Origin: Oscillospiraceae bacterium
GTDB taxonomy: Bacteria > Bacillota > Clostridia > Oscillospirales > Oscillospiraceae
Reading direction: 5' to 3'
Assembly (NCBI GenBank): GCA_902761055.1
Contig: CACWIS010000007.1
Coordinates: 1-63,795, forward strand
DNA length: 63,795 nucleotides
A program made the position numbers and the translations under genes. Shown one piece after another: positions 1 to 63,795 of this stretch. The notes under the pieces are model-generated. The model saw only the letters and a list, made by a program, of their open reading frames with translations, ran no database searches and was not told the DNA's origin. Numbering within the stretch: position 1 is the first letter of the stretch; every line of letters starts with the position of its first letter.

Positions 1-631
1 GAGGATCCCGGACGCGACGAAGACGTACCAGTTCAAAAACGCGAAACAGGAGTCGTCCTCCGTCGTCACGAGAAAGTGCCCGAGGAAGTAGTTGGCGGCT
101 GTGCTTCCCCGAAAGACAAAGGCAAGCGGCCCGCCCAGCGCGGACAGGGCCAAACCGATGAGAAAGATATGCGCCGCTTTCAGTTTCAACTGCCTGAACA
201 GCCCTGTGGCGATCAGCGCCAGGCCGGCAAAGTGAAGGATATCCTGCACAACAAGCGCATACACGGTTTCTTCCATGAACTCGCCCGAAAGGAGCCCGTC
301 CGCCAGCGCATAGATCCCGTAGCGGAGGAAATTGAGGACGAAACCTAAGATATAAAGCCGGACGCCACGGCGAATCAGCTCGGCCGGGCTGTTCCGGCGG
401 GAGTACACGACCCCCACGCCCATGGCGAACATAAAGGCGTGGGCCACGGCCAGGTAATCTCCTAAAACAATATCAGGGCAGATGCTCTCCCAGCCGGATG
501 GCGCAGTGGCAGAGGATCATACTGACCGTCGCCGCCGCCCGCAGGAGATCCAGCTCATATGAGCGCGAGGTCCGGAGTTCTTTTTCTGAAGAAATCATAT
601 GGTCTATCAGCTCTTTCTGGTCACGCCGCAT
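1..631 (-). pseudogene. Frameshifted, edge-truncated membrane acyltransferase-like gene
   Basis: The minus-strand reading frame opens near 631 (a second ATG lies at 598) and gives an N-terminus with ELDLLRAAATVSMILCH, which resembles the first membrane helix of the DUF1624/heparan-alpha-glucosaminide acetyltransferase-like or acyltransferase-3 families. It stops at a TGA at 473-475. One base out of frame, the protein clearly continues (LGDYLAVAHAFMFAMGVG, then more hydrophobic helices) to the window edge at base 1. Removing one base around 474-478 would restore a continuous protein. Either the gene is a pseudogene or the assembly has a single-base error. A consensus promoter lies at 738-766. 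The true 3' end is outside the window, and the exact family is uncertain. Confidence 0.6.
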
Positions 632-737
632 CCTCCGGGGATTCGCTGCTGATCGGGGAAGTGAAATACGTATTCGGGTAAGACTCGTTTTCCGGGGTGA
701 AGCGCCGCCGTTTCTCTTCCGGCGGACGGAAAAAAAT

Positions 738-766
738 ATTTTATGCCGCCCCTGCTGCGCTGTCAA
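738..766 (-). promoter_or_regulatory. Sigma-A promoter for the acyltransferase-like gene
   Basis: On the minus strand a TTGACA box (761-766) is followed after 17 bases by TAAAAT (738-743). It points toward the gene that starts near 631 and leaves a leader of about 100 nt. Confidence 0.7.
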
Positions 767-830
767 CAGAGTTTTTGCCGGTCGGGACACCGAAGAGACA
801 TCATCACCCCGCAGGCATAACAGCACACCT

Positions 831-867
831 GTTTCGCAAAATCATTATACTTACAAAAATGCGAAAC
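831..867. promoter_or_regulatory. Inverted repeat around a minus-strand TATAAT; possible operator
   Basis: GTTTCGCA (831-838) and its exact complement TGCGAAAC (860-867) flank a 21-base AT-rich core holding a minus-strand TATAAT at 844-849. The arrangement looks like a repressor site over a -10 box, but no good -35 is visible. No regulator gene is nearby, so this is only a candidate. Confidence 0.3.
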
Positions 868-931
868 GGATAGCTGGCGGTCGATCTGAAACAGCGATAC
901 TGCTCAACCAAGTGCCTATGGAAGGAAACGC

Positions 932-966
932 AAAAAGGCTCCTCCCGTTTTTTCGGAAGGAGCCTT
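932..966 (-). terminator. Rho-independent terminator of the structured RNA
   Basis: An 11-bp stem with one mismatch, GGCTCCTTCCG / CGGGAGGAGCC on the minus strand, encloses a short A-rich loop and is followed by TTTTT. Confidence 0.85.
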
Positions 967-1196
967 GTGCGATCCGTATCAAGTGGATGCGCGGTGACCG
1001 CCGGAGGCAAGGGACGCGCTTTGCCTGCCGGAGATCAGAATCGGTTGCTCGCCGGGCCCAAATGCTGGACCATTCTGACGATTGTTGCCCGCCCAACGTC
1101 CGGCTACTACGCCGCCGGCGGCTCGCAAGTAACTTGGTCATGCTTCGCGGGTTAAGGTGCCGATCACACCGATGGGATGCCGCCCATCTCCAGTGA
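932..1196 (-). ncRNA. Free-standing structured RNA of about 265 nt, possibly raiA-type
   Basis: The minus strand has an autonomous transcription unit with no convincing reading frame: a consensus promoter (1202-1230) puts the start near 1194, and a strong terminator hairpin with a T-run ends it at 932-966. The interior is full of short helices on the minus strand, including GATGGG/CCCATC, GGTG/CACC, TCAGAAT/ATTCTGA and GGCAAAGCGCG/CCCTTGCC-type pairings, separated by purine-rich joints. A promoter-RNA-terminator unit of this length and complexity fits a stand-alone riboregulator. The raiA RNA of Clostridia is a leading candidate on size and context, and 6S RNA is an alternative. Identity is inferred, not established; existence of an RNA gene is much more secure. 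Confidence 0.7.
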
Positions 1197-1201
1197 GTCG
1201 G

Positions 1202-1230
1202 ATCATACTCCTGTCCCCGGGATTTGTCAA
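1202..1230 (-). promoter_or_regulatory. Sigma-A promoter of the structured RNA
   Basis: On the minus strand TTGACA (1225-1230) is followed after exactly 17 bases by TATGAT (1202-1207). This near-consensus promoter drives the noncoding unit, with a predicted start near 1194. Confidence 0.8.
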
Positions 1231-1322
1231 TGAACAAACTGTGAATTTTTATGTTAACCGCAATGATCCGTCCAACTGCTCAAAAACGGGGCGTCGGCGT
1301 CGAACTGAAACGCAAACCCGTG

Positions 1323-1351
1323 TTGATGGTTCACCGCTTTTGTGATAAACT
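1323..1351 (+). promoter_or_regulatory. Promoter of the zinc-ribbon cassette
   Basis: TTGATG (1323-1328), a 17-base spacer and TAAACT (1346-1351) lie about 70 bases before the first gene of the three-gene cassette. Confidence 0.5.
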
Positions 1352-1423
1352 GTTATTGAGTCGGGGGATACGCCGGCCATGACGCTTCCCGGTATCGACG
1401 GGGAACACAGGAGAACGCTGAAC

Positions 1424-1909
1424 ATGAAACAGACAGAATGCCCGAACTGCGGCGCGGTCTTCGACGCGAAAGAGACCAGGTGCCCGTACTGCTCCTATAT
1501 CAATCCGGAAGGCGCCGAGGCGAAATACCTGAAGGATCTGGAAGACAGCCGGCGGAATCTGGACGCCGTGGACGACCAGGTCCGGTCCGGATACCGCAAG
1601 GAAATCAGAAAAGGCGCCGGAACAGCGCTGAAAACCGTGCTGATCATCGCGCTGATCCTGGCTGTCGTGATCGGCGGATTCATCTATGCGGAACACCGGC
1701 TTTATGATGACGACAGGGAAGACTATGCGGCGGAACTGGCCTGGGAGCATCAGCGCTTTCCGCAATATGACGGCATGCTGGCGGCCGGGGAATACGAAGC
1801 GCTGATGTCGGCGATCGCCGAAGAAGGAGAAGCCCACGACGTCTGGAACTGGGAGCACTACGATGAGTTCATGGAGATCGCGGACGGGCTTTGGGGGGAT
1901 GAGCCATGA
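1424..1909 (+). CDS. Zinc-ribbon single-pass membrane protein (161 aa)
   Basis: The start at 1424 follows a CAGGAG ribosome-binding site; an upstream in-frame ATG at 1379 has none. The protein begins with a four-cysteine zinc ribbon (C6-P-N-C9 and C20-P-Y-C23), then a charged linker, one hydrophobic helix at about residues 54-75, and an acidic, aromatic-rich C-terminal segment of about 85 residues. The topology suggests a cytoplasmic zinc ribbon and an extracytoplasmic tail. It overlaps the next gene by four bases (ATGA), so the two are translationally coupled. I do not recognise a named family; zinc-ribbon membrane proteins of this type are common in Clostridia and have no assigned function. 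It is the first gene of a three-gene cassette. Confidence 0.8.
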   Translation: MKQTECPNCGAVFDAKETRCPYCSYINPEGAEAKYLKDLEDSRRNLDAVDDQVRSGYRKEIRKGAGTALKTVLIIALILAVVIGGFIYAEHRLYDDDREDYAAELAWEHQRFPQYDGMLAAGEYEALMSAIAEEGEAHDVWNWEHYDEFMEIADGLWGDEP

Positions 1910-2661
1910 AGTGTCAGCACTGCGGGAACAACCTGAATATCGAGGAAAACTACTGCCCCTACTGCGGCCAGCCGAATCCCTTCGCGGTAAAGCACCAGGA
2001 GGCCATGCGCCGCTTCGAAAAGGACTATGAGCGCACCAGGAAGGACGTGCTTGAGCAGTCGTCCCGGTTCAACCGGCATACCGTGCGGATCACGATCCTT
2101 GCCGTGCTGGTCGCGCTGATCGCGGCGGCGGCGGTTTTCCTGATCAAAGCGGACGATATCCGCATGTGGCGGATGGAAAAGCGCATGGAGGCCCGGGCGG
2201 AGGTGCACAGGGAGGCGATCGGCCGCCTGATGGACGACCGCGATTATCTGGGCGTTTACTCCTATTTCTCCCAAAACGACATCTGGTTTACCGACGCTTT
2301 CAGGGACCTTGACACGGTCAGTGACAGCTGCTTCCAGTACAGGCAGTTCTATACGAACCTGATGATGCTGCGGGCAAAAAAGGCCGATCCGGACGCCTAC
2401 CGCTACTACAGCGAATCGGAGCTTCTGGAGAATATGGCCGGGGAGATCTACAGGATCAACGAGTGCCTGAAGCCACAGTCCTATAACGAAGCGGCATATA
2501 CGCCGGAAAAAATGGCGTTTGTGGAGGGCGTGCGCGACCGGGTGGAAACCATGGCGGAAAGCTACCTGGGCCTGAGCCGGGAGGAAGCGCTGGCAACGCG
2601 CGAGATGACTGTGGCCAGGATCAACGTGCTGCTGGAGGACAGTTATGGGGAAGAATCTTAA
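1906..2661 (+). CDS. Zinc-ribbon single-pass membrane protein (251 aa)
   Basis: The protein has the same plan as its upstream neighbour but is larger: a zinc ribbon at the extreme N-terminus (C3-x2-C6 and C17-P-Y-C20), a charged region of about 35 residues, a membrane helix at about residues 62-82, then about 165 residues of mainly alpha-helical, tyrosine-rich sequence likely outside the membrane. It starts inside the previous stop codon (ATGA) and overlaps the next gene by 17 bases, so all three are probably made as one unit. The paired zinc-ribbon architecture suggests duplication and divergence within the cassette. Function is unknown. Confidence 0.8.
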   Translation: MKCQHCGNNLNIEENYCPYCGQPNPFAVKHQEAMRRFEKDYERTRKDVLEQSSRFNRHTVRITILAVLVALIAAAAVFLIKADDIRMWRMEKRMEARAEVHREAIGRLMDDRDYLGVYSYFSQNDIWFTDAFRDLDTVSDSCFQYRQFYTNLMMLRAKKADPDAYRYYSESELLENMAGEIYRINECLKPQSYNEAAYTPEKMAFVEGVRDRVETMAESYLGLSREEALATREMTVARINVLLEDSYGEES

Positions 2662-3112
2662 AAACGGAGGGAAAACGGGCAGCCGCGGCGATAAGCTCTT
2701 CAAGATCATCCTGATCCTGCTGTCCCTGGCCCTGGTCGTGATGATCCTCGTCGCCGCCTCGACCGTCCGGAAGGAGTCCTACCGGTATTATTCCAGGCCG
2801 AACGAGCTCCTGTGGATGATCCGGAACGGAGACTACTCCGACGCGGTCACCTCCATGTATGATAATATCGCGCTCGGAGAGACTCCGGCAAAGAACGAGG
2901 ATTACTCAGTCCCCTACGCCATACTGGAGTACTATGAGGCGGCGTCTCTGCTGAAGGCCTACACCGGTGCGGACACGTCCGATCCGGGCAGGAAAGCCGA
3001 ACTGGAAGCGGCCGCCGAACAATGCAGGGCCAAGATGAAAGATGCGCGCAGCCGCATGGGCGACCTGGAATTCTTCGCGCCGGAAATCGACGCGTTGTTC
3101 CTGGAGCCGTGA
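2645..3112 (+). CDS. Single-pass membrane protein, third member of the cassette (155 aa)
   Basis: A short basic N-terminus is followed by one long hydrophobic helix at about residues 20-40 and an extracytoplasmic domain of about 110 residues with tyrosines, acidic residues and predicted helices. Unlike its two partners it lacks the zinc ribbon. It starts 17 bases inside the preceding gene, and a strong terminator follows 46 bases after its stop, so it closes the operon. The C-terminal domain has the helical, TPR-like look of the previous protein's tail, but no family is recognised. Confidence 0.75.
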   Translation: MGKNLKNGGKTGSRGDKLFKIILILLSLALVVMILVAASTVRKESYRYYSRPNELLWMIRNGDYSDAVTSMYDNIALGETPAKNEDYSVPYAILEYYEAASLLKAYTGADTSDPGRKAELEAAAEQCRAKMKDARSRMGDLEFFAPEIDALFLEP

Positions 3113-3158
3113 ATTGCTGCCGCTGCGGGTCCGGAGTCTGACCTGCGCTTATATGAAT

Positions 3159-3203
3159 CCCCCGGCCCGGCGAGCGATGCTCGCCGGGCCGGGGGATCTT
3201 TTT
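3159..3203 (+). terminator. Strong terminator closing the zinc-ribbon cassette
   Basis: A perfect 17-bp GC-rich stem (3159-3175 and 3179-3195) with a three-base loop is followed by ATCTTTTT. Confidence 0.9.
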
Positions 3204-3294
3204 CTGCTTGCTGATTGTTTGCTTGTTCAGCTTGCACATGCGTCGCCTTGATCGGAACCGATGCTTGCCATAGACGGCGATATTTTCAAACGAG

Positions 3295-3343
3295 ATATTG
3301 AAATGTGCGATTTTTCGTGTATAAAATATATTGAAATGTGCGA
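3295..3343 (+). promoter_or_regulatory. Promoter inside a 16-bp direct repeat
   Basis: TTGAAA (3298-3303), a 16-base spacer and TATAAA (3320-3325) form a promoter for the lipoprotein gene at 3487. The -35 lies in the first copy of a 16-bp repeat (ATATTGAAATGTGCGA at 3295-3310) whose exact second copy is at 3328-3343, 33 bases later, just past the -10. Equal spacing near three helical turns suggests an operator pair. The patch is AT-rich compared with its surroundings. Confidence 0.5.
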
Positions 3344-3486
3344 ATTGCATGCTGCAAATAACTCTGAGTTCACGGGCGACGAAAAGATCGAAATGGTTGC
3401 CAAACGTGTTACGGAACGGTTTAGGCCCGTTTTCCAGGAACTGGCGAAATGATTCGGTTCTTGAGAAACGTTCAGGAGGGATCGAC

Positions 3487-4311
3487 ATGAAAAAAAGAAG
3501 CTTTTCCGCCGCGATCGCGCTTTTGATGCTCGGCGCGCTGCTCCTTGCGCTCACGGGATGCGGGATCGGAAGGAGTCTCCGCATCGACACGGCCGCGGCT
3601 TCGCGGGACGACGTGACGGTGACGCTGAAAAAGGCGAGGGCCATAAGGAGGAACGTCCCACCCCGCTATGAGTACTCCTTCAGCGGGACCATCGAGAACA
3701 ACTCCGACGAGGGCGTGATGAAGGTCATCTACACCTTCTCGCTTTATGACAAGGACGGGAATGAATTCCGCAGCTTCGGCGACACCTACGACGGCGTGGA
3801 CGAGGCGATCCCGCCGCACGGCAAGGTCGAGTTCTCCCTCAAGGGCGTCAAATGGGGCGCGCAGTCCGTTCCGGCCTCGGTGTCGATCGGCATCGGCTCG
3901 GTGCAGACGGAGACGGAGCTGCCGCCTGCTGCCATCCCGCAGCCGGGAGAGCCCCTCTATCTGGTCCTCGGCGACGCGAACCTGGCCGATATCCGTGAAA
4001 ACCCGCCCGTGGAGCTCGCCTTCCACGTTGATCAGGGCGGCTACGGGCGCACGGCCACCTTTGAAAAAGGAGCCGAGCTCGACAGGGCGGTCGAACTGCT
4101 CTGCGCGATCAAGATCGGCGCGGAGACCGGCGAATGGGTCACGGACAACTACAACTGGATCCGCCTCAGCTGGGAGGACGGGTCTGAAACCTATATCAGT
4201 CTGAACCTGCGCAATCTCGAACTCAACATCCACTCCAGCCCCCGCATGTTCACGCTGGAACACCTGAATGAATTCTGGGTCTACGCCGAGGAATATCTGA
4301 AGGAGGATTAG
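3487..4311 (+). CDS. Secreted lipoprotein with a FxLYD-like N-domain (274 aa)
   Basis: The start at 3487 has a CAGGAGG site six bases upstream. A lysine/arginine N-terminus, hydrophobic core and lipobox LTGC place the lipid anchor at Cys25. Residues of about 35-145 read as a beta-sandwich of the FxLYD type (stretches such as SGTIENNSDEGV and YTFSLYDKDGNE), commonly found in Firmicute lipoproteins. The remaining 120 residues form a second domain that is tryptophan-rich and unrecognised. The gene is monocistronic, with its own promoter and a downstream hairpin. Function is unknown; substrate binding or envelope monitoring are possibilities only. Confidence 0.8.
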   Translation: MKKRSFSAAIALLMLGALLLALTGCGIGRSLRIDTAAASRDDVTVTLKKARAIRRNVPPRYEYSFSGTIENNSDEGVMKVIYTFSLYDKDGNEFRSFGDTYDGVDEAIPPHGKVEFSLKGVKWGAQSVPASVSIGIGSVQTETELPPAAIPQPGEPLYLVLGDANLADIRENPPVELAFHVDQGGYGRTATFEKGAELDRAVELLCAIKIGAETGEWVTDNYNWIRLSWEDGSETYISLNLRNLELNIHSSPRMFTLEHLNEFWVYAEEYLKED

Positions 4312-4432
4312 GCCGTGCGTGCGGCTGTATAGCTTTTTCAAGAGAACCCCGTGCGCCGACTGGCAAATACATGGTTTTTCAGGAATTATCCGCTTCGTTT
4401 GATCAGGTCCGTTGTTTCCCACGCAGCCAGGC

Positions 4433-4471
4433 AAATGCCCAACTTTGTCTACCGGACAAAGTTGGGCATTT
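4433..4471 (+). terminator. Terminator-like hairpin after the lipoprotein gene
   Basis: A perfect 17-bp stem (AAATGCCCAACTTTGTC and its complement) with a five-base loop lies 120 bases after the lipoprotein stop. The 3' arm ends in TTTGTTGTG, so it is only moderately U-rich. Confidence 0.6.
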
Positions 4472-4699
4472 GTTGTGCTTATGAGGCAAAAATCTCCGTT
4501 TGCCCTGTGTTTTCTACGGTCGGCTTCTTCCTTGACGACCTTCCTTACAGTACGGAAGCAGCTGAAGCGCGGGATAAAAACGAAAAAGAGCTTGCCGCCG
4601 CACTTATTGCCCGGGCAAATCTGTACCGAAAATGATCTCCGCGCCGGTCAGGCATTCATTGCCTTCTCCTATGGTTATGCTTTCCCACTGGTCCCTGCT

Positions 4700-4886
4700 G
4701 CCCGCGTTCGAAAACGTCGCGCGCGTCAGCCGTGAAGACGGCGTGAAGACTTATTTCGCCGACGGGAGCTGGGTCATCTGCCGCTTCTCCGGCACCGAGC
4801 CGCTGCTGCGCATGGCGGCGGAGGCCGGGAGCGGCGACAGGGCGGAGGAGCTGATCGGGGAATGGAGAACGCTTTTATCTCTGTGA
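4700..4886 (+). pseudogene. C-terminal remnant of a phosphoglucomutase/phosphomannomutase
   Basis: Only about the last 60 residues remain. They carry the phosphohexomutase C-terminal signature DGSWVICRFSGTEPLLRM, the loop that grips the sugar phosphate. Everything upstream that should hold the catalytic serine, the metal site and the sugar-binding loop is missing: the preceding 200 bases encode no homologous sequence. The remnant ends 14 bases before the response-regulator frame, suggesting an ancestral mutase-regulator operon whose 5' part was deleted. Confidence 0.75.
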
Positions 4887-4900
4887 CGAGGTGAGAGAAT

Positions 4901-5635
4901 ATGTATCGGGTCGTCTTGATCGACGATGAAAGACTGATCGTCGAGGGACTCAGAAAAGTGGTCAAATAGGCGGATTACCGCTGCGAGGTCGTGGCCACGG
5001 CCTCGGACGCGGTATCCGGCGCGTCGGTCATCCGGCAGTTTCAGCCGCACATCCTTTTCACGGACATCCGCATGCCCGGCGACGACGGACTGACGATGCT
5101 GGCCGGCCTGCGCAGCGAGTATCCCGACATGCAGGTCATCGTCCTGACCGGCTACCGCGATTTCCGCTACGCGCAGGAGGCGATCCGCCTGGGCGTGGCG
5201 CGCTTTCTGCTCAAGCCCTCGAAGATGAGCGAGATCAACGAGGCGCTCACGGCGGTGACGGAGCGCCTGGACAAGTCCGCTCCCGAGGAGGAGACGGAGG
5301 AGCTGCGCGAGCACAGCGGCAGCTTCCTCGTCCGCCGGGCCACGGCCTACATCGAGAGCCACTATGCCGAAAAGCTGACGCTCCAGGAGGTCGCGGACGC
5401 CTGCTACGTTTCCCAATGGCACCTCTCCAAGCTGCTGAACAAGCACACCGACGGGAATTTCTACGACGTGCTCAACGCCGTGCGCATCAACGCCGCGAAG
5501 AGGCTGCTGCACGACCCGAGCCTGAAGATCGGCGAGATCGGCGAAATGGTGGGCTATGCCGACACGGCGCACTTCGCCCGCGTGTTCAAGAAGATCGTGG
5601 GCATGAGCGCCAACGAATACCGCAACAGCCTGTAA
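4901..5635 (+). pseudogene. AraC-type response regulator interrupted by one amber codon
   Basis: A GAGGTGAGAG site precedes the ATG at 4901. The receiver domain (residues 1 to about 125) has the acidic pair D8-D9, phospho-acceptor D55 in FTDIRMP, and K105 in LLKPSK. Two AraC-family helix-turn-helix motifs fill about 145-244, ending in the usual FKKIVGMSANEYR. Codon 23 (4967-4969) is TAG where related regulators commonly have tryptophan, so a single G-to-A change from TGG explains it. All other codons are intact and look conserved. No partner histidine kinase is present. Internal re-initiation at 4991 would lack most of the first receiver strand, so the gene is probably inactive unless the stop is suppressed or is a sequencing error. 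Confidence 0.75.
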
Positions 5636-5711
5636 TCGGAGCCCGCATGCGGAGCGGGCGGCGGAGCTTTCCGCGTTTTTTCGGCGCGCCCCGCACCGGC
5701 GCACTTTACAG

Positions 5712-5740
5712 TTGCCGGATCGATGTTTTTCTGATAAAAT
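5712..5740 (+). promoter_or_regulatory. Promoter of the GPH symporter gene
   Basis: TTGCCG (5712-5717), a 17-base spacer and TAAAAT (5735-5740) lie 51 bases before the ATG. Confidence 0.6.
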
Positions 5741-5791
5741 TACCGCAGAACGATTTTCGCGCGCGGCGCGGAAACGAAACCGGAGGGACTT

Positions 5792-7282
5792 ATGAAAGAG
5801 AAAATCAGCGGCAGAAAACCAAGCTACGGCTTCTTCAGCAGACTGACTTACGGCGTGGGAGAGATCTTCGGAGGCGGATGCTTCGTCATCATCAACGCCT
5901 TTTTCATCGTCTTTCTGACCGACGCGCTCGGCATGAACGCCGCTCTTGCCGGCACGATCCCCATGATCGGCAAGATCTGGGACGCCATCACCGACCCGAT
6001 CATGGGCAACGTGGTCGAGCGGACGAGATCGAAATACGGCGCAAAGAGATTTTACATCATGGTGGGCAGCATCGCATCCGCCGTCACCTTCGTGATTATG
6101 TGGATCGACATCCATTCCGCGTCGATGGTCGCGAACTACGTCTTCTACGTGGTGATGTACTGCCTGTTCAACACGGGCTTCACGGTGCTGAGCGTGCCCT
6201 ACAACGGACTGCTTCCGGACATGATGGACGACTACGCGATGCGCGCCAAGTTCTCCAACATGCGCATGATCTTCTCGACGCTCGGGGCCGCCGTCTGCGG
6301 GCTTGTTCCGGGAATGATCATCAAGCAGACGAACGATCCGTCGCAGTACATGAAGTGCATGCTCCTCTTCGGCGTGCTCTTCTTCGTGTGCTCGATCGCC
6401 GTGTTCTTCGGCACCTGGGAAAAGCAGAAGGAGCCCGTGAAGACGACGCTCGCCGAGAGCTTCACACAGGCCGCCAGCGTGTTCCGCAGCCGCTCGTTCC
6501 TGATCTTCCTGGGCCTCTATCTCTTCGGCCAGGGCGGCATGGACTTCATCTCGGGCATGGCCGTTTACTACGTGCAGCACGCGCTCGGCGCGTATCCCGG
6601 CTACTACATCCCGATCCTTGCGGTCCTGATGGTGGCCCAGCTCGTCGGCATGCTCATCTTCGGACCGGTCATGAGCAAGACGTCCAAGAAGCTTGCGATC
6701 GTCATCGCCGCGCCGGTGAGACTTGTCGGCGTACTGGGGCTTCTGGCCTTCTCGCATCACGGCGCGCCGCTTGTCCCGATCCTGGCGCTCGCGGCTCTGA
6801 TCGGACTCGGCAACGCCGGCTCCCTCACGGGCATCTTCGCCATCATGGCCGACATGACGGACGTCGACGAGCTGATCACGTCGATCCGCAGACCTGGCAT
6901 CGTGTCCAGCATGGCCACCTTTATCAGAAAGATCGCCTCGGGCCTCTCGGTGGCGATCATCGGCTTCATGCTCACGGCCGTGCACTATGACGAGGCGCTC
7001 GCCAACGCGGGCCTCGAGCAGACCGCCGCGACGCAGCACGGCATCGGGATCTGCTTCGTGCTGGCTCCCGCCGTCATGTCGGCGCTGCTGCTCATCTGCG
7101 CATGGATCTTCCCCGTGACCGACAAGGAGTTCAGGCTGGTCCAGAAGGACATTGCCAGACGCAGGGGAGAGGAAGCAAGCGAGGCGACCGCCGAGGAGAA
7201 GGCGGCCCTGAGAAAGGTGACCGGCTTCGACTACGAGGCGCTCTGGAGCCCGGCCAACGCCGGCCTGAAACGGAAGCTTTGA
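5792..7282 (+). CDS. GPH-family sugar:cation symporter (496 aa)
   Basis: The protein has 12 predicted membrane helices and the hallmarks of the glycoside-pentoside-hexuronide (MelB) family: an early GKIWDAITDPIMG segment holding the conserved acidic cation-site residues, and a basic loop after it (ERTRSKYGAKR). It should import a glycoside or uronide with Na+ or H+; the substrate cannot be told from sequence. A CGGAGGG site precedes the start. The gene stands alone with its own promoter, next to the ruined mutase/response-regulator pair, so its dedicated regulator may have been lost. The C-terminus has a charged extension of about 50 residues. Confidence 0.85.
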   Translation: MKEKISGRKPSYGFFSRLTYGVGEIFGGGCFVIINAFFIVFLTDALGMNAALAGTIPMIGKIWDAITDPIMGNVVERTRSKYGAKRFYIMVGSIASAVTFVIMWIDIHSASMVANYVFYVVMYCLFNTGFTVLSVPYNGLLPDMMDDYAMRAKFSNMRMIFSTLGAAVCGLVPGMIIKQTNDPSQYMKCMLLFGVLFFVCSIAVFFGTWEKQKEPVKTTLAESFTQAASVFRSRSFLIFLGLYLFGQGGMDFISGMAVYYVQHALGAYPGYYIPILAVLMVAQLVGMLIFGPVMSKTSKKLAIVIAAPVRLVGVLGLLAFSHHGAPLVPILALAALIGLGNAGSLTGIFAIMADMTDVDELITSIRRPGIVSSMATFIRKIASGLSVAIIGFMLTAVHYDEALANAGLEQTAATQHGIGICFVLAPAVMSALLLICAWIFPVTDKEFRLVQKDIARRRGEEASEATAEEKAALRKVTGFDYEALWSPANAGLKRKL

Positions 7283-7302
7283 CAGCCCGCGGCAAGCGGG
7301 CA

Positions 7303-7337
7303 GAAAAAAGACGCCCGTCCTGTACAGGACGGGCGTC
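7303..7337 (-). terminator. Minus-strand terminator below the SH3 peptide gene
   Basis: A perfect 28-base palindrome (7310-7337) is followed on the minus strand by TTTTTT. A second hairpin (7439-7470, arms GCGCCTCGC and GCGAGGCGC) lies between it and the gene. The 170 bases between this terminator and the gene hold nothing else recognisable. Confidence 0.7.
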
Positions 7338-7510
7338 CGATGCTGTATACGGCTTTGCTCGGAGAAGCTGCTGCGGCGCGGCCCGGAGCGCCTGCCGCGC
7401 TGCCGCGATAGCAAGAACAAGGTTCTGCTCCGCGGAAAGCGCCTCGCAAGCCGTTGCCCGCGAGGCGCTGCTGCCGTTTCTTTCCTTCCCGCGCTGCCGC
7501 GCCGATGCGC

Positions 7511-7798
7511 TCAGCCGAGGAAGGAGGCGTTGACCCAGCCGGATCTGCCGCTTCTGGGGTTGAAGACCCAGACGTAGGTCTTTCCGTCGAAGGCGACCGT
7601 GTAGCCTCCGGTGATCTGCAGCTTGTCGCCGTTGTAGCTCTCGCTGCCTCTGATCTCATTATTGTAGTCATAACCGGGCGCGCTGCGCAGGGCAAGGTAG
7701 CCGCTCTTCAAACCCCGGACCGTGGCCCAGCCGTCCTTGCCGACGCCGCCGGCAACGTTCTCGAGATCAAAGTCGTTCTGCTTTACGATTTCCGCCAT
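7511..7798 (-). CDS. Double-glycine-leader peptide with a bacterial SH3 domain (95 aa)
   Basis: The start has an AGGAGGAAATC site directly upstream. Residues 1-18 (ending FDLENVAGG) match the double-glycine leader seen on peptides exported and trimmed by PCAT-type ABC transporters, with cleavage expected after G18. The rest reads as one SH3b domain: LALRSAPGYDYN, then GDKLQITGGYTV, and the closing YVWVFNPRSGRSGWVNASFL. SH3b domains usually bind peptidoglycan, so this may be an exported wall-binding protein or bacteriocin-like factor. No processing transporter or immunity gene is in the window. It is monocistronic, with an extended -10 promoter and its own terminator. The leader call rests on resemblance only. 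Confidence 0.75.
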   Translation of the reverse strand: MAEIVKQNDFDLENVAGGVGKDGWATVRGLKSGYLALRSAPGYDYNNEIRGSESYNGDKLQITGGYTVAFDGKTYVWVFNPRSGRSGWVNASFLG

Positions 7799-7854
7799 GA
7801 TGATTTCCTCCTTTTTTTATTCGTCGTTTTTTGTTTTTTTTTGCTTACGGCTTC

Positions 7855-7863
7855 TTTATATCA
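7855..7863 (-). promoter_or_regulatory. Extended -10 promoter of the SH3 peptide gene
   Basis: On the minus strand TGATATAAA forms an extended -10 (TGn plus TATAAA, 7855-7863). No consensus -35 is seen. A long A-rich leader follows up to the ribosome-binding site. Confidence 0.4.
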
Positions 7864-7904
7864 CAGCGAGCGTCACAAAACGATCACACATTTTCACGAT
7901 CGGA

Positions 7905-7942
7905 CAAAAAAAGCACAGCCCCGGGGGGCTGTGCTTTTTTTT
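7905..7942 (-). terminator. Terminator of the Fe-S/FAD oxidoreductase gene
   Basis: A 12-bp stem AAGCACAGCCCC with a two-base loop has T-runs on both strands, so it can act bidirectionally. It lies 12 bases past the minus-strand stop codon. Confidence 0.85.
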
Positions 7943-7954
7943 GTTGCCTGCGCT

Positions 7955-10564
7955 TTACTTGCCGCTCATCTTGCGGATCTCGATGCGCTTCTGGCGATCG
8001 GCGACGAACTGCGGCAGCACCTTCGGCCGGTCGGCGTATTCGATGTTCTCGACGAAAGTGCGCTTGCGCAGATGGATCGCGTCGAACTTGCAGCGCGTGG
8101 TGCACACGCCGCAGCCGAGGCACTTGTTGGGATCGACAAAGGACGCGCCGCAGCCGAGGCAGCGGGCGGTCTCCGCCTTCACCTGTTCCTCGGTGAAGGT
8201 CCTGCGGTCGTCGCGGAAGCTCGAGGCCTTGGCCTCGTCCCTGCCGGGGACCTGACGCGCGCCGGCGTTATAGTCGCGCCTGACGCTGTCGAAGTCGACG
8301 TTGTCCTTGTCGAAGGCGCGGTAAGTCAGCCTGTCGCGGCCGATCACCAGGCTCTGGCCCGGGTGCACGAAGCGGTGGATCGAGATCGCGGCCTGCTTGC
8401 CCTGGGCGATCGCGTCGATGGCGAACTTCGGCCCGGTCAGGGCGTCGCCGCCGACGAAGATGTCCTTCTGCGCGGTCTGGTAGGTGACGGCGTCGGCCTT
8501 CACGCGGCCCTTCTCGTCGCACTCCAGCTCGCCGAGATCCAGTCCGCCGAGCTCGATGCGCTGGCCGATGGCGGCGAGGATCGCGTCGCACTCGACGCGC
8601 TTGCCGTCCTCGCAGACGAGCGCGGCGACCTTGCCGTCGCGGCCCTCGATCTCCGCGGGCCTGTGCTCGAAGAGGAACTTCACGCCCTCTTCCCTCGCCT
8701 CGGCGACCTCGGCGGGATCGGCGGGCATGTCGCTCTCCTTGCGGCGGTAGGCCACGGTGACCTCCGCGCCGAGACGCACGGCCGTGCGGGCGACGTCCAT
8801 CGCGACGTTGCCGCCGCCGACCACGACGACCTTCCTGCCGACGGCCGGACGCATGCCGGCGTTGACCTCGCGCAGGAAGTCGATGCCGCCCCAGACGCCC
8901 TCGAGCTCCTCGCCCGGGATGCCGAGAGAGGCGCTCTTCTGCGCGCCGACGGCGAGGTAGAAGGCGTCGAAGCCCTGAGCGCGCAGCTCGGCGATCGTGA
9001 CGTCCTTTCCGACCTCCACGCCGCAGCGGAAGATCACGCCCAGCTCCTTGAGCACGTCGATCTCGGCGTCGAGCACGGGCTTTTCAAGGCGGAAGCTCGG
9101 GATGCCGTAGCGCAGCATGCCGCCGGGCAGCTCGTTCTTGTCGAACACGGTGACCTTGTAATTGTCCGCCGCGAGGAAGTAGGCGCAGCTCAGGCCAGCG
9201 GGGCCGGCGCCGATGACCGCGATCTTCTTGTCGGAGAAGTCGTAGAGCTTGCGCGGGACGAAGCGCGTGTCGCGCTCGAGCTCGCGGTCGGCGATGAATT
9301 TCTTGACCTCGTCGATGGCGACGGCGCGGTCGACGTCGCCGCGGGTGCAGGCCTCCTCGCACTTGCGGTTGCAGATGCGGCCGCAGACGGCGGGCAGCGG
9401 GTTTTCCTTCTTGATGAGCTCCAGCGCCTCAAGATAGCGGCCCTGCGCTGCCAGCTTGAGGTAGCCCTGCACGGCGATGTGCGCGGGGCAGGCGGTCTTG
9501 CAGGGCGCGGTGCCCTCGGGCGCGATGTACTCGCGGTTGGTGCGGTGCTCGGGATTCCAGTGCTCCTCGGTCCATTCGATGTCGTCGGGCAGCTCCTTGT
9601 GCGGATGCTCGATCGGCGTTTTGGAGCAGAGCTTCTGGCCCATCTGGATGGCGTTGTTGGCGCAGTGGTCGGTGCACTGGCCGCAGGCGACGCACTTTTC
9701 CTTGTCGATCTCGGCCACGTAGTTGCTCGCGGAGGTGGCGGGGCAGTTGTAGTACTGCGACACGCCGAGCGCAAGGCAGCTCTCGGTCATGCAGTTGCAG
9801 ATCGCAAGCGTCTCGTCCGAATGGAGCGTGGTGATCTGGTGGACGCAGCCGCGCGCCTCGGCCTTTTCGATCAGCGCCTTGGCCTCGGCCAGGGTGGCGG
9901 GCTTGCCCTTGCCGCTGCGGTTGAACATGTCGCCGACGTGGCCCAGGAAGAGGCACAGGCCCTCGTCGAGGTCGCCCGCGCCTTCGCCCATCATGCGGCG
10001 GACGCGGCGGCACTGGCAGGGCGTGATGCTGATGTGGCCCTCGTTGTCCTCAAGGAACTTGCTGACGCGCTCGTGGTCGATCTGCTCCGTGCCGGCGGGG
10101 ATGGCGCTCTCGACCGGGATGACGCGCATGATGCCGGCGCCCATCGGGGTGTTGGGCGCGTGCTCGATCTGGCTGGTGGTGGCGTGCTGGTGAAAAGCGT
10201 AGGGGATCTCGGGGTGCGCGAGACAGAACTTCTCGTTGATGAGCAGAAACTCGAAAATGCCGGGGGTGTAGGGCGGCAGCAGGTAGATCTCCAGACCCAC
10301 CTTCGGCACGACGACCTGCACGACCAGGCCGATGTCCGTGATCTCATGCAGCACCTCTTTCGTCCGTTTGACGGACATCTTGGCCTTACGCGCGATCAGC
10401 GGGACGAAGGCCGGCTTCATGCTGGTCAGGGCCATCATGACGGCGATCTGCTCGTCGGTGATCCACTTCTCGAACACACGGTATTCCGCGCAGTCCGGGG
10501 TGATCTTGTAGTGGCCGTCGTTGATCTTCTCGCAGAGTTTGATCAGATTCTCTCTGACTTCCAA
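7955..10564 (-). CDS. Fe-S/FAD NAD(P)-dependent oxidoreductase, GltD-like (869 aa)
   Basis: A TTG start at 10564 is chosen because AAGGAGG sits nine bases upstream; an in-frame ATG at 10621 has no site. The order of parts is: a 170-residue N-terminal domain with a winged-helix feel; a Cys-rich segment (TPCQCRR near 182, CNCM near 257); a 4Fe-4S ferredoxin motif (CVACGQCTDHC near 291); the GltD-type Cys cluster (CGRICNRKCEEAC near 394); an FAD Rossmann motif (VIGAGPAGLS near 450); a second NAD(P) motif (VVGGGNVAMD near 580); and two C-terminal Fe-S clusters (CLGCGASF, CLGCGVCTTRC). It likely transfers electrons between NAD(P)H and ferredoxin-type carriers. The physiological substrate is unknown. 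It is monocistronic. Confidence 0.85.
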   Translation of the reverse strand: MEVRENLIKLCEKINDGHYKITPDCAEYRVFEKWITDEQIAVMMALTSMKPAFVPLIARKAKMSVKRTKEVLHEITDIGLVVQVVVPKVGLEIYLLPPYTPGIFEFLLINEKFCLAHPEIPYAFHQHATTSQIEHAPNTPMGAGIMRVIPVESAIPAGTEQIDHERVSKFLEDNEGHISITPCQCRRVRRMMGEGAGDLDEGLCLFLGHVGDMFNRSGKGKPATLAEAKALIEKAEARGCVHQITTLHSDETLAICNCMTESCLALGVSQYYNCPATSASNYVAEIDKEKCVACGQCTDHCANNAIQMGQKLCSKTPIEHPHKELPDDIEWTEEHWNPEHRTNREYIAPEGTAPCKTACPAHIAVQGYLKLAAQGRYLEALELIKKENPLPAVCGRICNRKCEEACTRGDVDRAVAIDEVKKFIADRELERDTRFVPRKLYDFSDKKIAVIGAGPAGLSCAYFLAADNYKVTVFDKNELPGGMLRYGIPSFRLEKPVLDAEIDVLKELGVIFRCGVEVGKDVTIAELRAQGFDAFYLAVGAQKSASLGIPGEELEGVWGGIDFLREVNAGMRPAVGRKVVVVGGGNVAMDVARTAVRLGAEVTVAYRRKESDMPADPAEVAEAREEGVKFLFEHRPAEIEGRDGKVAALVCEDGKRVECDAILAAIGQRIELGGLDLGELECDEKGRVKADAVTYQTAQKDIFVGGDALTGPKFAIDAIAQGKQAAISIHRFVHPGQSLVIGRDRLTYRAFDKDNVDFDSVRRDYNAGARQVPGRDEAKASSFRDDRRTFTEEQVKAETARCLGCGASFVDPNKCLGCGVCTTRCKFDAIHLRKRTFVENIEYADRPKVLPQFVADRQKRIEIRKMSGK

Positions 10565-10639
10565 GTTGTTTTCCCTCCTTGATGATTTACGCTCTCGATT
10601 ACAGACCTGTATCTCTCTCACACAATATCTGTTTTTTTC

Positions 10640-10668
10640 AGTTTATCCGTTCAACGCGCAAATGTCAA
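10640..10668 (-). promoter_or_regulatory. Sigma-A promoter of the oxidoreductase gene
   Basis: On the minus strand TTGACA (10663-10668), a 17-base spacer and TAAACT (10640-10645) give a start near 10633 and a leader of about 70 nt. Confidence 0.8.
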
Positions 10669-10700
10669 GAAACTCCAGGACGACCGGACGCCCCGGCGCA

Positions 10701-10736
10701 TAAAAGGAACGGCGGAGCCGCCGGCCCCGCCGTTCC
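10701..10736 (-). terminator. Terminator of the dehydratase operon
   Basis: Arms GGAACGGCGG and CCGCCGTTCC enclose an 11-base loop; on the minus strand TTTTA follows. It lies just after the 51-residue membrane peptide gene. Confidence 0.75.
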
Positions 10737-10741
10737 CCGCT

Positions 10742-10897
10742 TTACAGCCGGTGATCCCGCTTGATGCCGTCGTAATGGCGCATCATCGGCTTTTCGAGCG
10801 CCTTGACGATCTTCGTGTCGAGATTGAACCAGTAGATCAGCACCGTCAGCGCAAAGAGCGCGAGCAGCACGATCAGGATGATAAGCAGCGCCTTCAT
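10742..10897 (-). CDS. Small membrane protein in the dehydratase operon (51 aa)
   Basis: A 52-codon frame starts at an ATG with GGTGA a few bases upstream and begins only five bases after the preceding dehydratase gene stops. The peptide is a single hydrophobic helix (about residues 3-24, starting KALLIILIVLLALFAL) followed by a basic, aromatic tail. It is followed at once by the operon terminator. Position, ribosome-binding site and a clean signal-anchor helix make it a real gene. It may tether or regulate the dehydratase at the membrane, but this is only inference from its position. Confidence 0.7.
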   Translation of the reverse strand: MKALLIILIVLLALFALTVLIYWFNLDTKIVKALEKPMMRHYDGIKRDHRL

Positions 10898-10902
10898 ATC
10901 GT

Positions 10903-12441
10903 TCACCAGCTTTCGTCGTCGTCAAAATCCACCAGCGAGGGGTCGAGCGGCGTCTCGTTCACCACGGTCTGCATGAAGACGTTGACGTCGTTGCGCATCT
11001 CGCGGCGCGTGATGGAGGTCGGGTCCATGAGGTCCTGGCGCACCGTGCACATCCGGATGCCGCGCTGCCGCGCGCCCTCCTCGAACAGGCCGCTGATCGC
11101 GCCGACGCCCTTGCAGGAGATCTGGTCGAACATCAGGATCATATCGGCGTGATAGGCCTCGTATTTCTCCCACAGATCGTCGAGCATCAGCTCGCTGCCG
11201 CCCTTGGTATGCGCGCGCATCGTCGAGGTCTCGATCATCTCGGCCACGCCGCGCAGCATGCTCTCGCGGCTCGAGGTGTCGATCAGGCCCGTGCCGTGGA
11301 TGTCGATCATCTCGCACACCGAATCGATGCCCCAGCATTCCAGCAGCCAGTTGTTGAAATTCGCGTAGTTGTTCGCCGGCGTGTTCCACACGACGGCGCG
11401 GTGGCGGATCGTCTTGGGACAGATCCCCGCGGCCACCTGCTCGCGCAGCAGGGCGTTGACCCTGCGGTCGTTTTCCAGCGCCTCGCGCTCCCCGCAGACG
11501 GCCTGGTGCTCGAAAATGCGGTACAGCCAGGCCGAGGCGCCGGTATGCGGCGGGATGGCGGTGCGGTTGAGCTCCCATTTTTCAAACTTGGCCTTGTTCT
11601 GCTCGTTCCAGATCTCGCAGGCGTCCCGGAGCGCATCCCAGTCGAAGCGCTCGCCGCTGTGCTCCTCGAGAAAGGCGATCGCCGAGAGGATCTCGGCCAC
11701 CGCGTAGTCCTGCACCTCTCCGCGCTTCCAGCGCAGCGGCACGTTCAGCGGCTGCGTCGGCAGGCCGATGCGCCGCTCCTGGATCATCGAGGTCATGATG
11801 CTGCCGTCGCAGGGCATATTGGAGCTCAGCATGCAGCAGCCGATCTTCGGAAAGTCGTCCTCGATGGCGAGCCCCGCTTCGAACGAAGGCAGGGGACAGA
11901 CGTCCGCGGGCAGGCCGTAGAGCTCGGACTGGCTGATGTAATGCACCGGGCTGTGCTGATTGATCAGCGAGGGCAGATACATCGGGTACTCCTGGAACAG
12001 GATGGTCTTGCAGTTGGGGAAGCCCTTGCCGAGCAGCGCGGGCAGCAGCTCGTCGAAGCAGAGGATCCTGCGGTTGAGCGCCTCGGCCTTTTTGCTGCCG
12101 GGGTGCAGATGGAGATCCGCCGAGAAGATCGTCGTCAGCGTCCGGGTCACGTCCCGCGCGAGATAGTTGAGATTGTTCCGCGCGGCCCGCAGCGCCGCGC
12201 CGCGCAGCCCGAAGCAGAGCCGGTCGAAGAAGGAGGGGACCGTCAGATACGAGAACATCCAGCGATAGCGGAAGATGGCCTTCACGTTCTGGATAAGGTG
12301 GCTGAACAGCCAGCGGATCAGCGTGCCCCAGAGGCGGCACCACTGCCCGTAGTCATAGACCGTGTCGCGCCAGCCGCGCCACTCGCGGTGCCGGGCGATG
12401 GCCGTGCCCTTGCGATAATTGTCCGCCGCGCCCTTCCTCAT
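10903..12441 (-). CDS. 2-hydroxyacyl-CoA dehydratase family subunit (512 aa)
   Basis: The family (HgdB/FldC-like, D-component) removes water from (R)-2-hydroxyacyl-CoA esters with a [4Fe-4S] cluster after one-electron activation by an ATP-driven activase. Here a Cys-containing stretch MLSSNMPCDG (near residue 205) corresponds to the conserved cluster region, and DMILMFDQISCKG near the C-terminus holds another candidate ligand. The N-terminus carries a basic leader of about 60 residues, which is longer than usual. It overlaps the upstream subunit by four bases (ATGA). The paired activase HgdC is absent from the window, and the substrate is unknown. Confidence 0.8.
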   Translation of the reverse strand: MRKGAADNYRKGTAIARHREWRGWRDTVYDYGQWCRLWGTLIRWLFSHLIQNVKAIFRYRWMFSYLTVPSFFDRLCFGLRGAALRAARNNLNYLARDVTRTLTTIFSADLHLHPGSKKAEALNRRILCFDELLPALLGKGFPNCKTILFQEYPMYLPSLINQHSPVHYISQSELYGLPADVCPLPSFEAGLAIEDDFPKIGCCMLSSNMPCDGSIMTSMIQERRIGLPTQPLNVPLRWKRGEVQDYAVAEILSAIAFLEEHSGERFDWDALRDACEIWNEQNKAKFEKWELNRTAIPPHTGASAWLYRIFEHQAVCGEREALENDRRVNALLREQVAAGICPKTIRHRAVVWNTPANNYANFNNWLLECWGIDSVCEMIDIHGTGLIDTSSRESMLRGVAEMIETSTMRAHTKGGSELMLDDLWEKYEAYHADMILMFDQISCKGVGAISGLFEEGARQRGIRMCTVRQDLMDPTSITRREMRNDVNVFMQTVVNETPLDPSLVDFDDDESW

Positions 12442-13634
12442 GCGTCCTCGCCTCCTCCCTGGAGCTTCTTGATCTCCAGGCTTTCCATGAAGGCCTGGAT
12501 GCGCGTGGCGAGCTGCCCCGAGCCGCGCACCACGTATTCGCGGTCGATGCCGAGCGTCGGCAGACCGTATTCCTCGCGCATGACCTGCGTATTGAGCGTG
12601 CGCTCATAGCCCCAGAAGTCGCAGAACTTCGCCTGCTCGTAGAGCACGCCGTCCGCGCGGTACTCCTTCGCGAGCTCCGAGACCAGCTCGCGCCGCTGCA
12701 GGATCTTTTCCTGCGACATGAAGCGCGGACACTGGTTGGTCTCCAGATACCAGCGGCAGACCTGCTCGAGCGCATCGGCGTCCTCGCGCAGCGGGATCCG
12801 CTGCCGTCCGGGGATCGAGCCGAAGCAGTAGCGGTCGGCGGCCACGTAGCAGCGGCAGTTCTCCAGGATCTCGGTAAAGGCGTAGTCGTCCAGCTCGCTG
12901 CCGACGACGATCACGCGCGCGCGCCAGCGGTCGGAGGCGTCGCGTTCGCGCACGAGCAGCTCGTCGAGCGTCTCGCGCAGATAGGGCAGGATGCGCGCCG
13001 TCGGGCAGGCGTAGCTCACGAGCGAGAGGATGTGGAACTCCCGCGGCGTGACGCGCGGATTGTCCTCGCGCCGCAGCGCCGCGATCTGCTCGAAAATCGC
13101 GCACATCTCGTTGTGCTCTTCCACCGCCGCGCGGATCGCCGCGTCGGACACGTCCACTCCGCAGCGCTCGGCGAGCGGCTGCAGGATATGCCCGCGGATC
13201 TGCTCGACGTAAAGACGCAGCCCGTGCGGCGTGAGCTTGAGCGGCGCGTCGATGATGCCCCAGGAAAAGCGCGGGTTGGAGATCAGCTCCAGCTCCCGGA
13301 TATTCTCGACGACGCGCACCATCTGCTGGCAGGTGTCGGAGCTCGCGTAAAAGTCCAGGAAGTTCATCCCGCCCTCGAAGGCGCGCTCGAAGAGCGCGCG
13401 CGTATAGCCGCAGATGAAGCTGGTCATGTAGTACTGGCTGATGTCCAGCGAGCCGGTGTTCGGCGCGCGCAGCCGCACGGAAAAGGCCTTTCCGCAGTTC
13501 AGCAGCGCCTCGGGCAGGTAGTAGCAGCTGTAGCCCACGGCCACGCCGCCGCTCTCGCGCTCCTGCCGGACCAGCTCGTTGTCCGCCTGCTCGAGCAGGT
13601 CCTCGAAGAAATGGATGTATTTGAGATCCTTCAT
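12438..13634 (-). CDS. 2-hydroxyacyl-CoA dehydratase family subunit (398 aa)
   Basis: This is the promoter-proximal partner of the 512-residue subunit. The start at 13634 follows AAAGGAGAT; earlier in-frame codons have no site and lie upstream of the promoter. Family features are a Cys in the early YSCYYLPEALLNCG segment, the ASSDTCQQM cluster-region motif, and the C-terminal QAKFCDFWGYE motif corresponding to the usual ligand-bearing loop. Two homologous subunits made as a translationally coupled pair match the heterodimeric organisation of HgdAB/FldBC/HadBC. Absence of a CoA-transferase and activase means they must be supplied elsewhere. Confidence 0.8.
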   Translation of the reverse strand: MKDLKYIHFFEDLLEQADNELVRQERESGGVAVGYSCYYLPEALLNCGKAFSVRLRAPNTGSLDISQYYMTSFICGYTRALFERAFEGGMNFLDFYASSDTCQQMVRVVENIRELELISNPRFSWGIIDAPLKLTPHGLRLYVEQIRGHILQPLAERCGVDVSDAAIRAAVEEHNEMCAIFEQIAALRREDNPRVTPREFHILSLVSYACPTARILPYLRETLDELLVRERDASDRWRARVIVVGSELDDYAFTEILENCRCYVAADRYCFGSIPGRQRIPLREDADALEQVCRWYLETNQCPRFMSQEKILQRRELVSELAKEYRADGVLYEQAKFCDFWGYERTLNTQVMREEYGLPTLGIDREYVVRGSGQLATRIQAFMESLEIKKLQGGGEDA

Positions 13635-13671
13635 CGAAATCTCCTTTCGCGAAAGGAATGGATCTGGGAAA

Positions 13672-13700
13672 AGTATATCAGCTTGCCGGGCGGAAGACAA
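13672..13700 (-). promoter_or_regulatory. Promoter of the dehydratase operon
   Basis: On the minus strand TTGTCT (13695-13700), 17 bases, TATACT (13672-13677). It is divergent from the Na/Pi cotransporter promoter about 40 bases away. Confidence 0.65.
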
Positions 13701-13741
13701 GGAAATGCGGCGAAAAAACGCAGCGAAACCGCGGCCTCCTC

Positions 13742-13770
13742 TTGCGCAAAACGACGGGAGTTGGTAAAAT
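13742..13770 (+). promoter_or_regulatory. Promoter of the Na/Pi cotransporter gene
   Basis: TTGCGC (13742-13747), a 17-base spacer and TAAAAT (13765-13770) lie about 70 bases before the ATG. Confidence 0.6.
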
Positions 13771-13838
13771 GAAACAAGAAGACACAAGCGGCGTCAGAGC
13801 CTGCGCGCGGCGGGCGAACAGCGTGACGGAGGGTCGAT

Positions 13839-15602
13839 ATGAGCTTTCTGAACTACATTTCCCTGCTGGCGGGGCTGGCGTTTTTCCTCTACGGCATCAC
13901 GCTGATGGGCGACGGGCTGAACCTCGTCGCCGGCGACCGGCTGGAGTCGGTGCTCTTCCGCCTGACGAAAAACCGCGCGCGCGGCATCCTGCTCGGCACG
14001 CTGGTCACGGCGGTGGTGCAGTCCTCCTCGGCCGTGTCGGTGATGTGCGTGGGCTTCGTCAACTCCGGGCTCATGCAGTTCGTCCAGGCCGTTTCCGTGA
14101 TCCTCGGCAGCATCCTCGGGACGAGCGTCACGGGCTGGATCATCTGCCTGTCCAATCTCGGCGGGGGCGGCGGCTGGGTCGAGCTGCTGTCCACGGCGGC
14201 CATCACCGGCGTCGTCGCCGTGATCGGCATCATCCTGCGCAAGTTCTCCAAAAATCAGACCAAGCGCCACTTCGGCGACATCCTGATGGGCTTCGCCGTC
14301 CTGATGTTCGGCATGAGCACGATGAGCGCGGCGGTCGAGCCGCTGCGTTACAGCGAGACCTTCCTGCAGCTGATGGTCTCCCTGTCGCATCCGCTGCTGG
14401 GCTTCATGGTCGGCGCGGTGTTCACCGCCGTCATTCAGAGCTCGGCCGCCGCGGTCGGCATCCTGCAGGCCCTGTCCATGACCGGGGCGCTGAGCTTTGC
14501 CGAGGCCTTCCCGCTGCTGCTCGGCATCGCCGTCGGCGGCGCGCTGCCGGTGCTGATCGGCGCTCTCGGCGCGAACCTCAACGGCGTGCGCACGGCCGTG
14601 GCCCATCTGGTGATCGACGTGCTCGGCGCGCTGCTGTGCGGCTGCGTGTTTTACGCGCTCCACGCGATCCATCCCTTCGCGTTCGTGGGGAGGCCGGTCG
14701 ACATCGTGGACGTCGCGGCCATGAACACGGCCTTCCGCTTCGTCACGGTGCTCGCCCTCGCTCCCTTCATCGGCGCGATCGAAAAGCTGACGGACGCGCT
14801 CGTGCGCGCGCCCGCCGCCGCGCCGGCGGAGCAGAAGGTCCCCGCCGTCGTGCTCGAGGAGCGCTTCATCCGCTACCCGACCCTCGCGCTCGAGCACAGC
14901 CGTCAGCGCATCGTCGAGATGGCCGAGCACGCGCGCGAGAGTCTGGCCGGGGCGATCGCCCTGCGCGGCGACTACAGCGAGGAGGGCTACCTGCACGTCT
15001 GCGATCTCGAGACGCTCATCGACCAGTACGAGGACGCGCTCGGCTCGTATCTGCTGCGCATCACGCCGACCGAGCTCAACGCGAAGCAGAACGAGGACCT
15101 GCACAAGTTCCTCCACACGATCACCGACTTCGAGCGCATCTCCGACCACGCGCGCAACCTTGCGGAGAGCGCCAGGGAGATGTTTGAAAAGCGCATCGAG
15201 TTTTCCCAGGCCTCCGAGCGGGAGCTCAAGGTGCTCAGCGCGGCCGTCACGGAGGTCGCGGACATGGCCGTCAACGCCTTCGTGGCCGACGACGCGGAGC
15301 TCGCCCTGCAGGTCGAGCCGCTCGAGGACGTCATCGACTCGCTCTGCGACGAGATGCGCAACCACCACGTCGACCGGCTCCAGCAGGGCATCTGCACGCT
15401 GCAGCACGGCTTCGTGTTCAACGACCTGCTGACGAATTTCGAGCGCGTGGGCGACCACTGCTCGAACGTGGCCGTGGCCCTCATCGAGATCCGGCAGGAT
15501 CTGTTCGATACGCACGAGTACGTCGACAGCCTCAAGCTCATCAAGGACGAGGCCTTCGGCAAGAACTACGAGCGCTTCCGCGCAAAGTACAGCCTCGATT
15601 GA
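13839..15602 (+). CDS. Na/Pi-cotransporter II-related protein with PhoU-like tail (587 aa)
   Basis: The N-terminal half has the duplicated SLC34/NptA-type membrane domain, with the paired QSS motifs TAVVQSSSAVSV (near residue 58) and TAVIQSSAAAVG (near 195) that line the transport site. After about residue 320 comes a cytoplasmic helical region of two PhoU-like three-helix bundles (for example HTITDFERISDHARN and LLTNFERVGDHCSN, each with the E/DxxxD metal motif). The family moves phosphate with sodium or senses phosphate. A GACGGAGGG-type site precedes the ATG. The gene is monocistronic and ends in a strong bidirectional terminator. Confidence 0.9.
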   Translation: MSFLNYISLLAGLAFFLYGITLMGDGLNLVAGDRLESVLFRLTKNRARGILLGTLVTAVVQSSSAVSVMCVGFVNSGLMQFVQAVSVILGSILGTSVTGWIICLSNLGGGGGWVELLSTAAITGVVAVIGIILRKFSKNQTKRHFGDILMGFAVLMFGMSTMSAAVEPLRYSETFLQLMVSLSHPLLGFMVGAVFTAVIQSSAAAVGILQALSMTGALSFAEAFPLLLGIAVGGALPVLIGALGANLNGVRTAVAHLVIDVLGALLCGCVFYALHAIHPFAFVGRPVDIVDVAAMNTAFRFVTVLALAPFIGAIEKLTDALVRAPAAAPAEQKVPAVVLEERFIRYPTLALEHSRQRIVEMAEHARESLAGAIALRGDYSEEGYLHVCDLETLIDQYEDALGSYLLRITPTELNAKQNEDLHKFLHTITDFERISDHARNLAESAREMFEKRIEFSQASERELKVLSAAVTEVADMAVNAFVADDAELALQVEPLEDVIDSLCDEMRNHHVDRLQQGICTLQHGFVFNDLLTNFERVGDHCSNVAVALIEIRQDLFDTHEYVDSLKLIKDEAFGKNYERFRAKYSLD

Positions 15603-15610
15603 GCGCGGAA

Positions 15611-15654
15611 AAACGATACGGCGGCGGACCGCATGGTCCGCCGCCGTATCGTTT
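15611..15654. terminator. Bidirectional terminator between convergent genes
   Basis: A perfect 20-bp stem (15611-15630 and 15635-15654) with loop GCAT has short A/T runs at both ends. It serves the cotransporter on the plus strand and the amylase lipoprotein on the minus strand. Confidence 0.85.
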
Positions 15655-15663
15655 CGGCCCTGT

Positions 15664-17349
15664 TCAGTCCGCCCGCAGCACGGCGCTGCTCTGCGCGCCG
15701 AGCGTCAGCACCGTCCCGTCAAGGGAGGAATCGCCCGCGCCGATCGCGGCCGCGAGGCGTGTGAAGCGGCTCTCGCCGAACGCGGCGAGATCGAGCGTCT
15801 CGGCCTTCGTCGTGGGGTTGTGCAGCACACACACGGCCCGGCCCTTCCACTCGGAGACGAAGCCGCCCGCGCGGCTGTCCGGGATCGCGAGCGCGCGGTA
15901 GTCGCCGCGTGCGATCTCGGGGTTGGCGTGACGGATCATCAGCAGCGTTTTGTAATAGGTATAGAGGCTGCCGGGATCGGCCGTCTGTGCGGCGGCCGCG
16001 GCGTCAAAGCGCTTGTTCGCCGGGTAAACGGCGCCGGGCGGGTCCTTCGTCTCCTTCCCGTCGCCCCAGGGCATCGGCAGACGGCGGTCGGCGTCGGTGT
16101 TCGACCCGCCGCGCGAGCCGCGCACGCCCAGCTCCTCGCCGTAGTAGATAAAGGGCGAGCCCGGGCCGAGCAGATACAGATTGGCGGCCATCTGCATCCT
16201 GCCGTTGGACAGCGGCAGGAAGCCGGCCGCGCGGTCCATGTCGTGGTTGGCGAGGAAGGGGACGATCGAGGCGTCGGGGCGCATGGCGCGGACGCCGCGC
16301 AGATAGGCCTCCTCATAGCTCGTGAGCTTGTCCGCGTTGCCGCCGGCGGCGGTCCTGGCGATCAGGCCCTCCGCCTGGGAGAGCGTAAAGTCGAAGCAGT
16401 TGAAGGCGCCGTAGTAGAGGTCGGTGATCGCGTCCGCGCTCCAGACCTCCGCCACCGTGTAGATCTCCGGCGAGAGCGCGCGCAGCTCGCCCATGTACCA
16501 GTCCCAGAACGCGGCGCTCGCGCCGTCCTCGCCGAGATAGACGTACTTCGCCGCGTCGAAGCGGAAGCCGTCCGCGCCGAGCTCCAGGTAGAAGCGCGCG
16601 AGCCGGACGAGCTCGGCGCGCACGGCCTCGCTGTCGAAATTCAGCTCCGGCATGTCGGGGGAAAAGTTGCACTCATAGCGGTCCTCCGAGCCCTCGATCG
16701 GCAGGAAGGTCCTGCTTCCGCCGTCCTCGCCGGGCGCGAGGAAGCTGTAAAAATCGTACATCGGATCGTCCGTCCGCCCCTCGCGGTGCGCCGCGCAGAA
16801 GGCGGTGAACCAGGCGTTCTGCGCGCCCGTGTGGTTCAGCGGCAGGTCGAGGATCAGCTTGACGTTGCGCGCATGGCACAGCGCGCACAGCTCGCGCAGA
16901 TCGTCGAGCGTGCCGAAGGCCGGGTCGATCCGGTAATAGTCCGTCACGTCGTATTTGTGATAGGAGGGGGAGAGAAAGATCGGCGTCAGCCAGATGCCCT
17001 CGATCCCGAGGCTCTTGCCGGAATCGGGGTCGCCGTCGTTGAGATAGTCCATGTGCTCGATGATCCCGCGCAGATCGCCCGTCCCGTCGCGGTCGGAGTC
17101 GGCGAAGGAGACGACGAAGATCTCATAGAACACACGCTCGTTGTCCGCGCAGACGAAATCCGTGTGCAGTGCCGGGTCGTCCACGGCATATTCCGCCGCC
17201 TGCGCCTCATCCGTCTCCGCCGCCCCGGCGCCGTTTGCCGTCGACACGCTGTCCGGCGCGGCCGCGGCGGGAGAAGCGCCCGTACCGCAGCCGCCGAGCA
17301 GCGGCGCGCAGATGAGCAGCGCAAGCAGCAGACAAAATCCTCGTTTCAT
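15664..17349 (-). CDS. Alpha-amylase-family (GH13) lipoprotein (561 aa)
   Basis: The start at 17349 has GGGAGACGG upstream and yields a signal peptide with lipobox LLGGC (Cys21). GH13 regions are all present: region I LDLPLNHTG (168-175), region II GFRFDAAK with nucleophile D265, region III VAEVW with acid/base E301, and region IV FLANHD with D370. It therefore hydrolyses alpha-1,4-glucans at the outer face of the membrane. An acidic low-complexity linker of about 50 residues separates the lipid anchor from the barrel. It is divergent from malE-malF-malG, forming an external digestion plus oligosaccharide import locus. Confidence 0.9.
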   Translation of the reverse strand: MKRGFCLLLALLICAPLLGGCGTGASPAAAAPDSVSTANGAGAAETDEAQAAEYAVDDPALHTDFVCADNERVFYEIFVVSFADSDRDGTGDLRGIIEHMDYLNDGDPDSGKSLGIEGIWLTPIFLSPSYHKYDVTDYYRIDPAFGTLDDLRELCALCHARNVKLILDLPLNHTGAQNAWFTAFCAAHREGRTDDPMYDFYSFLAPGEDGGSRTFLPIEGSEDRYECNFSPDMPELNFDSEAVRAELVRLARFYLELGADGFRFDAAKYVYLGEDGASAAFWDWYMGELRALSPEIYTVAEVWSADAITDLYYGAFNCFDFTLSQAEGLIARTAAGGNADKLTSYEEAYLRGVRAMRPDASIVPFLANHDMDRAAGFLPLSNGRMQMAANLYLLGPGSPFIYYGEELGVRGSRGGSNTDADRRLPMPWGDGKETKDPPGAVYPANKRFDAAAAAQTADPGSLYTYYKTLLMIRHANPEIARGDYRALAIPDSRAGGFVSEWKGRAVCVLHNPTTKAETLDLAAFGESRFTRLAAAIGAGDSSLDGTVLTLGAQSSAVLRAD

Positions 17350-17389
17350 TTTCCGTCTCCCCCGTTTCCGCTTTTTATTGACCAAAAAA

Positions 17390-17418
17390 AGTGTACTAAA
17401 GCCGCCCGCCCTTGTCAA
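17390..17418 (-). promoter_or_regulatory. Promoter of the amylase lipoprotein gene
   Basis: On the minus strand TTGACA (17413-17418), 17 bases, TACACT (17390-17395), about 40 bases before the ATG. Confidence 0.7.
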
Positions 17419-17526
17419 GCGCAGCGGCGGAACGCCGTCTGCCGACAGAGGGGAGGAGCGAACAGCTTTGTCGGGTTTCACAAAAAAGCTTCTTGTATTT
17501 TAGCGGAAAAGACAAGGGCAATGCCA

Positions 17527-17555
17527 TTTACAACAAAAAATAAAAATAGTATAAT
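17527..17555 (+). promoter_or_regulatory. Sigma-A promoter of the mal operon
   Basis: TTTACA (17527-17532), a 17-base A-rich spacer and a perfect TATAAT (17550-17555). A 14-bp perfect palindrome (17587-17600, GCGAGACGTCTCGC) lies 32 bases downstream and could be an operator or leader hairpin. No malR-type regulator is nearby. Confidence 0.8.
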
Positions 17556-17671
17556 AGCAAATGTTAAATAAGTATTAAGCGACGAGGCGAGACGTCTCGC
17601 TTCGCCTATCCCGTTACGGAATTCATCGGCGTATGCCGCTGAATATAAAAGCAAAAATAGGAGGAACAAAA

Positions 17672-18961
17672 ATGAAGAAAATTCTTGCTCTGCTTCTGGC
17701 GCTGGTAATGGTCTTCGCGCTCTGCGCCTGCGGGCAGCAGGCCGCTCCGGCCCCTGCCGACAAGCCCGCCGAGGCCGCTCCGGCTCCTGCCGACAAGCCC
17801 GCCGAGGCCGCTCCGGCCGCCGCTGCCGGCACCCTGAAGATCTGGGTCGCCGAGGCGATCGTTGACTTTACCAAGGACCAGGTCGCCAAATTTGTCGAGG
17901 CGCACCCCGAGTATGCCGGCTATGAAGTCACCGTCGAGCCGGTCGGCGAAGGCGATGCCGCGTCCAACATGCTCACCGACGTCGAGGCCGGCGCCGATAT
18001 CTTCGGCTTCCCGCAGGACCAGCTGGCCCGTCTCGTTGCGGCAGACGCGCTGATCGAGCTGTCCGAGGAGAACGCCGCCCTTGTCGCTGCCGAGAATGAC
18101 GCCGGCTCTGTTGCCGCCGCCACCATGGCCGGCACGGTCTACGCGTTCCCGCTGACCTCCGACAACGGCTACTTCATGTACTATGACAAGAGCGTCATCT
18201 CCGATCCCAGCAACCTTGAAGCCATCATCGCCGACTGCGAGAAGGCCGGCAAGAGCTTCTACTTCGATCTGCGCAGCGGCTGGTATCAGCCCGCCTTCTT
18301 CTTCGGCGCCGGCTGCACCCTGACCTATGACACCGACGATGCCGGTGCCTTCACCAAGTGCAACATCGACTACGCTTCCGAGAACGGCGTCGGCGCGATG
18401 AAGGCTCTGATCGCGCTGGCCAAGTCCCCGGCCTTTGTCAACGGCTCCTCTGTCTCCAACGCGACCAATGCCGCTGCGATCATCGACGGCACCTGGGATG
18501 CCGATGCGGCCAAGGAGATGTTCGGCGAGAACTACGCCTGCGCCAAGCTCCCGACCGTGAAGATCAACGGTGTTGACACCCAGCTCGGCGGCTTCGGCGG
18601 CTTCAAGCTCCTCGGCGTGAAGCCTCAGACCGACGAGGCCAAGCTCGCCTTCTGCGACGATCTGGCTGCTTACCTTGCCAGCGGCGAGGTCCAGCTCGCA
18701 CGTTACAACGTCGTGTTCTGGGGCCCGTCCAATATCGCGGCCAAGGCGGATCCCGCCGTCCAGGCTGACGAGGCGCTGTCCGCTCTGGGCCAGCAGCTCG
18801 CCTTCACCGTCCCGCAGGGACAGTACCCCGGCGAGTATTGGTCTCTGGCTGAGGCCCTCGGCGACGACATCATCGGCGGCAAGTACAACGACGCCGACGA
18901 TGCGGCTCTGCTTGCGGCTCTGCAGACCTTCCAGGATACCTGCATCGGCTACGCCGGCTGA
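17672..18961 (+). CDS. malE: Maltose/maltodextrin-binding lipoprotein
   Basis: The ATG at 17672 follows TAGGAGG. The product (429 aa) has a signal peptide with lipobox ending at Cys20, then a low-complexity Ala-Pro-Asp-Lys linker that repeats ADKPAEAAPAP, and a periplasmic-binding-protein fold beginning with TLKIWVAEAIVDFTKDQV. The characteristic MalE segment IIDGTWDADAAKEMFGENY and the late FWGPSN region support a malto-oligosaccharide binding protein (SBP family 1). It delivers sugar to the MalF-MalG channel encoded next. A stable hairpin separates it from malF, which usually leads to higher malE expression than of the permeases. Confidence 0.9.
   Translation: MKKILALLLALVMVFALCACGQQAAPAPADKPAEAAPAPADKPAEAAPAAAAGTLKIWVAEAIVDFTKDQVAKFVEAHPEYAGYEVTVEPVGEGDAASNMLTDVEAGADIFGFPQDQLARLVAADALIELSEENAALVAAENDAGSVAAATMAGTVYAFPLTSDNGYFMYYDKSVISDPSNLEAIIADCEKAGKSFYFDLRSGWYQPAFFFGAGCTLTYDTDDAGAFTKCNIDYASENGVGAMKALIALAKSPAFVNGSSVSNATNAAAIIDGTWDADAAKEMFGENYACAKLPTVKINGVDTQLGGFGGFKLLGVKPQTDEAKLAFCDDLAAYLASGEVQLARYNVVFWGPSNIAAKADPAVQADEALSALGQQLAFTVPQGQYPGEYWSLAEALGDDIIGGKYNDADDAALLAALQTFQDTCIGYAG
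17741..17806 (+). repeat. Two tandem 33-bp repeats in the malE linker
   Basis: Two 33-bp copies (17741-17773 and 17774-17806), differing at only one base, plus a partial third encode the Ala/Pro/Lys linker between lipid anchor and binding domain. In-frame repeat units like this can change in number by slippage, altering linker length. Confidence 0.8.
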
Positions 18962-18974
18962 TCATTTCGAAGCG

Positions 18975-19006
18975 GATAAGGCAGGGCAGTATTGCCCTGC
19001 CTTATC
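18975..19006 (+). other. Intercistronic hairpin between malE and malF
   Basis: A perfect 14-bp stem GATAAGGCAGGGCA with loop GTAT follows the malE stop by 13 bases. There is no T-run after it, so it probably protects the malE message or reduces read-through rather than ending transcription. Confidence 0.7.
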
Positions 19007-19056
19007 TGGTAAAAGCAGTGCAAAATTCCCTGTATTGACTTTCGGGAGGTCCTGTT

Positions 19057-20445
19057 ATGGATGAAGTAAAGAGAGGAAACGCGGTCAGCCGCTTCTTCCG
19101 CGTCTTGGGAAAAGACTTGCGCGAGATCGGCCAGACCTTTGTCCAGGGCGATTGGAAGACAAAAATCTCCTTCCTCGTCATGGGTTTCGGCCAGCTTTGC
19201 CGCGGCCAGATCGTCCGCGGTCTGGCGATGCTGGCAATGGAGGTGGGGCTGCTGTACTTCACCTTTGGCTTCGGCTGGCAGTATCTGAGCAAGCTGCTCA
19301 CGCTCGGCACGGTGGAGACCCACAAAGAGGGCCGCGTCACCGTATACGGCGACAACAGCTTCTTTATTCTGCTCTACGGCATCCTCGCCGTGGTAGCGAT
19401 CCTCGCGCTGATCTATCTCTGGCGCGTCAATCTCAGACAGAATCGCGAGGCCGAGGGCCTGCTGGCGCGGGGAAAGCGTCTGCCAAGCAACCGCTCCGAT
19501 CTCGCCTCGCTCCTGGATAAAAACTTTGACAAGACTTTGCTGGCGCTGCCGGTCCTGGGCATCTTCATTTTCACCGTCGTGCCGATCATCTTTATGATCT
19601 GCATCGCCTTCACGAACTACGATGTCACGCACCAGCCGCCCTCCAAGCTCTTCTCCTGGGTCGGGCTGGAGAACTTCAAGACGCTCTTCGGCATCGGCGG
19701 CGAGGGCTTTGGCGGCACTTTCTTTTACGTCCTGGGCTGGACGCTGATCTGGGCGTTTTTTGCCACCTTCCTGACCTATTTCCTGGGCATGGCTGTGGCG
19801 ATCCTGATCAACAAGAAGGAGATCAAGTACAAAAAACTCTGGCGCACGATCCTGGTCATGACCATTGCGGTGCCGCAGTTCGTCTCGCTCCTGTATGTGG
19901 GCAAGATGTTTGCGGCGGACGGTCTGGTTAACGCCTATCTGCTCAAATGGGGCTGGATCAAGACGGCGATCCCGTTCTGGACGAACGCGACCTACGCCCG
20001 CATCCTGATCATCGTCATCAACCTGTGGATCGGTATCCCCTACACGATGCTGATCGTCACGGGCCTTTTGATGAACATCCCGGCCGAGCTGTATGAAAGC
20101 GCCCGCATTGACGGTGCGAACGCCTTCCAGACCTTCCGCAAGATCACGCTGCCCTACATGCTCTTCGTCACCGGCCCCTTCCTGCTGACGCAGTTCATCG
20201 GCAACCTGAACAACTTCAACGTGATCTTCCTGCTTAACCAGGGCAACCCAAAGAGCCTGCAGCTGTCGAAGAACGCGGGTGCGACGGACCTTCTGGTCAC
20301 CTGGCTCTACAAGATGACGATCAACGACTCGAACTACAAGATTGCCGCCGTCATCGGCATCATGGTCTTCCTCGTAACGGCCATCATTTCGCTGGTCGTG
20401 TACAACACGATGCCGTCTGTCAAGGATGAGGAGGGCTTCCAATAA
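19057..20445 (+). CDS. malF: Maltose/maltodextrin ABC permease MalF
   Basis: The product (462 aa) is an ABC-type sugar permease with the Firmicute MalF/MalC layout: a 150-residue N-terminal section with extra helices (about 35-55 and 105-125), then the core six-helix permease domain. The EAA loop that contacts the ATPase is present (ELYESARIDGANAFQTFRKI near residue 345). GGGAGG precedes the ATG. It overlaps malG by one base (TAATG), so translation is coupled. No MalK ATPase follows, so a shared MsmK-type ATPase elsewhere in the genome must power it. Confidence 0.9.
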   Translation: MDEVKRGNAVSRFFRVLGKDLREIGQTFVQGDWKTKISFLVMGFGQLCRGQIVRGLAMLAMEVGLLYFTFGFGWQYLSKLLTLGTVETHKEGRVTVYGDNSFFILLYGILAVVAILALIYLWRVNLRQNREAEGLLARGKRLPSNRSDLASLLDKNFDKTLLALPVLGIFIFTVVPIIFMICIAFTNYDVTHQPPSKLFSWVGLENFKTLFGIGGEGFGGTFFYVLGWTLIWAFFATFLTYFLGMAVAILINKKEIKYKKLWRTILVMTIAVPQFVSLLYVGKMFAADGLVNAYLLKWGWIKTAIPFWTNATYARILIIVINLWIGIPYTMLIVTGLLMNIPAELYESARIDGANAFQTFRKITLPYMLFVTGPFLLTQFIGNLNNFNVIFLLNQGNPKSLQLSKNAGATDLLVTWLYKMTINDSNYKIAAVIGIMVFLVTAIISLVVYNTMPSVKDEEGFQ

Positions 20446-21287
20446 TGAAAAGGAAAAAAAGAATCACCAACACGATCTGCTACGTCGTGCTGATCCTCAT
20501 GAGCATCATCTGGCTGTTCCCCTTCGTCGGCCTGGTGCTGCAGTCCTTCCGCGGCGAGAGCGGCGGCATGGTCGCCTACCTCGTGCCGAAGGAGTGGTCG
20601 CTGAAGAACTACCAGTACCTCTTCGGCGGCGACGGCAAGTTCCTCAAGTGGTACGGCAACACGCTGACGATCGCGCTCTTTGTCTCACTGCTGCAGACGC
20701 TGGTCGTCATCTGCGTGAGCTATGCGCTCAGCCGCATGCGCTTCCGCGGCCGCAAGGCGCTGATGAACATCTGGCTGGTTCTGGGCATGTTCCCCGGCTT
20801 CCTGACGATGATCTGCCTGTACTTCCTGCTCAAGACCCTCGGCCTGACCGAGGCGGGCGCCGTTCCGGGCTTGATCCTGATCTCGGTGGCGTCCTCCGGC
20901 ATGGGCTACTATGTCTGCAAGGGCTACTTTGACACGATCCCCAAGGCGCTCGACGAGGCCGCCATCATCGACGGCGCGACGCGGGCGCAGATCCTCTACA
21001 AGATGGTCATCCCGATGTCCAAGCCGATCATCATCTACACCGCGCTCGTCGCCTTCATGGCGCCGTGGTGCGACTACATTTTTGCCTCCTATGTGGCCTT
21101 CGGTTACGAGAGAGGCTACAACGTCGCCGTCGCCATGACCCGCTGGGTCTGGACAAACGACTACCAGGGCTTCTTCACGCGCTTCTGCGCGGGCGGCATC
21201 CTGGTCGCGATCCCGGTCACGATCCTCTTCATGTGCCTGCAGAAGTACTATGTCGAGGGCGTCACGGGCGGCGCGGTCAAAGGCTGA
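20445..21287 (+). CDS. malG: Maltose/maltodextrin ABC permease MalG
   Basis: A 280-residue permease with six helices and the EAA motif EAAIIDGATRAQILYKMVIP (near residue 165). It pairs with MalF to form the membrane channel. The C-terminus ends GVTGGAVKG, as is typical of MalG proteins. It is the last gene of the operon; a run of minor hairpins and then a strong terminator (21421-21467) follow. Confidence 0.92.
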   Translation: MKRKKRITNTICYVVLILMSIIWLFPFVGLVLQSFRGESGGMVAYLVPKEWSLKNYQYLFGGDGKFLKWYGNTLTIALFVSLLQTLVVICVSYALSRMRFRGRKALMNIWLVLGMFPGFLTMICLYFLLKTLGLTEAGAVPGLILISVASSGMGYYVCKGYFDTIPKALDEAAIIDGATRAQILYKMVIPMSKPIIIYTALVAFMAPWCDYIFASYVAFGYERGYNVAVAMTRWVWTNDYQGFFTRFCAGGILVAIPVTILFMCLQKYYVEGVTGGAVKG

Positions 21288-21420
21288 AGCCTTCTGCACA
21301 AACGCAGCGGGCCGAGCGCTCCGATGCGGGCACCCGGCCCGCCGCTTCCGTCCTCCCGCCGGCGGGATCGCTCTCGGAGCGAGTCTTCGCGGCGCATGAG
21401 GCAGCTTCTTTCGATCATAC

Positions 21421-21467
21421 GGAAATCCCCCGGGGCGGTCAAACCGCCCCGGGGGATTTCCGTTTTT
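21421..21467. terminator. Bidirectional terminator between mal and khpA operons
   Basis: A perfect 19-bp stem (21421-21439 and 21443-21461) with loop CAA is followed by GTTTTT on the plus strand. It also ends the minus-strand ylxM-ffh-rpsP-khpA transcript. Confidence 0.9.
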
Positions 21468-21476
21468 CATGATCGG

Positions 21477-21707
21477 TCAGTCCATGATCTCCACGGAGAC
21501 CTTTTTGCCCTTTCTCTGGGCGATGGCGCGCATCAGAATGCGGATCTGCTTGACGATCCGGCCCTGGCGGCCGATGACCTTGCCCATATCGCCGTCGGCG
21601 ACGCGGACCTCAAAGATGGTCTCGCCGTCGGCTTTGCGCTCGGTCACAGAGACCTCGTCGGGATGCTCGACCAGGCTCTGTACGATGTAGGTCAGAAGTT
21701 CTTTCAC
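21477..21707 (-). CDS. khpA: KH-domain RNA-binding protein KhpA
   Basis: A GTG start at 21707 follows GAGGAG at nine bases. The 76-residue product is a single KH domain with the nucleic-acid GxxG loop in GKVIGRQGRIV. KhpA (YlqC) pairs with KhpB/Jag in Firmicutes and affects cell elongation and RNA turnover; KhpB is not in the window. Its place right after rpsP is conserved in Firmicutes. It ends 10 bases before a strong terminator, so the usual following rimM-trmD genes are not attached here. Confidence 0.92.
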   Translation of the reverse strand: MKELLTYIVQSLVEHPDEVSVTERKADGETIFEVRVADGDMGKVIGRQGRIVKQIRILMRAIAQRKGKKVSVEIMD

Positions 21708-21729
21708 TCTCGATCGCTCCTCAACTCAA

Positions 21730-21966
21730 TTACGCTTCGATCTTCTTCAAAAGGCCGCGCACGGTATCGGTGGGCTGTGCGCCCTGGGAGATCCAGTACT
21801 TCACGCGTTCGCCGTCGAGCTTGAGCTTCTCGCCCTCGGCCATCGGATCGTACACGCCCAGCTCTTCGATGAAGCGTCCGTCACGCGGGGAGCGGGAATC
21901 GGCGACCACAACGCGGTAGTAAGGAGCCTTCTTGGCGCCCATTCTGCGAAGTCTGATTTTAACCAT
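21730..21966 (-). CDS. rpsP: 30S ribosomal protein S16
   Basis: A 78-residue protein starting [20 protein letters not shown], the S16 signature. GGAGGTGAAC precedes the ATG. S16 binds 16S rRNA early in small-subunit assembly. It lies 81 bases after ffh and 22 before khpA, the standard order of this operon. Confidence 0.97.
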
Positions 21967-22047
21967 GGTAGTTCACCTCCATACAGTATTCTGTCTTATG
22001 ATCTTTTTATATTACAAGCGCGCCGTCGGCGCGATGCAAACACCGTT

Positions 22048-23436
22048 TCAGAAGCCGAAGCCTCCGAAACCGCCCATGCCGCCCAGATTGCCGAGTCCGC
22101 CCATGCCGCCCATGCGGCCGAGCTTCTTCTGCATCTTCTTCATGTTCTTGCCGGAAAACTGCTTCATCATCTGCTGCATGGCCTCGTACTGCTTGAGCAG
22201 ACGGTTGACGTCCACAACCTGCGTACCGGAGCCGGCGGCGATGCGCTTTTTGCGGCTGGAGTTGAGCAGCGAGGGGTTGTCGCGCTCGCTCTGCGTCATC
22301 GAGAGGATGATCGCCTCTTGCCGCGCCATCGCGCGGTCGTCCAGCTTCGCGCCCTTGAGGGCGGCGGCGTTCATGCCGGGGATCATCGAGGCGATGCTCT
22401 CGAGGTCGCCCATGTTTTTCAGCTGGCCCATCTGGTCGAGATAGTCGCTGAGCGTGAAGCGGTTGGAGCGCAGCCGCTCGGCCGCCTCCAGCGCCTTCTT
22501 CTCGTCGAAGCTCTGCTCGGCCTTCTCGATGAGCGTCAGCACGTCGCCCATGCCGAGGATGCGCGAGGCCATGCGGTCGGGGTGGAAGGGCTCGATCATG
22601 TCGAGCTTTTCGCCCACGCCGATGAATTTGATCGGCTTGCCCGTCGCCGCGCGGATCGAGAGCGCTGCGCCGCCTCTCGCGTCGCCGTCGAGCTTGGTGA
22701 GCATCACGCCCGTCACGCCCAGCGCCTCGTCGAAGGCGGTCGCGGCGTTCACCGCGTCCTGGCCGGTCATCGCGTCGACGACCAGCAGGATCTCGGCGGG
22801 CTCCACGGCGTCGCGGATGTTTTTCAGCTCGTCCATCAGCTCTTCGTCGATGTGCAGGCGTCCCGCGGTATCGAGGAAGACCAGATCGTTGCCGTGCTTC
22901 TTCGCATGCTCGACCGCGGCCTTCGCGATGTCCACCGGGTTCGTCTGCCCCATCTGGAACACGGGCAGATCGAGCTGCGCGCCGACGGTCTCCAGCTGCT
23001 TGATCGCGGCGGGACGGTAGATGTCGCAGGCGGCCAGCAGCGGGCGCTTGCCCTGCTTGCGCATATAGGCCGCCAGCTTCGCGCCGTTGGTCGTCTTGCC
23101 CGCGCCCTGCAGGCCGACGAGCATCACGACGCTCGGCGACTTCGAGGAGATGTTCAGCTTCTGGTTGGCCCCGCCCATCAGGGCGCAGAGCTCCTCGTTG
23201 ACGATCTTGATGACCATCTGGGCCGGGGAGAGGGATTCCAGCACGTCGGCGCCGCTGGCGCGCTCGGTCACGGACTTGGTGAAGTCCTTGACCACCTTGT
23301 AGCTGACGTCGGCCTCCAGCAGGGCCATGCGCACCTCGCGCATCGCCTCCTTGACGTCGGCGGCCGTCAGCCTGCCCTTGCCGCGCAGACGCTTAAAGGC
23401 GGCATTCAGTTTTTCGGAAAGACTTTCAAACGCCAT
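22048..23436 (-). CDS. ffh: Signal recognition particle GTPase Ffh
   Basis: 462 residues with the N/G GTPase domain (P-loop GLQGAGKTT near 107, DTAGR near 188, TKLDGDARGG near 246) and a methionine-rich M domain that binds signal peptides and SRP RNA. It ends in a short glycine-methionine-phenylalanine tail (GGMGGFGGFGF). It starts 10 bases after ylxM, in the conserved ylxM-ffh pair. It directs inner-membrane and secreted proteins co-translationally to FtsY. No SRP RNA gene was seen in the window. Confidence 0.97.
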   Translation of the reverse strand: MAFESLSEKLNAAFKRLRGKGRLTAADVKEAMREVRMALLEADVSYKVVKDFTKSVTERASGADVLESLSPAQMVIKIVNEELCALMGGANQKLNISSKSPSVVMLVGLQGAGKTTNGAKLAAYMRKQGKRPLLAACDIYRPAAIKQLETVGAQLDLPVFQMGQTNPVDIAKAAVEHAKKHGNDLVFLDTAGRLHIDEELMDELKNIRDAVEPAEILLVVDAMTGQDAVNAATAFDEALGVTGVMLTKLDGDARGGAALSIRAATGKPIKFIGVGEKLDMIEPFHPDRMASRILGMGDVLTLIEKAEQSFDEKKALEAAERLRSNRFTLSDYLDQMGQLKNMGDLESIASMIPGMNAAALKGAKLDDRAMARQEAIILSMTQSERDNPSLLNSSRKKRIAAGSGTQVVDVNRLLKQYEAMQQMMKQFSGKNMKKMQKKLGRMGGMGGLGNLGGMGGFGGFGF

Positions 23437-23446
23437 GCTCTCGTCC

Positions 23447-23800
23447 TCAGGCGCGCAGTGAACGGATCCCGTCGGAAAGCTGCCGCGCGAGCGCCGCCGC
23501 CTCGCCCTCCAGGGGGAGGGAGAGAAGCTTCTCCGCCGTTTCGCCGAGTGCGTCCAGCCCCCTGCGCGTCTCGGAAAAACGCCGGATCAATCCGGTCTTC
23601 TCCTCGATCTGCGTCAGACTGGCCTCTGCGCGGCGGATGTTGTCCCACACGCCCTGCCGGGAAATGCCGCACTGCTCGGCGATCTCGGCCAGGGAGAGGT
23701 CTTCGTTGAAGTGGAGGTCGCAGCATTCGCGCTGCTTGTCGGTCAGAAGCTCGCCGTAGAAATCCAGCAGCATGCTCTGCATCACCCTGTCTTCCGCCAT
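23447..23800 (-). CDS. ylxM: YlxM-family helix-turn-helix protein
   Basis: The start at 23800 follows GGGAGG at nine bases; longer frames have no site. The 117-residue product carries a sigma-70 region 4-type helix-turn-helix (LSLAEIAEQCGISRQGVWDNIRR). YlxM is always beside ffh and is thought to modulate SRP, although its biochemical role is not settled. It is the first gene of the operon. Confidence 0.9.
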   Translation of the reverse strand: MAEDRVMQSMLLDFYGELLTDKQRECCDLHFNEDLSLAEIAEQCGISRQGVWDNIRRAEASLTQIEEKTGLIRRFSETRRGLDALGETAEKLLSLPLEGEAAALARQLSDGIRSLRA

Positions 23801-23846
23801 CGCGCTTCGCCTCCCTGTCAAGCAAAACCTCTTTACAGCAAGAGGC

Positions 23847-23875
23847 ATTATAGCAGAGCGCCCGATGCCTGTCAA
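23847..23875 (-). promoter_or_regulatory. Perfect consensus promoter of ylxM-ffh-rpsP-khpA
   Basis: On the minus strand TTGACA (23870-23875), 17 bases, TATAAT (23847-23852). This is the only fully consensus sigma-A promoter among those noted in the window and fits a housekeeping translation/secretion operon. Confidence 0.9.
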
Positions 23876-23968
23876 GTCTTTTTTCTTGTCACCGTGCGAT
23901 GTATAAGCGCGCCGCGGCCGGGAAAACTGAAAATATCCATTTTTATCTATCCCGAACAGAGGCCTTTT

Positions 23969-26900
23969 ATGGACATCGTTTCATCCGGACTGAACATCGA
24001 CAGCGGCAGGCTCTACGCCTATGCGGCCTCCGCGGCAAAGCTGATCCCGCCGGACGGCGTGAGCGGCGCGCGCGCCGAGCTGCGCCGCCTGCGTGCCGAC
24101 TGCCTCGCGCTGCGGCGCTTCCACGCCTCGCTGCAGGCGGCGGCGAAGAAGGAACGGGAGCTCTCCTCCGCGCAGGAGTGGATCCTCGACAACTATTATC
24201 TGATCGAGCGCGAGAGCAAGAGCGCCGCAACCGCGCTGCGCGGCTGCGGCGAGCTGCGCAGCGCCGAGGGAGAGAGCATCGTTTTTGCGCTCTGCCGCGC
24301 CCTGCTGCGCTCCGGCGGGGGACGCCTGAGCGGCGAGCGGCTGGCGAATTTCCTCGACGGCTTTCAGAGCGTCTGCGTCCTGCGGCAGAGCGAACTCGAG
24401 GCGCTCGCACCCTGCCTGCGCTGCGCGGTGATCTCAGCGATCGCGGAGGTCTGCCGGGCGCTGGAACGCGGCGGCGAGGAGGGCTGCGCGGCGCTGCTTT
24501 CCGCGCTGTTCGCGGCGCTGCGCCTGCTGCCGGTCATGGAACTCGATCGTCTGCTCGAGCGTGTCAACGTCCCCGGGCTGATCCTCGAGCGGGACGCGAC
24601 CGGCGAATATCCGCGCATGGACGCGCAGACGAAGCGGGATTATCTGGGACGCCTGGCACGGCTCGCCGCCGCCCGCGGCGCAGAAGAGCAGGACCTTGCG
24701 CGCGCGCTGATCGAGCGCTCGCAGCGCGAAGGGAAGCATGTCGGTTTCTTCCTGTTTGAAGAAAACGCGCGGCACGGCGGAGAGCTCTACATCGCCGGGA
24801 CGCTCGCGCTGACGGCGGCGCTGACGCTGCTCGCCGGCTTTGTCTGGGGCGTTTGGGCCGCGCTGCTGCTGACGCTGCCGATCTCCGAAACGGTGGAGAG
24901 CATGGCGGAGCTCGTCCTCTCGCGTCTCGTCCGGCCGAAGCGGCTGCCGCGCATGGATCTGCGCAGCGGCGTCCCGCCGGAGGGAAAGACGGTCTGCGTC
25001 GTGTCCGTGCTCCTCTCCGATCCCGGGAGCGCCGCGCGCAGTGCGGAAAAGCTCGAGCGGCTGTATCATGCCTGCGGGGGAGAAAAGGAGCGGGGCGCGC
25101 TCGCCTTCGGCCTGCTCGCGGACCTGCCAGGTGCGGCGGAAAGAGAAACGGAGAACGACGGGCCGGCGCTCGCGTCGGCACGCGCTGCGATCGATGCGCT
25201 GAACGCGCGCCACGGCGGCGGCTTCTGTCTGCTGACGCGCCCGCGCAGCTTCGACGGCGAGCGCTGGTGCGGCCGGGAGCGAAAGCGCGGCGCGCTCTGT
25301 GCGCTTGCGCGGCTGCTGTGCGGAGAAGACAGCGAGCTGCAGGCAGCCGGAGACGCGGCCTCGCTGAGCGATGCGAAGTATATCCTGACGCTCGACAGCG
25401 ACACGGAGATCTATCCCGGCGCGGTCGGGGAGCTGATCGGCGCGGCGATCCATCCGCTCAACCGTGCGCGGATCGACCCGCAGCGCGGCACGGTCACGGG
25501 CGGCCACGGGATCCTCCAGCCGCGCATCGGCGTCACGCTCCGGAGCGCCGTCGCCACGGATTTCGCGATCCTCTTTGCCGGCGCGGGCGGCAGCGATCCC
25601 TACGGCTCGCTGTGCGGCGAGCCGTACATGGACGCCTTTGACGCGGGGGGTTTTTCCGGCAAGGGGCTGATCGACGCGGCCGCGCTGCTGGCGTGCACGG
25701 AGACGCGCTTTGAGGGAAAGGGCGTCCTGTCGCACGACGCGCCGGAGGGCGCCTATCTGCACGGGGCGCGCATGAGCGACGAGGAATTCTTCGACGCCTT
25801 CCCCGCCTCGCCCGCGGGCTACTATCGCCGGCTGCACCGCTGGGTGCGCGGCGACTGGCAGAATCTGCGCTTTCTCTTCGCCCGCGAGCTGCCGCCGATC
25901 GAACGGCGGCGCTTTTTCGACAAGCTGCGCCGCAGCGCCGTCCCGCCGGCAACGCTCGCAGCGCTGCTTGCGGGCTTTTTCTTTCCGGCGCGCGCCGGCG
26001 CCGCGGCCGCGGCCGCGGTGCTCTGCCTGCTCTCGGATCTGATCCCGGCGCTGACGAGCGAGCTGCGCTCTCATCGAGCGCGCCGGCAGCGCAGTTGGAC
26101 GAGGAGCCTCGCGGGGCTCGGCGGCGCGATCGTACAGAACTTCATGCGCCTCTGGCTTCTCCCCTGGGAGAGCTGGATCTGTCTGAGCGCCGCCCTGACG
26201 GCGCTCTGGCGCATGCTCTTCACGCACAAAAAACTCCTGCAGTGGGAGACCGCCGCCCAAAGCGAACGGCGCGGCGACTCGCTCGGCGCCTATGCCCGGG
26301 CGATGCTCCCCGTCCTCCCGGTCGGGCTTGCGGCGATGTGCCTTTCCGCGGCTGTCATCGGCCGTGCGGCGGGGCTGATGTGGCTGCTCTCGCCGGTCGT
26401 GCTCTGGGCGCTGTCTCTGCCCGCCGAAAAGGAGAGCGTGCTCTCCGCGCCGGACGCGGCTTATCTGCGCGAGACGGCGGCGGCGACCTGGCGCTATTTC
26501 TCCCGCTTCTGCACGCGGGAGGACAACGCGCTCCCGCCGGACAACGTCCAGCTCCAGCCCATGCGGGGCGCGGCTCACAGCATCTCGCCGACGAATCTCG
26601 GCCTTGCGATGTGCGCCGCGGCCGCGGCCTGTGATCTCGGCGTGATCGGCGATGAAGAGGCGATGGAGCGGATCGGAAGCATGACGGACACGGCGGAGCG
26701 GATGGAGCGCTACCGCGGCCATTTTTACAACTGGTACGACACGCGCACGCTTGCGGTCCTCCGCCCCGCCTTCGTCTCGACCGTGGACAGCGGCAATCTC
26801 TGCGCCGCGCTGCTCACGGCGGCGGCCTTCGCGCGCGAAAAGGAGGCTGCGCGGCGCGATGATCCGCGCAGCGAGCGGGCTTTTTCGTCTGCTGCGCCGC

Positions 26901-29900
26901 TCAGTGCGCGGCTTCTCGCCCTCGCGGAGGAGATGGATTTTTCCTTTCTCTACGATGAAACGCGCTCCCTTTTCTATATCTGCTACGACACGGCGCGCGA
27001 ACGCGGCGCGGGCGGCTGGTATGACCTGATGGCGAGCGAGGCGATGCTCACGAGCTATCTCGCCGTCGCCCGGGGCGAGGTTCCGCGCCGGCATTGGCGC
27101 GCGCTCGGCCGGGCGCAGCTGGGATGGGACGGATACCGCGCGCTGGCGAGCTGGACGGGCTCCGTGTTTGAATACCTCATGCCCTTTCTGTTCCTGCCGC
27201 TGCCGCGCGGCAGCCTGCTCGACGAGAGCGGACGCTTCTGCCTCTATGCCCAGCGGCACCGCGTCCCGGTCGGGACGCCCTTGGGGATTTCGGAGAGCGC
27301 ATTTTTCTCGCTCGACGCTTCCGGGCGCTACCGTTACAAGGCGCACGGCGTGGCGGCGCTCGCACTGCGCCGCGGCATGGATGAGGAACGCGTCGTCTCG
27401 CCGTACAGCAGCTTTCTCGCTCTGGCGGTAGACAAACGCCTCGCCGCGGCCAATCTCCGCCGCCTGGAGCGCTATGGCGCGCGGGGGACGCTCGGTTTCT
27501 TCGAAGCGGTGGATTTCACGCCGCAGAGGGGACGGGGAGAAAACGGCGAGGTCGTTCGCTGCGTGATGGCGCACCACGCAGCGATGAGCCTGTGCGCGGC
27601 GGCGAACGCCTTGTGCGGCAACAGCCTGGTGAGACGCTTCCTTTCGGACGCGCGGATGGCGGCCTTTTTGCCGCTGCTGTGCGAGAGACCCGGAGAAGGC
27701 GGCGAACTGCTGCGCCGCAAGGCCTCGGAGGAAGCGCGCACTGCGCCGCGCAGCCGCGCGAAAAAAACGCGCAGCGGGCGGGCGGGCGAGCACGGGGCCT
27801 GCCTGCTTTCCAACGGCGCCTATACGCTGCTGCTCGACGAGATGGGCGAGCAGAGCGCCGCCTGGGGCGAGCGCTGCGTCTGTGACGCGCGGACGGGCGG
27901 CATGCGCCTGCGCATATCCGCGCCCGACGGAGAGAGCACGCTGATGCCCTCGGTCTGCGCGCGCTGGGAGATGAGCGCGGAGAGCTGCCGCTACGAATAC
28001 GATACGAAGGGCCTGCACGGCTCGCTGACCGTCTCGGCCGGGGCGGCGGAGAGCGGCGCGCTCTATGAGCTCTCGCTCGCCGGCGTGCCGGCGGGAAGCG
28101 AGGCGATCCTGGACTTTACGCCGCTGCTCGCGCCGCTGGGCGACTGGCTGGACCATCCGGCCTTTGCCCGGCTCGGCATCCGCGCCTCCCGGCAGGGCGA
28201 GGCGCTGCTGCTGCGGCGCATCGCGCGCCGGGACGAGGGCGACGCCTGGCTCGCCGTTTGCTGCAGCCTGCGCGCGGAAATGCGCGCGGAGGACGGCGCG
28301 GAAAGCGCCGTGCTGCTGCGCCCGCACGTCACGCTGCGCGCGCCGCTCGAGGCGGGGGAAAACGCGCTGCGCTTTGCGCTCTGCGTCTCGTCGGATGCGG
28401 ACGAAGCGGCCGAGGGGGCGCGCCGCCTGCTCGGCGGTACGCTGCGCGGAGATTTTGTCGCCGCGGCGGCCGCGCTGCTGCGGCTCCCGGAGAGCGCCGT
28501 CTTTGCCGCGGCGGACAAGGCCGCGGCGCTGCGCAGCTATGCGCCGCGTGAGGCGGCGCCGCGCGGCGAGCTGTGGCGATACGGCTTCTCCGGCGATCTG
28601 CCGCTGCTGCTCTGCCCGGCAGGGGCGAAGGAAGAGGAGGAGCTGCTTGGCGAGTTCTGCCTGCTGCGCAGCCTGAACATCGGCGCGGAGCTGGCGCTCA
28701 CGAGCGACGAGGAGGGCGAGTATCCGCAGGAGACGAGCCGCCGCGTGACGGCTGTGCTGGCGCGATCGGGCCTGGAGGCGCTGCTGGGCGCGCCGGGCGG
28801 CGTGCGTATCGTGCCGCGCGCGGCGGAGGAGGCGCTCGCCTCCCGCGCGGCCTTTGCGGTCGGACGCGAAGAGAAGCCGCGCGAGCCGATGCCCTCTCTG
28901 CCCGACGCGGCGCGGAGCGGCGGAGAGGAGATCGAGGCGCGGGTCGGAAACGGAAGCGTCTCGTTCCTCCTCCGCGGCAAACTGCCGCCGCGCCCCTGGC
29001 AGAACATCCTCTGCACGGGGGACTTCGGTTGGATCGCAAGCGAGTGCGGCAGCGGGCCGATGTGGCTGCGCAATCTGCGCGAGGGCCGGATCGGTCCGCC
29101 GCCCGCCGTGCCGGAGAGCGTGCGCGGCGCCGAACAGCTCTGGGCCGAAACGCCCCGGGGACGCGTCAGCCTCTTTGCCGCGGAGGACGGCATCGACTGC
29201 AGCGTATACTACGACGGCGCGATCGCGCGCTGGGAAAAGACCGTCGCGGGCAGACGGCTCACGCTCACGGGTTTCCTCGACCCCGAGGGCGGCGCGCGCG
29301 TGCTGCAGCTCGAAGGAGCCGAGGGCCTGAGGCTTTGCTGGCGGATGGAGCTGCTGCTCGGCGCGCCCTCGGGCGCGTCCGTGCGCGCAGGCTATGAAAA
29401 CGGCCTGCTGCGCGCGGATAACCCGGAGAGCTTCTTCCCGGAGCTGCGCTTTCTCGCCGCCGTCGCCAGCCCGGCGCGCTGCCGCTGCGACTGGGCCGAG
29501 GCGGGCTTCCTGTTTTCCTTCACGGCGGGGGCGCGGGAGCTGCTGGTCTGCGGCTGCTGCGGCGAGGAGAGACTGCGCGCGCTGTGCAAATGGGAAAACG
29601 CGGCGGAGGCCGGGAAAGAGGCCGCCGCGCGCGCGGCGGCGCGCCTGGGGCGCTTCTTCGTGCGCTGCAGCGATGCGGCGCTGGAGCACTATCTCAACGG
29701 CTGGTGTCTCGCCCAGATCCGCAGCCGTCTCGAGGCGCGCGGCAGCCTCTATCAGAGCGGCGGCGCGATCGGTTTTCGCGACCAGCTGCAGGATGCGGTG
29801 AATCTGCTGCTCGTGGAAAAGGAGAGCGCTCGCTCGCGCATCCTCGACTGCTGCCGGCATCAGTACCGCGAGGGGGACGTGATGCACTGGTGGCACGTCC

Positions 29901-31003
29901 ATCCGGAGGGCGACCGCGGGGTGCGCACGCGCTGCAGCGACGACCTGCTGTGGCTGTGCTGGGCGCTGGGTGAATACGTCGAAGCGACGGGCGAGGAGGA
30001 GCTCTGCTTTGCGCGGGAGCCGTATCTGCTCTCACCGCCGCTGGGCGACGAGGAGCGCGACCGCTATGAGCGCGCGGCGCAGAGCGAAGAGAAGGAGAGC
30101 GTGCTCGACCACGCGCTGCGTGCGCTGCGCTGCTGCGTCTCGCGCGGCTTCGGCGCGCACGGTCTGCCCCTGATGGGCTCCGGAGACTGGAACGACAGCC
30201 TCTCAAACACCGGGGGCGAGAGCGTGTGGCTGGCCTTCTTCCTCTGCGCCTGCGGCCGCTCGATGGCTGCCGTGCTCAAGCGCTGCGCGCGCAGCGCCGA
30301 GGCGGAGGAATGCCGTGCGCTTGCCGCGCGGATGCTCAAGGCGGCCGAGGGCTGCTTCAACGGGAAATGGTACGAGCGCGCCTATCCCGCCCACGGAGAT
30401 CTCGGCCGAGGCGGGACGCGCATCGACTCGATCGTGCAGAGCTGGGCCGTGTTCTGCGGAGCGAAGCACGCGCGGGAGGCGCTGGATCACACGCTGTGCC
30501 GTCTGGTGGACGGCGAGGCGCGGCTGGTGAAGCTGCTCGACCCGCCCTTCGCGGCCGACGAGGAGCGTTTCGGCTATATCAGCTCCTACGGCGAGGGCTG
30601 CCGCGAGAACGGCGGACAGTACACGCACGCGGCGGTCTGGCTCGCGCGGGCAAGCTTTCTGGCCGGGCGGCCGGAGGCGGGGCGGGAGATCCTCTCGCTG
30701 CTGCTGCCGGAGGGCAGGGAGAGCGCAGACTACGGCGCCGAGCCCTATGTTCTCGCCGCCGACGTGTGCAGCGCGCCCGGGCACCGGGGCGAGGCCGGCT
30801 GGAGCTGGTATACCGGCTCGGCGGGATGGTTTTTCCGCACGGCGACGGAAAACCTGCTGGGCATCCGGCGGCGAGGCGGACGGATCGTGACGCGCCGGGC
30901 GGAATGCGCGCTCTTCAGTCTCTTCGAGGCGCGGGTGAACGGCGTGCGCGCGGCCGGGGAAGAACAGAAAGGGACTACCCAAGAGCCCGGGAAAATGATA
31001 TAA
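23969..31003 (+). CDS. Cyclic beta-1,2-glucan synthase-like enzyme (2,344 aa)
   Basis: The ATG at 23969 has a weak CAGAGG site. The order resembles NdvB/Cgs: an N-terminal helical region with membrane segments (about 270-310); a GT84-type glycosyltransferase with LDSDTEIYP (near 474) and RWVRGDWQNLRF (near 625); several membrane helices (about 655-690, 770-830); a middle region likely of the chain-length/cyclising domain; and a C-terminal GH94 phosphorylase-like domain with GSGDWNDSLSNTGG (near 2073) and GWSWYTGSAGWFFR (near 2277). UDP-glucose would be polymerised and cyclised at the membrane. Proteobacterial Cgs is about 2,800 residues; this is shorter. It is a single uninterrupted frame. 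Product linkage in this organism is inferred. Confidence 0.85.
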   Translation: MDIVSSGLNIDSGRLYAYAASAAKLIPPDGVSGARAELRRLRADCLALRRFHASLQAAAKKERELSSAQEWILDNYYLIERESKSAATALRGCGELRSAEGESIVFALCRALLRSGGGRLSGERLANFLDGFQSVCVLRQSELEALAPCLRCAVISAIAEVCRALERGGEEGCAALLSALFAALRLLPVMELDRLLERVNVPGLILERDATGEYPRMDAQTKRDYLGRLARLAAARGAEEQDLARALIERSQREGKHVGFFLFEENARHGGELYIAGTLALTAALTLLAGFVWGVWAALLLTLPISETVESMAELVLSRLVRPKRLPRMDLRSGVPPEGKTVCVVSVLLSDPGSAARSAEKLERLYHACGGEKERGALAFGLLADLPGAAERETENDGPALASARAAIDALNARHGGGFCLLTRPRSFDGERWCGRERKRGALCALARLLCGEDSELQAAGDAASLSDAKYILTLDSDTEIYPGAVGELIGAAIHPLNRARIDPQRGTVTGGHGILQPRIGVTLRSAVATDFAILFAGAGGSDPYGSLCGEPYMDAFDAGGFSGKGLIDAAALLACTETRFEGKGVLSHDAPEGAYLHGARMSDEEFFDAFPASPAGYYRRLHRWVRGDWQNLRFLFARELPPIERRRFFDKLRRSAVPPATLAALLAGFFFPARAGAAAAAAVLCLLSDLIPALTSELRSHRARRQRSWTRSLAGLGGAIVQNFMRLWLLPWESWICLSAALTALWRMLFTHKKLLQWETAAQSERRGDSLGAYARAMLPVLPVGLAAMCLSAAVIGRAAGLMWLLSPVVLWALSLPAEKESVLSAPDAAYLRETAAATWRYFSRFCTREDNALPPDNVQLQPMRGAAHSISPTNLGLAMCAAAAACDLGVIGDEEAMERIGSMTDTAERMERYRGHFYNWYDTRTLAVLRPAFVSTVDSGNLCAALLTAAAFAREKEAARRDDPRSERAFSSAAPLSARLLALAEEMDFSFLYDETRSLFYICYDTARERGAGGWYDLMASEAMLTSYLAVARGEVPRRHWRALGRAQLGWDGYRALASWTGSVFEYLMPFLFLPLPRGSLLDESGRFCLYAQRHRVPVGTPLGISESAFFSLDASGRYRYKAHGVAALALRRGMDEERVVSPYSSFLALAVDKRLAAANLRRLERYGARGTLGFFEAVDFTPQRGRGENGEVVRCVMAHHAAMSLCAAANALCGNSLVRRFLSDARMAAFLPLLCERPGEGGELLRRKASEEARTAPRSRAKKTRSGRAGEHGACLLSNGAYTLLLDEMGEQSAAWGERCVCDARTGGMRLRISAPDGESTLMPSVCARWEMSAESCRYEYDTKGLHGSLTVSAGAAESGALYELSLAGVPAGSEAILDFTPLLAPLGDWLDHPAFARLGIRASRQGEALLLRRIARRDEGDAWLAVCCSLRAEMRAEDGAESAVLLRPHVTLRAPLEAGENALRFALCVSSDADEAAEGARRLLGGTLRGDFVAAAAALLRLPESAVFAAADKAAALRSYAPREAAPRGELWRYGFSGDLPLLLCPAGAKEEEELLGEFCLLRSLNIGAELALTSDEEGEYPQETSRRVTAVLARSGLEALLGAPGGVRIVPRAAEEALASRAAFAVGREEKPREPMPSLPDAARSGGEEIEARVGNGSVSFLLRGKLPPRPWQNILCTGDFGWIASECGSGPMWLRNLREGRIGPPPAVPESVRGAEQLWAETPRGRVSLFAAEDGIDCSVYYDGAIARWEKTVAGRRLTLTGFLDPEGGARVLQLEGAEGLRLCWRMELLLGAPSGASVRAGYENGLLRADNPESFFPELRFLAAVASPARCRCDWAEAGFLFSFTAGARELLVCGCCGEERLRALCKWENAAEAGKEAAARAAARLGRFFVRCSDAALEHYLNGWCLAQIRSRLEARGSLYQSGGAIGFRDQLQDAVNLLLVEKESARSRILDCCRHQYREGDVMHWWHVHPEGDRGVRTRCSDDLLWLCWALGEYVEATGEEELCFAREPYLLSPPLGDEERDRYERAAQSEEKESVLDHALRALRCCVSRGFGAHGLPLMGSGDWNDSLSNTGGESVWLAFFLCACGRSMAAVLKRCARSAEAEECRALAARMLKAAEGCFNGKWYERAYPAHGDLGRGGTRIDSIVQSWAVFCGAKHAREALDHTLCRLVDGEARLVKLLDPPFAADEERFGYISSYGEGCRENGGQYTHAAVWLARASFLAGRPEAGREILSLLLPEGRESADYGAEPYVLAADVCSAPGHRGEAGWSWYTGSAGWFFRTATENLLGIRRRGGRIVTRRAECALFSLFEARVNGVRAAGEEQKGTTQEPGKMI

Positions 31004-31004
31004 T
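30999..31004 (+). promoter_or_regulatory. Extended -10 promoter for ymfF overlapping the glucan-synthase stop
   Basis: TGATATAAT forms an extended -10 whose TATAAT overlaps the stop codon of the preceding gene. No good -35 is visible. It lies 35 bases before the ymfF start. Confidence 0.4.
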
Positions 31005-31038
31005 ATCTTAAAATACAAAGAGAAGGACGGCGGGAAAG

Positions 31039-32412
31039 ATGGAATACTCGAGATCGGAGATCATGAGCGGCGTCACGCTGACGCATATCCGCTCGGACAA
31101 GTTCAAGACCGCGTGCCTGAGCGTCAATCTCCTGACGCAGCTGAAGCGCGAAACGGCGTCGATGAACGCGCTGCTGCCGCTGGTGCTGCGCCGGGGCACG
31201 GCGCTCTACGGCGACATGGAGGCCATCTCCCGCCGCCTTGACGAGCTCTACGGCGCGGCGATCGAGCCGGTCATCCGCCGCATCGGCGAGATCCAGTGCG
31301 TCGGCTTTATCGCGAGCGTGCCGGAGGAGGACTTTCTGCCCGCCGGGAGCGGCACGCTGCGCGGCGTGTGCGAGCTGCTCGGCCAGCTGCTGCTGACGCC
31401 CAAGACCCGCGGCGGCCTGCTGCTGCCGGACTACGTGGACAGCGAGCGGGAGAAGCTGCTGGAGATGATCCGCGCACGGCTCAACGACAAGCTGGGCTGG
31501 GCCGTGTCGCGCTGCATCGAGGAGATGTGCTGCTGCGAGGACTTCGCGGTCGACCGGCTCGGAGACGAGGAAAGCGCGGAGGCCATCCGCTATCAGAAGC
31601 TGACGAAGCAGTACCGCGCGCTGCTGCAGTCCAGCCCGATCGAGATCTTCTACTGCGGCCGGGCGGACAAAAAGCGCGTGGAGGACCTGCTGCGCGACGC
31701 CTTTGCGGCGCTGCCGCGCGGCGAGATCGACTATGAGATCGGCACCGATCTGCGCCTCAACGCGCTCGAGGACGAGCCGCGGGAGTATACCGAGCTGATG
31801 AACGTCGCGCAGAGCAAGCTGGTGATCGGCTGGCGCCTGGGCGAGGCGATGGAGGAGCCGGACTTCGCGGCGCTGCGCGTGTTCGCGAGCCTCTTCGGCG
31901 GATCGACGGCCTCAAAGCTTTTCACCAACGTGCGGGAAAAACTGTCGCTGTGCTACTTTGCAAGCTGCGTCGCAGATCTGCACAAGGGCCTCCTGCTGGC
32001 CTACGCGGGCACGGACGCCGAGCGCAGCGAGGAGGCGAGGAAGGAGATCTTCGCCCAGCTCGCGGCGATCGGAAACGGCGAGATCACGGACGAGGAGCTG
32101 GAGGCGGCGCGTGCGGACGTGCGCTCGTCGCTGCGCGCCGTACTCGACAGCCAGGGCTCGATGGAGGGCTTCTGCCTCTCCGCGGCGCTCGCAGGCGCGG
32201 ATTACACGCCCGAGGAGCTCGGCGAGCTCTGCGCCGACGTGACGAAGGAGCAGCTCGCGGCGATCGCGCAGGGCTGCGAGTGCGACATGGTCTATCTGCT
32301 CGCCCCGGACGGCGGCGAGGAGGACGGAGAAGAAGAGGAGCGGGAGATCAGCGACGAAGAGCTGGCGGCTTTTGAGGAGGAAGAGAATGGAGATCCGGAA
32401 ACAAACGTATAA
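31039..32412 (+). CDS. ymfF: M16 peptidase-like protein YmfF (EF-P modification-associated)
   Basis: 457 residues of the M16 (pitrilysin) fold in two halves. The catalytic HxxEH is absent, as expected for the inactive YmfF partner, while FTNVREKLSLCYFASC preserves the conserved C-terminal-half R/Y pair. It pairs with YmfH encoded next, like the alpha/beta pairs of processing peptidases. In Bacillus the ymfF/ymfH genes are linked to elongation factor P 5-aminopentanol modification, though their molecular role is unclear. The extreme C-terminus is very acidic (EEDGEEEEREISDEE). The genes overlap by 26 bases. Confidence 0.85.
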   Translation: MEYSRSEIMSGVTLTHIRSDKFKTACLSVNLLTQLKRETASMNALLPLVLRRGTALYGDMEAISRRLDELYGAAIEPVIRRIGEIQCVGFIASVPEEDFLPAGSGTLRGVCELLGQLLLTPKTRGGLLLPDYVDSEREKLLEMIRARLNDKLGWAVSRCIEEMCCCEDFAVDRLGDEESAEAIRYQKLTKQYRALLQSSPIEIFYCGRADKKRVEDLLRDAFAALPRGEIDYEIGTDLRLNALEDEPREYTELMNVAQSKLVIGWRLGEAMEEPDFAALRVFASLFGGSTASKLFTNVREKLSLCYFASCVADLHKGLLLAYAGTDAERSEEARKEIFAQLAAIGNGEITDEELEAARADVRSSLRAVLDSQGSMEGFCLSAALAGADYTPEELGELCADVTKEQLAAIAQGCECDMVYLLAPDGGEEDGEEEEREISDEELAAFEEEENGDPETNV

Positions 32413-33670
32413 CGAACTCGGCGAGACCCTCTGCAGCGCGAAGCTGGCGAACGGCCTGCGCGTACGCGTGGTGCCGAAGAAGGGCTTTTCCGGCTTCTTC
32501 GCCTGCTTCGGGACCTATTACGGCTCGGTCATGCGCAGCTTTCTGCTGGGCGGCGAGCGAAAGGACACGCCCGCAGGCGTGGCGCACTATCTGGAACATA
32601 AAATGTTCGACATGCCCGACGGCGACAACGCCCTGCAGAGCATGACCGCCACCGGCGCGGACCCGAACGCCTTTACGGGCTTCGACGAGACGGTGTACCA
32701 TTTCCACTGCACGGAACGTTTTGAAGAGAATCTGCGCACGCTGCTGCGCTTTGTCACGACGCCCTATTTCACGCCCGAGACCGTGGAGAAGGAGCAGGGC
32801 ATCATCTCTCAGGAGATCCGCATGTACGACGACCTGCCGGACTACGCGGTCTATTTCGAGCTGATGAAGCTGCTCTACCGCACGCATCCCCTGCGCGACG
32901 ACATCGCCGGTACGGTCGAGAGCATCGCCGAGATCGACGCCGAGACGCTCTACGCCTGCCACAAGGCCTTTTATACGCCGGGCAACATGTGCCTGTGCGT
33001 CGAGGGCGACGTGGAGCCGGAGGAGATCTGCCGCATCGCCGAGGAGATCCTCGGCACGGAAAAGGGCGAGGTGCCGCAGCCGCTGATCCCGGAGGAGAAC
33101 GGCGCGCCGGAGCAGCTCTGTACCGAACGGAAAATGAGCGTCTCCGCACCGCTGTTCCTGCTGGGCGCCGCTTTCACGCCGAGCGGGGAGGACGCGCTGC
33201 GCGAGCGCATCGTCGCGCGTCTGGCGCTGCGGCTGCTGTGCTCGCCGTCCTCGGCTTTCTATACGCGGCTCTACCGCGAGGGACTGCTCAACCGCAGCTT
33301 CTCCTATGAGGCGGAGTTCCCGGCCAACGCCGCGCTGGTGACGGCCGGAGGCGAGAGCCGCGACCCGAAGCGGGTGTACGACGAGCTGCTGCGCGAGGCG
33401 GAGCGCGTCGCCGCCGAGGGCTTCGACGCGGCGGACTTCGAGCGGGCCAAGCGCGCCTCGCTGGGCGCGCGGCTGCGCGGCTTTGAGGATTTCGACAGCG
33501 TATGCCTCTCGGCCTTTGAGGGCGCGCGCCTCGGCTACAGCGTGTTCGACGCTCCCGCCGTGCTCGCCTCCGTCACGGCGGAGGAGTGCCGCGCCTTCGT
33601 CGCGCGCGTGCTGACGCGCGAGCGCACGGCGCTGTCCGTGATCCTGCCCGAGGGAGGCGCGGGAGCATGA
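32387..33670 (+). CDS. ymfH: M16 peptidase YmfH (EF-P modification-associated)
   Basis: The start at 32387 follows GAGGAAGAGA inside ymfF. The 427-residue product has an intact inverzincin motif AHYLEH (H67, E70, H71) plus the later E of the zinc site in EKEQGIISQEIRMYDD. It should be the catalytic half of a YmfF-YmfH pair, hydrolysing peptides or a protein partner in the cytoplasm. Its stop overlaps the lgt start (ATGA). The third gene of this functional set (ymfI) lies 10 kb downstream. Confidence 0.88.
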   Translation: MEIRKQTYNELGETLCSAKLANGLRVRVVPKKGFSGFFACFGTYYGSVMRSFLLGGERKDTPAGVAHYLEHKMFDMPDGDNALQSMTATGADPNAFTGFDETVYHFHCTERFEENLRTLLRFVTTPYFTPETVEKEQGIISQEIRMYDDLPDYAVYFELMKLLYRTHPLRDDIAGTVESIAEIDAETLYACHKAFYTPGNMCLCVEGDVEPEEICRIAEEILGTEKGEVPQPLIPEENGAPEQLCTERKMSVSAPLFLLGAAFTPSGEDALRERIVARLALRLLCSPSSAFYTRLYREGLLNRSFSYEAEFPANAALVTAGGESRDPKRVYDELLREAERVAAEGFDAADFERAKRASLGARLRGFEDFDSVCLSAFEGARLGYSVFDAPAVLASVTAEECRAFVARVLTRERTALSVILPEGGAGA

Positions 33671-34587
33671 GCGGGGTGCTTGAAACCATCCAGCGGACTT
33701 CGACCATCAGCTTTCCGGGACTGTTCGGAGATCGTTCGATCGATCCGCCCGCGTCCTTCACGCTCTTCGGCAGGGAGATCTACTTTTACGGCGTGATCAT
33801 CGCCGTCGGCTTCCTGCTGGGCATCGGCTACTGCGCGAAGAACGCCAAGCGCTTCGGCATCAGGGAGGACGATCTGTACGACCTCATGCTCTGGCTGATC
33901 CCGCTGTCGATCGTCGGCGCGCGGCTGTATTTCGTCGCCTTCAAGCTGGACTACTACCTGGCCCATCCGAAGGAGATCGTCGAGATATGGAACGGCGGAC
34001 TCGCGATCTACGGCGGCGTGATCGCCGGCGTGATCGCGATGCTGCTGGTGTGCCGGAAAAAGAAGATCCCCTGGCAGGCGATGTTCGATCTGCTGATCTA
34101 CGGGCTGCTGATCGGACAGATCGTCGGCCGCTGGGGCAATTTCATGAACCGGGAGGCCTTCGGCGCGGAGACCGACATCTTCTGCCGCATGTGCCTCACC
34201 GCGCCGGACGGCAGCAGCATCTGCGTCCATCCGACCTTCCTCTACGAGAGCCTGTGGAACCTCGTCGGGCTGATCCTCCTGATCGCGTGGGAGAGAAAGG
34301 GCGGACGGCGCTACGACGGTCAGGCGGCGCTGGGCTATTTCTTCTGGTACGGCACCGGCCGCGCCTGGATCGAGGGGCTGCGCACCGACAGCCTGTACAT
34401 CGGCGGCACCGGACTGCGCGTCTCGCAGCTGCTGTCCGTCCTGCTGGCGCTCACGGCGCTGGCGCTGCTGATCGGCAGCGCGCGCAGAAAGCACCCGCCC
34501 GAGGAGCTGTATGTCAACCGGGTCGCGGCCGCGGAGGCGGCGGTGATCGCGGAAGAGAAAGATGAGGAGGAGAAAACAGATGAGTGA
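33667..34587 (+). CDS. lgt: Prolipoprotein diacylglyceryl transferase
   Basis: 306 residues with about seven membrane helices and the Lgt signature GRWGNFMNREAFG (near residue 157), as well as the conserved early segment GGLAIYGGVIAG. It attaches diacylglycerol from phosphatidylglycerol to the lipobox cysteine of prolipoproteins, such as the amylase, MalE and other lipoproteins in this window. A charged C-terminal tail of about 30 residues is an extension. Translation is coupled to ymfH (ATGA) and the next gene overlaps by eight bases. Confidence 0.93.
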   Translation: MSGVLETIQRTSTISFPGLFGDRSIDPPASFTLFGREIYFYGVIIAVGFLLGIGYCAKNAKRFGIREDDLYDLMLWLIPLSIVGARLYFVAFKLDYYLAHPKEIVEIWNGGLAIYGGVIAGVIAMLLVCRKKKIPWQAMFDLLIYGLLIGQIVGRWGNFMNREAFGAETDIFCRMCLTAPDGSSICVHPTFLYESLWNLVGLILLIAWERKGGRRYDGQAALGYFFWYGTGRAWIEGLRTDSLYIGGTGLRVSQLLSVLLALTALALLIGSARRKHPPEELYVNRVAAAEAAVIAEEKDEEEKTDE

Positions 34588-35029
34588 CACGATCGACAGG
34601 CTCACCGGAACGCTGGGCGAGCTGGTCAAAAAAGCAAAAGAGGTCGGCTCCCAGGCGATCGGGACCGTGGACCCCGACGGCACCGTGCGCGGCGTCTACG
34701 AGCGCGGGGCCGAACGCACGAAGGCCTACGCGCGCATCGCAAAGCTGAACCTGGAGCTTAACCGCGAGAGCGAAGAGCTGCGGAGGGTCTACACCGAGAT
34801 CGGCCGGCTCTATTTCGAGCAGGCGCGCGAGAAAGCCGAGGGCTTTTTCGCCCCGCTCTTCGCACAGGCCGAAACGAGCGCCGCCAAGCTGCGCTCGATC
34901 GAAAACGAGATCGCCGCGCTCAAGGAGGCGGTCTTCGAGGAAAAGGCGGAGAAGGATATCGAGGTGGAGATCGGCGCCTTCGACGATATCGTCTCGGCCG
35001 ACGAAAAGGCCGTCACCGGGGAGGAATAA
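34580..35029 (+). CDS. Hypothetical coiled-coil protein (149 aa)
   Basis: The start at 34580 follows GAGGAGGAG inside the lgt end. The protein is strongly helical and charged, with heptad-like stretches (residues about 10-30, 60-95, 100-130) and an acidic tail. No signal peptide, membrane segment or cysteine is seen. It is probably a cytoplasmic coiled-coil protein. It is the last gene of the ymfF-ymfH-lgt operon, before a strong terminator. Function unknown. Confidence 0.7.
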   Translation: MSDTIDRLTGTLGELVKKAKEVGSQAIGTVDPDGTVRGVYERGAERTKAYARIAKLNLELNRESEELRRVYTEIGRLYFEQAREKAEGFFAPLFAQAETSAAKLRSIENEIAALKEAVFEEKAEKDIEVEIGAFDDIVSADEKAVTGEE

Positions 35030-35033
35030 AAAG

Positions 35034-35070
35034 AGACCCGGGATCACGGATGTGATCCCGGGTCTCTTTT
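35034..35070. terminator. Terminator between convergent genes near 35 kb
   Basis: A 14-bp stem AGACCCGGGATCAC with loop GGAT is followed by TCTTTT on the plus strand. It sits between the coiled-coil gene (plus) and the small membrane protein gene (minus). Confidence 0.85.
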
Positions 35071-35079
35071 GCTTCCCGG

Positions 35080-35364
35080 TCACTTGTCCTTCATCGAGGC
35101 GGCGAGACGGAAGGACAGAAGGATCGACACAAGGCTCAGCGTCACGGCCGTGGCAATGAGCGTCGCCTCAAAACGCAGCGGCAGGAGGCGGCGCGTGAAA
35201 TACACCGCGGCGAGGGCGGCGACGTCGATCAGGGTGCGCAGCAGGCTTACGGCGCTGATCTTCTCGGGAGAGCTGCTTATCACCTTTTTCGTGACAAGCA
35301 GGTTGACAAAGCCCACGGCTCCTCCCCAGACGAGCCCGGCGAGCACGGAATAAACGATCTGCAT
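35080..35364 (-). CDS. Small membrane protein, possibly AtpI-like (94 aa)
   Basis: The start at 35364 follows GGAGTGGAGACC. Three hydrophobic segments (about residues 3-24, 40-60, 70-88) are separated by short basic turns, with an opening VYSVLAGLVWGGAVGFVNLL. The topology and glycine pattern resemble ATP synthase subunit I (AtpI), but no ATP synthase genes are adjacent, so this is a weak suggestion. It is monocistronic, with a TATACT -10 near 35397. Confidence 0.6.
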   Translation of the reverse strand: MQIVYSVLAGLVWGGAVGFVNLLVTKKVISSSPEKISAVSLLRTLIDVAALAAVYFTRRLLPLRFEATLIATAVTLSLVSILLSFRLAASMKDK

Positions 35365-35525
35365 GGTCTCCACTCCTCGCTTTCGTTTCGTACACAGTAT
35401 AACAGATGCGAGCGGTTTTTTCGAGATTTTTTTCAAAAAAAGCCAGGTATCGTCCGCGGTTTTCCGCAGATACTAACAGCGAACGCCGCAGACGCGCGTT
35501 CGATTTTTTTGATGAGGTGAGGAAC

Positions 35526-35699
35526 ATGAGTCCCAAAGAGCTGCTCTATATCGAAGACGCGCTCGGCCACACGCAGTACCTGATGACCCAGTGCCGCACG
35601 GCGGCCAGCCAGCTGACCGATCCCGTGCTGCGCGGCGAGGCGCAGCGCATGGTCGCGGAGCATCAGAAGCTGTTTACCAGCTTCTATAACCTTGTGTGA
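35526..35699 (+). CDS. Small spore-coat-type protein (57 aa)
   Basis: The ATG at 35526 follows GATGAGGTGAGG. The helical 57-residue protein begins SPKELLYIEDALGHTQYLM. It resembles the short partner proteins that precede CotF-family genes in Clostridia and ends 12 bases before the CotF-like gene. The assignment rests mainly on this pairing. Confidence 0.6.
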   Translation: MSPKELLYIEDALGHTQYLMTQCRTAASQLTDPVLRGEAQRMVAEHQKLFTSFYNLV

Positions 35700-35711
35700 G
35701 GAGGCGCGGAG

Positions 35712-35960
35712 ATGAACGATAAGGAAATCATGGAGGGCATCCTGCTGACGACCAAGGGCGTCGTCGACCTGTATATGCACGGCACCGTCGAGTCGGCTAC
35801 GCCGAACGTGCACGGGACCTTCAACACAGCGCTCGAGAGCGCGCTGTGCATGCAGAGCGACATCTACAACAGCATGGCCGCGCGCGGCTGGTACCCCAGC
35901 GAGCAGGCCACGCAGCAGAAGCTCGACGCCGTCAAGCAGAAGTATTCCGGCATCGCATAA
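35712..35960 (+). CDS. CotF-family spore coat protein (82 aa)
   Basis: The protein has the coat-F signature: helices ending in KGVVDLYMHGTVESATPNVH and a closing AARGWYPSEQATQQKLD. CotF-family proteins are incorporated in the spore coat of Bacilli and Clostridia; their ferritin-like helical fold has no known catalytic role. GAGGCGCGGAG precedes the ATG. A sporulation sigma promoter is expected, but I could not identify one. The presence of the gene indicates a spore-forming lineage. Confidence 0.85.
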   Translation: MNDKEIMEGILLTTKGVVDLYMHGTVESATPNVHGTFNTALESALCMQSDIYNSMAARGWYPSEQATQQKLDAVKQKYSGIA

Positions 35961-35966
35961 CGCAGC

Positions 35967-36000
35967 AAACGCCGCGGAGCTCCGCGGCGTTTGTTTTATT
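35967..36000. terminator. Terminator shared by cotF-like and 5-formyl-THF cyclo-ligase genes
   Basis: A stem AACGCCGCGGA / CCGCGGCGTT is followed by TGTTTTATTT on the plus strand; the minus-strand gene's stop codon lies inside the T-run. Confidence 0.75.
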
Positions 36001-36562
36001 TCCGGAACACGCCCGCCTCGGTGACGAGCAGAGAAAAGGCGACGTCGTGGCTCTCGTGCGGGACGTTCGCAAGACGCTGCGCCTCGAAAGCCGTGAGGAT
36101 CGCCGCGGCGCGCGGGCAGCGCGGCAGATAGCGGTCGTAATAGCCGCCGCCGTGGCCGAGACGGTGCAGCGCGCCGTCAAAGCCCGCGCAGGGCACCAGC
36201 ACCGCGTCGAGCTCCGCAGGATCGACAAGACGCGAGCGCGCCGGGTCCGGCTCGGGGATGCCGAAGCGGCCGCGGATCAGCGCAGCGCCGGGGACGTAGG
36301 CCTCCATCGTCCCGTCCGCGCCCGCCGCGGGAAAGGCGAGCGTCACGCCGCGCTCGCGCAGCGAGGCGTAGAGCAGGCTCAGGTCGCATTCGCTGCCGTG
36401 CGGACAGTAGCAGAGCACGAGCCGCGCGCCGCGCAGCTCGCCGAGCGTATCGAGCGCGCGGCAGAGCCGCAGGCTCTTCGCGTCGCGCTCCCGCTCGCCG
36501 AGCGCATCGCGCCGCGCAAGGGCCTCGCGGCGGAGATTCTGTTTTTCAAGGGCCGTGCTCAT
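35996..36562 (-). CDS. 5-formyltetrahydrofolate cyclo-ligase
   Basis: The start at 36562 has GGGAGGCGGC upstream. The 188-residue product contains the family C-terminal motif LGHGGGYYDRYL and an N-terminal KQNLRREALARRDAL region that binds ATP phosphates. It converts 5-formyl-THF to 5,10-methenyl-THF with ATP, returning stored folate to one-carbon metabolism. Monocistronic. Confidence 0.9.
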   Translation of the reverse strand: MSTALEKQNLRREALARRDALGERERDAKSLRLCRALDTLGELRGARLVLCYCPHGSECDLSLLYASLRERGVTLAFPAAGADGTMEAYVPGAALIRGRFGIPEPDPARSRLVDPAELDAVLVPCAGFDGALHRLGHGGGYYDRYLPRCPRAAAILTAFEAQRLANVPHESHDVAFSLLVTEAGVFRK

Positions 36563-36632
36563 ACGCCGCCTCCCGGGATCGGATGAGCCAAGCATACCAC
36601 AGCGCGCGCCCGCTGCCAAGAGCTTTTTCGGC

Positions 36633-36661
36633 TTGACAGGGCGGGGCGGAAAAGGTATGCT
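36633..36661 (+). promoter_or_regulatory. Sigma-A promoter of the glycerol-1-phosphate dehydrogenase gene
   Basis: TTGACA (36633-36638), 17 bases, TATGCT (36656-36661), followed by a 46-base leader to the ATG. Confidence 0.75.
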
Positions 36662-36707
36662 GATAACAGGCAAAACGATCCATTTCACATAAACGGAGGA
36701 CAGCGCT

Positions 36708-37946
36708 ATGATCCTGGACTGCAAGAAGTACCTCGGCCCCTGCGCCTGCGGACGCGACCACGAGCTGCGCACCAAGCTCGTCGTGTGCGAGTACGGCGCG
36801 CTGAAGAATTTTGACAAATACATGGCCGACTGCGGCCTCACGGGCTTCCGTACCGTGATCTACGATACGAATACCTATAACCTGCCGACGATGACCCACG
36901 TCGCCGCCGACCAGGAGATCGTGCTCGAGGCCAAGGGCCTGCACAGCGAGAAGGGCCTGATCGAGGACTGCATGACCCGCTTCGTCCAGAAGCCCGATTA
37001 CGTCGTGGTCGTCGGCGGCGGCACGCTGATGGACTTCGGCCGCTACAGCGCCTGGCGCCTCGGCATCCCCTTCGTCGCGATCCCCACGATCGTGTCTTCC
37101 GACGGCTTTACCGCCGATATCTGCTCGATCATCATCGACGGACAGAAAAAGTCCATCCCCATGCAGGCCGCCGACGCCGTCATCTGCGATATGGACATCG
37201 TCGCCGGCGCGCCGCGCTTCCTCACGATCGCCGGCGTGCAGGACATCATGGCCAAGTACGTCTCGATCGCGGACTGGAAGATCGCGCATCTCGTCTCGGG
37301 CGAATACTTCTGCCAGAAGGTCTGCGATATGGCGCAGGAGGCGCTGGACATCATGGTGCGCTGCGCGCACGAGCTCGCCGAGGGCAAGGAGCCGGACTAC
37401 GAGGCCATGGCCTATACGCAGATGCTCTCGGGCCTGACGATGCAGATCCTCTCCAACAGCCGCGCCGCCTCCGGCGCGGAGCATCTCGTCGCGCACCTCG
37501 TCGAGATGAAGCCGCGCGGCTTCGAGAAGGCCCACGGTCTGCACGGCGAATGCGTCGGCGTCGGCACGATCCTGTGCGCCGAGGCGTATCACAAGCTCGC
37601 CGAGCGGGAGACGATCGAGGTCAAGACCTTCGAGCCGATCGACGAGGGCTGGGTGCGCGCCGTGTTCGGCCCGCTGGCAGACGGCATCCTCAAGGAGAAC
37701 GAGAACGACGTGCTCAAGACCTTCCCGCCGGAGAACATCAGGGCGCACTGGCAGGAGATCCGCGAGATCATCGCCGCCATCCCCTCCGCCGCGGAGCTGA
37801 CCGATCTGTATGCGAAGATCGGGGCGAAGCACTCGCTCGAGGAGCTGGAGATCGATCCGTCCGTCAAGGACGAATTCCTGGACATCTCCTCGGCCATCCG
37901 CAACCGCCTGACGCTGGCGCGCATGACGCGGCTGATCGTAAAGTAA
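36708..37946 (+). CDS. sn-glycerol-1-phosphate dehydrogenase family protein
   Basis: 412 residues of the Fe-ADH-like G1PDH (AraM/EgsA) family. The NAD(P)-binding GGGTLMDFGRY, followed by PFVAIPTIVSSDGFTADIC, is typical. Metal ligands are expected in the GAEHLVAHLVEM and KAHGLHGECVGVG histidines. It reduces dihydroxyacetone phosphate to sn-glycerol-1-phosphate, the enantiomer used for archaeal lipids and for heptaprenylglyceryl phosphate in Bacillus. The prenyltransferase partner PcrB is not in the window. GGAGG precedes the ATG. Monocistronic with a clear terminator. Confidence 0.85.
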   Translation: MILDCKKYLGPCACGRDHELRTKLVVCEYGALKNFDKYMADCGLTGFRTVIYDTNTYNLPTMTHVAADQEIVLEAKGLHSEKGLIEDCMTRFVQKPDYVVVVGGGTLMDFGRYSAWRLGIPFVAIPTIVSSDGFTADICSIIIDGQKKSIPMQAADAVICDMDIVAGAPRFLTIAGVQDIMAKYVSIADWKIAHLVSGEYFCQKVCDMAQEALDIMVRCAHELAEGKEPDYEAMAYTQMLSGLTMQILSNSRAASGAEHLVAHLVEMKPRGFEKAHGLHGECVGVGTILCAEAYHKLAERETIEVKTFEPIDEGWVRAVFGPLADGILKENENDVLKTFPPENIRAHWQEIREIIAAIPSAAELTDLYAKIGAKHSLEELEIDPSVKDEFLDISSAIRNRLTLARMTRLIVK

Positions 37947-37956
37947 AAAAACGGCA

Positions 37957-37993
37957 AAACGCCGGAACGGGAAAACCGTTCCGGCGTTTTTTG
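37957..37993. terminator. Terminator after the G1P dehydrogenase gene
   Basis: A stem AAAACGCCGGAACGG and its complement with a short A-rich loop ends in TTTTTT. It also faces the minus-strand zinc-ribbon gene. Confidence 0.85.
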
Positions 37994-38000
37994 CGTTTAT

Positions 38001-38234
38001 TCAGCTTGTTTTGCCGAGCCATTCGTGGACCTTGTCCTGGTCCACGCCGAGGCCGGTGGAGATGAAAGCGGTGAGCTCGTTGTAATTCAGGGACTTGATG
38101 CGCTCGTAGTTCTTGACGCCGGGCTTGACGTCGTTGGAACGGCCCTCGATATAGCCGCACTCGTAACACATGTAGGCGCTGTATTTCCGATGGCTGTCGA
38201 GCGTCATTTCACTGCCGCAGCGGGGACATTTCAT
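38001..38234 (-). CDS. Small zinc-ribbon protein (77 aa)
   Basis: A GGGAGG site precedes the ATG. The N-terminal half is a four-cysteine zinc ribbon (CPRCGSE at 3-9 and CYECGYIEG near 23-31); the C-terminal half is helical (TGLGVDQDKVHEWLG). No transmembrane segment. It is probably a nucleic-acid- or protein-binding accessory factor, but no named family is recognised. Own promoter at 38268-38296. Confidence 0.75.
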   Translation of the reverse strand: MKCPRCGSEMTLDSHRKYSAYMCYECGYIEGRSNDVKPGVKNYERIKSLNYNELTAFISTGLGVDQDKVHEWLGKTS

Positions 38235-38267
38235 TCTGCAAACCTCCCGAGCTTGTATTGTGATTTT

Positions 38268-38296
38268 ATCCTATCTCTTTTTCGCGGGAAATGCAA
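38268..38296 (-). promoter_or_regulatory. Promoter of the zinc-ribbon protein gene
   Basis: On the minus strand TTGCAT (38291-38296), 17 bases, TAGGAT (38268-38273). Confidence 0.45.
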
Positions 38297-38364
38297 GAGC
38301 AAAGTGGAAGCCCTGCGCGGCGTCCCCCGCTTCCGGCGTTCGCCTGCCGAAGTGCGGAGGATGC

Positions 38365-40209
38365 TCAGAAGGGCCAGGTGGAGAACCAGCGATAGAGCAG
38401 CGAGGCGCGCTGCGTGTCCAGCTCCGCGCCCCAGAGCGCGGGATAGAAGAACACAAACAGCGCCGCGGCGGCCGCGGTGAGGACCCAGACCGGGATGCGC
38501 CAACGCTCGGCGCGGCCGCGCATCAGCGCAAACACGTAGCCCAGCGCGAGCACGAGGAAGACCGAGCAGGGGAAATAATGATACTCGAAGGTGACGCGGG
38601 TGATGAAGATCCAGGGCACGAGCTGCGCGAGATAGGCCAGAAGCAGGAAGAGCGCCTGGCGGTCGCGCTTCGCAAGCGCGCGCCGGCCCAGCACGAACAG
38701 CGCGGGCAGCCCGGCCCAGCAGAGCACGGGGTTCACGAAAGCGCCAAAGCTGGAGCGCGCGGAGCCGTTGTAATCGAGATAATAGAGGATGGGGCGGACG
38801 TCCAGCAGCCATTGATACCAGCGCGAGGAATAGGGATGCGTGGCGTTGACGTGGCTGTGGTAGCCGAACATGTAGCTCTGGTTGTCAAGGACGATGCGGG
38901 CGTAATCACGCGTGAAGTACATCCCGGGCCCGCCGCCGAGGCCGCGGGCGATCCCGTAGGGGTAATAGGCGGCGTAATAGATCGCGGCGGGGACGAGGAC
39001 AAAGAAAACGAGACAAAAGCAGACGTTGCACCCGAACAGCCGCCGGACCGCGCGCCCCTCGCGCGCGAAGCGAGCGATCCAGTGCAGCGCCCACAGCAGG
39101 CCGAGCCCGGCCCCGGCGTAGAGACAGGTCCATTTGCTGGCCGCGCCGAGACCGAAGCAGAGTCCCGCGAGCGCAAGATCGAGCGGCCGCCCCTCCGCAT
39201 CCGGGCGGGAGCCGGGCTCGGCCTGCGACGCGGGGAAAAGCCAGCGGTACATAAAGAAGTACATCGCGAGCGTGAAGAATACCCCGTAGGTGTCGATCGT
39301 GGCGATGCGGGTCTGATTGAAGTGCATGAAATCGACGGCGAGCAGCAGCGTGCAGCAGACCGGAACGCTGCCGCGGCCGAAGAGACGCCGCGCGAAGGCG
39401 TAGACGAGCGGAAGCATCAGCACGCCGAAGAGCGTGCCGGAAAAGCGCCAGCCGAAGGGCGTCATGCCGAAGAGCGAGATCCCCAGACCGAGGATCAGCT
39501 TGCCGAGCGGGGGATGCGTAATCTCATAGGGCCATACGCCGCGAAGATGCTCAAGCGCCGTGCGGGCGTGGTAGATCTCGTCAAAGTAGCTGGAGTTCAT
39601 GAAGGTGGACTTCTCGGGCACGAGCGACTGCTCGTCGCTCAGCGCGCCGGCCGTGCGCCAGGGAAGCCGCGCTCCGTCGGCGGAAAAGAGCGCGATCTCG
39701 CCGAGCTCGGGCTCGCCGAAGGCCGTGACGCTCAAAAAGCGCGCGCGGCCGGGAAGCTCGACCTCGTGCCATTTAAGGAGCGCGACATAGTTCTGATCGA
39801 GCTCCGCGGTCTCCGTCCAGTTCCTGCCGTCCTCGGAAAGGTAAAAGCTGAAGCTGCCGGTGCCGAGCACGCTGTATACCATCGCGCGGGAGACGTCGTA
39901 CGTGCCGTCAAGCTCGAGCACGACGCTGTCGCCGTCGGAAAAAACAACACTGCTCTGCGGCGCGCTGCGGTCGCCGAGATGCGAGAAAGCCGCGAGCGCG
40001 TACAGCAGCGTGACGAGCAGCACGGCGGCGCTCTCGCCGTACCCGCGCGGGGCGGGGCCGTCCGGAGCGTCCGGTTTCGTCCGTTTCGCCGGCTTCGTCT
40101 GCTTCGCCTTCCCTTTGACCGGCGCGGGGTCCCGCGCCGGGGGCAGACACAGGAAAAAGCAGACGATCAGCAGGACGGTCAGGATGGGAAATAAAACGGT
40201 GATGTTCAT
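38365..40209 (-). CDS. GT39-family (PMT-like) membrane glycosyltransferase (614 aa)
   Basis: A multi-pass protein with 10 or more helices. The key signature is SYFDEIYHARTALE followed by THPPLGKLILG (near residues 205-235), the lipid-linked sugar and acceptor site of protein O-mannosyltransferases. It should transfer a mannosyl (or other hexosyl) group from polyprenyl phosphate to a protein or glycan outside the membrane. An extracytoplasmic beta-rich domain of about 130 residues precedes the catalytic motif, which is unusual for PMTs and resembles a carbohydrate-binding module. It is the last gene of the glpK-HAD-PMT operon; the start has a weak GAAAGAA site. Confidence 0.8.
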   Translation of the reverse strand: MNITVLFPILTVLLIVCFFLCLPPARDPAPVKGKAKQTKPAKRTKPDAPDGPAPRGYGESAAVLLVTLLYALAAFSHLGDRSAPQSSVVFSDGDSVVLELDGTYDVSRAMVYSVLGTGSFSFYLSEDGRNWTETAELDQNYVALLKWHEVELPGRARFLSVTAFGEPELGEIALFSADGARLPWRTAGALSDEQSLVPEKSTFMNSSYFDEIYHARTALEHLRGVWPYEITHPPLGKLILGLGISLFGMTPFGWRFSGTLFGVLMLPLVYAFARRLFGRGSVPVCCTLLLAVDFMHFNQTRIATIDTYGVFFTLAMYFFMYRWLFPASQAEPGSRPDAEGRPLDLALAGLCFGLGAASKWTCLYAGAGLGLLWALHWIARFAREGRAVRRLFGCNVCFCLVFFVLVPAAIYYAAYYPYGIARGLGGGPGMYFTRDYARIVLDNQSYMFGYHSHVNATHPYSSRWYQWLLDVRPILYYLDYNGSARSSFGAFVNPVLCWAGLPALFVLGRRALAKRDRQALFLLLAYLAQLVPWIFITRVTFEYHYFPCSVFLVLALGYVFALMRGRAERWRIPVWVLTAAAAALFVFFYPALWGAELDTQRASLLYRWFSTWPF

Positions 40210-40237
40210 GGCAGTTCTTTCTTCGACAAGGGAGGCG

Positions 40238-40265
40238 GCGCCCCGGCGAGAGACTGCCGGGGCGC
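40238..40265 (-). other. Intercistronic hairpin between HAD hydrolase and GT39 genes
   Basis: Arms GCGCCCCGGC and GCCGGGGCGC with an eight-base loop sit in the 73-base gap. There is no T-run, so it is more likely an RNA stabiliser or attenuator than a true terminator. Confidence 0.6.
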
Positions 40266-40282
40266 TGCGATTCGTTCCGGGA

Positions 40283-41098
40283 TCAGCGGATAAGCTCGTG
40301 CAGCTCCCTGACGCTGGGCAGCGTGTAGTCGGGCTGCCGCTCGGCGGCAGCGGCCATCTCCGGCGAGGTCTCGCCCGAGAGGACCAGCACGCTGACGGCA
40401 CCGGCGTTCTGCGCGACGGCGATGTCGGTGTAGAGCCGGTCGCCCACGCAGCAGATCTTTTCATTGGGGATGCCCGTCATGGCCGAGATCACATCGACCA
40501 TGTTGCGGTTGGGCTTGCCGATGAAGGTGGGCTCCCGGCCGCTCGAGGCAGTAAGCAGGGCGCAGATGCTGCCGCAGTCGGGCAGGACCTCGTCGGCCGG
40601 CATCGGGCAGACCCAGTCGGGGTTGGCCGCGATGAAGACCGCGCCGCGGCGCAGGAAGTGGCAGGCGCGGTCGAGCTTTTCATACACCAGCTCGGTGTCG
40701 AAGCCCTGCACGACGACGTCGACGAGCTCGGCCTCGGTGTGGCCCAGCTCGTCGTTGACGAGCCGGATGCCGTAGCTGAGAAGCTCGCGGTGGAAGGCCT
40801 TTGTCCCGGCGAGATAAACGCTCGCCCCGGGATGGTGCTGGTTGAGGTACATGCCCGTGGCCATGCCGGAGGTGAAGACGTTTTCCCGCTCGCAGGGGAA
40901 GCCGAGGCGGCGCAGACGGTGGATATAGTCCTCGCCCGCGCGGGAGGAGTTGTTCGTCAGATAGATATATTTCTTCCCCATGCGCGGAAAATCAAACATC
41001 AGTTCGCGCGCGCCGTCGTAGACCTCGTCGCCGAGGTAGAGCGTCCCGTCCATGTCAAAGAGGAAGAGCTCGCAGTTTTTCAGTCTGGTGTAGTCCAT
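40283..41098 (-). CDS. HAD-IIA family hydrolase (NagD/PGP-like, 271 aa)
   Basis: HAD motifs: nucleophile Asp in FLFDMDGTLYLG (near residue 15), Thr/Ser loop in YLTNNSSR (near 47), Lys/Asp region in GKPNRNMVD and CVGDRLYTDIAVA. The C2-type cap matches the NagD/4-nitrophenylphosphatase subfamily, which removes phosphate from small sugar phosphates and nucleotides or clears glycerol-phosphate by-products. Lying 74 bases after glpK, it may act on glycerol phosphate, but this is inference. AAAGGAAAG precedes the ATG. Confidence 0.85.
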   Translation of the reverse strand: MDYTRLKNCELFLFDMDGTLYLGDEVYDGARELMFDFPRMGKKYIYLTNNSSRAGEDYIHRLRRLGFPCERENVFTSGMATGMYLNQHHPGASVYLAGTKAFHRELLSYGIRLVNDELGHTEAELVDVVVQGFDTELVYEKLDRACHFLRRGAVFIAANPDWVCPMPADEVLPDCGSICALLTASSGREPTFIGKPNRNMVDVISAMTGIPNEKICCVGDRLYTDIAVAQNAGAVSVLVLSGETSPEMAAAAERQPDYTLPSVRELHELIR

Positions 41099-41172
41099 GA
41101 TTCTTTCCTTTGTCGTGTTATTTTCCTGCGGGAGGCAGAGGGCGAAGGAGGTCTTCGCAGAGCCGGGGGGAG

Positions 41173-42675
<1,503 letters not shown>

Positions 42676-42725
42676 GGCGGCGTACTCCTTTTGTTATGAT
42701 GAGGGGGCATACTTTCCATACTGCC

Positions 42726-42754
42726 ATTTTAGTACGAAACGGAGAAGCTTGCAA
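42726..42754 (-). promoter_or_regulatory. Promoter of the glpK operon
   Basis: On the minus strand TTGCAA (42749-42754), 17 bases, TAAAAT (42726-42731). It is divergent from the plsC promoter, about 60 bases apart. Confidence 0.7.
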
Positions 42755-42814
42755 CGGAAAACTTGAAACGCCGCGGCAGAATCCGAAGAAATTGTAAAGA
42801 ATCCGAAAAAAGAC

Positions 42815-42842
42815 TTGGAAAACGCCGCGGCGGTGGTATATA
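42815..42842 (+). promoter_or_regulatory. Promoter of the plsC-ymfI-smr operon
   Basis: TTGGAA (42815-42820), 16 bases, TATATA (42837-42842), with TATAGT overlapping at 18 bases. It leads to an ATG at 42891. Confidence 0.5.
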
Positions 42843-42890
42843 GTAGAAAAAGCAAAGATACAGTTTTTTGAACTTTAAGGAGTATGCGAT

Positions 42891-43712
42891 ATGCTCGTCA
42901 GCATTTTTGCCGTCGTCTCCGCGCTCGCCGCGGTCGCTTACGGCTTCGCCGCCGCGCTGCCGCTCACGGAGCTGTGGAAATGTCTGCTCGTCTTCGTGCT
43001 CGGCATCCCGGCGCTGAGCGCGTTGTACGTCCTCTCCGCGGCGGTCGTGAGCCTGTTCATCGATCCGACCTGGCCGCGCGAGAAGCAGAACCCGCTCTGC
43101 CGCGCCTACGTCGCCGACGGAGGCGGGATGTGCTGTTCCTACTGCAGGGTGCGCGCGCACCTCAACGGCGGGGAGAAGCTGCCGGAGAACGAGCGCTTCC
43201 TGCTGGTGACGAACCATCGCTCGCTGTTCGACCCGCTGATGCTCTTCAACCTTCTGAAAAAGTACAACCTCGCCTTCATCTCCAAGCCCTCGAACATGCG
43301 TCTGCCGGTGCTGGGACGCATCGCCGCCGGGGCCTGCTTCCTGCCGATCGACCGCGAGAGGGACCGCGAGGCGCTCAAGACGATCAAGGCCGCGCAGGAG
43401 TATCTGCGGCGCGATCTGTGCAGCATCTGCATCTTCCCCGAGGGCACGCGCAGCAAGACGCGCGAGCTGCTGCCCTTCCACCACGGCTCGTTCAAGATCG
43501 CCCAGCGCGCGCCCGCGCCGCTGGTCATCGCCGCATGCAGCGGCACGGATCAGGTGAAAAAGAACTTTCCGCTGCGCCGCACGGATGTGTATGTGGATAT
43601 CCTCGAGGTGATCCCCGCCGAGCAGGTGCGCACGATGCCGACGGCCCAGCTCGCCGAGCGGGCGCGCACGCTGATCGAGGAGGATCTGAAAAAACGGGAG
43701 GGCGAGGTATGA
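42891..43712 (+). CDS. 1-acyl-sn-glycerol-3-phosphate acyltransferase-like (PlsC)
   Basis: 273 residues. Two N-terminal hydrophobic helices (residues 1-25 and 31-57) precede a LPLAT domain. The catalytic HxxxxD is NHRSLFD (H109, D114), block II FISKPS, block III IFPEGTRSK. It acylates a lysophospholipid or lysophosphatidate in membrane lipid synthesis. A TAAGGAG site sits nine bases before the ATG. Its stop overlaps the ymfI start (ATGA). Confidence 0.88.
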   Translation: MLVSIFAVVSALAAVAYGFAAALPLTELWKCLLVFVLGIPALSALYVLSAAVVSLFIDPTWPREKQNPLCRAYVADGGGMCCSYCRVRAHLNGGEKLPENERFLLVTNHRSLFDPLMLFNLLKKYNLAFISKPSNMRLPVLGRIAAGACFLPIDRERDREALKTIKAAQEYLRRDLCSICIFPEGTRSKTRELLPFHHGSFKIAQRAPAPLVIAACSGTDQVKKNFPLRRTDVYVDILEVIPAEQVRTMPTAQLAERARTLIEEDLKKREGEV

Positions 43713-44440
43713 AGGTCGCTCTGATCACGGGCTCGTCCCGCGGCATCGGCGCGGCGGCGGCACGCGAGCTCTGCGCCGCGGGCTACGCCGTGTGCATCAA
43801 CTATATCGAGCGCGAGGACAGGGCCGAGGCGCTGGCCGCGGAGCTGCGCGCCGCGGGCGGACAGGTCGTCACGCAGCAGGCCGACGTCGCCGACGCCGCG
43901 GCGGTAGACGCGATGGTCCGCCGCGTCGAGCGGGAGCTCGGATATGTGACGCTGCTGGTCAACAACGCGGGCATCGCCGAACAGCACCAGTTTCAGGATA
44001 TCACGCCGGAATGGTGGCAGCGCATTTTCGCGGTCAATCTCGGCGGCTGCTTCAACTGCATCCGGGCGGTGCTGCCGCACATGCTGCACGAGCACGCGGG
44101 CTGCATCGTCAACGTAAGCTCCATCTGGGGCAGCCACGGCGCAAGCTGCGAGACGGCATATTCCGCCACAAAGCACGCGATCATCGGGCTGACGCGCTCG
44201 CTGGCCGCAGAGCTCGCGCCGAGCGGCATCCGCGTCAACTGCGTCGCGCCCGGCGTGATCGACACCGATATGGTGCAGGTGCTGGGGCGCGAGACGCTCG
44301 ACTCGCTGGCGCGCGATGTGATCCCGATGGGCCGCCTCGGCGCGCCGGAGGAGATCGCGCGGGCGATCCGCTTCCTCGCCGACGAGGCGAGCTATACGAC
44401 CGGGCAGGTCCTCGGCTGCGACGGGGGGTTCATCATTTGA
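43709..44440 (+). CDS. ymfI: EF-P 5-aminopentanone reductase YmfI (FabG-like SDR)
   Basis: 243 residues of the classical SDR fold: GSSRGIG cofactor motif (8-14), NNAG (85-88), catalytic S137/S138, Y151 and K155 in YSATK. The segment VNVSSIWGSHGASCETAYSA is characteristic of the YmfI reductases that convert the aminopentanone on elongation factor P to aminopentanol, rather than of fatty-acid FabG. This agrees with the presence of YmfF and YmfH 10 kb upstream. The gene is coupled to plsC and to the Smr gene by four-base overlaps. A FabG role is the main alternative. Confidence 0.8.
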   Translation: MKVALITGSSRGIGAAAARELCAAGYAVCINYIEREDRAEALAAELRAAGGQVVTQQADVADAAAVDAMVRRVERELGYVTLLVNNAGIAEQHQFQDITPEWWQRIFAVNLGGCFNCIRAVLPHMLHEHAGCIVNVSSIWGSHGASCETAYSATKHAIIGLTRSLAAELAPSGIRVNCVAPGVIDTDMVQVLGRETLDSLARDVIPMGRLGAPEEIARAIRFLADEASYTTGQVLGCDGGFII

Positions 44441-44688
44441 GCGCGCCGGACAGGGCGATCGTCGAGCTGGACGTGCACGGCATGACGCTCTACCAGGCGC
44501 AGATCGCGATCGACGCGGCGCTGCGCCGCGCAAAGGGCGCGTACCGCATCCGCGTCATCCACGGCTATCGCGGCGGCACCGCGCTGCGCGACGGCATCCG
44601 CAGCCGCTACGCCGCGGACGCGAGAGTGAAGCGCGTCGAGCTGGGGCTCAACTCCGGCGAGACCGATCTCGTGCTGCGCGAGTTCTGA
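44437..44688 (+). CDS. Smr-domain protein (83 aa)
   Basis: The gene opens with TTG at 44437 overlapping the ymfI stop (TTGA); GGGGGG lies seven bases upstream and no ATG gives a full domain. The sequence is a stand-alone Smr domain: ELDVHGMTLYQAQIAID, then RVIHGYRGGTALRDGIR in place of the usual GxGxG, and a closing NSGETDLVLREF. Smr domains bind or nick DNA or RNA, as at the C-terminus of MutS2. Its partner here is unknown. Confidence 0.85.
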   Translation: MSAPDRAIVELDVHGMTLYQAQIAIDAALRRAKGAYRIRVIHGYRGGTALRDGIRSRYAADARVKRVELGLNSGETDLVLREF

Positions 44689-44706
44689 CGCGCCGCGGCT
44701 TTCGCG

Positions 44707-44735
44707 TTGACAGGCCGCGGGGTGTGTGATATATA
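44707..44735 (+). promoter_or_regulatory. Sigma-A promoter of tRNA-Ser
   Basis: TTGACA (44707-44712), 17 bases, TATATA (44730-44735). It points to a stable-RNA transcript starting near 44742. Confidence 0.8.
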
Positions 44736-44826
44736 AAAGAAGCCGCCCTGCGGGGCGGCCCCATGAACAAGCGATCCGAGACAAGTTCATATCGTCGTAA
44801 GCTCCCGCGAGGGAGCTGACATACAC

Positions 44827-44915
44827 GGAGGGTTACCGAAGCGGTCATAACGGGGCGGTCTTGAAAACCGTTAGGGCGCAAGCCCACGCGGGTTCGAATC
44901 CTGCACCCTCCGCCA
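44827..44915 (+). tRNA. tRNA-Ser (anticodon TGA)
   Basis: 89 nt including an encoded CCA (44913-44915). Acceptor arms GGAGGGT/ACCCTCC, T arm with GGTTCGAATCC, a long variable arm, and anticodon loop CTTGAAA reading TGA. The variable arm and G discriminator fit a serine tRNA. It has its own promoter and a terminator directly downstream. Confidence 0.95.
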
Positions 44916-44918
44916 CGA

Positions 44919-44964
44919 AAGAAAGCTCTTTTGTCTACCAAAGGCAAGGGAGCTTTCTTGTTGT
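44919..44964 (+). terminator. Terminator of tRNA-Ser
   Basis: Arms AAGAAAGCTC and GAGCTTTCTT enclose a loop of about 20 bases; TTGTTGTT follows. Confidence 0.75.
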
Positions 44965-45029
44965 TATAGAGATCGGCGTATGGTATACTCAACTCGATAA
45001 ATCGTGATCAGTGAGAGAGGTTCTTATAA

Positions 45030-45998
45030 ATGCATAGAGCAAAGATACTTTCAACCGTCATGATGCTCCTGCTTACGTCGATTATCCTTCTGCCTGGATG
45101 CAGTAAGAGGGATGCTTTGTCTGGGAATGGCTATACAATTGAGAACAATCAACGAGACAACAAAGCAACCTATCCGTATGTTCTACGTACAGATTCATCC
45201 ACATGGTATCTCTCCGGGGAAGATATTTCGTTGCTGGGTGAAGAGGATTATTATGCCGGACTTGCGGAAATCCTGAATGACTTAGAACAGGATTTTTCCG
45301 ACGCCAGAGATGCATTGACCGGATATATTCAAGAAGAGATTCCTCCGGTTGATATTTATACTGATTTCAGTGGAAGAGCAGGTATCTCAGAAGTTGCGGG
45401 CGCCTATTACAATGAAAGAAGCAATTTCATCAAACTGTTTTCCGGATGGGATATGGCAAAGGAATCTCTTCTTCACGAATATGTGCATTATCTGACCATG
45501 CATTGTTCAGAAGCTCCCCCGTCAGAGGGCTTCTGGGCGGAAGGCATCGCTGAATACATATCTAAAATTGTATGTAAGAACCGTATGCTTCGAAGCATTA
45601 ATATGGGGATACCTGAGGAAACGGCCTTGTTTTACAAAGAGCATGGCGCATGGGATGAGAAAGAAGAGTGTATAGATCCGAAGCTGTTTTATATCGGTAC
45701 AGCTCAAGTCATTGCGCAGGGACAATTGGTCGGGAAAGAATACTTTTCAGTTTCTGATGTTACAATTACCCGAACGCCTCAGATCCAGCAAAACCCGAGT
45801 GCAGACAAAGTTTCTCACATCGAGGCGGCATGTATCATAGCCTATCTTGCAGATACCTACTCCAAAGAGTGGGTTTTTACGAACTGGAATACAAAGACTG
45901 CGGAAATGGATGTCACAATCGGGGAGTCTTTTGAAGAGATTTATAAGAACTGGGTCATTTGGAATACAGAGCTTTATGAAAAATCGGGGCTCCGTTAA
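45030..45998 (+). CDS. AT-rich metallopeptidase-like lipoprotein (322 aa)
   Basis: Signal peptide with lipobox LPGC (Cys24). The mature protein has a zinc-peptidase motif HEYVH (149-153) followed by EGIAEY at 171-176, whose glutamate would be the third zinc ligand of a gluzincin. It may cut peptides at the cell surface. Codon use is strikingly AT-rich (many TAT, AAA, GAA) against a GC-rich background, and the gene lies just after tRNA-Ser, a common insertion point. A weak GAGAGG site precedes the ATG. The substrate is unknown. It is most likely horizontally acquired. Confidence 0.8.
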   Translation: MHRAKILSTVMMLLLTSIILLPGCSKRDALSGNGYTIENNQRDNKATYPYVLRTDSSTWYLSGEDISLLGEEDYYAGLAEILNDLEQDFSDARDALTGYIQEEIPPVDIYTDFSGRAGISEVAGAYYNERSNFIKLFSGWDMAKESLLHEYVHYLTMHCSEAPPSEGFWAEGIAEYISKIVCKNRMLRSINMGIPEETALFYKEHGAWDEKEECIDPKLFYIGTAQVIAQGQLVGKEYFSVSDVTITRTPQIQQNPSADKVSHIEAACIIAYLADTYSKEWVFTNWNTKTAEMDVTIGESFEEIYKNWVIWNTELYEKSGLR

Positions 45999-46075
45999 TT
46001 CACGTCGCCTGGAACTGAACGCACCTTTTCTTTGTGCTTTCTATGGTTCCGTACCTTTTGGGCGTACTTTGGCAC

Positions 46076-46111
46076 GTCGTCGCGGACTTCGTATCGTTCG
46101 CGACGACTTTT
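46076..46111 (+). terminator. Hairpin with T-run after the metallopeptidase gene
   Basis: Arms GTCGTCGCG and CGCGACGAC with a 14-base loop are followed by TTTT. Confidence 0.55.
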
Positions 46112-46161
46112 CATGCTTCGCAGCAAACGCCGTCTCTCACTCGCTCCGTCGCTCCTCCTTT

Positions 46162-46236
46162 CAAAATCAAAACCGCACGGGCGCTTCATGCCTCGTCGAC
46201 AACTTCGGCATTCCGCTGTGCCGGGTTTTGATTTTG
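46162..46236. repeat. Inverted repeat at the far edge of the AT-rich patch
   Basis: CAAAATCAAAACC (46162-46174) and its exact complement (46224-46236) are 49 bases apart. The arms, in a region lacking genes, resemble the edge of a former mobile segment, but no partner is seen near the tRNA. The stretch from 45999 to 46482 holds these repeats, two terminators and a promoter, but no gene. Confidence 0.5.
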
Positions 46237-46277
46237 TGCAGAGGAGAGGCGCCTCTCGTGTAAAGGTTATACAATGT

Positions 46278-46311
46278 AAAAGCCGCCCGGCTCTATGCCG
46301 GGCGGCTTTTT
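46278..46311 (+). terminator. GC-rich terminator near 46.3 kb
   Basis: Stem AAAGCCGCCCGGC with its complement, loop TCTAT, then TTTTTG. Confidence 0.85.
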
Positions 46312-46378
46312 GCAAAGAAAGGGCAGGACCCGGACGGGAGCGGGAGCTCCGAGCGCGGAAAAGTTTTGCGCTGCGCTC

Positions 46379-46407
46379 TTGCCCCGGAACGCACGATATG
46401 GTATCTT
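46379..46407 (+). promoter_or_regulatory. Promoter of the lysoplasmalogenase-dagK operon
   Basis: TTGCCC (46379-46384), 17 bases, TATCTT (46402-46407), leaving a leader of about 70 nt. Confidence 0.45.
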
Positions 46408-46482
46408 TTTATTAGTGAATTTTTGGCCGCTCCGCAGCGATGCGGGGCGAGAGGGGAGTCAGCTCCCCGGGAGTGCGAATCC

Positions 46483-47127
46483 ATGAAAACCGTGTTTTTG
46501 ATGATCTTTATCCTCTCGACGGCCGTCCATCTCTATGCGTCGGCCCGGAAGGACACAAAGCTGCGCAACGTCACCAAGCCCTTTATCCTGCTGTCGCTGC
46601 TCGGCTTCTATGCGCTCGCGGCCCGCGCGCCGGCGGCGGCGATCCTCCTCGCGCTGCTCTTCAGCTGGATCGGGGACGTGCTGCTGATCCCGAAGGGCGT
46701 CAAGTGGTTCACGGCCGGCGGGATCGCCTTCATGATCAGCCACGCCTTTTTTATCGCGGGCTATTGCCGGGATATCGACTTCGCGCGGATCCCGGGAGCG
46801 CTCGTCGTCGCGTTGGCTCTGTTCTTCGCAGCGGCGGTCGCTATCCTTTTCGCAAAGCTCCGGCCGCATCTTCCCAAGGCGCTGTTCTACCCGATGTTCC
46901 TCTACCTGCTGATCAACGGCGCGATGAACTGCTTTGCCGTCTTCCGCTGCGTCAGCGCGCCCTCGGCCGCGACGATCACCACGGCGATCGGCGCCGCGCT
47001 GTTTTTTGTCTCGGACTCGTCGCTGTTCTTCGTGCGCTTCAAGAAGGACAGCCGCCTGAAAACCCATTTTCTGGTGATGCTCACCTACTCGCTCGGCGAG
47101 CTTTTGATCGTTTTGGGACTTTTATGA
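46483..47127 (+). CDS. YhhN-family lysoplasmalogenase-like membrane protein
   Basis: 214 residues, eight predicted helices, with the YhhN/TMEM86 signature SWIGDVLLIPKG (near residue 65) and a later conserved FFVSDSSLFFVRF. Family members hydrolyse the vinyl-ether bond of lysoplasmalogens; many anaerobic Clostridia make plasmalogens, so the role is plausible. The start at 46483 has only a weak upstream site. It is followed 17 bases later by a diacylglycerol kinase gene, so a membrane-lipid role for the pair is likely. Confidence 0.8.
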   Translation: MKTVFLMIFILSTAVHLYASARKDTKLRNVTKPFILLSLLGFYALAARAPAAAILLALLFSWIGDVLLIPKGVKWFTAGGIAFMISHAFFIAGYCRDIDFARIPGALVVALALFFAAAVAILFAKLRPHLPKALFYPMFLYLLINGAMNCFAVFRCVSAPSAATITTAIGAALFFVSDSSLFFVRFKKDSRLKTHFLVMLTYSLGELLIVLGLL

Positions 47128-47143
47128 AACGGAGGAAAGCGAC

Positions 47144-47962
47144 ATGAAATACTATCTTTACAACTCCCTGGCAAACAACGGCATCCGCCCCGAGGTGCCG
47201 GCCGGCACCGAGCTGGTCGACGCGGTCGGGCTGGATTACCCGTCCTACCTCGCGGCGCTCGCACCGGAGGACGAGGTCGTCCTGCTCGGCGGCGACGGCA
47301 CGCTGAACTACTTTATCAACGCCGTCAGGGGCACGGAGATCCGCAACAGCATCTACCTGCTCGGCGGCGGGACCGGCAACGATTTCCTGACCGACATCGG
47401 CAGACAGCCCGGCGAGGAGGTCCTCATCAACCCCTATCTTGCCAATCTGCCGACGGTGTACGTCAACGGCATGGAAAAGCTCTTCATCAACAACATGGGC
47501 TTCGGCATTGACGGCTACTGCTGCGAGGTGGCGGACCAGATCAAGGAGAAGAACCCGCAGGAGAAGATCGACTACTCCGGCATCGCCATCAAGGGCCTGC
47601 TGTTCCACTTCAAGCCCTGCCGCGCGGAGATCACGGTCGACGGCGTGAAGCACGAATTCGACCACGTCTGGATCGCGCCGACGATGAAAGGCAGATACTA
47701 CGGCGGCGGCATGAAGATGGCCCCGGACCAGGACCGCTTCTCGGACAAGCTGACCGTGGTGGTCTACCACTGCCGCTCCAAGCTCAAGGCCCTCATCGCC
47801 TTCCCGTCCATCTTCAAGGGCGAACACGTGAGCAAGACCGACATGGTCAGTCTCTTTACCGGAAACGAGGTCACCGTGCGCTTCTCCCGCCCCTGCGCGG
47901 CGCAGATCGACGGCGAGACCGTGCTGAACGTGAGCGAATACAGGGCGGTCCTCCCGAAATAA
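47144..47962 (+). CDS. Diacylglycerol kinase catalytic-domain protein
   Basis: 272 residues with the DAGK ATP-binding motif LGGDGTLNYFINAV and the follow-on GGGTGNDFLTDIG. It phosphorylates diacylglycerol (or a related lipid) to phosphatidate. CGGAGGAAAGC precedes the ATG. It is shorter than DgkB-type enzymes (about 300 residues), but the fold appears complete, including the C-terminal beta-sandwich region ending in DGETVLNVSEYRAVLP. Confidence 0.88.
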   Translation: MKYYLYNSLANNGIRPEVPAGTELVDAVGLDYPSYLAALAPEDEVVLLGGDGTLNYFINAVRGTEIRNSIYLLGGGTGNDFLTDIGRQPGEEVLINPYLANLPTVYVNGMEKLFINNMGFGIDGYCCEVADQIKEKNPQEKIDYSGIAIKGLLFHFKPCRAEITVDGVKHEFDHVWIAPTMKGRYYGGGMKMAPDQDRFSDKLTVVVYHCRSKLKALIAFPSIFKGEHVSKTDMVSLFTGNEVTVRFSRPCAAQIDGETVLNVSEYRAVLPK

Positions 47963-48010
47963 AGCGGCGGACACGCCGAAGAGGAGCCTTTTGTCCCGCA
48001 AGGAGGAGAC

Positions 48011-48292
48011 ATGAAACACTATATCATCGTAAAGTTTACGGAGGGAACGGATTTCCGCGCGCTCTCCGGACCGGTGCGCCGCATCTTTGAAGAGACGCTC
48101 TCCATCCCCGGCGTCCGAGGAGTGGACGTCCGGCTGTCCAATTCCGAGAGGCCGAACCGGTATGACATGATGATCGTCATGGACATGGACAAGGAGGCGC
48201 TGAGCGCCTACGACGTGTCCGCGCCGCATCTGCGCTGGAAGTCCGAGTACGGCGATCTGGTAGCGAAAAAGACGATCTTCGACTGCGACTGA
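48011..48292 (+). CDS. Dabb (stress-responsive alpha/beta barrel) protein (93 aa)
   Basis: AAGGAGGAG precedes the ATG. The 93-residue dimeric alpha/beta-barrel (Dabb) fold is suggested by HYIIVKFTEG at the start, MDMDKEALSAYDVSAPHL in the middle, and a terminal IFDCD. Dabb proteins bind small ligands or act in heme/antibiotic pathways; the ligand here is unknown. The same frame stays open for about 50 codons after the stop, encoding an unrelated-looking sequence. Confidence 0.75.
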   Translation: MKHYIIVKFTEGTDFRALSGPVRRIFEETLSIPGVRGVDVRLSNSERPNRYDMMIVMDMDKEALSAYDVSAPHLRWKSEYGDLVAKKTIFDCD

Positions 48293-48455
48293 AGGACCGC
48301 GCGGCGCGAGGAGGAGAAGGACAGGTCCTTTGTGATCTTCTGTCTGACCTTCCGCGCGCCGATCCGAGGCTTCCGCCTCCCCGCGCCGGGAAACGAGAGC
48401 CCGGAAACGGAGACGGCGGACGCGCTGCGGGAGCTGATGAAGGCATAAGGACAGC

Positions 48456-48498
48456 AAAAAAACGCTCTTTTGTCGAAAAGACAGAAGAGCGTTTTTTT
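48456..48498. terminator. Bidirectional terminator between dabb and capA
   Basis: Stem AAAAAACGCTCTT with a near-perfect complement and a short A-rich loop ends in TTTTTTT. The 150 bases between the Dabb stop and this site hold no recognisable gene. Confidence 0.85.
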
Positions 48499-48512
48499 CG
48501 TCCCGTGCGGGA

Positions 48513-49679
48513 TCAGTCCTCCAGCTGGCGGAGGATGTAGCGCTTGACCTTCTCGAGCGGGCTGCGCTTCCAGGCGCCCTCCTCCGCCGTGGCGGCAAAG
48601 GGGACGATGATCGAAAAGTCCATGTGCGCGCCCTCGAAATAGCCGTCCGGCTCGGTGCTGAAGAAGTAGCCGTTCCAGACCTCCTCGGACGCGTTCGTGA
48701 AGCGCTCCGGCTCGAGATAGATCATCTTGCGGCGGTCCTCCGCGACGAAGGCCTTGGCCGCCAGCGGGGCGAGCAGCTCATAGTCGGCGGCGCGGATATC
48801 GGTGAAGATGTCGGGCAGGGGAGCGGCCTCGATGCGCTCGTCGCCGCGGACGATCCGGATGCCGACGGCCTCGAAATCGAGCCGGTCCACGGTGAAGATC
48901 AGCTTGAGCAGCACGCCGAGGTCGGTATAGAGGTGCGCGCGCTGATAGTTCGTGTCGAAAATGAAATTGCCGAGCGAATAGAAGATCGCTTTGCCGTCGT
49001 CGAAGGTCTCGTAGTTCTCCGGCACGTGCGGATGGTGCGCGACCACAACGTCCGCGCCGAGCTCCAGGTATTTGAGATAGCGCTCGCGCGTGTAGGGGCT
49101 GGGCATGCTGGTGAATTCCTCGCCGCCGTGGGAGACGACGACGCACCAGCGGCATTTTGACTTGACCTCCGCGATGCGGCGCGCGATCAGCTCCATGTCG
49201 TCCCAGCGGAAGATGCCCGGCTCGGTCGCGGTCGCGGGGATGCACTCGGCCATATAGGCCACACCGAACATCCCGATGCCGCCCGCCTCGTCGAGATAGA
49301 TCGGCTCGGAGGCCTCGATCTCGTTGAGGCCCGCGCCGACGGTGAGCGCGCCCTTCTCCCGGGCGACGGCGCGGGTGCTCACCACGCCCTCGCGCCCCGC
49401 GTCCATCGTGTGGTTGTTGCCGATGCACCAGATATCCGCGCCGATCTTCTCCAGGACGCAGACGGCCTCGGGGCTCATGCTGTGGAAGAAGACGCCGCGG
49501 CTGCCGTCGTCGGCGGCGTCGATGAGCGCGCCCTCGACGTTGGCGGCGACGTGATCGGCGCTGCGGAAGAAGTCCAGCACGGGGGCGGAGAGGAGATCCT
49601 CGTCCTCCCAGCGGCGGTCCATATAGCGGTCAAAACCGATGTCGCCCGTGAAGACGATCGAGGTCTTGTCTTTTGCCAT
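48513..49679 (-). CDS. CapA-family (poly-gamma-glutamate synthesis-type) protein
   Basis: 388 residues with the CapA metallophosphatase-like motifs: VFTGDIGFDRYM at the N-terminus, GNNHTMDAGREG near residue 86, SHGGEE, and VVAHHPHVPEN. Members are associated with poly-gamma-glutamate capsule export or wall modification, though many occur without the other cap genes, as here. No signal peptide is evident. AAGGAGGAC precedes the ATG. It follows pepD by 27 bases, so the two likely form an operon. Confidence 0.88.
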   Translation of the reverse strand: MAKDKTSIVFTGDIGFDRYMDRRWEDEDLLSAPVLDFFRSADHVAANVEGALIDAADDGSRGVFFHSMSPEAVCVLEKIGADIWCIGNNHTMDAGREGVVSTRAVAREKGALTVGAGLNEIEASEPIYLDEAGGIGMFGVAYMAECIPATATEPGIFRWDDMELIARRIAEVKSKCRWCVVVSHGGEEFTSMPSPYTRERYLKYLELGADVVVAHHPHVPENYETFDDGKAIFYSLGNFIFDTNYQRAHLYTDLGVLLKLIFTVDRLDFEAVGIRIVRGDERIEAAPLPDIFTDIRAADYELLAPLAAKAFVAEDRRKMIYLEPERFTNASEEVWNGYFFSTEPDGYFEGAHMDFSIIVPFAATAEEGAWKRSPLEKVKRYILRQLED

Positions 49680-49706
49680 GATCTTGTCCTCCTTCTTTCG
49701 GCGTCT

Positions 49707-51146
49707 TCAGCGGAGCAGGCGGAGCGCCTCGAGCGTCAGCGCCCAGACGCGCTGCGTGGAGGCGATGCGCAGCCGCTCGCGCGGCGTGTGGATGTTGAGC
49801 AGGTCCGGCCCGTAGGAGATGCAGTCGAGCCGCGGCATCTTGCCGGAGAGGATGCCGCACTCGAGCCCGGCGTGCAGCGCCTCGATCTTCGGCTCGCTGC
49901 CGTAGACGCGGCGGAAGGCCTCGACCATCCGCTCGCGCAGCGGCGAATTGGCGCGGTACTCCCAGGCGGAGTAGGAGGCGGGGATCTCGACCGTGCCGCC
50001 GAGCGTCCGGCAGAGCGCGGCGACGCGCGCGGTGGTCTCGTCCTTCTGGGAGTTGACGCTCGAGCGCACCATGAAGCGGGCGGTGAGCGCGTCGGCCTCC
50101 GTCGTGACCCGGCCGAGGTTGAGCGAGGTCTGTACCAGCCCGGGGACCTCGGGGCTCATCATCTGGACGCCGTTCGGAGCGCAGAACAAAAAGCAGACCG
50201 CGCGGCGGGTGCTCTCCTCCGTCATCGGGAGAAGCGCGGCGTCGGCGCGCGAGAGCGCAACCGTCACCCCGCCGTCCGCCGCCCGGTACTCGCCGCGCAG
50301 CGCGGCGCAGAGCTCCTCCGCGGCGGTCTGCGCCGCGGAGGGGTCGGCCAGGGAGACGAGGGCCTCGGCCTCGCGGGGGATGGCGTTGTCCTTGCTGCCG
50401 CCCTGCGCCTCGATCAGACGCAGCGCGCTCACGCCGGAGAGCGCGCAGAGCGCACGGCCAAGCAGGATGTTCGCGTTGGCGCGGCCCTTGTGGATCTCCT
50501 CGCCGGAGTGGCCGCCGATCAGGCCGCTGATCGTGAGGCGCATCACCTCGCCGTCGAAGGGCTCGCGCGCGACGGGGAGTGTGCAGACCGCGCGCGTCGA
50601 TCCCGCGCAGCTGACCGTCAGGACGCCTTCGGCCTCGGAGTCGAGGTTCAGCAGACGGGTGGCGAACAGATCGGAGGCGTCGAGCGCGCGGGCACCGAGC
50701 ATGCCGATCTCCTCGTCGACGGTGAAAAGACACTCGAGCGGGGCGTGGGGGATCGCGTCGTCGTCCAGCACGGCGAGCGCCATGGCGACCGCGATACCGT
50801 CGTCGCCGCCGAGCGTCGTGCCGCGCGCGCCGATCTCGTCGCCGTCGACGAAGAGCTCGAGCCCCTCGCGCTCCATGTCCTTTTCGCAGCCGGGCTCCTT
50901 CTCGCAGACCATGTCCATGTGGCCCTGGATCATCACGGCCGGGGCGTCCTCATAGCCGTGGGAGGCCTGCTTCCAGATCACGACGTTGTTCGCGTCGTCC
51001 CGGCGGCAGCGCAGGCCCCGCTCGCGCGCAAAGGCGACGAGGTAATCGCTGATCGCACGCGTGTTGCCCGAGCCGTGCGGGATGGCGCAGAGCTCTTCAA
51101 AAAAACGAAAGACGCATTTCGGCTCGAGACCGGATAGAACGCCCAT
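49707..51146 (-). CDS. Aminoacyl-histidine dipeptidase (PepD-type, M20C)
   Basis: 479 residues, the normal PepD length. Zinc-site motifs are MIQGHMDMVCEK, LGGDDGIAVAM (D as bridging ligand), and VDEEIGMLGARALD, followed by an internal dimerisation domain and a C-terminal H in LHAGLECGILSG. It hydrolyses Xaa-His dipeptides such as carnosine-like substrates in the cytoplasm. AAAGGAG precedes the ATG. Confidence 0.92.
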   Translation of the reverse strand: MGVLSGLEPKCVFRFFEELCAIPHGSGNTRAISDYLVAFARERGLRCRRDDANNVVIWKQASHGYEDAPAVMIQGHMDMVCEKEPGCEKDMEREGLELFVDGDEIGARGTTLGGDDGIAVAMALAVLDDDAIPHAPLECLFTVDEEIGMLGARALDASDLFATRLLNLDSEAEGVLTVSCAGSTRAVCTLPVAREPFDGEVMRLTISGLIGGHSGEEIHKGRANANILLGRALCALSGVSALRLIEAQGGSKDNAIPREAEALVSLADPSAAQTAAEELCAALRGEYRAADGGVTVALSRADAALLPMTEESTRRAVCFLFCAPNGVQMMSPEVPGLVQTSLNLGRVTTEADALTARFMVRSSVNSQKDETTARVAALCRTLGGTVEIPASYSAWEYRANSPLRERMVEAFRRVYGSEPKIEALHAGLECGILSGKMPRLDCISYGPDLLNIHTPRERLRIASTQRVWALTLEALRLLR

Positions 51147-51196
51147 CGATCATTCTCCTTTCATCAGACGCGGCGGTACGCCGCAGAAACAGCCGG

Positions 51197-51240
51197 AGAA
51201 AACACTATGCAAGTGAACGAATCACCTGCATAGCGTTTTT
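51197..51240 (-). terminator. Terminator after the DUF819 gene
   Basis: An imperfect hairpin centred on CTATGCA/TGCATAG with a seven-base loop is followed on the minus strand by TTTTC. T-runs occur on both sides. Confidence 0.65.
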
Positions 51241-51284
51241 CCTTATGAGACGCCGCGGACCCGCAGGGAGCGGCGTGTGCCGGT

Positions 51285-52457
51285 TCAGGCGAGGGACTTC
51301 ATGATGTTGGCGCACAGCACGGCCAGCGGCGTGCCGACGACGTAGCCCATCAGCGCCATGAGGATGCCGACCGGGACGAGCGAGCCGGAGTAGGAGCCGG
51401 CGAGGACCGGCGCGGAGGCCGTGCCGCCGATGTTGGCCAGCGAGGCGACGCCCGCGGTGAAGAGGTCGAGCTTGAGCAGCTTGCAGATGATGAGCATCAG
51501 CACGGTGTGGATCGCCAGGACGATGAAGCCGGTGAGGATCCAGGCGGGCGCGTCGCCCAGCTCGAGCAGGCTGGCGCGGGAGGCCAGCAGGCCGATGACC
51601 GCATAGAGCAGGAGGTTGGAGACCTCGTTGGAGCCGGCGACCTTGCCGAGCGGCGTGACGGCCGCGATCAGCGCGACGGCGGTGACGAAGAGGACCGTCC
51701 AGGTGGCCTTGTCCGAGAAGCCGGTCCAGGCGTAGAGCTTGGCGCCGATGTTGGTGGCGATGGCGCTGACCAGGAAGGCGCAGCCGATCAGGAGCAGCAG
51801 GCTCTGGAAGGTGACGGGCTTGGTGTTCAGCTTGGCCTCCTCCTCGAGACGGACGGAGACCTCGTCAAGCCGGGTGGTGTCGGCCTTGGTCCACTTGTTG
51901 AAGCGCGGGGCGAGCTGGATGGCCCAGAGCAGGAACATGACCCACAGCGAGTAGTCGATCGAGTCGATCACGAGCGCGTAGCCCATGTCCGCCTCGCTGA
52001 TATCCAGCGCGGCCTGCACCGCGACCATGTTGCCGCTGCCGCCGATCCAGGAGCCGCACAGAGCGCCCAGACCCATCCAGGCGTCCTTGCCGATCACGCC
52101 CTTCATCAGAACGAAGGCGACGATAAAGCCGATGATGATGGTCACCGTGGCGGAGAAGAAGCCGATGAGCATCCGGGGACCGAGACGCAGGACCTTGCGG
52201 ATGTCGCAGCGCAGCAGCATCGCGAAGATCATCGCATAGGTCAGGTTGTTTTTCAGCGCGCTGTAGGCGGGCTTGGTCTCAGCCAGGTCCCAGACCTTCA
52301 GCGTGCACAGAAGCATCGCGACGAGGTAGCAGAGAACGACGGCCGGGATGAACTTGAAGAACTTTTGCAGTCCGCCCTTCGCCGTTTTCTCCAGCGTGAC
52401 CAGAACAGCCGCCATGAACAGCAGCACGGCCACATAGGTAAAGCCGTTGGTAATCAT
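51285..52457 (-). CDS. DUF819-family integral membrane protein
   Basis: 390 residues with 10-11 helices, and the DUF819 signature GSWIGGSGNMVAVQAAL plus a repeat-like region near the C-terminus (VASLANIGGTASAPVLAGSY). The fold resembles sodium-dependent permeases; several such families carry amino or keto acids, but the substrate is unknown. AGGGAGG precedes the ATG. Its own consensus promoter lies just upstream and a terminator follows, so it is monocistronic. Confidence 0.85.
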   Translation of the reverse strand: MITNGFTYVAVLLFMAAVLVTLEKTAKGGLQKFFKFIPAVVLCYLVAMLLCTLKVWDLAETKPAYSALKNNLTYAMIFAMLLRCDIRKVLRLGPRMLIGFFSATVTIIIGFIVAFVLMKGVIGKDAWMGLGALCGSWIGGSGNMVAVQAALDISEADMGYALVIDSIDYSLWVMFLLWAIQLAPRFNKWTKADTTRLDEVSVRLEEEAKLNTKPVTFQSLLLLIGCAFLVSAIATNIGAKLYAWTGFSDKATWTVLFVTAVALIAAVTPLGKVAGSNEVSNLLLYAVIGLLASRASLLELGDAPAWILTGFIVLAIHTVLMLIICKLLKLDLFTAGVASLANIGGTASAPVLAGSYSGSLVPVGILMALMGYVVGTPLAVLCANIMKSLA

Positions 52458-52524
52458 GAGGATCCTCCCTTTTTAATATGTTGCGGAACGCGAAAAGATG
52501 AACGAATTGTGAATGCCGTTTATC

Positions 52525-52553
52525 ACTATAAATCGGTAAAGAGAAAAAGTCAA
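52525..52553 (-). promoter_or_regulatory. Promoter of the DUF819 gene
   Basis: On the minus strand TTGACT (52548-52553), 17 bases, TATAGT (52525-52530). The 400-base gap to the next gene holds this, the divergent Fe-S promoter and its leader. Confidence 0.75.
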
Positions 52554-52714
52554 GACGTAAACGCTTCTTTTGTCGAATCTGTCCGATCCTTTCGGCGGGG
52601 CGCATCAAAAAATCGGCGCTTCGCGCAGGGCGCGCGCCGAGACCTCCCCGCGGCGGGAAAAACGGCGGCGGAGCGGGAAAACGCGGGAAAAAGGCGGCCT
52701 TTTGCAAGAAATGC

Positions 52715-52743
52715 TTGCTTTCGGACGGGGCTTTTGATATGAT
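52715..52743 (+). promoter_or_regulatory. Promoter of the Fe-S scaffold/GGGtGRT operon
   Basis: TTGCTT (52715-52720), 17 bases, TATGAT (52738-52743). The predicted start lies near 52750. Confidence 0.6.
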
Positions 52744-52792
52744 GCGAGTGAAGGGAACAAAGCTCTCCCGGAACCCCCGGAACACCGGACAG

Positions 52793-52838
52793 AAGGCTGA
52801 TGACCCCTGCTTCCCGCAGAGGCATCAGCTTGATTTTT
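52793..52838 (+). terminator. Leader terminator before the Fe-S scaffold gene
   Basis: A bulged hairpin pairs AAG(G)CTGATG with CATCAGCTT, with an inner CCTGC/GCAG stem, followed by GATTTTTAA. It sits in the 5' leader, between the promoter and a CAGGAGG ribosome-binding site at 52841, so it should attenuate the operon. Upstream repeats of CCGGAAC (52769-52788) could form a competing structure. Confidence 0.65.
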
Positions 52839-52855
52839 AACAGGAGGAATGGCCT

Positions 52856-53548
52856 ATGATTTACACAGCAGAAGTCACGCATATGTGCCCCGTCGCCAAA
52901 GGCGCATACCACGGCCCCGCCCCGATCCCCGAAGAAGGAAAATGGGTACAGGCGAAACAGATCGGAGACATCTCCGGCTTCACCCACGGCATCGGCTGGT
53001 GCGCGCCGCAGCAGGGCGCCTGCAAGCTGACGCTCAACGTCAAGGACGGCATCATCCAGGAGGCGCTGGTCGAGACGATCGGCTGCTCCGGCATGACCCA
53101 CTCCGCGGCCATGGCCTCGGAGATCCTCATCGGCAAGACGCTGCTTGAGGCGCTCAACACCGACCTCGTGTGCGACGCGATCAACACCGCCATGCGCGAG
53201 CTGTTCCTGCAGATCGTCTACGGCCGTACGCAGAGCGCCTTCTCCGAGGGCGGCCTGCTCGTCGGCGCCTCGCTGGAGGATCTCGGCAAGGGCCTGCGCT
53301 CCCAGGTCGGCACGATGTTCGCCACCAAGGAGAAGGGACCGCGTTATCTGGAAATGACCGAGGGCTACTGCTCCCGCATGGCGCTCAACGCCGAAGGCGA
53401 GATCATCGGCTATGAGTTTGTCAGCCTCGGCAAAATGATGGACTTCATCAAGGGCGGCATGGACGCCAACGAGGCGCTCAAAAAGGCGACCGGCCACTAC
53501 GGCCAGTGGGACGCCGCCGTGAAGTACATCGATCCGCGCAAGGAATAA
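52856..53548 (+). CDS. Iron-sulfur cluster assembly scaffold-like (NifU N-domain-type) protein
   Basis: 230 residues. The N-terminal half resembles the NifU/IscU scaffold fold, with candidate metal ligands C49 and C56 in IGWCAPQQGAC and C77 in ETIGCSGMTHS; an additional C11 sits in the THMCPV segment. The C-terminal 100 residues (after about 130) are an extension not found in IscU. It probably binds or transfers an Fe-S unit, but there are no suf or isc genes near. It is paired with the GGGtGRT gene 14 bases downstream. Confidence 0.75.
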   Translation: MIYTAEVTHMCPVAKGAYHGPAPIPEEGKWVQAKQIGDISGFTHGIGWCAPQQGACKLTLNVKDGIIQEALVETIGCSGMTHSAAMASEILIGKTLLEALNTDLVCDAINTAMRELFLQIVYGRTQSAFSEGGLLVGASLEDLGKGLRSQVGTMFATKEKGPRYLEMTEGYCSRMALNAEGEIIGYEFVSLGKMMDFIKGGMDANEALKKATGHYGQWDAAVKYIDPRKE

Positions 53549-53562
53549 GGGAGGTGCAGACG

Positions 53563-54561
53563 ATGGCATTATTTGAAAACTACGATCGCCGCATCGGCAA
53601 GATCAACGGCGTGCTCGCCGAGTACGGCATCGCTTCCGTCGAGGAGGCGCGCGAGATCTGCAAGGCCGCCGGCTTCGACCCCTACGAGATCGCCAAGGGC
53701 ATCCAGCCCATCTGCTTTGAAAACGTCTGCTGGGCCTACTGCGTCGGCGCGGCCATCGCCCTGAAAGCCGGGGCGAAAAACGCCGAGGAGGCCGCCCGCT
53801 ACATCGGCGTCGGCCTGCAGAGCTTCTGCATCGACGGCTCCGTCGCCGAGAGCCGCAAGGTCGGCATCGGCCACGGCAACCTCGCCGCGATGCTCCTGAG
53901 CGACGAGACCAAGTGCTTCGCCTTCCTCGCCGGCCATGAGTCCTTCGCCGCCGCCGAGGGCGCGATCGGCATCGTGCGCAACGCCAACAAGGTCCGCAAG
54001 CAGCCCCTGCGCGTCATCCTCAACGGCCTGGGCAAGGACGCGGCGCAGATCATCTCCCGCATCAACGGCTTCACCTACGTCCAGACCCAGTTCGACTACT
54101 TCAGCGGCGAGCTGAAGGTCGTCCGCGAGATCCGCTACTCCGAGGGCGAGCGCGCCAACGTGCGCTGCTACGGCGCGGACGACGTGCGCGAGGGCGTGGC
54201 CATCATGCACGCCGAAGGCGTCGACGTCTCCATCACCGGCAACTCCACCAACCCCACCCGCTTCCAGCACCCGGTCGCGGGCACCTACAAGAAGGAGTGC
54301 GTGGAGCAGGGCAAAAAGTACTTCTCCGTCGCCTCCGGCGGCGGTACCGGCCGCACGCTGCACCCGGACAACATGGCCGCCGGCCCCGCCTCCTACGGCA
54401 TGACCGACACGATGGGCCGCATGCACTCCGACGCCCAGTTTGCCGGCTCGTCCTCCGTCCCCGCGCACGTGGAGATGATGGGCTTCCTCGGCATGGGCAA
54501 CAACCCCATGGTCGGCGCGACGGTCGCCGTCGCCGTGGCCGTGCAGAACAGCCTCGGCTGA
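53563..54561 (+). CDS. GGGtGRT protein of unknown function (332 aa)
   Basis: The start at 53563 follows GGGAGGTGC. The namesake glycine-rich motif GGGTGRT is at 259-265, within SVASGGGTGRTLHPDNMAAG. The protein has eight or more cysteines (C33, C51, C57, C60, C89, C118, C202, C246) and an alternating helix/strand pattern, without a membrane segment. This family is normally encoded next to a NifU-like scaffold gene in anaerobic bacteria, and that is so here. The cysteines and partner suggest an Fe-S enzyme or carrier; its reaction is not known. Confidence 0.8.
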   Translation: MALFENYDRRIGKINGVLAEYGIASVEEAREICKAAGFDPYEIAKGIQPICFENVCWAYCVGAAIALKAGAKNAEEAARYIGVGLQSFCIDGSVAESRKVGIGHGNLAAMLLSDETKCFAFLAGHESFAAAEGAIGIVRNANKVRKQPLRVILNGLGKDAAQIISRINGFTYVQTQFDYFSGELKVVREIRYSEGERANVRCYGADDVREGVAIMHAEGVDVSITGNSTNPTRFQHPVAGTYKKECVEQGKKYFSVASGGGTGRTLHPDNMAAGPASYGMTDTMGRMHSDAQFAGSSSVPAHVEMMGFLGMGNNPMVGATVAVAVAVQNSLG

Positions 54562-54666
54562 GGGCGCGCATCGTCCGGGCGCGCTCCGCCCGGAGCCCTT
54601 TTTGAATCTCCCGCCCCGCCGCAGGCCTCTGTGCCTGCGGCGGTTTTCTCTTTGCGCCGCGACCCG

Positions 54667-54695
54667 TTGCATCACGGCCGTTTATCGGTTATAAT
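54667..54695 (+). promoter_or_regulatory. Promoter of the flavodoxin gene
   Basis: TTGCAT (54667-54672), 17 bases, TATAAT (54690-54695). Confidence 0.75.
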
Positions 54696-54726
54696 CCGGA
54701 TATACAGGAACGGGGAGGAGACGAAC

Positions 54727-55179
54727 ATGAAGACCTTGATCGTATATTTCAGCGCCGAGCGCGGCACGACGGCCCGCGCCGCAAAGGAAGCGGCGGAGGC
54801 GCTGGGCGCGGAGCTTTACGCCATCACGCCGGAGAAGCCCTACACGGCGGCGGATCTGAACTGGAGAAACCCGCTGGCCCGCTGCAACCGGGAGTTCATG
54901 GCAAAGAAGGACGTGCCGGTGAGCGGACGGATCGAGAACTTTGCCGATTACGAGAGCGTGCTGATCGGATTCCCGATCTGGTACGGCTGCGCGCCGCTGG
55001 TCGTGAGCAGCTTCTGCAAGGGCTATGACTGGTCGGGCAAGAAGGTCGCGGCCTTCGCCACCTCGGGCGGAAGCGGCATCGGCAAGACGGCGGAGAAGCT
55101 GCGGCCCTTCCTGCCCGGCGCCGATTTCAAAGGCGCGAAGCTGGTGTACAGCGGCGCCGAAGCGGCCGGGCTTCTTTGA
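54727..55179 (+). CDS. Flavodoxin-family protein (150 aa)
   Basis: A GGGGAGGAG site precedes the ATG. FMN-binding phosphate loop SAERGTTARAA (residues 9-19), followed by VLIGFPIWYGCAP and ATSGGSGIGKT, place it in the flavodoxin-like fold (flavodoxin_4 type). It likely carries one or two electrons or reduces a small substrate with FMN. Monocistronic. Confidence 0.88.
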   Translation: MKTLIVYFSAERGTTARAAKEAAEALGAELYAITPEKPYTAADLNWRNPLARCNREFMAKKDVPVSGRIENFADYESVLIGFPIWYGCAPLVVSSFCKGYDWSGKKVAAFATSGGSGIGKTAEKLRPFLPGADFKGAKLVYSGAEAAGLL

Positions 55180-55260
55180 AAAAGAGCTTCGGGCACAGCG
55201 GCAGGCACGGCTTCCGACCCGGCCTGCCGGACTTCGTTGACGCAATGACCGGATAAGCAC

Positions 55261-55292
55261 GCGAGACGGCGGGAGAGATCCCGCCGTCTCGC
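55261..55292 (+). other. GC-rich hairpin after the flavodoxin gene
   Basis: A perfect 13-bp stem GCGAGACGGCGGG with a six-base loop, without a T-run; probably an imperfect terminator. The rest of the 344-base gap holds the next gene's promoter and leader. Confidence 0.55.
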
Positions 55293-55391
55293 GCTGTCCC
55301 CACAGTATTTGCAAAAGATTGTCAAGTGATTACAAAACACAATATATAGTGTGAAGATTTCTTAAAACTCCGGCTGAAAACGCAAAATATA

Positions 55392-55420
55392 TTGCAATAG
55401 CGGCGTTTTGATGCTACAAT
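55392..55420 (+). promoter_or_regulatory. Promoter of the surface-protein gene
   Basis: TTGCAA (55392-55397), 17 bases, TACAAT (55415-55420); the gene follows after a leader of about 100 nt. Confidence 0.6.
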
Positions 55421-55438
55421 CCTATGTTAGGAAAGTAG

Positions 55439-55509
55439 GCGCATCGACGCGCGGGAAGGACGCGTTCCCCCATGCGCGGAGGGCGTTTCAACAGGCGGGA
55501 GCCTGTTGA
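55439..55509 (+). promoter_or_regulatory. Structured 5' leader touching the ribosome-binding site
   Basis: A first hairpin is closed by GCGCAT (55439-55444) with ATGCGC (55472-55477) and contains an inner GGGAA/TTCCC pair. A second hairpin (TCAACAGGC, loop GGGA, GCCTGTTGA, 55488-55509) ends within the GAGGAGG site. Folding would occlude translation, suggesting a regulated leader. No known riboswitch consensus was recognised. Confidence 0.5.
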
Positions 55510-55522
55510 GGAGGAAGAATCT

Positions 55523-58500
55523 GTGAAGCTGAAAAAAGCTTTGAGTTTCATATTATGCGCGCTGCTGGTCGCGTCGCTCGCACCGGCCGCCGTCTTCGCG
55601 GCGAACGGAGCGAATCCGCAGAGCCGGGGGGGCGTCTGGGCCTCCGTGACCCTTACGGGCGCGGCGGACAAGGTGCTCTTCTCGGGCGACGGCGCGGTCG
55701 AGAGCCAGATCCTCGCCCCGAACGAGCTGACCGAGCCGCGCTACTGCCCGGTCGAGGGCGCGTTCTACGACGTCGGGAGCAATACGCTGACGCTTTCGAA
55801 CTTCGCCGGGGAAGGCGTCGTGCTCAATCTGACGATGATGGGCGCGGACTTCCGGCTGCGCCTTGTCGGCAGCAGCACGCTCACGGCCATCCGTTCGGAG
55901 TCGCTGGGCTACGGCGGCTCGATCTGCGTCTGCGGCGACGGCTCGCTCACCGTAACGAATCCGGACGGCACGGCGATCTGCATCGACGCCGACGGCGCGG
56001 CGGACTGCCTGCGCGTTGAGGCGCAGGCAAGGCTGACGGCTTCCTCGTCCGTCGGCGGGGCGGTCCGCGTCGTGAACTCCGCGCTCGGCACGGGAGCGAT
56101 CCAGTTCGACACCGCGACGCCCGACGTCGCGGTCTGGGACAGCTCCGCGCCGCTGACGGACCGTTATACGAGCGACGGCGCGCTCATCGACGTGTGCACG
56201 CTCGCGGGGAGCGACGGGCTCTTCGGCCTGGAGGCGACGATCGACGAGGCTTCGGAGAGCCTGGTATACAACCTCTACCGCCTCAACGGGACCGACGCTT
56301 ACGGCGACTATCTCGCCGAGCTCGTCGAGACGGGCGTGACGGACCTCTCGCCCTACTCGCCGGCGTTCTCGGCGCACGACGTTTCGCTCTATGAAAACGG
56401 AGCGGACGACCCCGCGCCGCGCATCCGCTTCGCACGCTTCTCGCTCAACGCATACGGCTCCGATGAAAAGGGGAGCGTCAGCATCACGCCGGCCGCCGTG
56501 GGGCGCGGCGGCAGCGCGACGGTGAGCGTCCGGCCCGCCGAGGGCTGCAAGCTCAAGTCGCTGACGATCAACGGCACGCCGGTGCAGCCGGTCGACGGCC
56601 TTTATACGATCGGCTTCGTGACGGGCGATATCAACGCCGAGGCGGTCTTTTCCGAGGCGGCGCCCGCGGCCATCCGCGTCGATGCGCCCGCGCTGACGGA
56701 TTACACCGTCCCCGCGGACGGAGCCGCCGACTTTTTCAGCGCGCCCTTCACGGCCACGGTCACGGACGGCGGCGGCGACGCCGTCGGCATCACGATCGAC
56801 TGGAGCATCAGCCCGCACACCGGGGGCGTCTCGATCGGCTCCGACGGCCGCGTGCGCATCGCCAACGAGGCCAAGAGCGCGATGAGCGAGCCGATCCGCT
56901 ATACGGTAACGGCCGCGGCGGAGGGCACCGAGCTTGTCGACAGCACGAAGAGCTTTACGGTCTCGCGCATGGCGCACGCGCCCTACGCGGTGAAGCTGAT
57001 GCGCGCCAATCTGCCGCTGGAGGACGAGGATACCGTCCTGATCCCCGCCGCGGGCGGCACGACGGTCGCGGAATACCGCGGCGTGGTGCTCGACCCCTAC
57101 GGCGAGGTCGTCGACAGCGCCGTCGTCTGGTCCGCGGGCGACTGGCCGCTCGGCGTGCGGCGCGAGGGAAACACCGTGTACGTCGCCGACAACTGCGCCG
57201 CGGGCTCGACGCTTTCGCTGATGGCCGCGGCGGAGAGCGACGGAACGGCTGCGGCCATGCTCACGATCCGCTTCGCCGCAGCGCCCGAGCCGACCCCCGA
57301 GCCGACCTCGGAACCGACCCCGGAACCGACCCCGGAGCCGACTGTCATCAGCGGCGAGAGCGATCCGCAGATCGATTCCGTCCCGGCCGCGAGCGCCAAG
57401 GCACTCACGGATGAGATGGTCACGCTCGCCGCCGCGAGGCTGCCCTATACCGGGACGGCGCAGACGCCGGCGGTGACCGTCCGCGACGGAGAGACGACGC
57501 TGACAGAGAACACGGATTATACGCTCAATTACGCCGACAACGTCGAGATCGGCACGGCGACCGTCACGGTCACGGGCAGCGGCACGGCATACACCGGCAC
57601 GGTGAGCAAGCAGTTCCGGATCGTTGCGCTTGAGGTGAGCTGGCCGAGCGTCAGCGAGGCGGACGGCAAGGTCTATGGCGCGGCGCTCGAGGAGATCGTC
57701 TCGCTCTCCGGAGGCTCGGCTACCGCCGACGGCGAGACGGTGGAGGGCGGCTTCTCCGTCAAGAACGGCGAGAGCGTGCCCGACGTGGGCGGCAAGTACC
57801 GCCTGGTTTTCCGCAGCACGGACGGCGATCTGACAAAGGAGAGCGGCGAGTACACGCTCACAAAGCTGCAGCCCAAGCCGATCACGGCGGAAATGATCAC
57901 CGTCAGCCCCGCCGAGATCGCATACGATTACGGCGAGGAGCTCAAGCCGGCGGTCATCGTCCGTGACGGGAGCCGCACGCTGGAGAAGGACCTCGACTAT
58001 ACGCTCGGCGCTTACAGCAACAACACCGCGATCGGGACGGGCTCCGTCGCGGTCATGGGCACGGGCAACTACGGCGGCAGCGCGGCGGGCAGCTTCACGA
58101 TCACGCCGATCCCGGCGGAGGCGCTCGCTTCGGGCGTGCTGATCACGCCCTGCAGGCCGGAGGACGCAGGCATCACGCCGGCGCTCACGATCCGGCACGG
58201 CGAGCATACGCTGACGGACGGCACGGACTACGACGTGGTCTACAGCTACGACGTCGACAAAAAGACCGGCACGGCGAGCATCGTCTTCAAGGGGACCTAC
58301 AGCGGCTCCCTGGCAAAGGATTTCAACCTGCCGAACTACCTGATCGTCGAGGGCGCGGGCGGCAGCTGGTCGAAGAGCACCACGGTCAACCTGCGCTTCG
58401 CCGCGAACGGCGCGCTGGGCAAGTTCACGGGACTGACCGTCGACGGCAAGAAGGTCGACGCGAAGTATTACAGCACCGAGTCCGGCGGCACGATCGTGAA

Positions 58501-58750
58501 GATCAAGGCGGATTACCTCAAGGGTCTCACGGCCGGCAAGCACATCGTCGGCGTGCTCTATCCCGACGGCAAGGCGCTGGCGATCTTCTCGGTCACGGGC
58601 GTCGACCGGCGCGGCGTCCCGACCGGAGACGGCAACAACGCGGCGGTCTGGGTCGCGCTCATGGCCGCGAGCCTGATCGCGCTCGGAACGCTGGGCTGGC
58701 TGTTCTTCCGCGACCGGCGCGGGAAAAAGAAAAAGAAGAAAAAACGCTGA
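55523..58750 (+). CDS. Secreted, wall-anchored multidomain surface protein (1,075 aa)
   Basis: A GTG start at 55523 follows GAGGAGGAAG; a signal peptide precedes VFAANGANP. The N-terminal 220 residues are beta-helical-looking repeats (carbohydrate- or pectin-lyase-like, rich in GDG and LTLSN). A bacterial Ig-like domain follows (about 370-500), then a Pro-Thr-Glu linker (PEPTPEPTSEPT), and three Ig/MBG-type repeats (about 625-950, such as ADNVEIGTATVTVTG). The C-terminus has VPTGD, a hydrophobic helix and a poly-lysine tail, a variant sortase signal. It should be attached to peptidoglycan. Binding target unknown. Monocistronic. Confidence 0.8.
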   Translation: MKLKKALSFILCALLVASLAPAAVFAANGANPQSRGGVWASVTLTGAADKVLFSGDGAVESQILAPNELTEPRYCPVEGAFYDVGSNTLTLSNFAGEGVVLNLTMMGADFRLRLVGSSTLTAIRSESLGYGGSICVCGDGSLTVTNPDGTAICIDADGAADCLRVEAQARLTASSSVGGAVRVVNSALGTGAIQFDTATPDVAVWDSSAPLTDRYTSDGALIDVCTLAGSDGLFGLEATIDEASESLVYNLYRLNGTDAYGDYLAELVETGVTDLSPYSPAFSAHDVSLYENGADDPAPRIRFARFSLNAYGSDEKGSVSITPAAVGRGGSATVSVRPAEGCKLKSLTINGTPVQPVDGLYTIGFVTGDINAEAVFSEAAPAAIRVDAPALTDYTVPADGAADFFSAPFTATVTDGGGDAVGITIDWSISPHTGGVSIGSDGRVRIANEAKSAMSEPIRYTVTAAAEGTELVDSTKSFTVSRMAHAPYAVKLMRANLPLEDEDTVLIPAAGGTTVAEYRGVVLDPYGEVVDSAVVWSAGDWPLGVRREGNTVYVADNCAAGSTLSLMAAAESDGTAAAMLTIRFAAAPEPTPEPTSEPTPEPTPEPTVISGESDPQIDSVPAASAKALTDEMVTLAAARLPYTGTAQTPAVTVRDGETTLTENTDYTLNYADNVEIGTATVTVTGSGTAYTGTVSKQFRIVALEVSWPSVSEADGKVYGAALEEIVSLSGGSATADGETVEGGFSVKNGESVPDVGGKYRLVFRSTDGDLTKESGEYTLTKLQPKPITAEMITVSPAEIAYDYGEELKPAVIVRDGSRTLEKDLDYTLGAYSNNTAIGTGSVAVMGTGNYGGSAAGSFTITPIPAEALASGVLITPCRPEDAGITPALTIRHGEHTLTDGTDYDVVYSYDVDKKTGTASIVFKGTYSGSLAKDFNLPNYLIVEGAGGSWSKSTTVNLRFAANGALGKFTGLTVDGKKVDAKYYSTESGGTIVKIKADYLKGLTAGKHIVGVLYPDGKALAIFSVTGVDRRGVPTGDGNNAAVWVALMAASLIALGTLGWLFFRDRRGKKKKKKKR
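57287..57344 (+). repeat. Tandem Pro-Thr-Glu coding repeats
   Basis: Tandem units of about 12 bases encode repeated PEPT tetrapeptides (with one SEPT) in a linker of the surface protein. Codons vary between copies, but the pattern is prone to slippage. Confidence 0.75.
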
Positions 58751-58792
58751 AAAAAACAGGGGCGCGTGAGCAATCACGCGCCCCTGTTTTTT
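58751..58792. terminator. Bidirectional terminator between surface protein and NUDIX operon
   Basis: Stem AAAAAACAGGGGCGCGTGA with a perfect complement, loop GCAA, then TTTTTTC; A/T runs flank both sides. Confidence 0.9.
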
Positions 58793-58819
58793 CTTTCGGC
58801 GCCGCGCGGGCCGCGGGCG

Positions 58820-59299
58820 CTATCGCTGGTCGGTCACAAAGTGCTTGACGGTCTGCTCCGGATGCCGCAGCTCGTCGTTGAAGAAGAGCGGATAGAGCTT
58901 TCGCCCCTCCTCCGGCGCGACCCAGACGAGGAATTCCCCGCTGCCGTCCTCGGTGAAGCTCTCGCACACGGGCTCAAAGGACGCGGGCGTTTTCATGTAG
59001 AAATAGTAGCCCAGCTCGTAGATCACCTTGCCCATCTTTGCGACGCTGTCGCCGATGAAGTAATCCTCGGTCACAAAGCCGAGCCGGTCGATCTCCAGCG
59101 TGCGTCCCGTCTCCTCGCGCACCTCGCGCACGACGGCCTCCGCCGCCGTCTCGCCGAAGCGGACCCGGCCGCCGACGGAGTAGAGGTAGTCGGAACGCGG
59201 GTTCCCGGCCATCAGGAATTTCCCGTCCTTCATGATGATCGCGCCGGCGCGGATGTTGACGACGCCGCCCGCGACGTCGATGCACAGGTCGTTTCCCAT
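58820..59299 (-). CDS. NUDIX hydrolase (159 aa)
   Basis: The NUDIX box GETAAEAVVREVREETG fits GX5EX7REUXEEXGU with all acidic ligands. The start at 59299 follows AAGGAGG. It cleaves nucleoside diphosphate-linked compounds; substrate unknown. The N-terminus begins with RAGAIIMKDGKFLMAGN. Last gene of a five-gene minus-strand operon. Confidence 0.88.
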   Translation of the reverse strand: MGNDLCIDVAGGVVNIRAGAIIMKDGKFLMAGNPRSDYLYSVGGRVRFGETAAEAVVREVREETGRTLEIDRLGFVTEDYFIGDSVAKMGKVIYELGYYFYMKTPASFEPVCESFTEDGSGEFLVWVAPEEGRKLYPLFFNDELRHPEQTVKHFVTDQR

Positions 59300-59309
59300 G
59301 CGTTCCTCC

Positions 59310-59840
59310 TTACAGCTCGATCCAGTAGCGCTCGAGCATCTCTTCGTCATCCTCGTCCCAGACCGTGCTGTGGAATACGCCGCCGTTGGCGAGGATCGTG
59401 CGGCGGCTGGCCTCGTTGTCCACAGAACAGGAGATCATCACGCGCTCGAGCCCGAGGGCGCGCGCCTCGTCCAGCGCCATGGCGAGCATGCGCCGGGCAT
59501 AGCCCCTGCGGCGCTCGGACGGCCGCACGGAATAGCCGATGTGGCCGGCGATCCTCGCAAGATAATCGTTGAGATAATGGCGCAGCTGCAGCATGCCGAG
59601 CAGCTTCCCGTCGCTCTCGCGCACAAGGAGATACTGCGTGGCGAGGACCTTGCCCGCCGGCAGCGTGTCCGGGCTCTCGTAGCTCCGGACGTGCGCGAGC
59701 CAGTCGCGCCCGCTCTCGATGCGGCGCATCGGGCCGGTGCCGTCCATGCTGTCGCCCGATTCGAGAAACTCACGGCGGTAGTCCTCATATTGAGCGATGC
59801 TGCTCTCGTCGGGGCGCAGGAGAAAAAGCGTTTCTTCCAT
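59310..59840 (-). CDS. GNAT-family N-acetyltransferase (176 aa)
   Basis: The acetyl-CoA binding stretch IGYSVRPSERRRGYARRML fits the GNAT motif A (RxxGxG/A). Upstream strands and a later FHSTVWDEDDEEML lie in the acceptor region. The start at 59840 has AAAGGGAAGG upstream. It acetylates an amine of unknown identity. It lies 10 bases before the NUDIX gene. Confidence 0.85.
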   Translation of the reverse strand: MEETLFLLRPDESSIAQYEDYRREFLESGDSMDGTGPMRRIESGRDWLAHVRSYESPDTLPAGKVLATQYLLVRESDGKLLGMLQLRHYLNDYLARIAGHIGYSVRPSERRRGYARRMLAMALDEARALGLERVMISCSVDNEASRRTILANGGVFHSTVWDEDDEEMLERYWIEL

Positions 59841-59865
59841 GGAGATCCTTCCCTTTGCAAAGGCC

Positions 59866-60729
59866 TCAGTCCGAGCCGAGCAGGGCGACGAAGCAGTCGC
59901 GGACCCCCGCGTCGTCCCAGGGGAAATGCCGCGCCGCGTAGCCGCAGTCGCCGAGCAGGCCCGCACCGTTCTCGCCCGTCAGGCTCGAGAAAGCGGAGAC
60001 CGCGCCGTCGAGCTGCAGCTCGAAGAGCTCCCTGTCCTCGTCCGGGAGCGCCGCGAGGAAGTCCCGCACGCACGCGTCGACCTCGTCGGGCGTGATCCCG
60101 CTCTCGGCAAAGAAATCGGCCAGCTCGGCCGCGCAGGCCGCGGCAGAGAGAGAGCTGCCCGCCGTGCCGGGGAAATACCGGCCGCGCAGCGCGTCAAGCA
60201 GCGCGTTCAGCTCGGCGCGCTGCGCCTCCGAAGCCGGGAAAAGCAGCGCCGCCTCGGCGCTGAGCACGCTCTCGTCCGCGCCGTGGCCGAGCGAGAGCGA
60301 GAGCATGCGGCCCTCCGCTGCGTCGAAGCGCTCGATCACGCCCGCTTCGCCGTCGTTCCAGCGCAGCTGCGCGCCTCCCGCGCCTTCGGCGCGGCGCGTC
60401 CACTCGTAGTACATGCCGGAGATGTCCGCCGTTTCGGCGCTCCTCGCCGCGCGATAGCACCAGCTGAGCCCGTCGCGGCAATAGCCGAGCTGCGCCAGCG
60501 GGGTCTCGCCGTCGATGATGCTGTAGCTGATCTCCTCCGCGCCCTCCGGCGCGGCCATGTCCAGACCGAAGCGCTCCGCGATCTCCTCGCGCGAGCTCGC
60601 CTTGACGGGGTTCGGCAGACCGGCGAACTGCTCCGTGGGCTCCGCCGCGGGCGCGGCGGGCGCGCCGCAGCCGGCGAGCAGCGCGAGCGCGAGGAGCAGG
60701 GTCAGGATGATAGGCATCGTTTTTTTCAT
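59866..60729 (-). CDS. Hypothetical lipoprotein (287 aa)
   Basis: The ATG at 60729 lies six bases after GAAGGA and yields a signal peptide with lipobox ALLAGC (Cys21). After an Ala/Pro linker, the mature domain (about 35-287) has helical ends and a middle beta-rich segment, with few cysteines. No family is recognised. It lies between an Ldh-family enzyme and a GNAT gene in one operon. Confidence 0.75.
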   Translation of the reverse strand: MKKTMPIILTLLLALALLAGCGAPAAPAAEPTEQFAGLPNPVKASSREEIAERFGLDMAAPEGAEEISYSIIDGETPLAQLGYCRDGLSWCYRAARSAETADISGMYYEWTRRAEGAGGAQLRWNDGEAGVIERFDAAEGRMLSLSLGHGADESVLSAEAALLFPASEAQRAELNALLDALRGRYFPGTAGSSLSAAACAAELADFFAESGITPDEVDACVRDFLAALPDEDRELFELQLDGAVSAFSSLTGENGAGLLGDCGYAARHFPWDDAGVRDCFVALLGSD

Positions 60730-60781
60730 GTTCATTCCTTCTTTCCGGGTATTTGGACGCAGCGCGCGGCGTTTTGTTCCT

Positions 60782-61846
60782 TTACGCCGAAAACTTTGCG
60801 ACCAGCGCGGCGAAGTCCGCGCCCGGCTCGAGCGCGCCGAGCCGGACCGAGAGCTCCGTGAGTTCGCGCGCGAGCGCCTCGCTGACGGCAAAGCCCGCCT
60901 GCTTCATCTGCTCGAATTTGCGGAACTCGATCTCGCCGGGCAGGAAGATCTCTTCAAAGCCCGGGGCCTTGCGGCTGTCCTTCATCATGCGCACATAGCG
61001 GTCCACGCGCGCCTTGAACTGATCGATCGGCATGAACCGCGCCGGGTCGATCAGGATCAGGCAAAAGCCCGTGTTCTCCTTTTCAAGCTTCGAGAACAGG
61101 CCGATATCCGTGCCGAAGCAGGCGCCGGAGAACATCGTCGAGAGCACGTCGACCATGACGGCGAGGCCGTAGCCCTTGTGCCCCGCGATCGGCGAGAGGG
61201 AGAAGGCCTGCGCCGGGTCGGCCGTCGGCGCGCCGTCGTGATCCTTGGCCCAGGTGTCGGGGATGGGCTGACCCTCGCGCTCGGCGGCCTGGATCTTGCC
61301 CATCGCAACGAAGGTCGTGGAGATGTCCATGACGATCGGATACTCCTCGCCGGCCGGGACGCCGAGGATGATCGGGTTCGTGCCGATCAGCCGGTCCGCC
61401 CCGCCGAAGGGCGAGGTGAAGGCGTAGGTGTTGCAGGTCACGAGCGCGACGAGATCGTCCGCCGCGGCGCGCCAGCCGTAGTACGAGCCGCAGCCGATGT
61501 TGGCGTTGCGCCGCCCGCAGGCCATCGCGACGCCGTACTGCTTTGCCTTTTCGCGCAGCTCGTCGTAGGCGCGGTTGACCGCCACGATGCCCGAGCCGTT
61601 GTCGCCGTCGTAGACCGACACCGCGCCGGAGTCCTCCACCCTGCGGAAGTCCGGCCGGGGATTGAGCGAGCCCGCCTCGATCTGGCGCATGTAGCGCGTC
61701 AGGCGCGAGAGGCCGTGGGAATAGACGCCGGTGAAGTCCGAGTGCGCGATGACCTTTGCGATCGTCGCCGCATCCTCCTCCGGAAAGCCGGCGGCCGTGA
61801 GGATGCCTTTGACAAGGCCCAGTTCTTCTTCATAACGGATCAGCAT
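60782..61846 (-). CDS. Ldh-family (malate/lactate/sulfolactate-type) NAD(P)-dependent oxidoreductase
   Basis: 354 residues. The family core includes HSDFTGVYSHGLSRLTRY (the substrate histidine near residue 44 and the conserved SHG), GTNPIILGVPAG, and SPIAGHKGYGLAVMVDVL. Members oxidise L-malate, ureidoglycolate, sulfolactate or 2,3-diketogulonate with NAD(P)+; the substrate cannot be told here. AGGAGGATCC precedes the ATG. It overlaps the upstream EamA transporter by seven bases, so it may handle a metabolite exchanged by that transporter. Confidence 0.88.
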   Translation of the reverse strand: MLIRYEEELGLVKGILTAAGFPEEDAATIAKVIAHSDFTGVYSHGLSRLTRYMRQIEAGSLNPRPDFRRVEDSGAVSVYDGDNGSGIVAVNRAYDELREKAKQYGVAMACGRRNANIGCGSYYGWRAAADDLVALVTCNTYAFTSPFGGADRLIGTNPIILGVPAGEEYPIVMDISTTFVAMGKIQAAEREGQPIPDTWAKDHDGAPTADPAQAFSLSPIAGHKGYGLAVMVDVLSTMFSGACFGTDIGLFSKLEKENTGFCLILIDPARFMPIDQFKARVDRYVRMMKDSRKAPGFEEIFLPGEIEFRKFEQMKQAGFAVSEALARELTELSVRLGALEPGADFAALVAKFSA

Positions 61847-62739
61847 ATCGGATCCTCCTTGTGTTTTTCTCTGTCCCCGCCCAGCTCCGAGATCAGCGCC
61901 GCGCCGATGATGAGCGCCGTGCCGAGCACGCCGAAGGCGCTCATGCGCTCGCCGAGCAGGAACACCGACAGCAGCACCGCCACGACCGGGTCGGCGTAGG
62001 AGAAGATCGCGACCGTGCGCGACGGGATCTTCACGATCAGCGTGAAATAGGCGATATAGGGGATCGCCGTGAGCGCGACGCCAAGCAGGAGCAGCAGCAG
62101 AACGCTCCGCGGCGTGAGGGCGAGGGGCGCGCGCTCGGTCAGCAGGACGTAGGGCGTCGTCAGCACGGCGGCCGCGGCGAGCTGGATCGCCGTACGCACG
62201 AGGCTGTCCCCGCCCGGGACCTTCTTATTGATCAGTACCACACCCGCGTAGGCCAGCGCGCCGAGCAGCGCGAAGAGCGGCCCGCGGATATCCGCCGCCG
62301 CAAAGCCCGCCTCCGCAACGCCGGAGACGAAAACCATGCCGGCGAAGGCCGCGAGCGCGCACAGCAGGTGCCGCAGCGTGAAGCGCTCGCGCAGCAGCAG
62401 CGCCGCGCCGAGCAGCACGAGGATCGGCTCGATGTAATAGCAGACCGTGGCCGTCGCGATCGTCGTGCGGTTGTAGGCCGCGAAGAGGCCGATCCAGTCC
62501 AGACCGATCAGCGCGCCGCTCACGAGCATCGGCACGAGCGACCGCCGCGTCCCGGCGCGGTCGATCGGGCGGCGGGAGACGAGCAGATAGAGGCCCAGCG
62601 CCGCCGCCGAGACCCAGGCGCGCAGGCAGGCCGTCACCGCGGAGGGCAGGCCGATCGCGCGCACAAGCAGCCCCAGGCAGCCGAAAAGCGCCATGAGCAG
62701 CAGAAAGGCGAGCTTTCGCAGCGCCGTTTTGTCCTTCAA
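61840..62739 (-). CDS. EamA/DMT-family transporter (299 aa)
   Basis: Ten helices in two five-helix EamA halves. A TTG start at 62739 is chosen because GGGGGGAGAGAGG precedes it; the longer upstream frame (ATG at 62799) would have the promoter -10 inside the coding region. Probable exporter or importer of small metabolites. First gene of the operon ending in NUDIX. Confidence 0.8.
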   Translation of the reverse strand: MKDKTALRKLAFLLLMALFGCLGLLVRAIGLPSAVTACLRAWVSAAALGLYLLVSRRPIDRAGTRRSLVPMLVSGALIGLDWIGLFAAYNRTTIATATVCYYIEPILVLLGAALLLRERFTLRHLLCALAAFAGMVFVSGVAEAGFAAADIRGPLFALLGALAYAGVVLINKKVPGGDSLVRTAIQLAAAAVLTTPYVLLTERAPLALTPRSVLLLLLLGVALTAIPYIAYFTLIVKIPSRTVAIFSYADPVVAVLLSVFLLGERMSAFGVLGTALIIGAALISELGGDREKHKEDPIC

Positions 62740-62770
62740 GCCTCTCTCCCCCCGTTCTTCCGGATGCCTC

Positions 62771-62799
62771 ATTATAATATAGTTTTGCGCCATGTTCAA
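62771..62799 (-). promoter_or_regulatory. Promoter of the EamA-Ldh operon
   Basis: On the minus strand TTGAAC (62794-62799), 17 bases, TATAAT (62771-62776). It sets the start-codon choice of the transporter gene. Confidence 0.8.
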
Positions 62800-62829
62800 C
62801 GCACGCCGAAAAAACTTTTTGAAAAACGC

Positions 62830-62875
62830 TTGACAGACATGCGGAGCTGTGCTATTGTATTAATCACTTAATACA
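62830..62875 (+). promoter_or_regulatory. Promoter and GntR operator
   Basis: TTGACA (62830-62835), 17 bases, TATTGT (62853-62858). A perfect inverted repeat TGTATTAA / TTAATACA (62856-62875) with a four-base centre overlaps the -10, so the downstream GntR regulator probably represses its own operon. Confidence 0.8.
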
Positions 62876-62896
62876 GCGATACAAAGGAGGGCGTTT

Positions 62897-63262
62897 ATGG
62901 ACTTTGATCTGAAGAGCTCCCGGCCGATCTGGCTGCAGCTTGCCGAGCAGCTCGGGCGCAGGATCGTGACCGGCGTGTATCCGCCGGGCTCGCGCTTCCC
63001 CACGGTACGCGAGCTGGCCGCCGAGGCCGGGGTCAACCCCAACACGATGCAGCGCGCGATGGCCCAGCTGGAGAGCGAGGGTCTCGTCGCCACCAACCGC
63101 ACGCTCGGCCGCAGCGTGACCGAGGACGTGGGCGTGCTCGACGCGACGCGCAAGCGTCTGGCGGAGGAGCTGACGGAAAAGTATTTTTCCGATATGAAGG
63201 AGCTGGGCTTCGCCCGCTCCGAGGCCGCGGCGCTGGCCGCGGAGGGAAAGGAGAAGGAATGA
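62897..63262 (+). CDS. GntR-family regulator, YtrA subfamily (121 aa)
   Basis: An N-terminal winged helix with SRPIWLQLAEQLGRRIVTGVYPPGSRFPTVRELA and VNPNTMQRAMAQLE, typical of short GntR/YtrA regulators, and a C-terminal helical tail of about 45 residues for dimerisation. AAAGGAGGGCG precedes the ATG. Its stop overlaps the ABC ATPase start (ATGA). YtrA-type regulators usually control such ABC exporters in response to cell-wall stress; a matching operator overlaps its promoter. Confidence 0.9.
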   Translation: MDFDLKSSRPIWLQLAEQLGRRIVTGVYPPGSRFPTVRELAAEAGVNPNTMQRAMAQLESEGLVATNRTLGRSVTEDVGVLDATRKRLAEELTEKYFSDMKELGFARSEAAALAAEGKEKE

Positions 63263-63795
63263 TGCAGGAACTGGTAACATGCAGAGGCCTGAGCCGCAGC
63301 TTCGGCGAGGTGCGGGCGCTCGACAACGTGAATTTGAGCCTGCCCTCGGGGCGGATCATCGGGCTGCTGGGCCCGAACGGCTCGGGCAAGACGACGCTCA
63401 TCAAGATCCTCAACGGGCTGCTGCAGCCCTCCGCGGGCGAGGTCCGCATCGCCGGGAACGCCCCGGGCGTGGAGACAAAGAAGCTCATCAGCTATCTGCC
63501 CGACCGCGGTTATTTCCCCGACTGGATGCGCGTGGGCGACATGATCGACCTCTTTGCCGACTTCTACGCGGACTTTGACCGCGCGAAGGCCGACGAGATG
63601 TGCCGTGTGCTGGGGCTCGACCAGAAGCTCGCGATCAAGACGCTCTCGAAGGGCACGCGCGAGAAGATGCAGCTGATGCTGGTCATGTCCCGCGCCGCGA
63701 AGCTCTATCTGCTCGACGAGCCGATCGCGGGCGTGGACCCGGCGGCGCGCGAGTTCATCATGCGCACGATCCTGACGAATTACAGCGAGGACGGC
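63259..63795 (+). CDS. ABC transporter ATP-binding protein (3' truncated by window edge)
   Basis: 179 codons before the window ends. Walker A GPNGSGKTT (near residue 38), Q-loop region SYLPDRGYF, signature LSKGTREKMQ (a variant of LSGGQ), and Walker B LYLLDEP. It is coupled to the GntR gene (ATGA). The signature variant and YtrA-type neighbour match BcrA/YtrB-like exporter ATPases. The membrane partner lies beyond the edge. Confidence 0.85.
   Translation, partial: MMQELVTCRGLSRSFGEVRALDNVNLSLPSGRIIGLLGPNGSGKTTLIKILNGLLQPSAGEVRIAGNAPGVETKKLISYLPDRGYFPDWMRVGDMIDLFADFYADFDRAKADEMCRVLGLDQKLAIKTLSKGTREKMQLMLVMSRAAKLYLLDEPIAGVDPAAREFIMRTILTNYSEDG

Follow-up and report, generated by a model that had tools for sequence, protein, structure and literature searches.

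Type III toxin-antitoxin loci are laid out with the RNA first and a terminator between the RNA and the nuclease gene, and PBECR4 is not among the three type III toxin families named in the available portion of the source (PMC5086642). A similar order, with a structured RNA, a terminator and then the gene of a toxic protein, is found in AbiF/RCd22 of C. difficile (abiF RNA, RF03085), whose RNA is reported, in the partial text at hand, to neutralise its protein in cis and in trans (PMC12373285). Among free-standing clostridial RNAs, raiA is described in excerpts of PMC11751092 as having eight helices, a P1 ending in a three-way junction and a pseudoknot, pk-1, that joins the P3 loop to a loop lying between P5 and P6. 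The PBECR domains are presented, in the accessible part of PMC5512222, as predicted RNases of phages and mobile elements. A literature search with preprint servers and most subscription papers outside its range yielded no mention of PBECR4, and in the partial texts that it returned the drum RNA (RF02958) was named only as an Rfam example, with no function. The drum RNA is said to have been described in a report on candidate structured RNAs.

The DNA analysed here, called the window, is a stretch of 63,795 nucleotides from an Oscillospiraceae bacterium (contig CACWIS010000007.1). At 1230-931 on its minus strand it carries an autonomous RNA gene with a promoter, a transcript of about 264 nt and a terminator (Table 1). 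Neither a promoter nor a terminator is proof of a gene when taken singly, because both types of site exceed expectation in positions 1-4000 of the window (five promoter-like sites versus 1.8 expected and ten terminator-like sites versus 3.7). When the RNA was folded as a single sequence, a z of -1.92 was obtained and 12 of 200 shuffles were equally good. Since this fold is weak and no Rfam 15 family matched over its cut-off, the case depends on the relatives of the RNA. The element TTCACAGTTTGTTCA recurs with variations, as seen by eye, in most of the long-form (A) relatives, and the 21-mer has no second site in the window's genome (G000) at up to 3 mismatches. A Pho box or regulon was considered for the TTCACA...TTCA element and set aside, no regulon being shown because the motif is unique in G000 at that tolerance. 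Two ORFs overlap the RNA, one of 128 aa on the same strand (1237-851) and one of 232 aa on the other (498-1196). On its 3' side and in the same strand, there are an ORF of 117 aa (826-473) and a second near-consensus promoter-like site, TTGACA-17-TAAAAT, at 766-738 (-). Elsewhere in the window, positions 3157-3197 (+) hold a hairpin that resembles a very strong terminator, with 19 pairs and a T-run after it, and a 95-aa ORF at 7511-7798 (-) begins MAEIVKQNDFDLENVAGGVG and carries, by eye, a double-glycine leader like that of a secreted peptide.

Table 1. Features of the RNA gene in window coordinates, and loci with an RNA in front of a PBECR4 gene
Feature	Position	Strand	Remarks
Upstream element TTCACAGTTTGTTCA	1225..1245	-	runs into the -35 TTGACA
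Sigma-70 promoter, TTGACA (1230-1225), 17-nt spacer, TATGAT (1207-1202)	1202..1230	-	11/12 consensus matches
Expected transcription start	about 1194	-	placed from the promoter
Predicted transcript, about 264 nt	931..1194	-	ends inferred from promoter and terminator positions
Conserved core of the RNA family	1036..1192	-	models R1, R2
P1 hairpin GAUGGG-CGGCAU-CCCAUC	1171..1188	-	98.7% of cells paired; both-side changes in 4/6 pairs
P2 hairpin GGUG-UGAUCGG-CACC	1156..1170	-	100% of cells paired; both-side changes in 2/4 pairs
Strand s0 of pseudoknot 1, within the P2 loop	1165-1160	-	
Strand s1 CCCGC, pairs with the P6 loop (pseudoknot 2)	1147..1151	-	97.5% of cells paired; both-side changes in 2/5
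P4 hairpin GCAUG...CUUGC	1125..1143	-	one U-U mismatch in the window copy; both-side changes in no pair
P5 hairpin GCC-GCCGGC-GGC	1111..1122	-	RNAalifold; both-side changes in 1/3 pairs
5' strand of pseudoknot 3, within the P5 loop	1118-1114	-	
3' strand of pseudoknot 3, GCCGG	1100..1104	-	taken as s2 equivalent; 89.7% of cells paired; both-side changes in 4/5
P6 hairpin GUUG-GGCGGG-CAAC	1084..1097	-	loop pairs with s1 (pseudoknot 2); 100% of cells paired; both-side changes in 3/4 stem pairs
P7 variable hairpin	1050..1080	-	71.1% of cells paired; both-side changes in 4/5 pairs
Strand s3 CCGAUU, pairs with the P2 loop (pseudoknot 1)	1039..1044	-	96% of cells paired; both-side changes in 2/6
P8 hairpin of the long form	995..1037	-	single-sequence folds of 3' tails
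P9 hairpin GCG.AUCC...GGAU.CGC of the long form	969..992	-	single-sequence folds of 3' tails
Intrinsic terminator stem-loop, 13 pairs, then T-run	935..966	-	
Window-like RNA before PBECR4			L201, L206, L208, L211, L212, L213, L224, L228, L229, L231
Drum RNA before PBECR4			L199, L200, L202-L205, L210, L214-L216, L223, L226

Like raiA/ModT, the window RNA is free-standing, clostridial, compact and pseudoknotted, and the initial annotation had proposed a raiA type while allowing for a new class. Clostridia as hosts, a free-standing gene, about 200-260 nt of length and two or more pseudoknots are what a diverged raiA/ModT RNA would lead one to expect, but such an origin is extremely unlikely. The raiA model (RF03072) gave no match at E<=10 on positions 850-1300 and exceeded its cut-off in none of 60 genomes, the window's own included; sub-threshold matches occurred in seven of the 60, none of them where our model R1 finds the window-family RNA. 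Besides, the helix order of the window RNA is another, as far as the partial published descriptions of raiA permit the comparison. The raiA type was accordingly abandoned, while the new class gained ground: Rfam 15 has no family at its cut-off on the window RNA or at the RNA in 18 relative loci, and covarying homologues exist. No match to the drum RNA was found on the window RNA or on the relatives scanned. Two other sub-threshold matches were recorded, one to anti-hemB (30.6 bits against a cut-off of 49.5; E 0.0013), immediately beyond the RNA core of L012, and one to DUF3800-I elsewhere in L084.

The predicted fold of the window RNA is made up of P1, P2, P4, P5, P6 and P7 and of three interlocking pseudoknots, followed in the long form only by the P8/P9 3' domain, which the short forms do not have. 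In an alignment of 26 representatives made with MAFFT (A3), 92.9% of 1061 cells were paired and 22 of the 43 pairs showed changes on both sides, values that none of 500 shuffles reached; the number of pair types was reached by 4 of 500. Sliding the fold by 1-3 columns left at most 47.0% of the cells paired and at most 10 pairs with both-side changes, a comparison that favours the drawn fold because the structure was derived from the same sequences. These counts are lowered by the two D-form rows L012 and L061, misaligned over P6, and by the C-form rows, which are shifted by one position at pseudoknots 1 and 3. Unaided, RNAalifold recovered P1, P2, pseudoknot 2, part of P4 and P5, and did not recover P6, P7 and pseudoknots 1 and 3. 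A separate parser required pairing in P2 and P6, so that its 60/60 for these two helices is by construction and the counts from the 26 sequences are used instead. In the window copy, the linker ahead of s3 is weakly A-rich. The loops of P8 are, by eye, self-complementary in many A and C forms (e.g. UCGCGA, GCGC), which could allow dimers.

Within the genus, blastn found the RNA in 12 of 60 genomes, the window's own included, which are 12 of the 37 genomes of its genus, and in none of the 23 genomes of other genera. A covariance model built from 13 sequences (R1) gave 64 matches in 50 of 101 genus genomes, again including the window's own; the match in G003 lies in a coding-like, ORF-like stretch and was rejected, leaving 49/101 genomes. 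Two weak matches, L095:990 and L113:6812, were excluded before the neighbour, parser, promoter, terminator and descriptor counts. An exact pattern scan retrieved 47 contigs, all of them from uncultured bacteria titled Ruminococcaceae, Oscillospiraceae, Clostridiales, Clostridia or Eubacteriales, and from ruminant hosts wherever the titles name a host. Four forms of the RNA were distinguished: A, long, with the P8/P9 3' domain; B, short; C, which adjoins two conserved neighbour genes; and D, minimal, with a core of 104-124 nt. In a table of 48 genomes and 62 members, which leaves out the member of G025, A and B occur together in 12 of the 48 genomes, and in G034 they stand in tandem. The long A and the short B are paralogous forms, often present in one genome.

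A promoter with at least 9 of 12 matches was found for 62/62 members (best site in the 60 nt before the core) versus 29 of 1063 random windows, and its distance to the core is characteristically 9 nt in A (20/21), 6 nt in B (29/31) and 8 nt in C (7/8). The upstream promoter elements differ between forms. In six of the eight C-form promoters (not L057 or L059) a perfect, operator-like palindrome, CACATAATGTG, was observed between -35 and -10. An intrinsic terminator was scored 3' of 49 of 63 members versus 41 of 394 controls, and several of the 14 members without one have, by eye, a hairpin with an interrupted stem before the T residues. Concerning the coding capacity of the locus, no reading frame is open through every core (the best one in 23 of 62) and the core lengths of the family differ modulo 3. 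With these results the initial view of an autonomous structured RNA gene without a credible protein is borne out, the promoter and terminator being present and the covariation check that it had called for having turned up homologues across the genus with conserved, covarying helices.

We then considered whether the RNA could be a leader or riboswitch that controls a downstream gene by termination. A compact, aptamer-like fold with a conserved pseudoknot from a loop to a 3' strand just before the terminator would suit such a role, as would the gene that follows the terminator in the PBECR4 loci described below and, in the window, the same-strand ORF at 826-473. A conserved co-directional downstream gene was however not found among 63 loci, as judged from crude ORFs and short flanks: no non-overlapping cluster of neighbour genes around the stand-alone copies covers more than 7/63 loci, and the clusters that cover more are spurious ORFs overlapping the RNA. 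The shared downstream gene of the C form points toward the RNA in 6/8 loci, where clustered, and the window has its second promoter-like site (766-738) 3' of the RNA. A leader function is thus very unlikely.

Individual copies depart from the common structure: L063 and L064, the two copies of G063, have lost P6, P7 and s3 and have kept promoter and terminator, and L050 and L051 carry an insertion of about 60-70 nt between P2 and strand s1. That the family is a decaying, functionless remnant of a former RNA-nuclease locus would agree with such clearly damaged copies as L063 and L064 and with the fact that roughly half of the searched genomes of the genus gave no match to the RNA. Against decay, dozens of genomes show compensatory changes, terminators and a fixed promoter spacing, and A and B are present together in 12/48 genomes; we regard this explanation as unlikely, if slightly less so than the leader.

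Beyond the genus, R1 found one sequence in another family of the order, L084, with an E of 4.5e-4 among 295 genomes, which is not significant alone. L084 shows the expected strand pairs and, by eye, a promoter and a terminator; its DNA had no blastn match in 78 other genomes, and it was not relisted by a search of 384 order genomes with a second model, R2, a set in which the inclusion of its genome is uncertain. R2, built from 26 genus sequences only, matched L195 and L196, which come from another order of the class, with 36.5 bits and E values of 3.6e-8 and 4.3e-8 per genome (391 genomes). In L084 and L195/L196 the P2 loop and s3 have changed together (AACUGA/UCAGUU, GACCGG/CCGGUC), and two GUYG-loop-CRAC units are present. 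Four of the six R2 matches in the family, 13 of 14 in the order and 2 of 5 in the class were taken as chance; 18 of these 19, all but L151, look like coding or unrelated DNA, and so does the R1 match of G137 in the order. As to a phage origin, the core had no blastn match in 50,697 phage records, and from two pattern scans of IMG/VR, which returned 38 and 1 stretches, R2 scored none as a member; one stretch, L168, reached 12.1 bits (E 0.14) away from the pattern.

At L195, a 220-aa PBECR4 protein (PF18813, E 2.2e-27) starts 72 nt after the RNA. PF18813 was found in 27 of 381 class genomes (29 places), in 2 of 101 genus genomes (3 places; the RNA is in 49/101) and at two places of phage phi1605, the sole phage record, of which one was examined; protein searches for PBECR4 relatives gave none in plasmids and none in viral contigs. 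Ten of the 33 PBECR4 places examined were assigned a window-like RNA directly upstream, two of them in the same genus and one in the phage. L212 and L213 hold the same RNA in two genomes. The two genus cases, in G094 (L228) and G013 (L229), are among the three PBECR4 places of the genus, and both genomes have a stand-alone window-family RNA in addition to the RNA-PBECR4 pair. The order promoter-like site, RNA, terminator (by eye) and gene was seen in all nine of the ten places that were mapped (all but L212); the promoter-like sites of the nine have 9-12 of 12 matches, counted with no control, and the 9/12 site of L213 is 47 nt off. From the end of the RNA to the start codon there are 48-72 nt in the seven places where the start is clear; for L229 and L211 it is uncertain. 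The protein of L228 had no solved relative below E 0.1 by sequence.

These RNAs share with the window RNA an order of strands in which the loop of the second hairpin is predicted to pair with a 3'-terminal strand and two more strands with hairpin loops; the hairpins are mostly GUUG-loop-CAAC and are followed by A-rich linkers. Among six aligned PBECR4-linked RNAs, 13 pseudoknot pairs form in 6/6, with both-side changes in 8/13, and P1 is paired in 69.4% of cells. Not all PBECR4 places carry the same RNA. Drum RNA lies directly upstream at or over its cut-off in 12 of the 33 and below it in 4, and it is therefore a second kind of RNA that goes with this gene family, which suggests that it may be the RNA partner of a PBECR4 nuclease. 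Seven places fall in neither group (L207, L209, L219, L220, L221, L222, L230); L221 has a 16.2-bit match to the model R3 of the window-like RNAs. By eye, L217, L218, L219 and L227 have a third, shorter type of RNA and a terminator before PBECR4; drum scores are 33.8-34.4 bits in L217, L218 and L227 (cut-off 43), and L219 has a sub-threshold Gut-1 match of 43.2 bits (cut-off 50).

Three features of type III loci were sought in these RNAs and at the window locus: 1) a pseudoknotted RNA, 2) tandem repeats and 3) a nuclease gene behind the terminator. The window RNA has three covarying pseudoknots and its own promoter, as ToxI, CptI and TenpI have. No tandem repeats were found in it by reading, its two loop-strand modules being of different sequence and not direct repeats; in the PBECR4-linked RNAs, also by reading, a unit comes in two near-repeat copies and no more, as is seen best in L206 and L224. 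As to the third, a search for PBECR4 found no such nuclease gene behind the window copy and no candidate in the rest of G000; one could be missing from the assembly because this is about 81% complete. The sequences support that the RNAs before PBECR4 have the layout that defines type III loci, as given in the available text on these systems, with promoter-like site, RNA, terminator and nuclease gene in the nine places mapped (terminators by eye), PBECR4 being rated a putative endoribonuclease by its PF18813 match. The best functional parallel would be AbiF/RCd22, which in the published extract has the same succession of structured RNA, terminator and toxic protein gene, but whose RNA motif (RF03085, in no Rfam match list here) and protein family (Abi_2) are different.

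The window RNA is likely related to the PBECR4-linked RNAs, a kinship that the bridging members support and that the window sequence by itself indicates weakly. An alternative, which we hold to be possible though on balance doubtful, is that the window RNA makes up a new class of its own, a regulatory or scaffold RNA that acts in trans and has a lifestyle like that of 6S or raiA, and that its likeness to the PBECR4 RNAs is a convergence of topology. Relevant to both is a model, R3, built from six of the ten PBECR4-linked RNAs only; it matched the other four and found the untrained L084 (2.4e-25), L195 (6.9e-24), phage L231 (2.7e-18) and L211 (2.2e-10). On the 63 window-family loci (220,014 bases), the best 10 of its 12 matches all fell on the family RNA, led by L012 with 33.7 bits (8.9e-8), the nine others having E values of 0.004-0.8. 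This reach, together with that of R2 from genus sequences to the PBECR4-linked L195 (E about 4e-8), argues against convergence, and so do the intermediates L012, L061, L060 and L084, which share P2, s1, a GUYG-loop-CRAC hairpin, the A-rich linker and s3. On the side of an independent class, R3 barely sees the window copy, which is among the 53 of 63 loci without a listed R3 match on the RNA and scored 10.3 bits (E 0.0014 for 601 bases) with filters off; G000 has no PBECR4 candidate; nothing in the PBECR4 RNAs evidently corresponds to P7 or to the 3' domain of the long form; and the upstream promoter elements vary between forms. Of the bridge L012, it is mainly the 3' half that aligns to R3, the 5' half being out of register.

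A topology descriptor, written after the sequences had been seen and with structures drawn from those same sequences, fits 55 of 62 window-family cores (the exceptions being L050, L051, L058, L059, L060, L063 and L064) versus 5 of 620 shuffles, and 8/8 PBECR4-type RNAs, among them L084 with no PBECR4 neighbour, versus 14 of 1600. For L195 its first matches use a hairpin other than the proposed one, and on 300-nt upstream stretches shuffles fit often, in up to 12/20. Pseudoknot 3 was equated with the local pseudoknot of the PBECR4 RNAs by topology, because P5 is GCC-loop-GGC and not GUUG-loop-CAAC.

In sum, the window RNA has a promoter, a terminator and covarying helices and pseudoknots, and it has no conserved protein, no widely shared neighbour and no Rfam family. 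Our preferred explanation, to which we give about an even chance, is that it descends from a nuclease-preceding RNA of the PBECR4 type whose nuclease gene was lost, a relation to nucleases that the initial annotation had not foreseen. The PBECR4 RNAs themselves would neutralise a putative toxic nuclease by folding into pseudoknots and binding it, with the PBECR4 protein arising from read-through of the terminator; silencing of this kind is proposed because of the analogy with type III systems and AbiF/RCd22. Once free of its gene, the RNA may have been kept as an antitoxin-like RNA that stands alone and acts in trans by binding a BECR-type nuclease, for instance one from a phage or another mobile element, or it may have been exapted, serving now in a role taken over from the former RNA-protein partnership. 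A bolder proposal, which we offer tentatively and as clearly less probable than the descent just outlined, is that PBECR4 together with triple-pseudoknot and drum RNAs makes up an undescribed type III class, and that Oscillospiraceae of the ruminant gut have domesticated its RNA half as a duplicated (A/B), promoter-regulated, free-standing antitoxin against the nucleases of phages and mobile elements.

The analysis adds a structured RNA family that is absent from Rfam 15. It also brings PBECR4 and the drum RNA under one hypothesis, according to which both would belong to RNA-controlled nuclease modules. In the genus of the window, a separate chromosomal gene with paralogues seems to have arisen from the RNA half of one such module.
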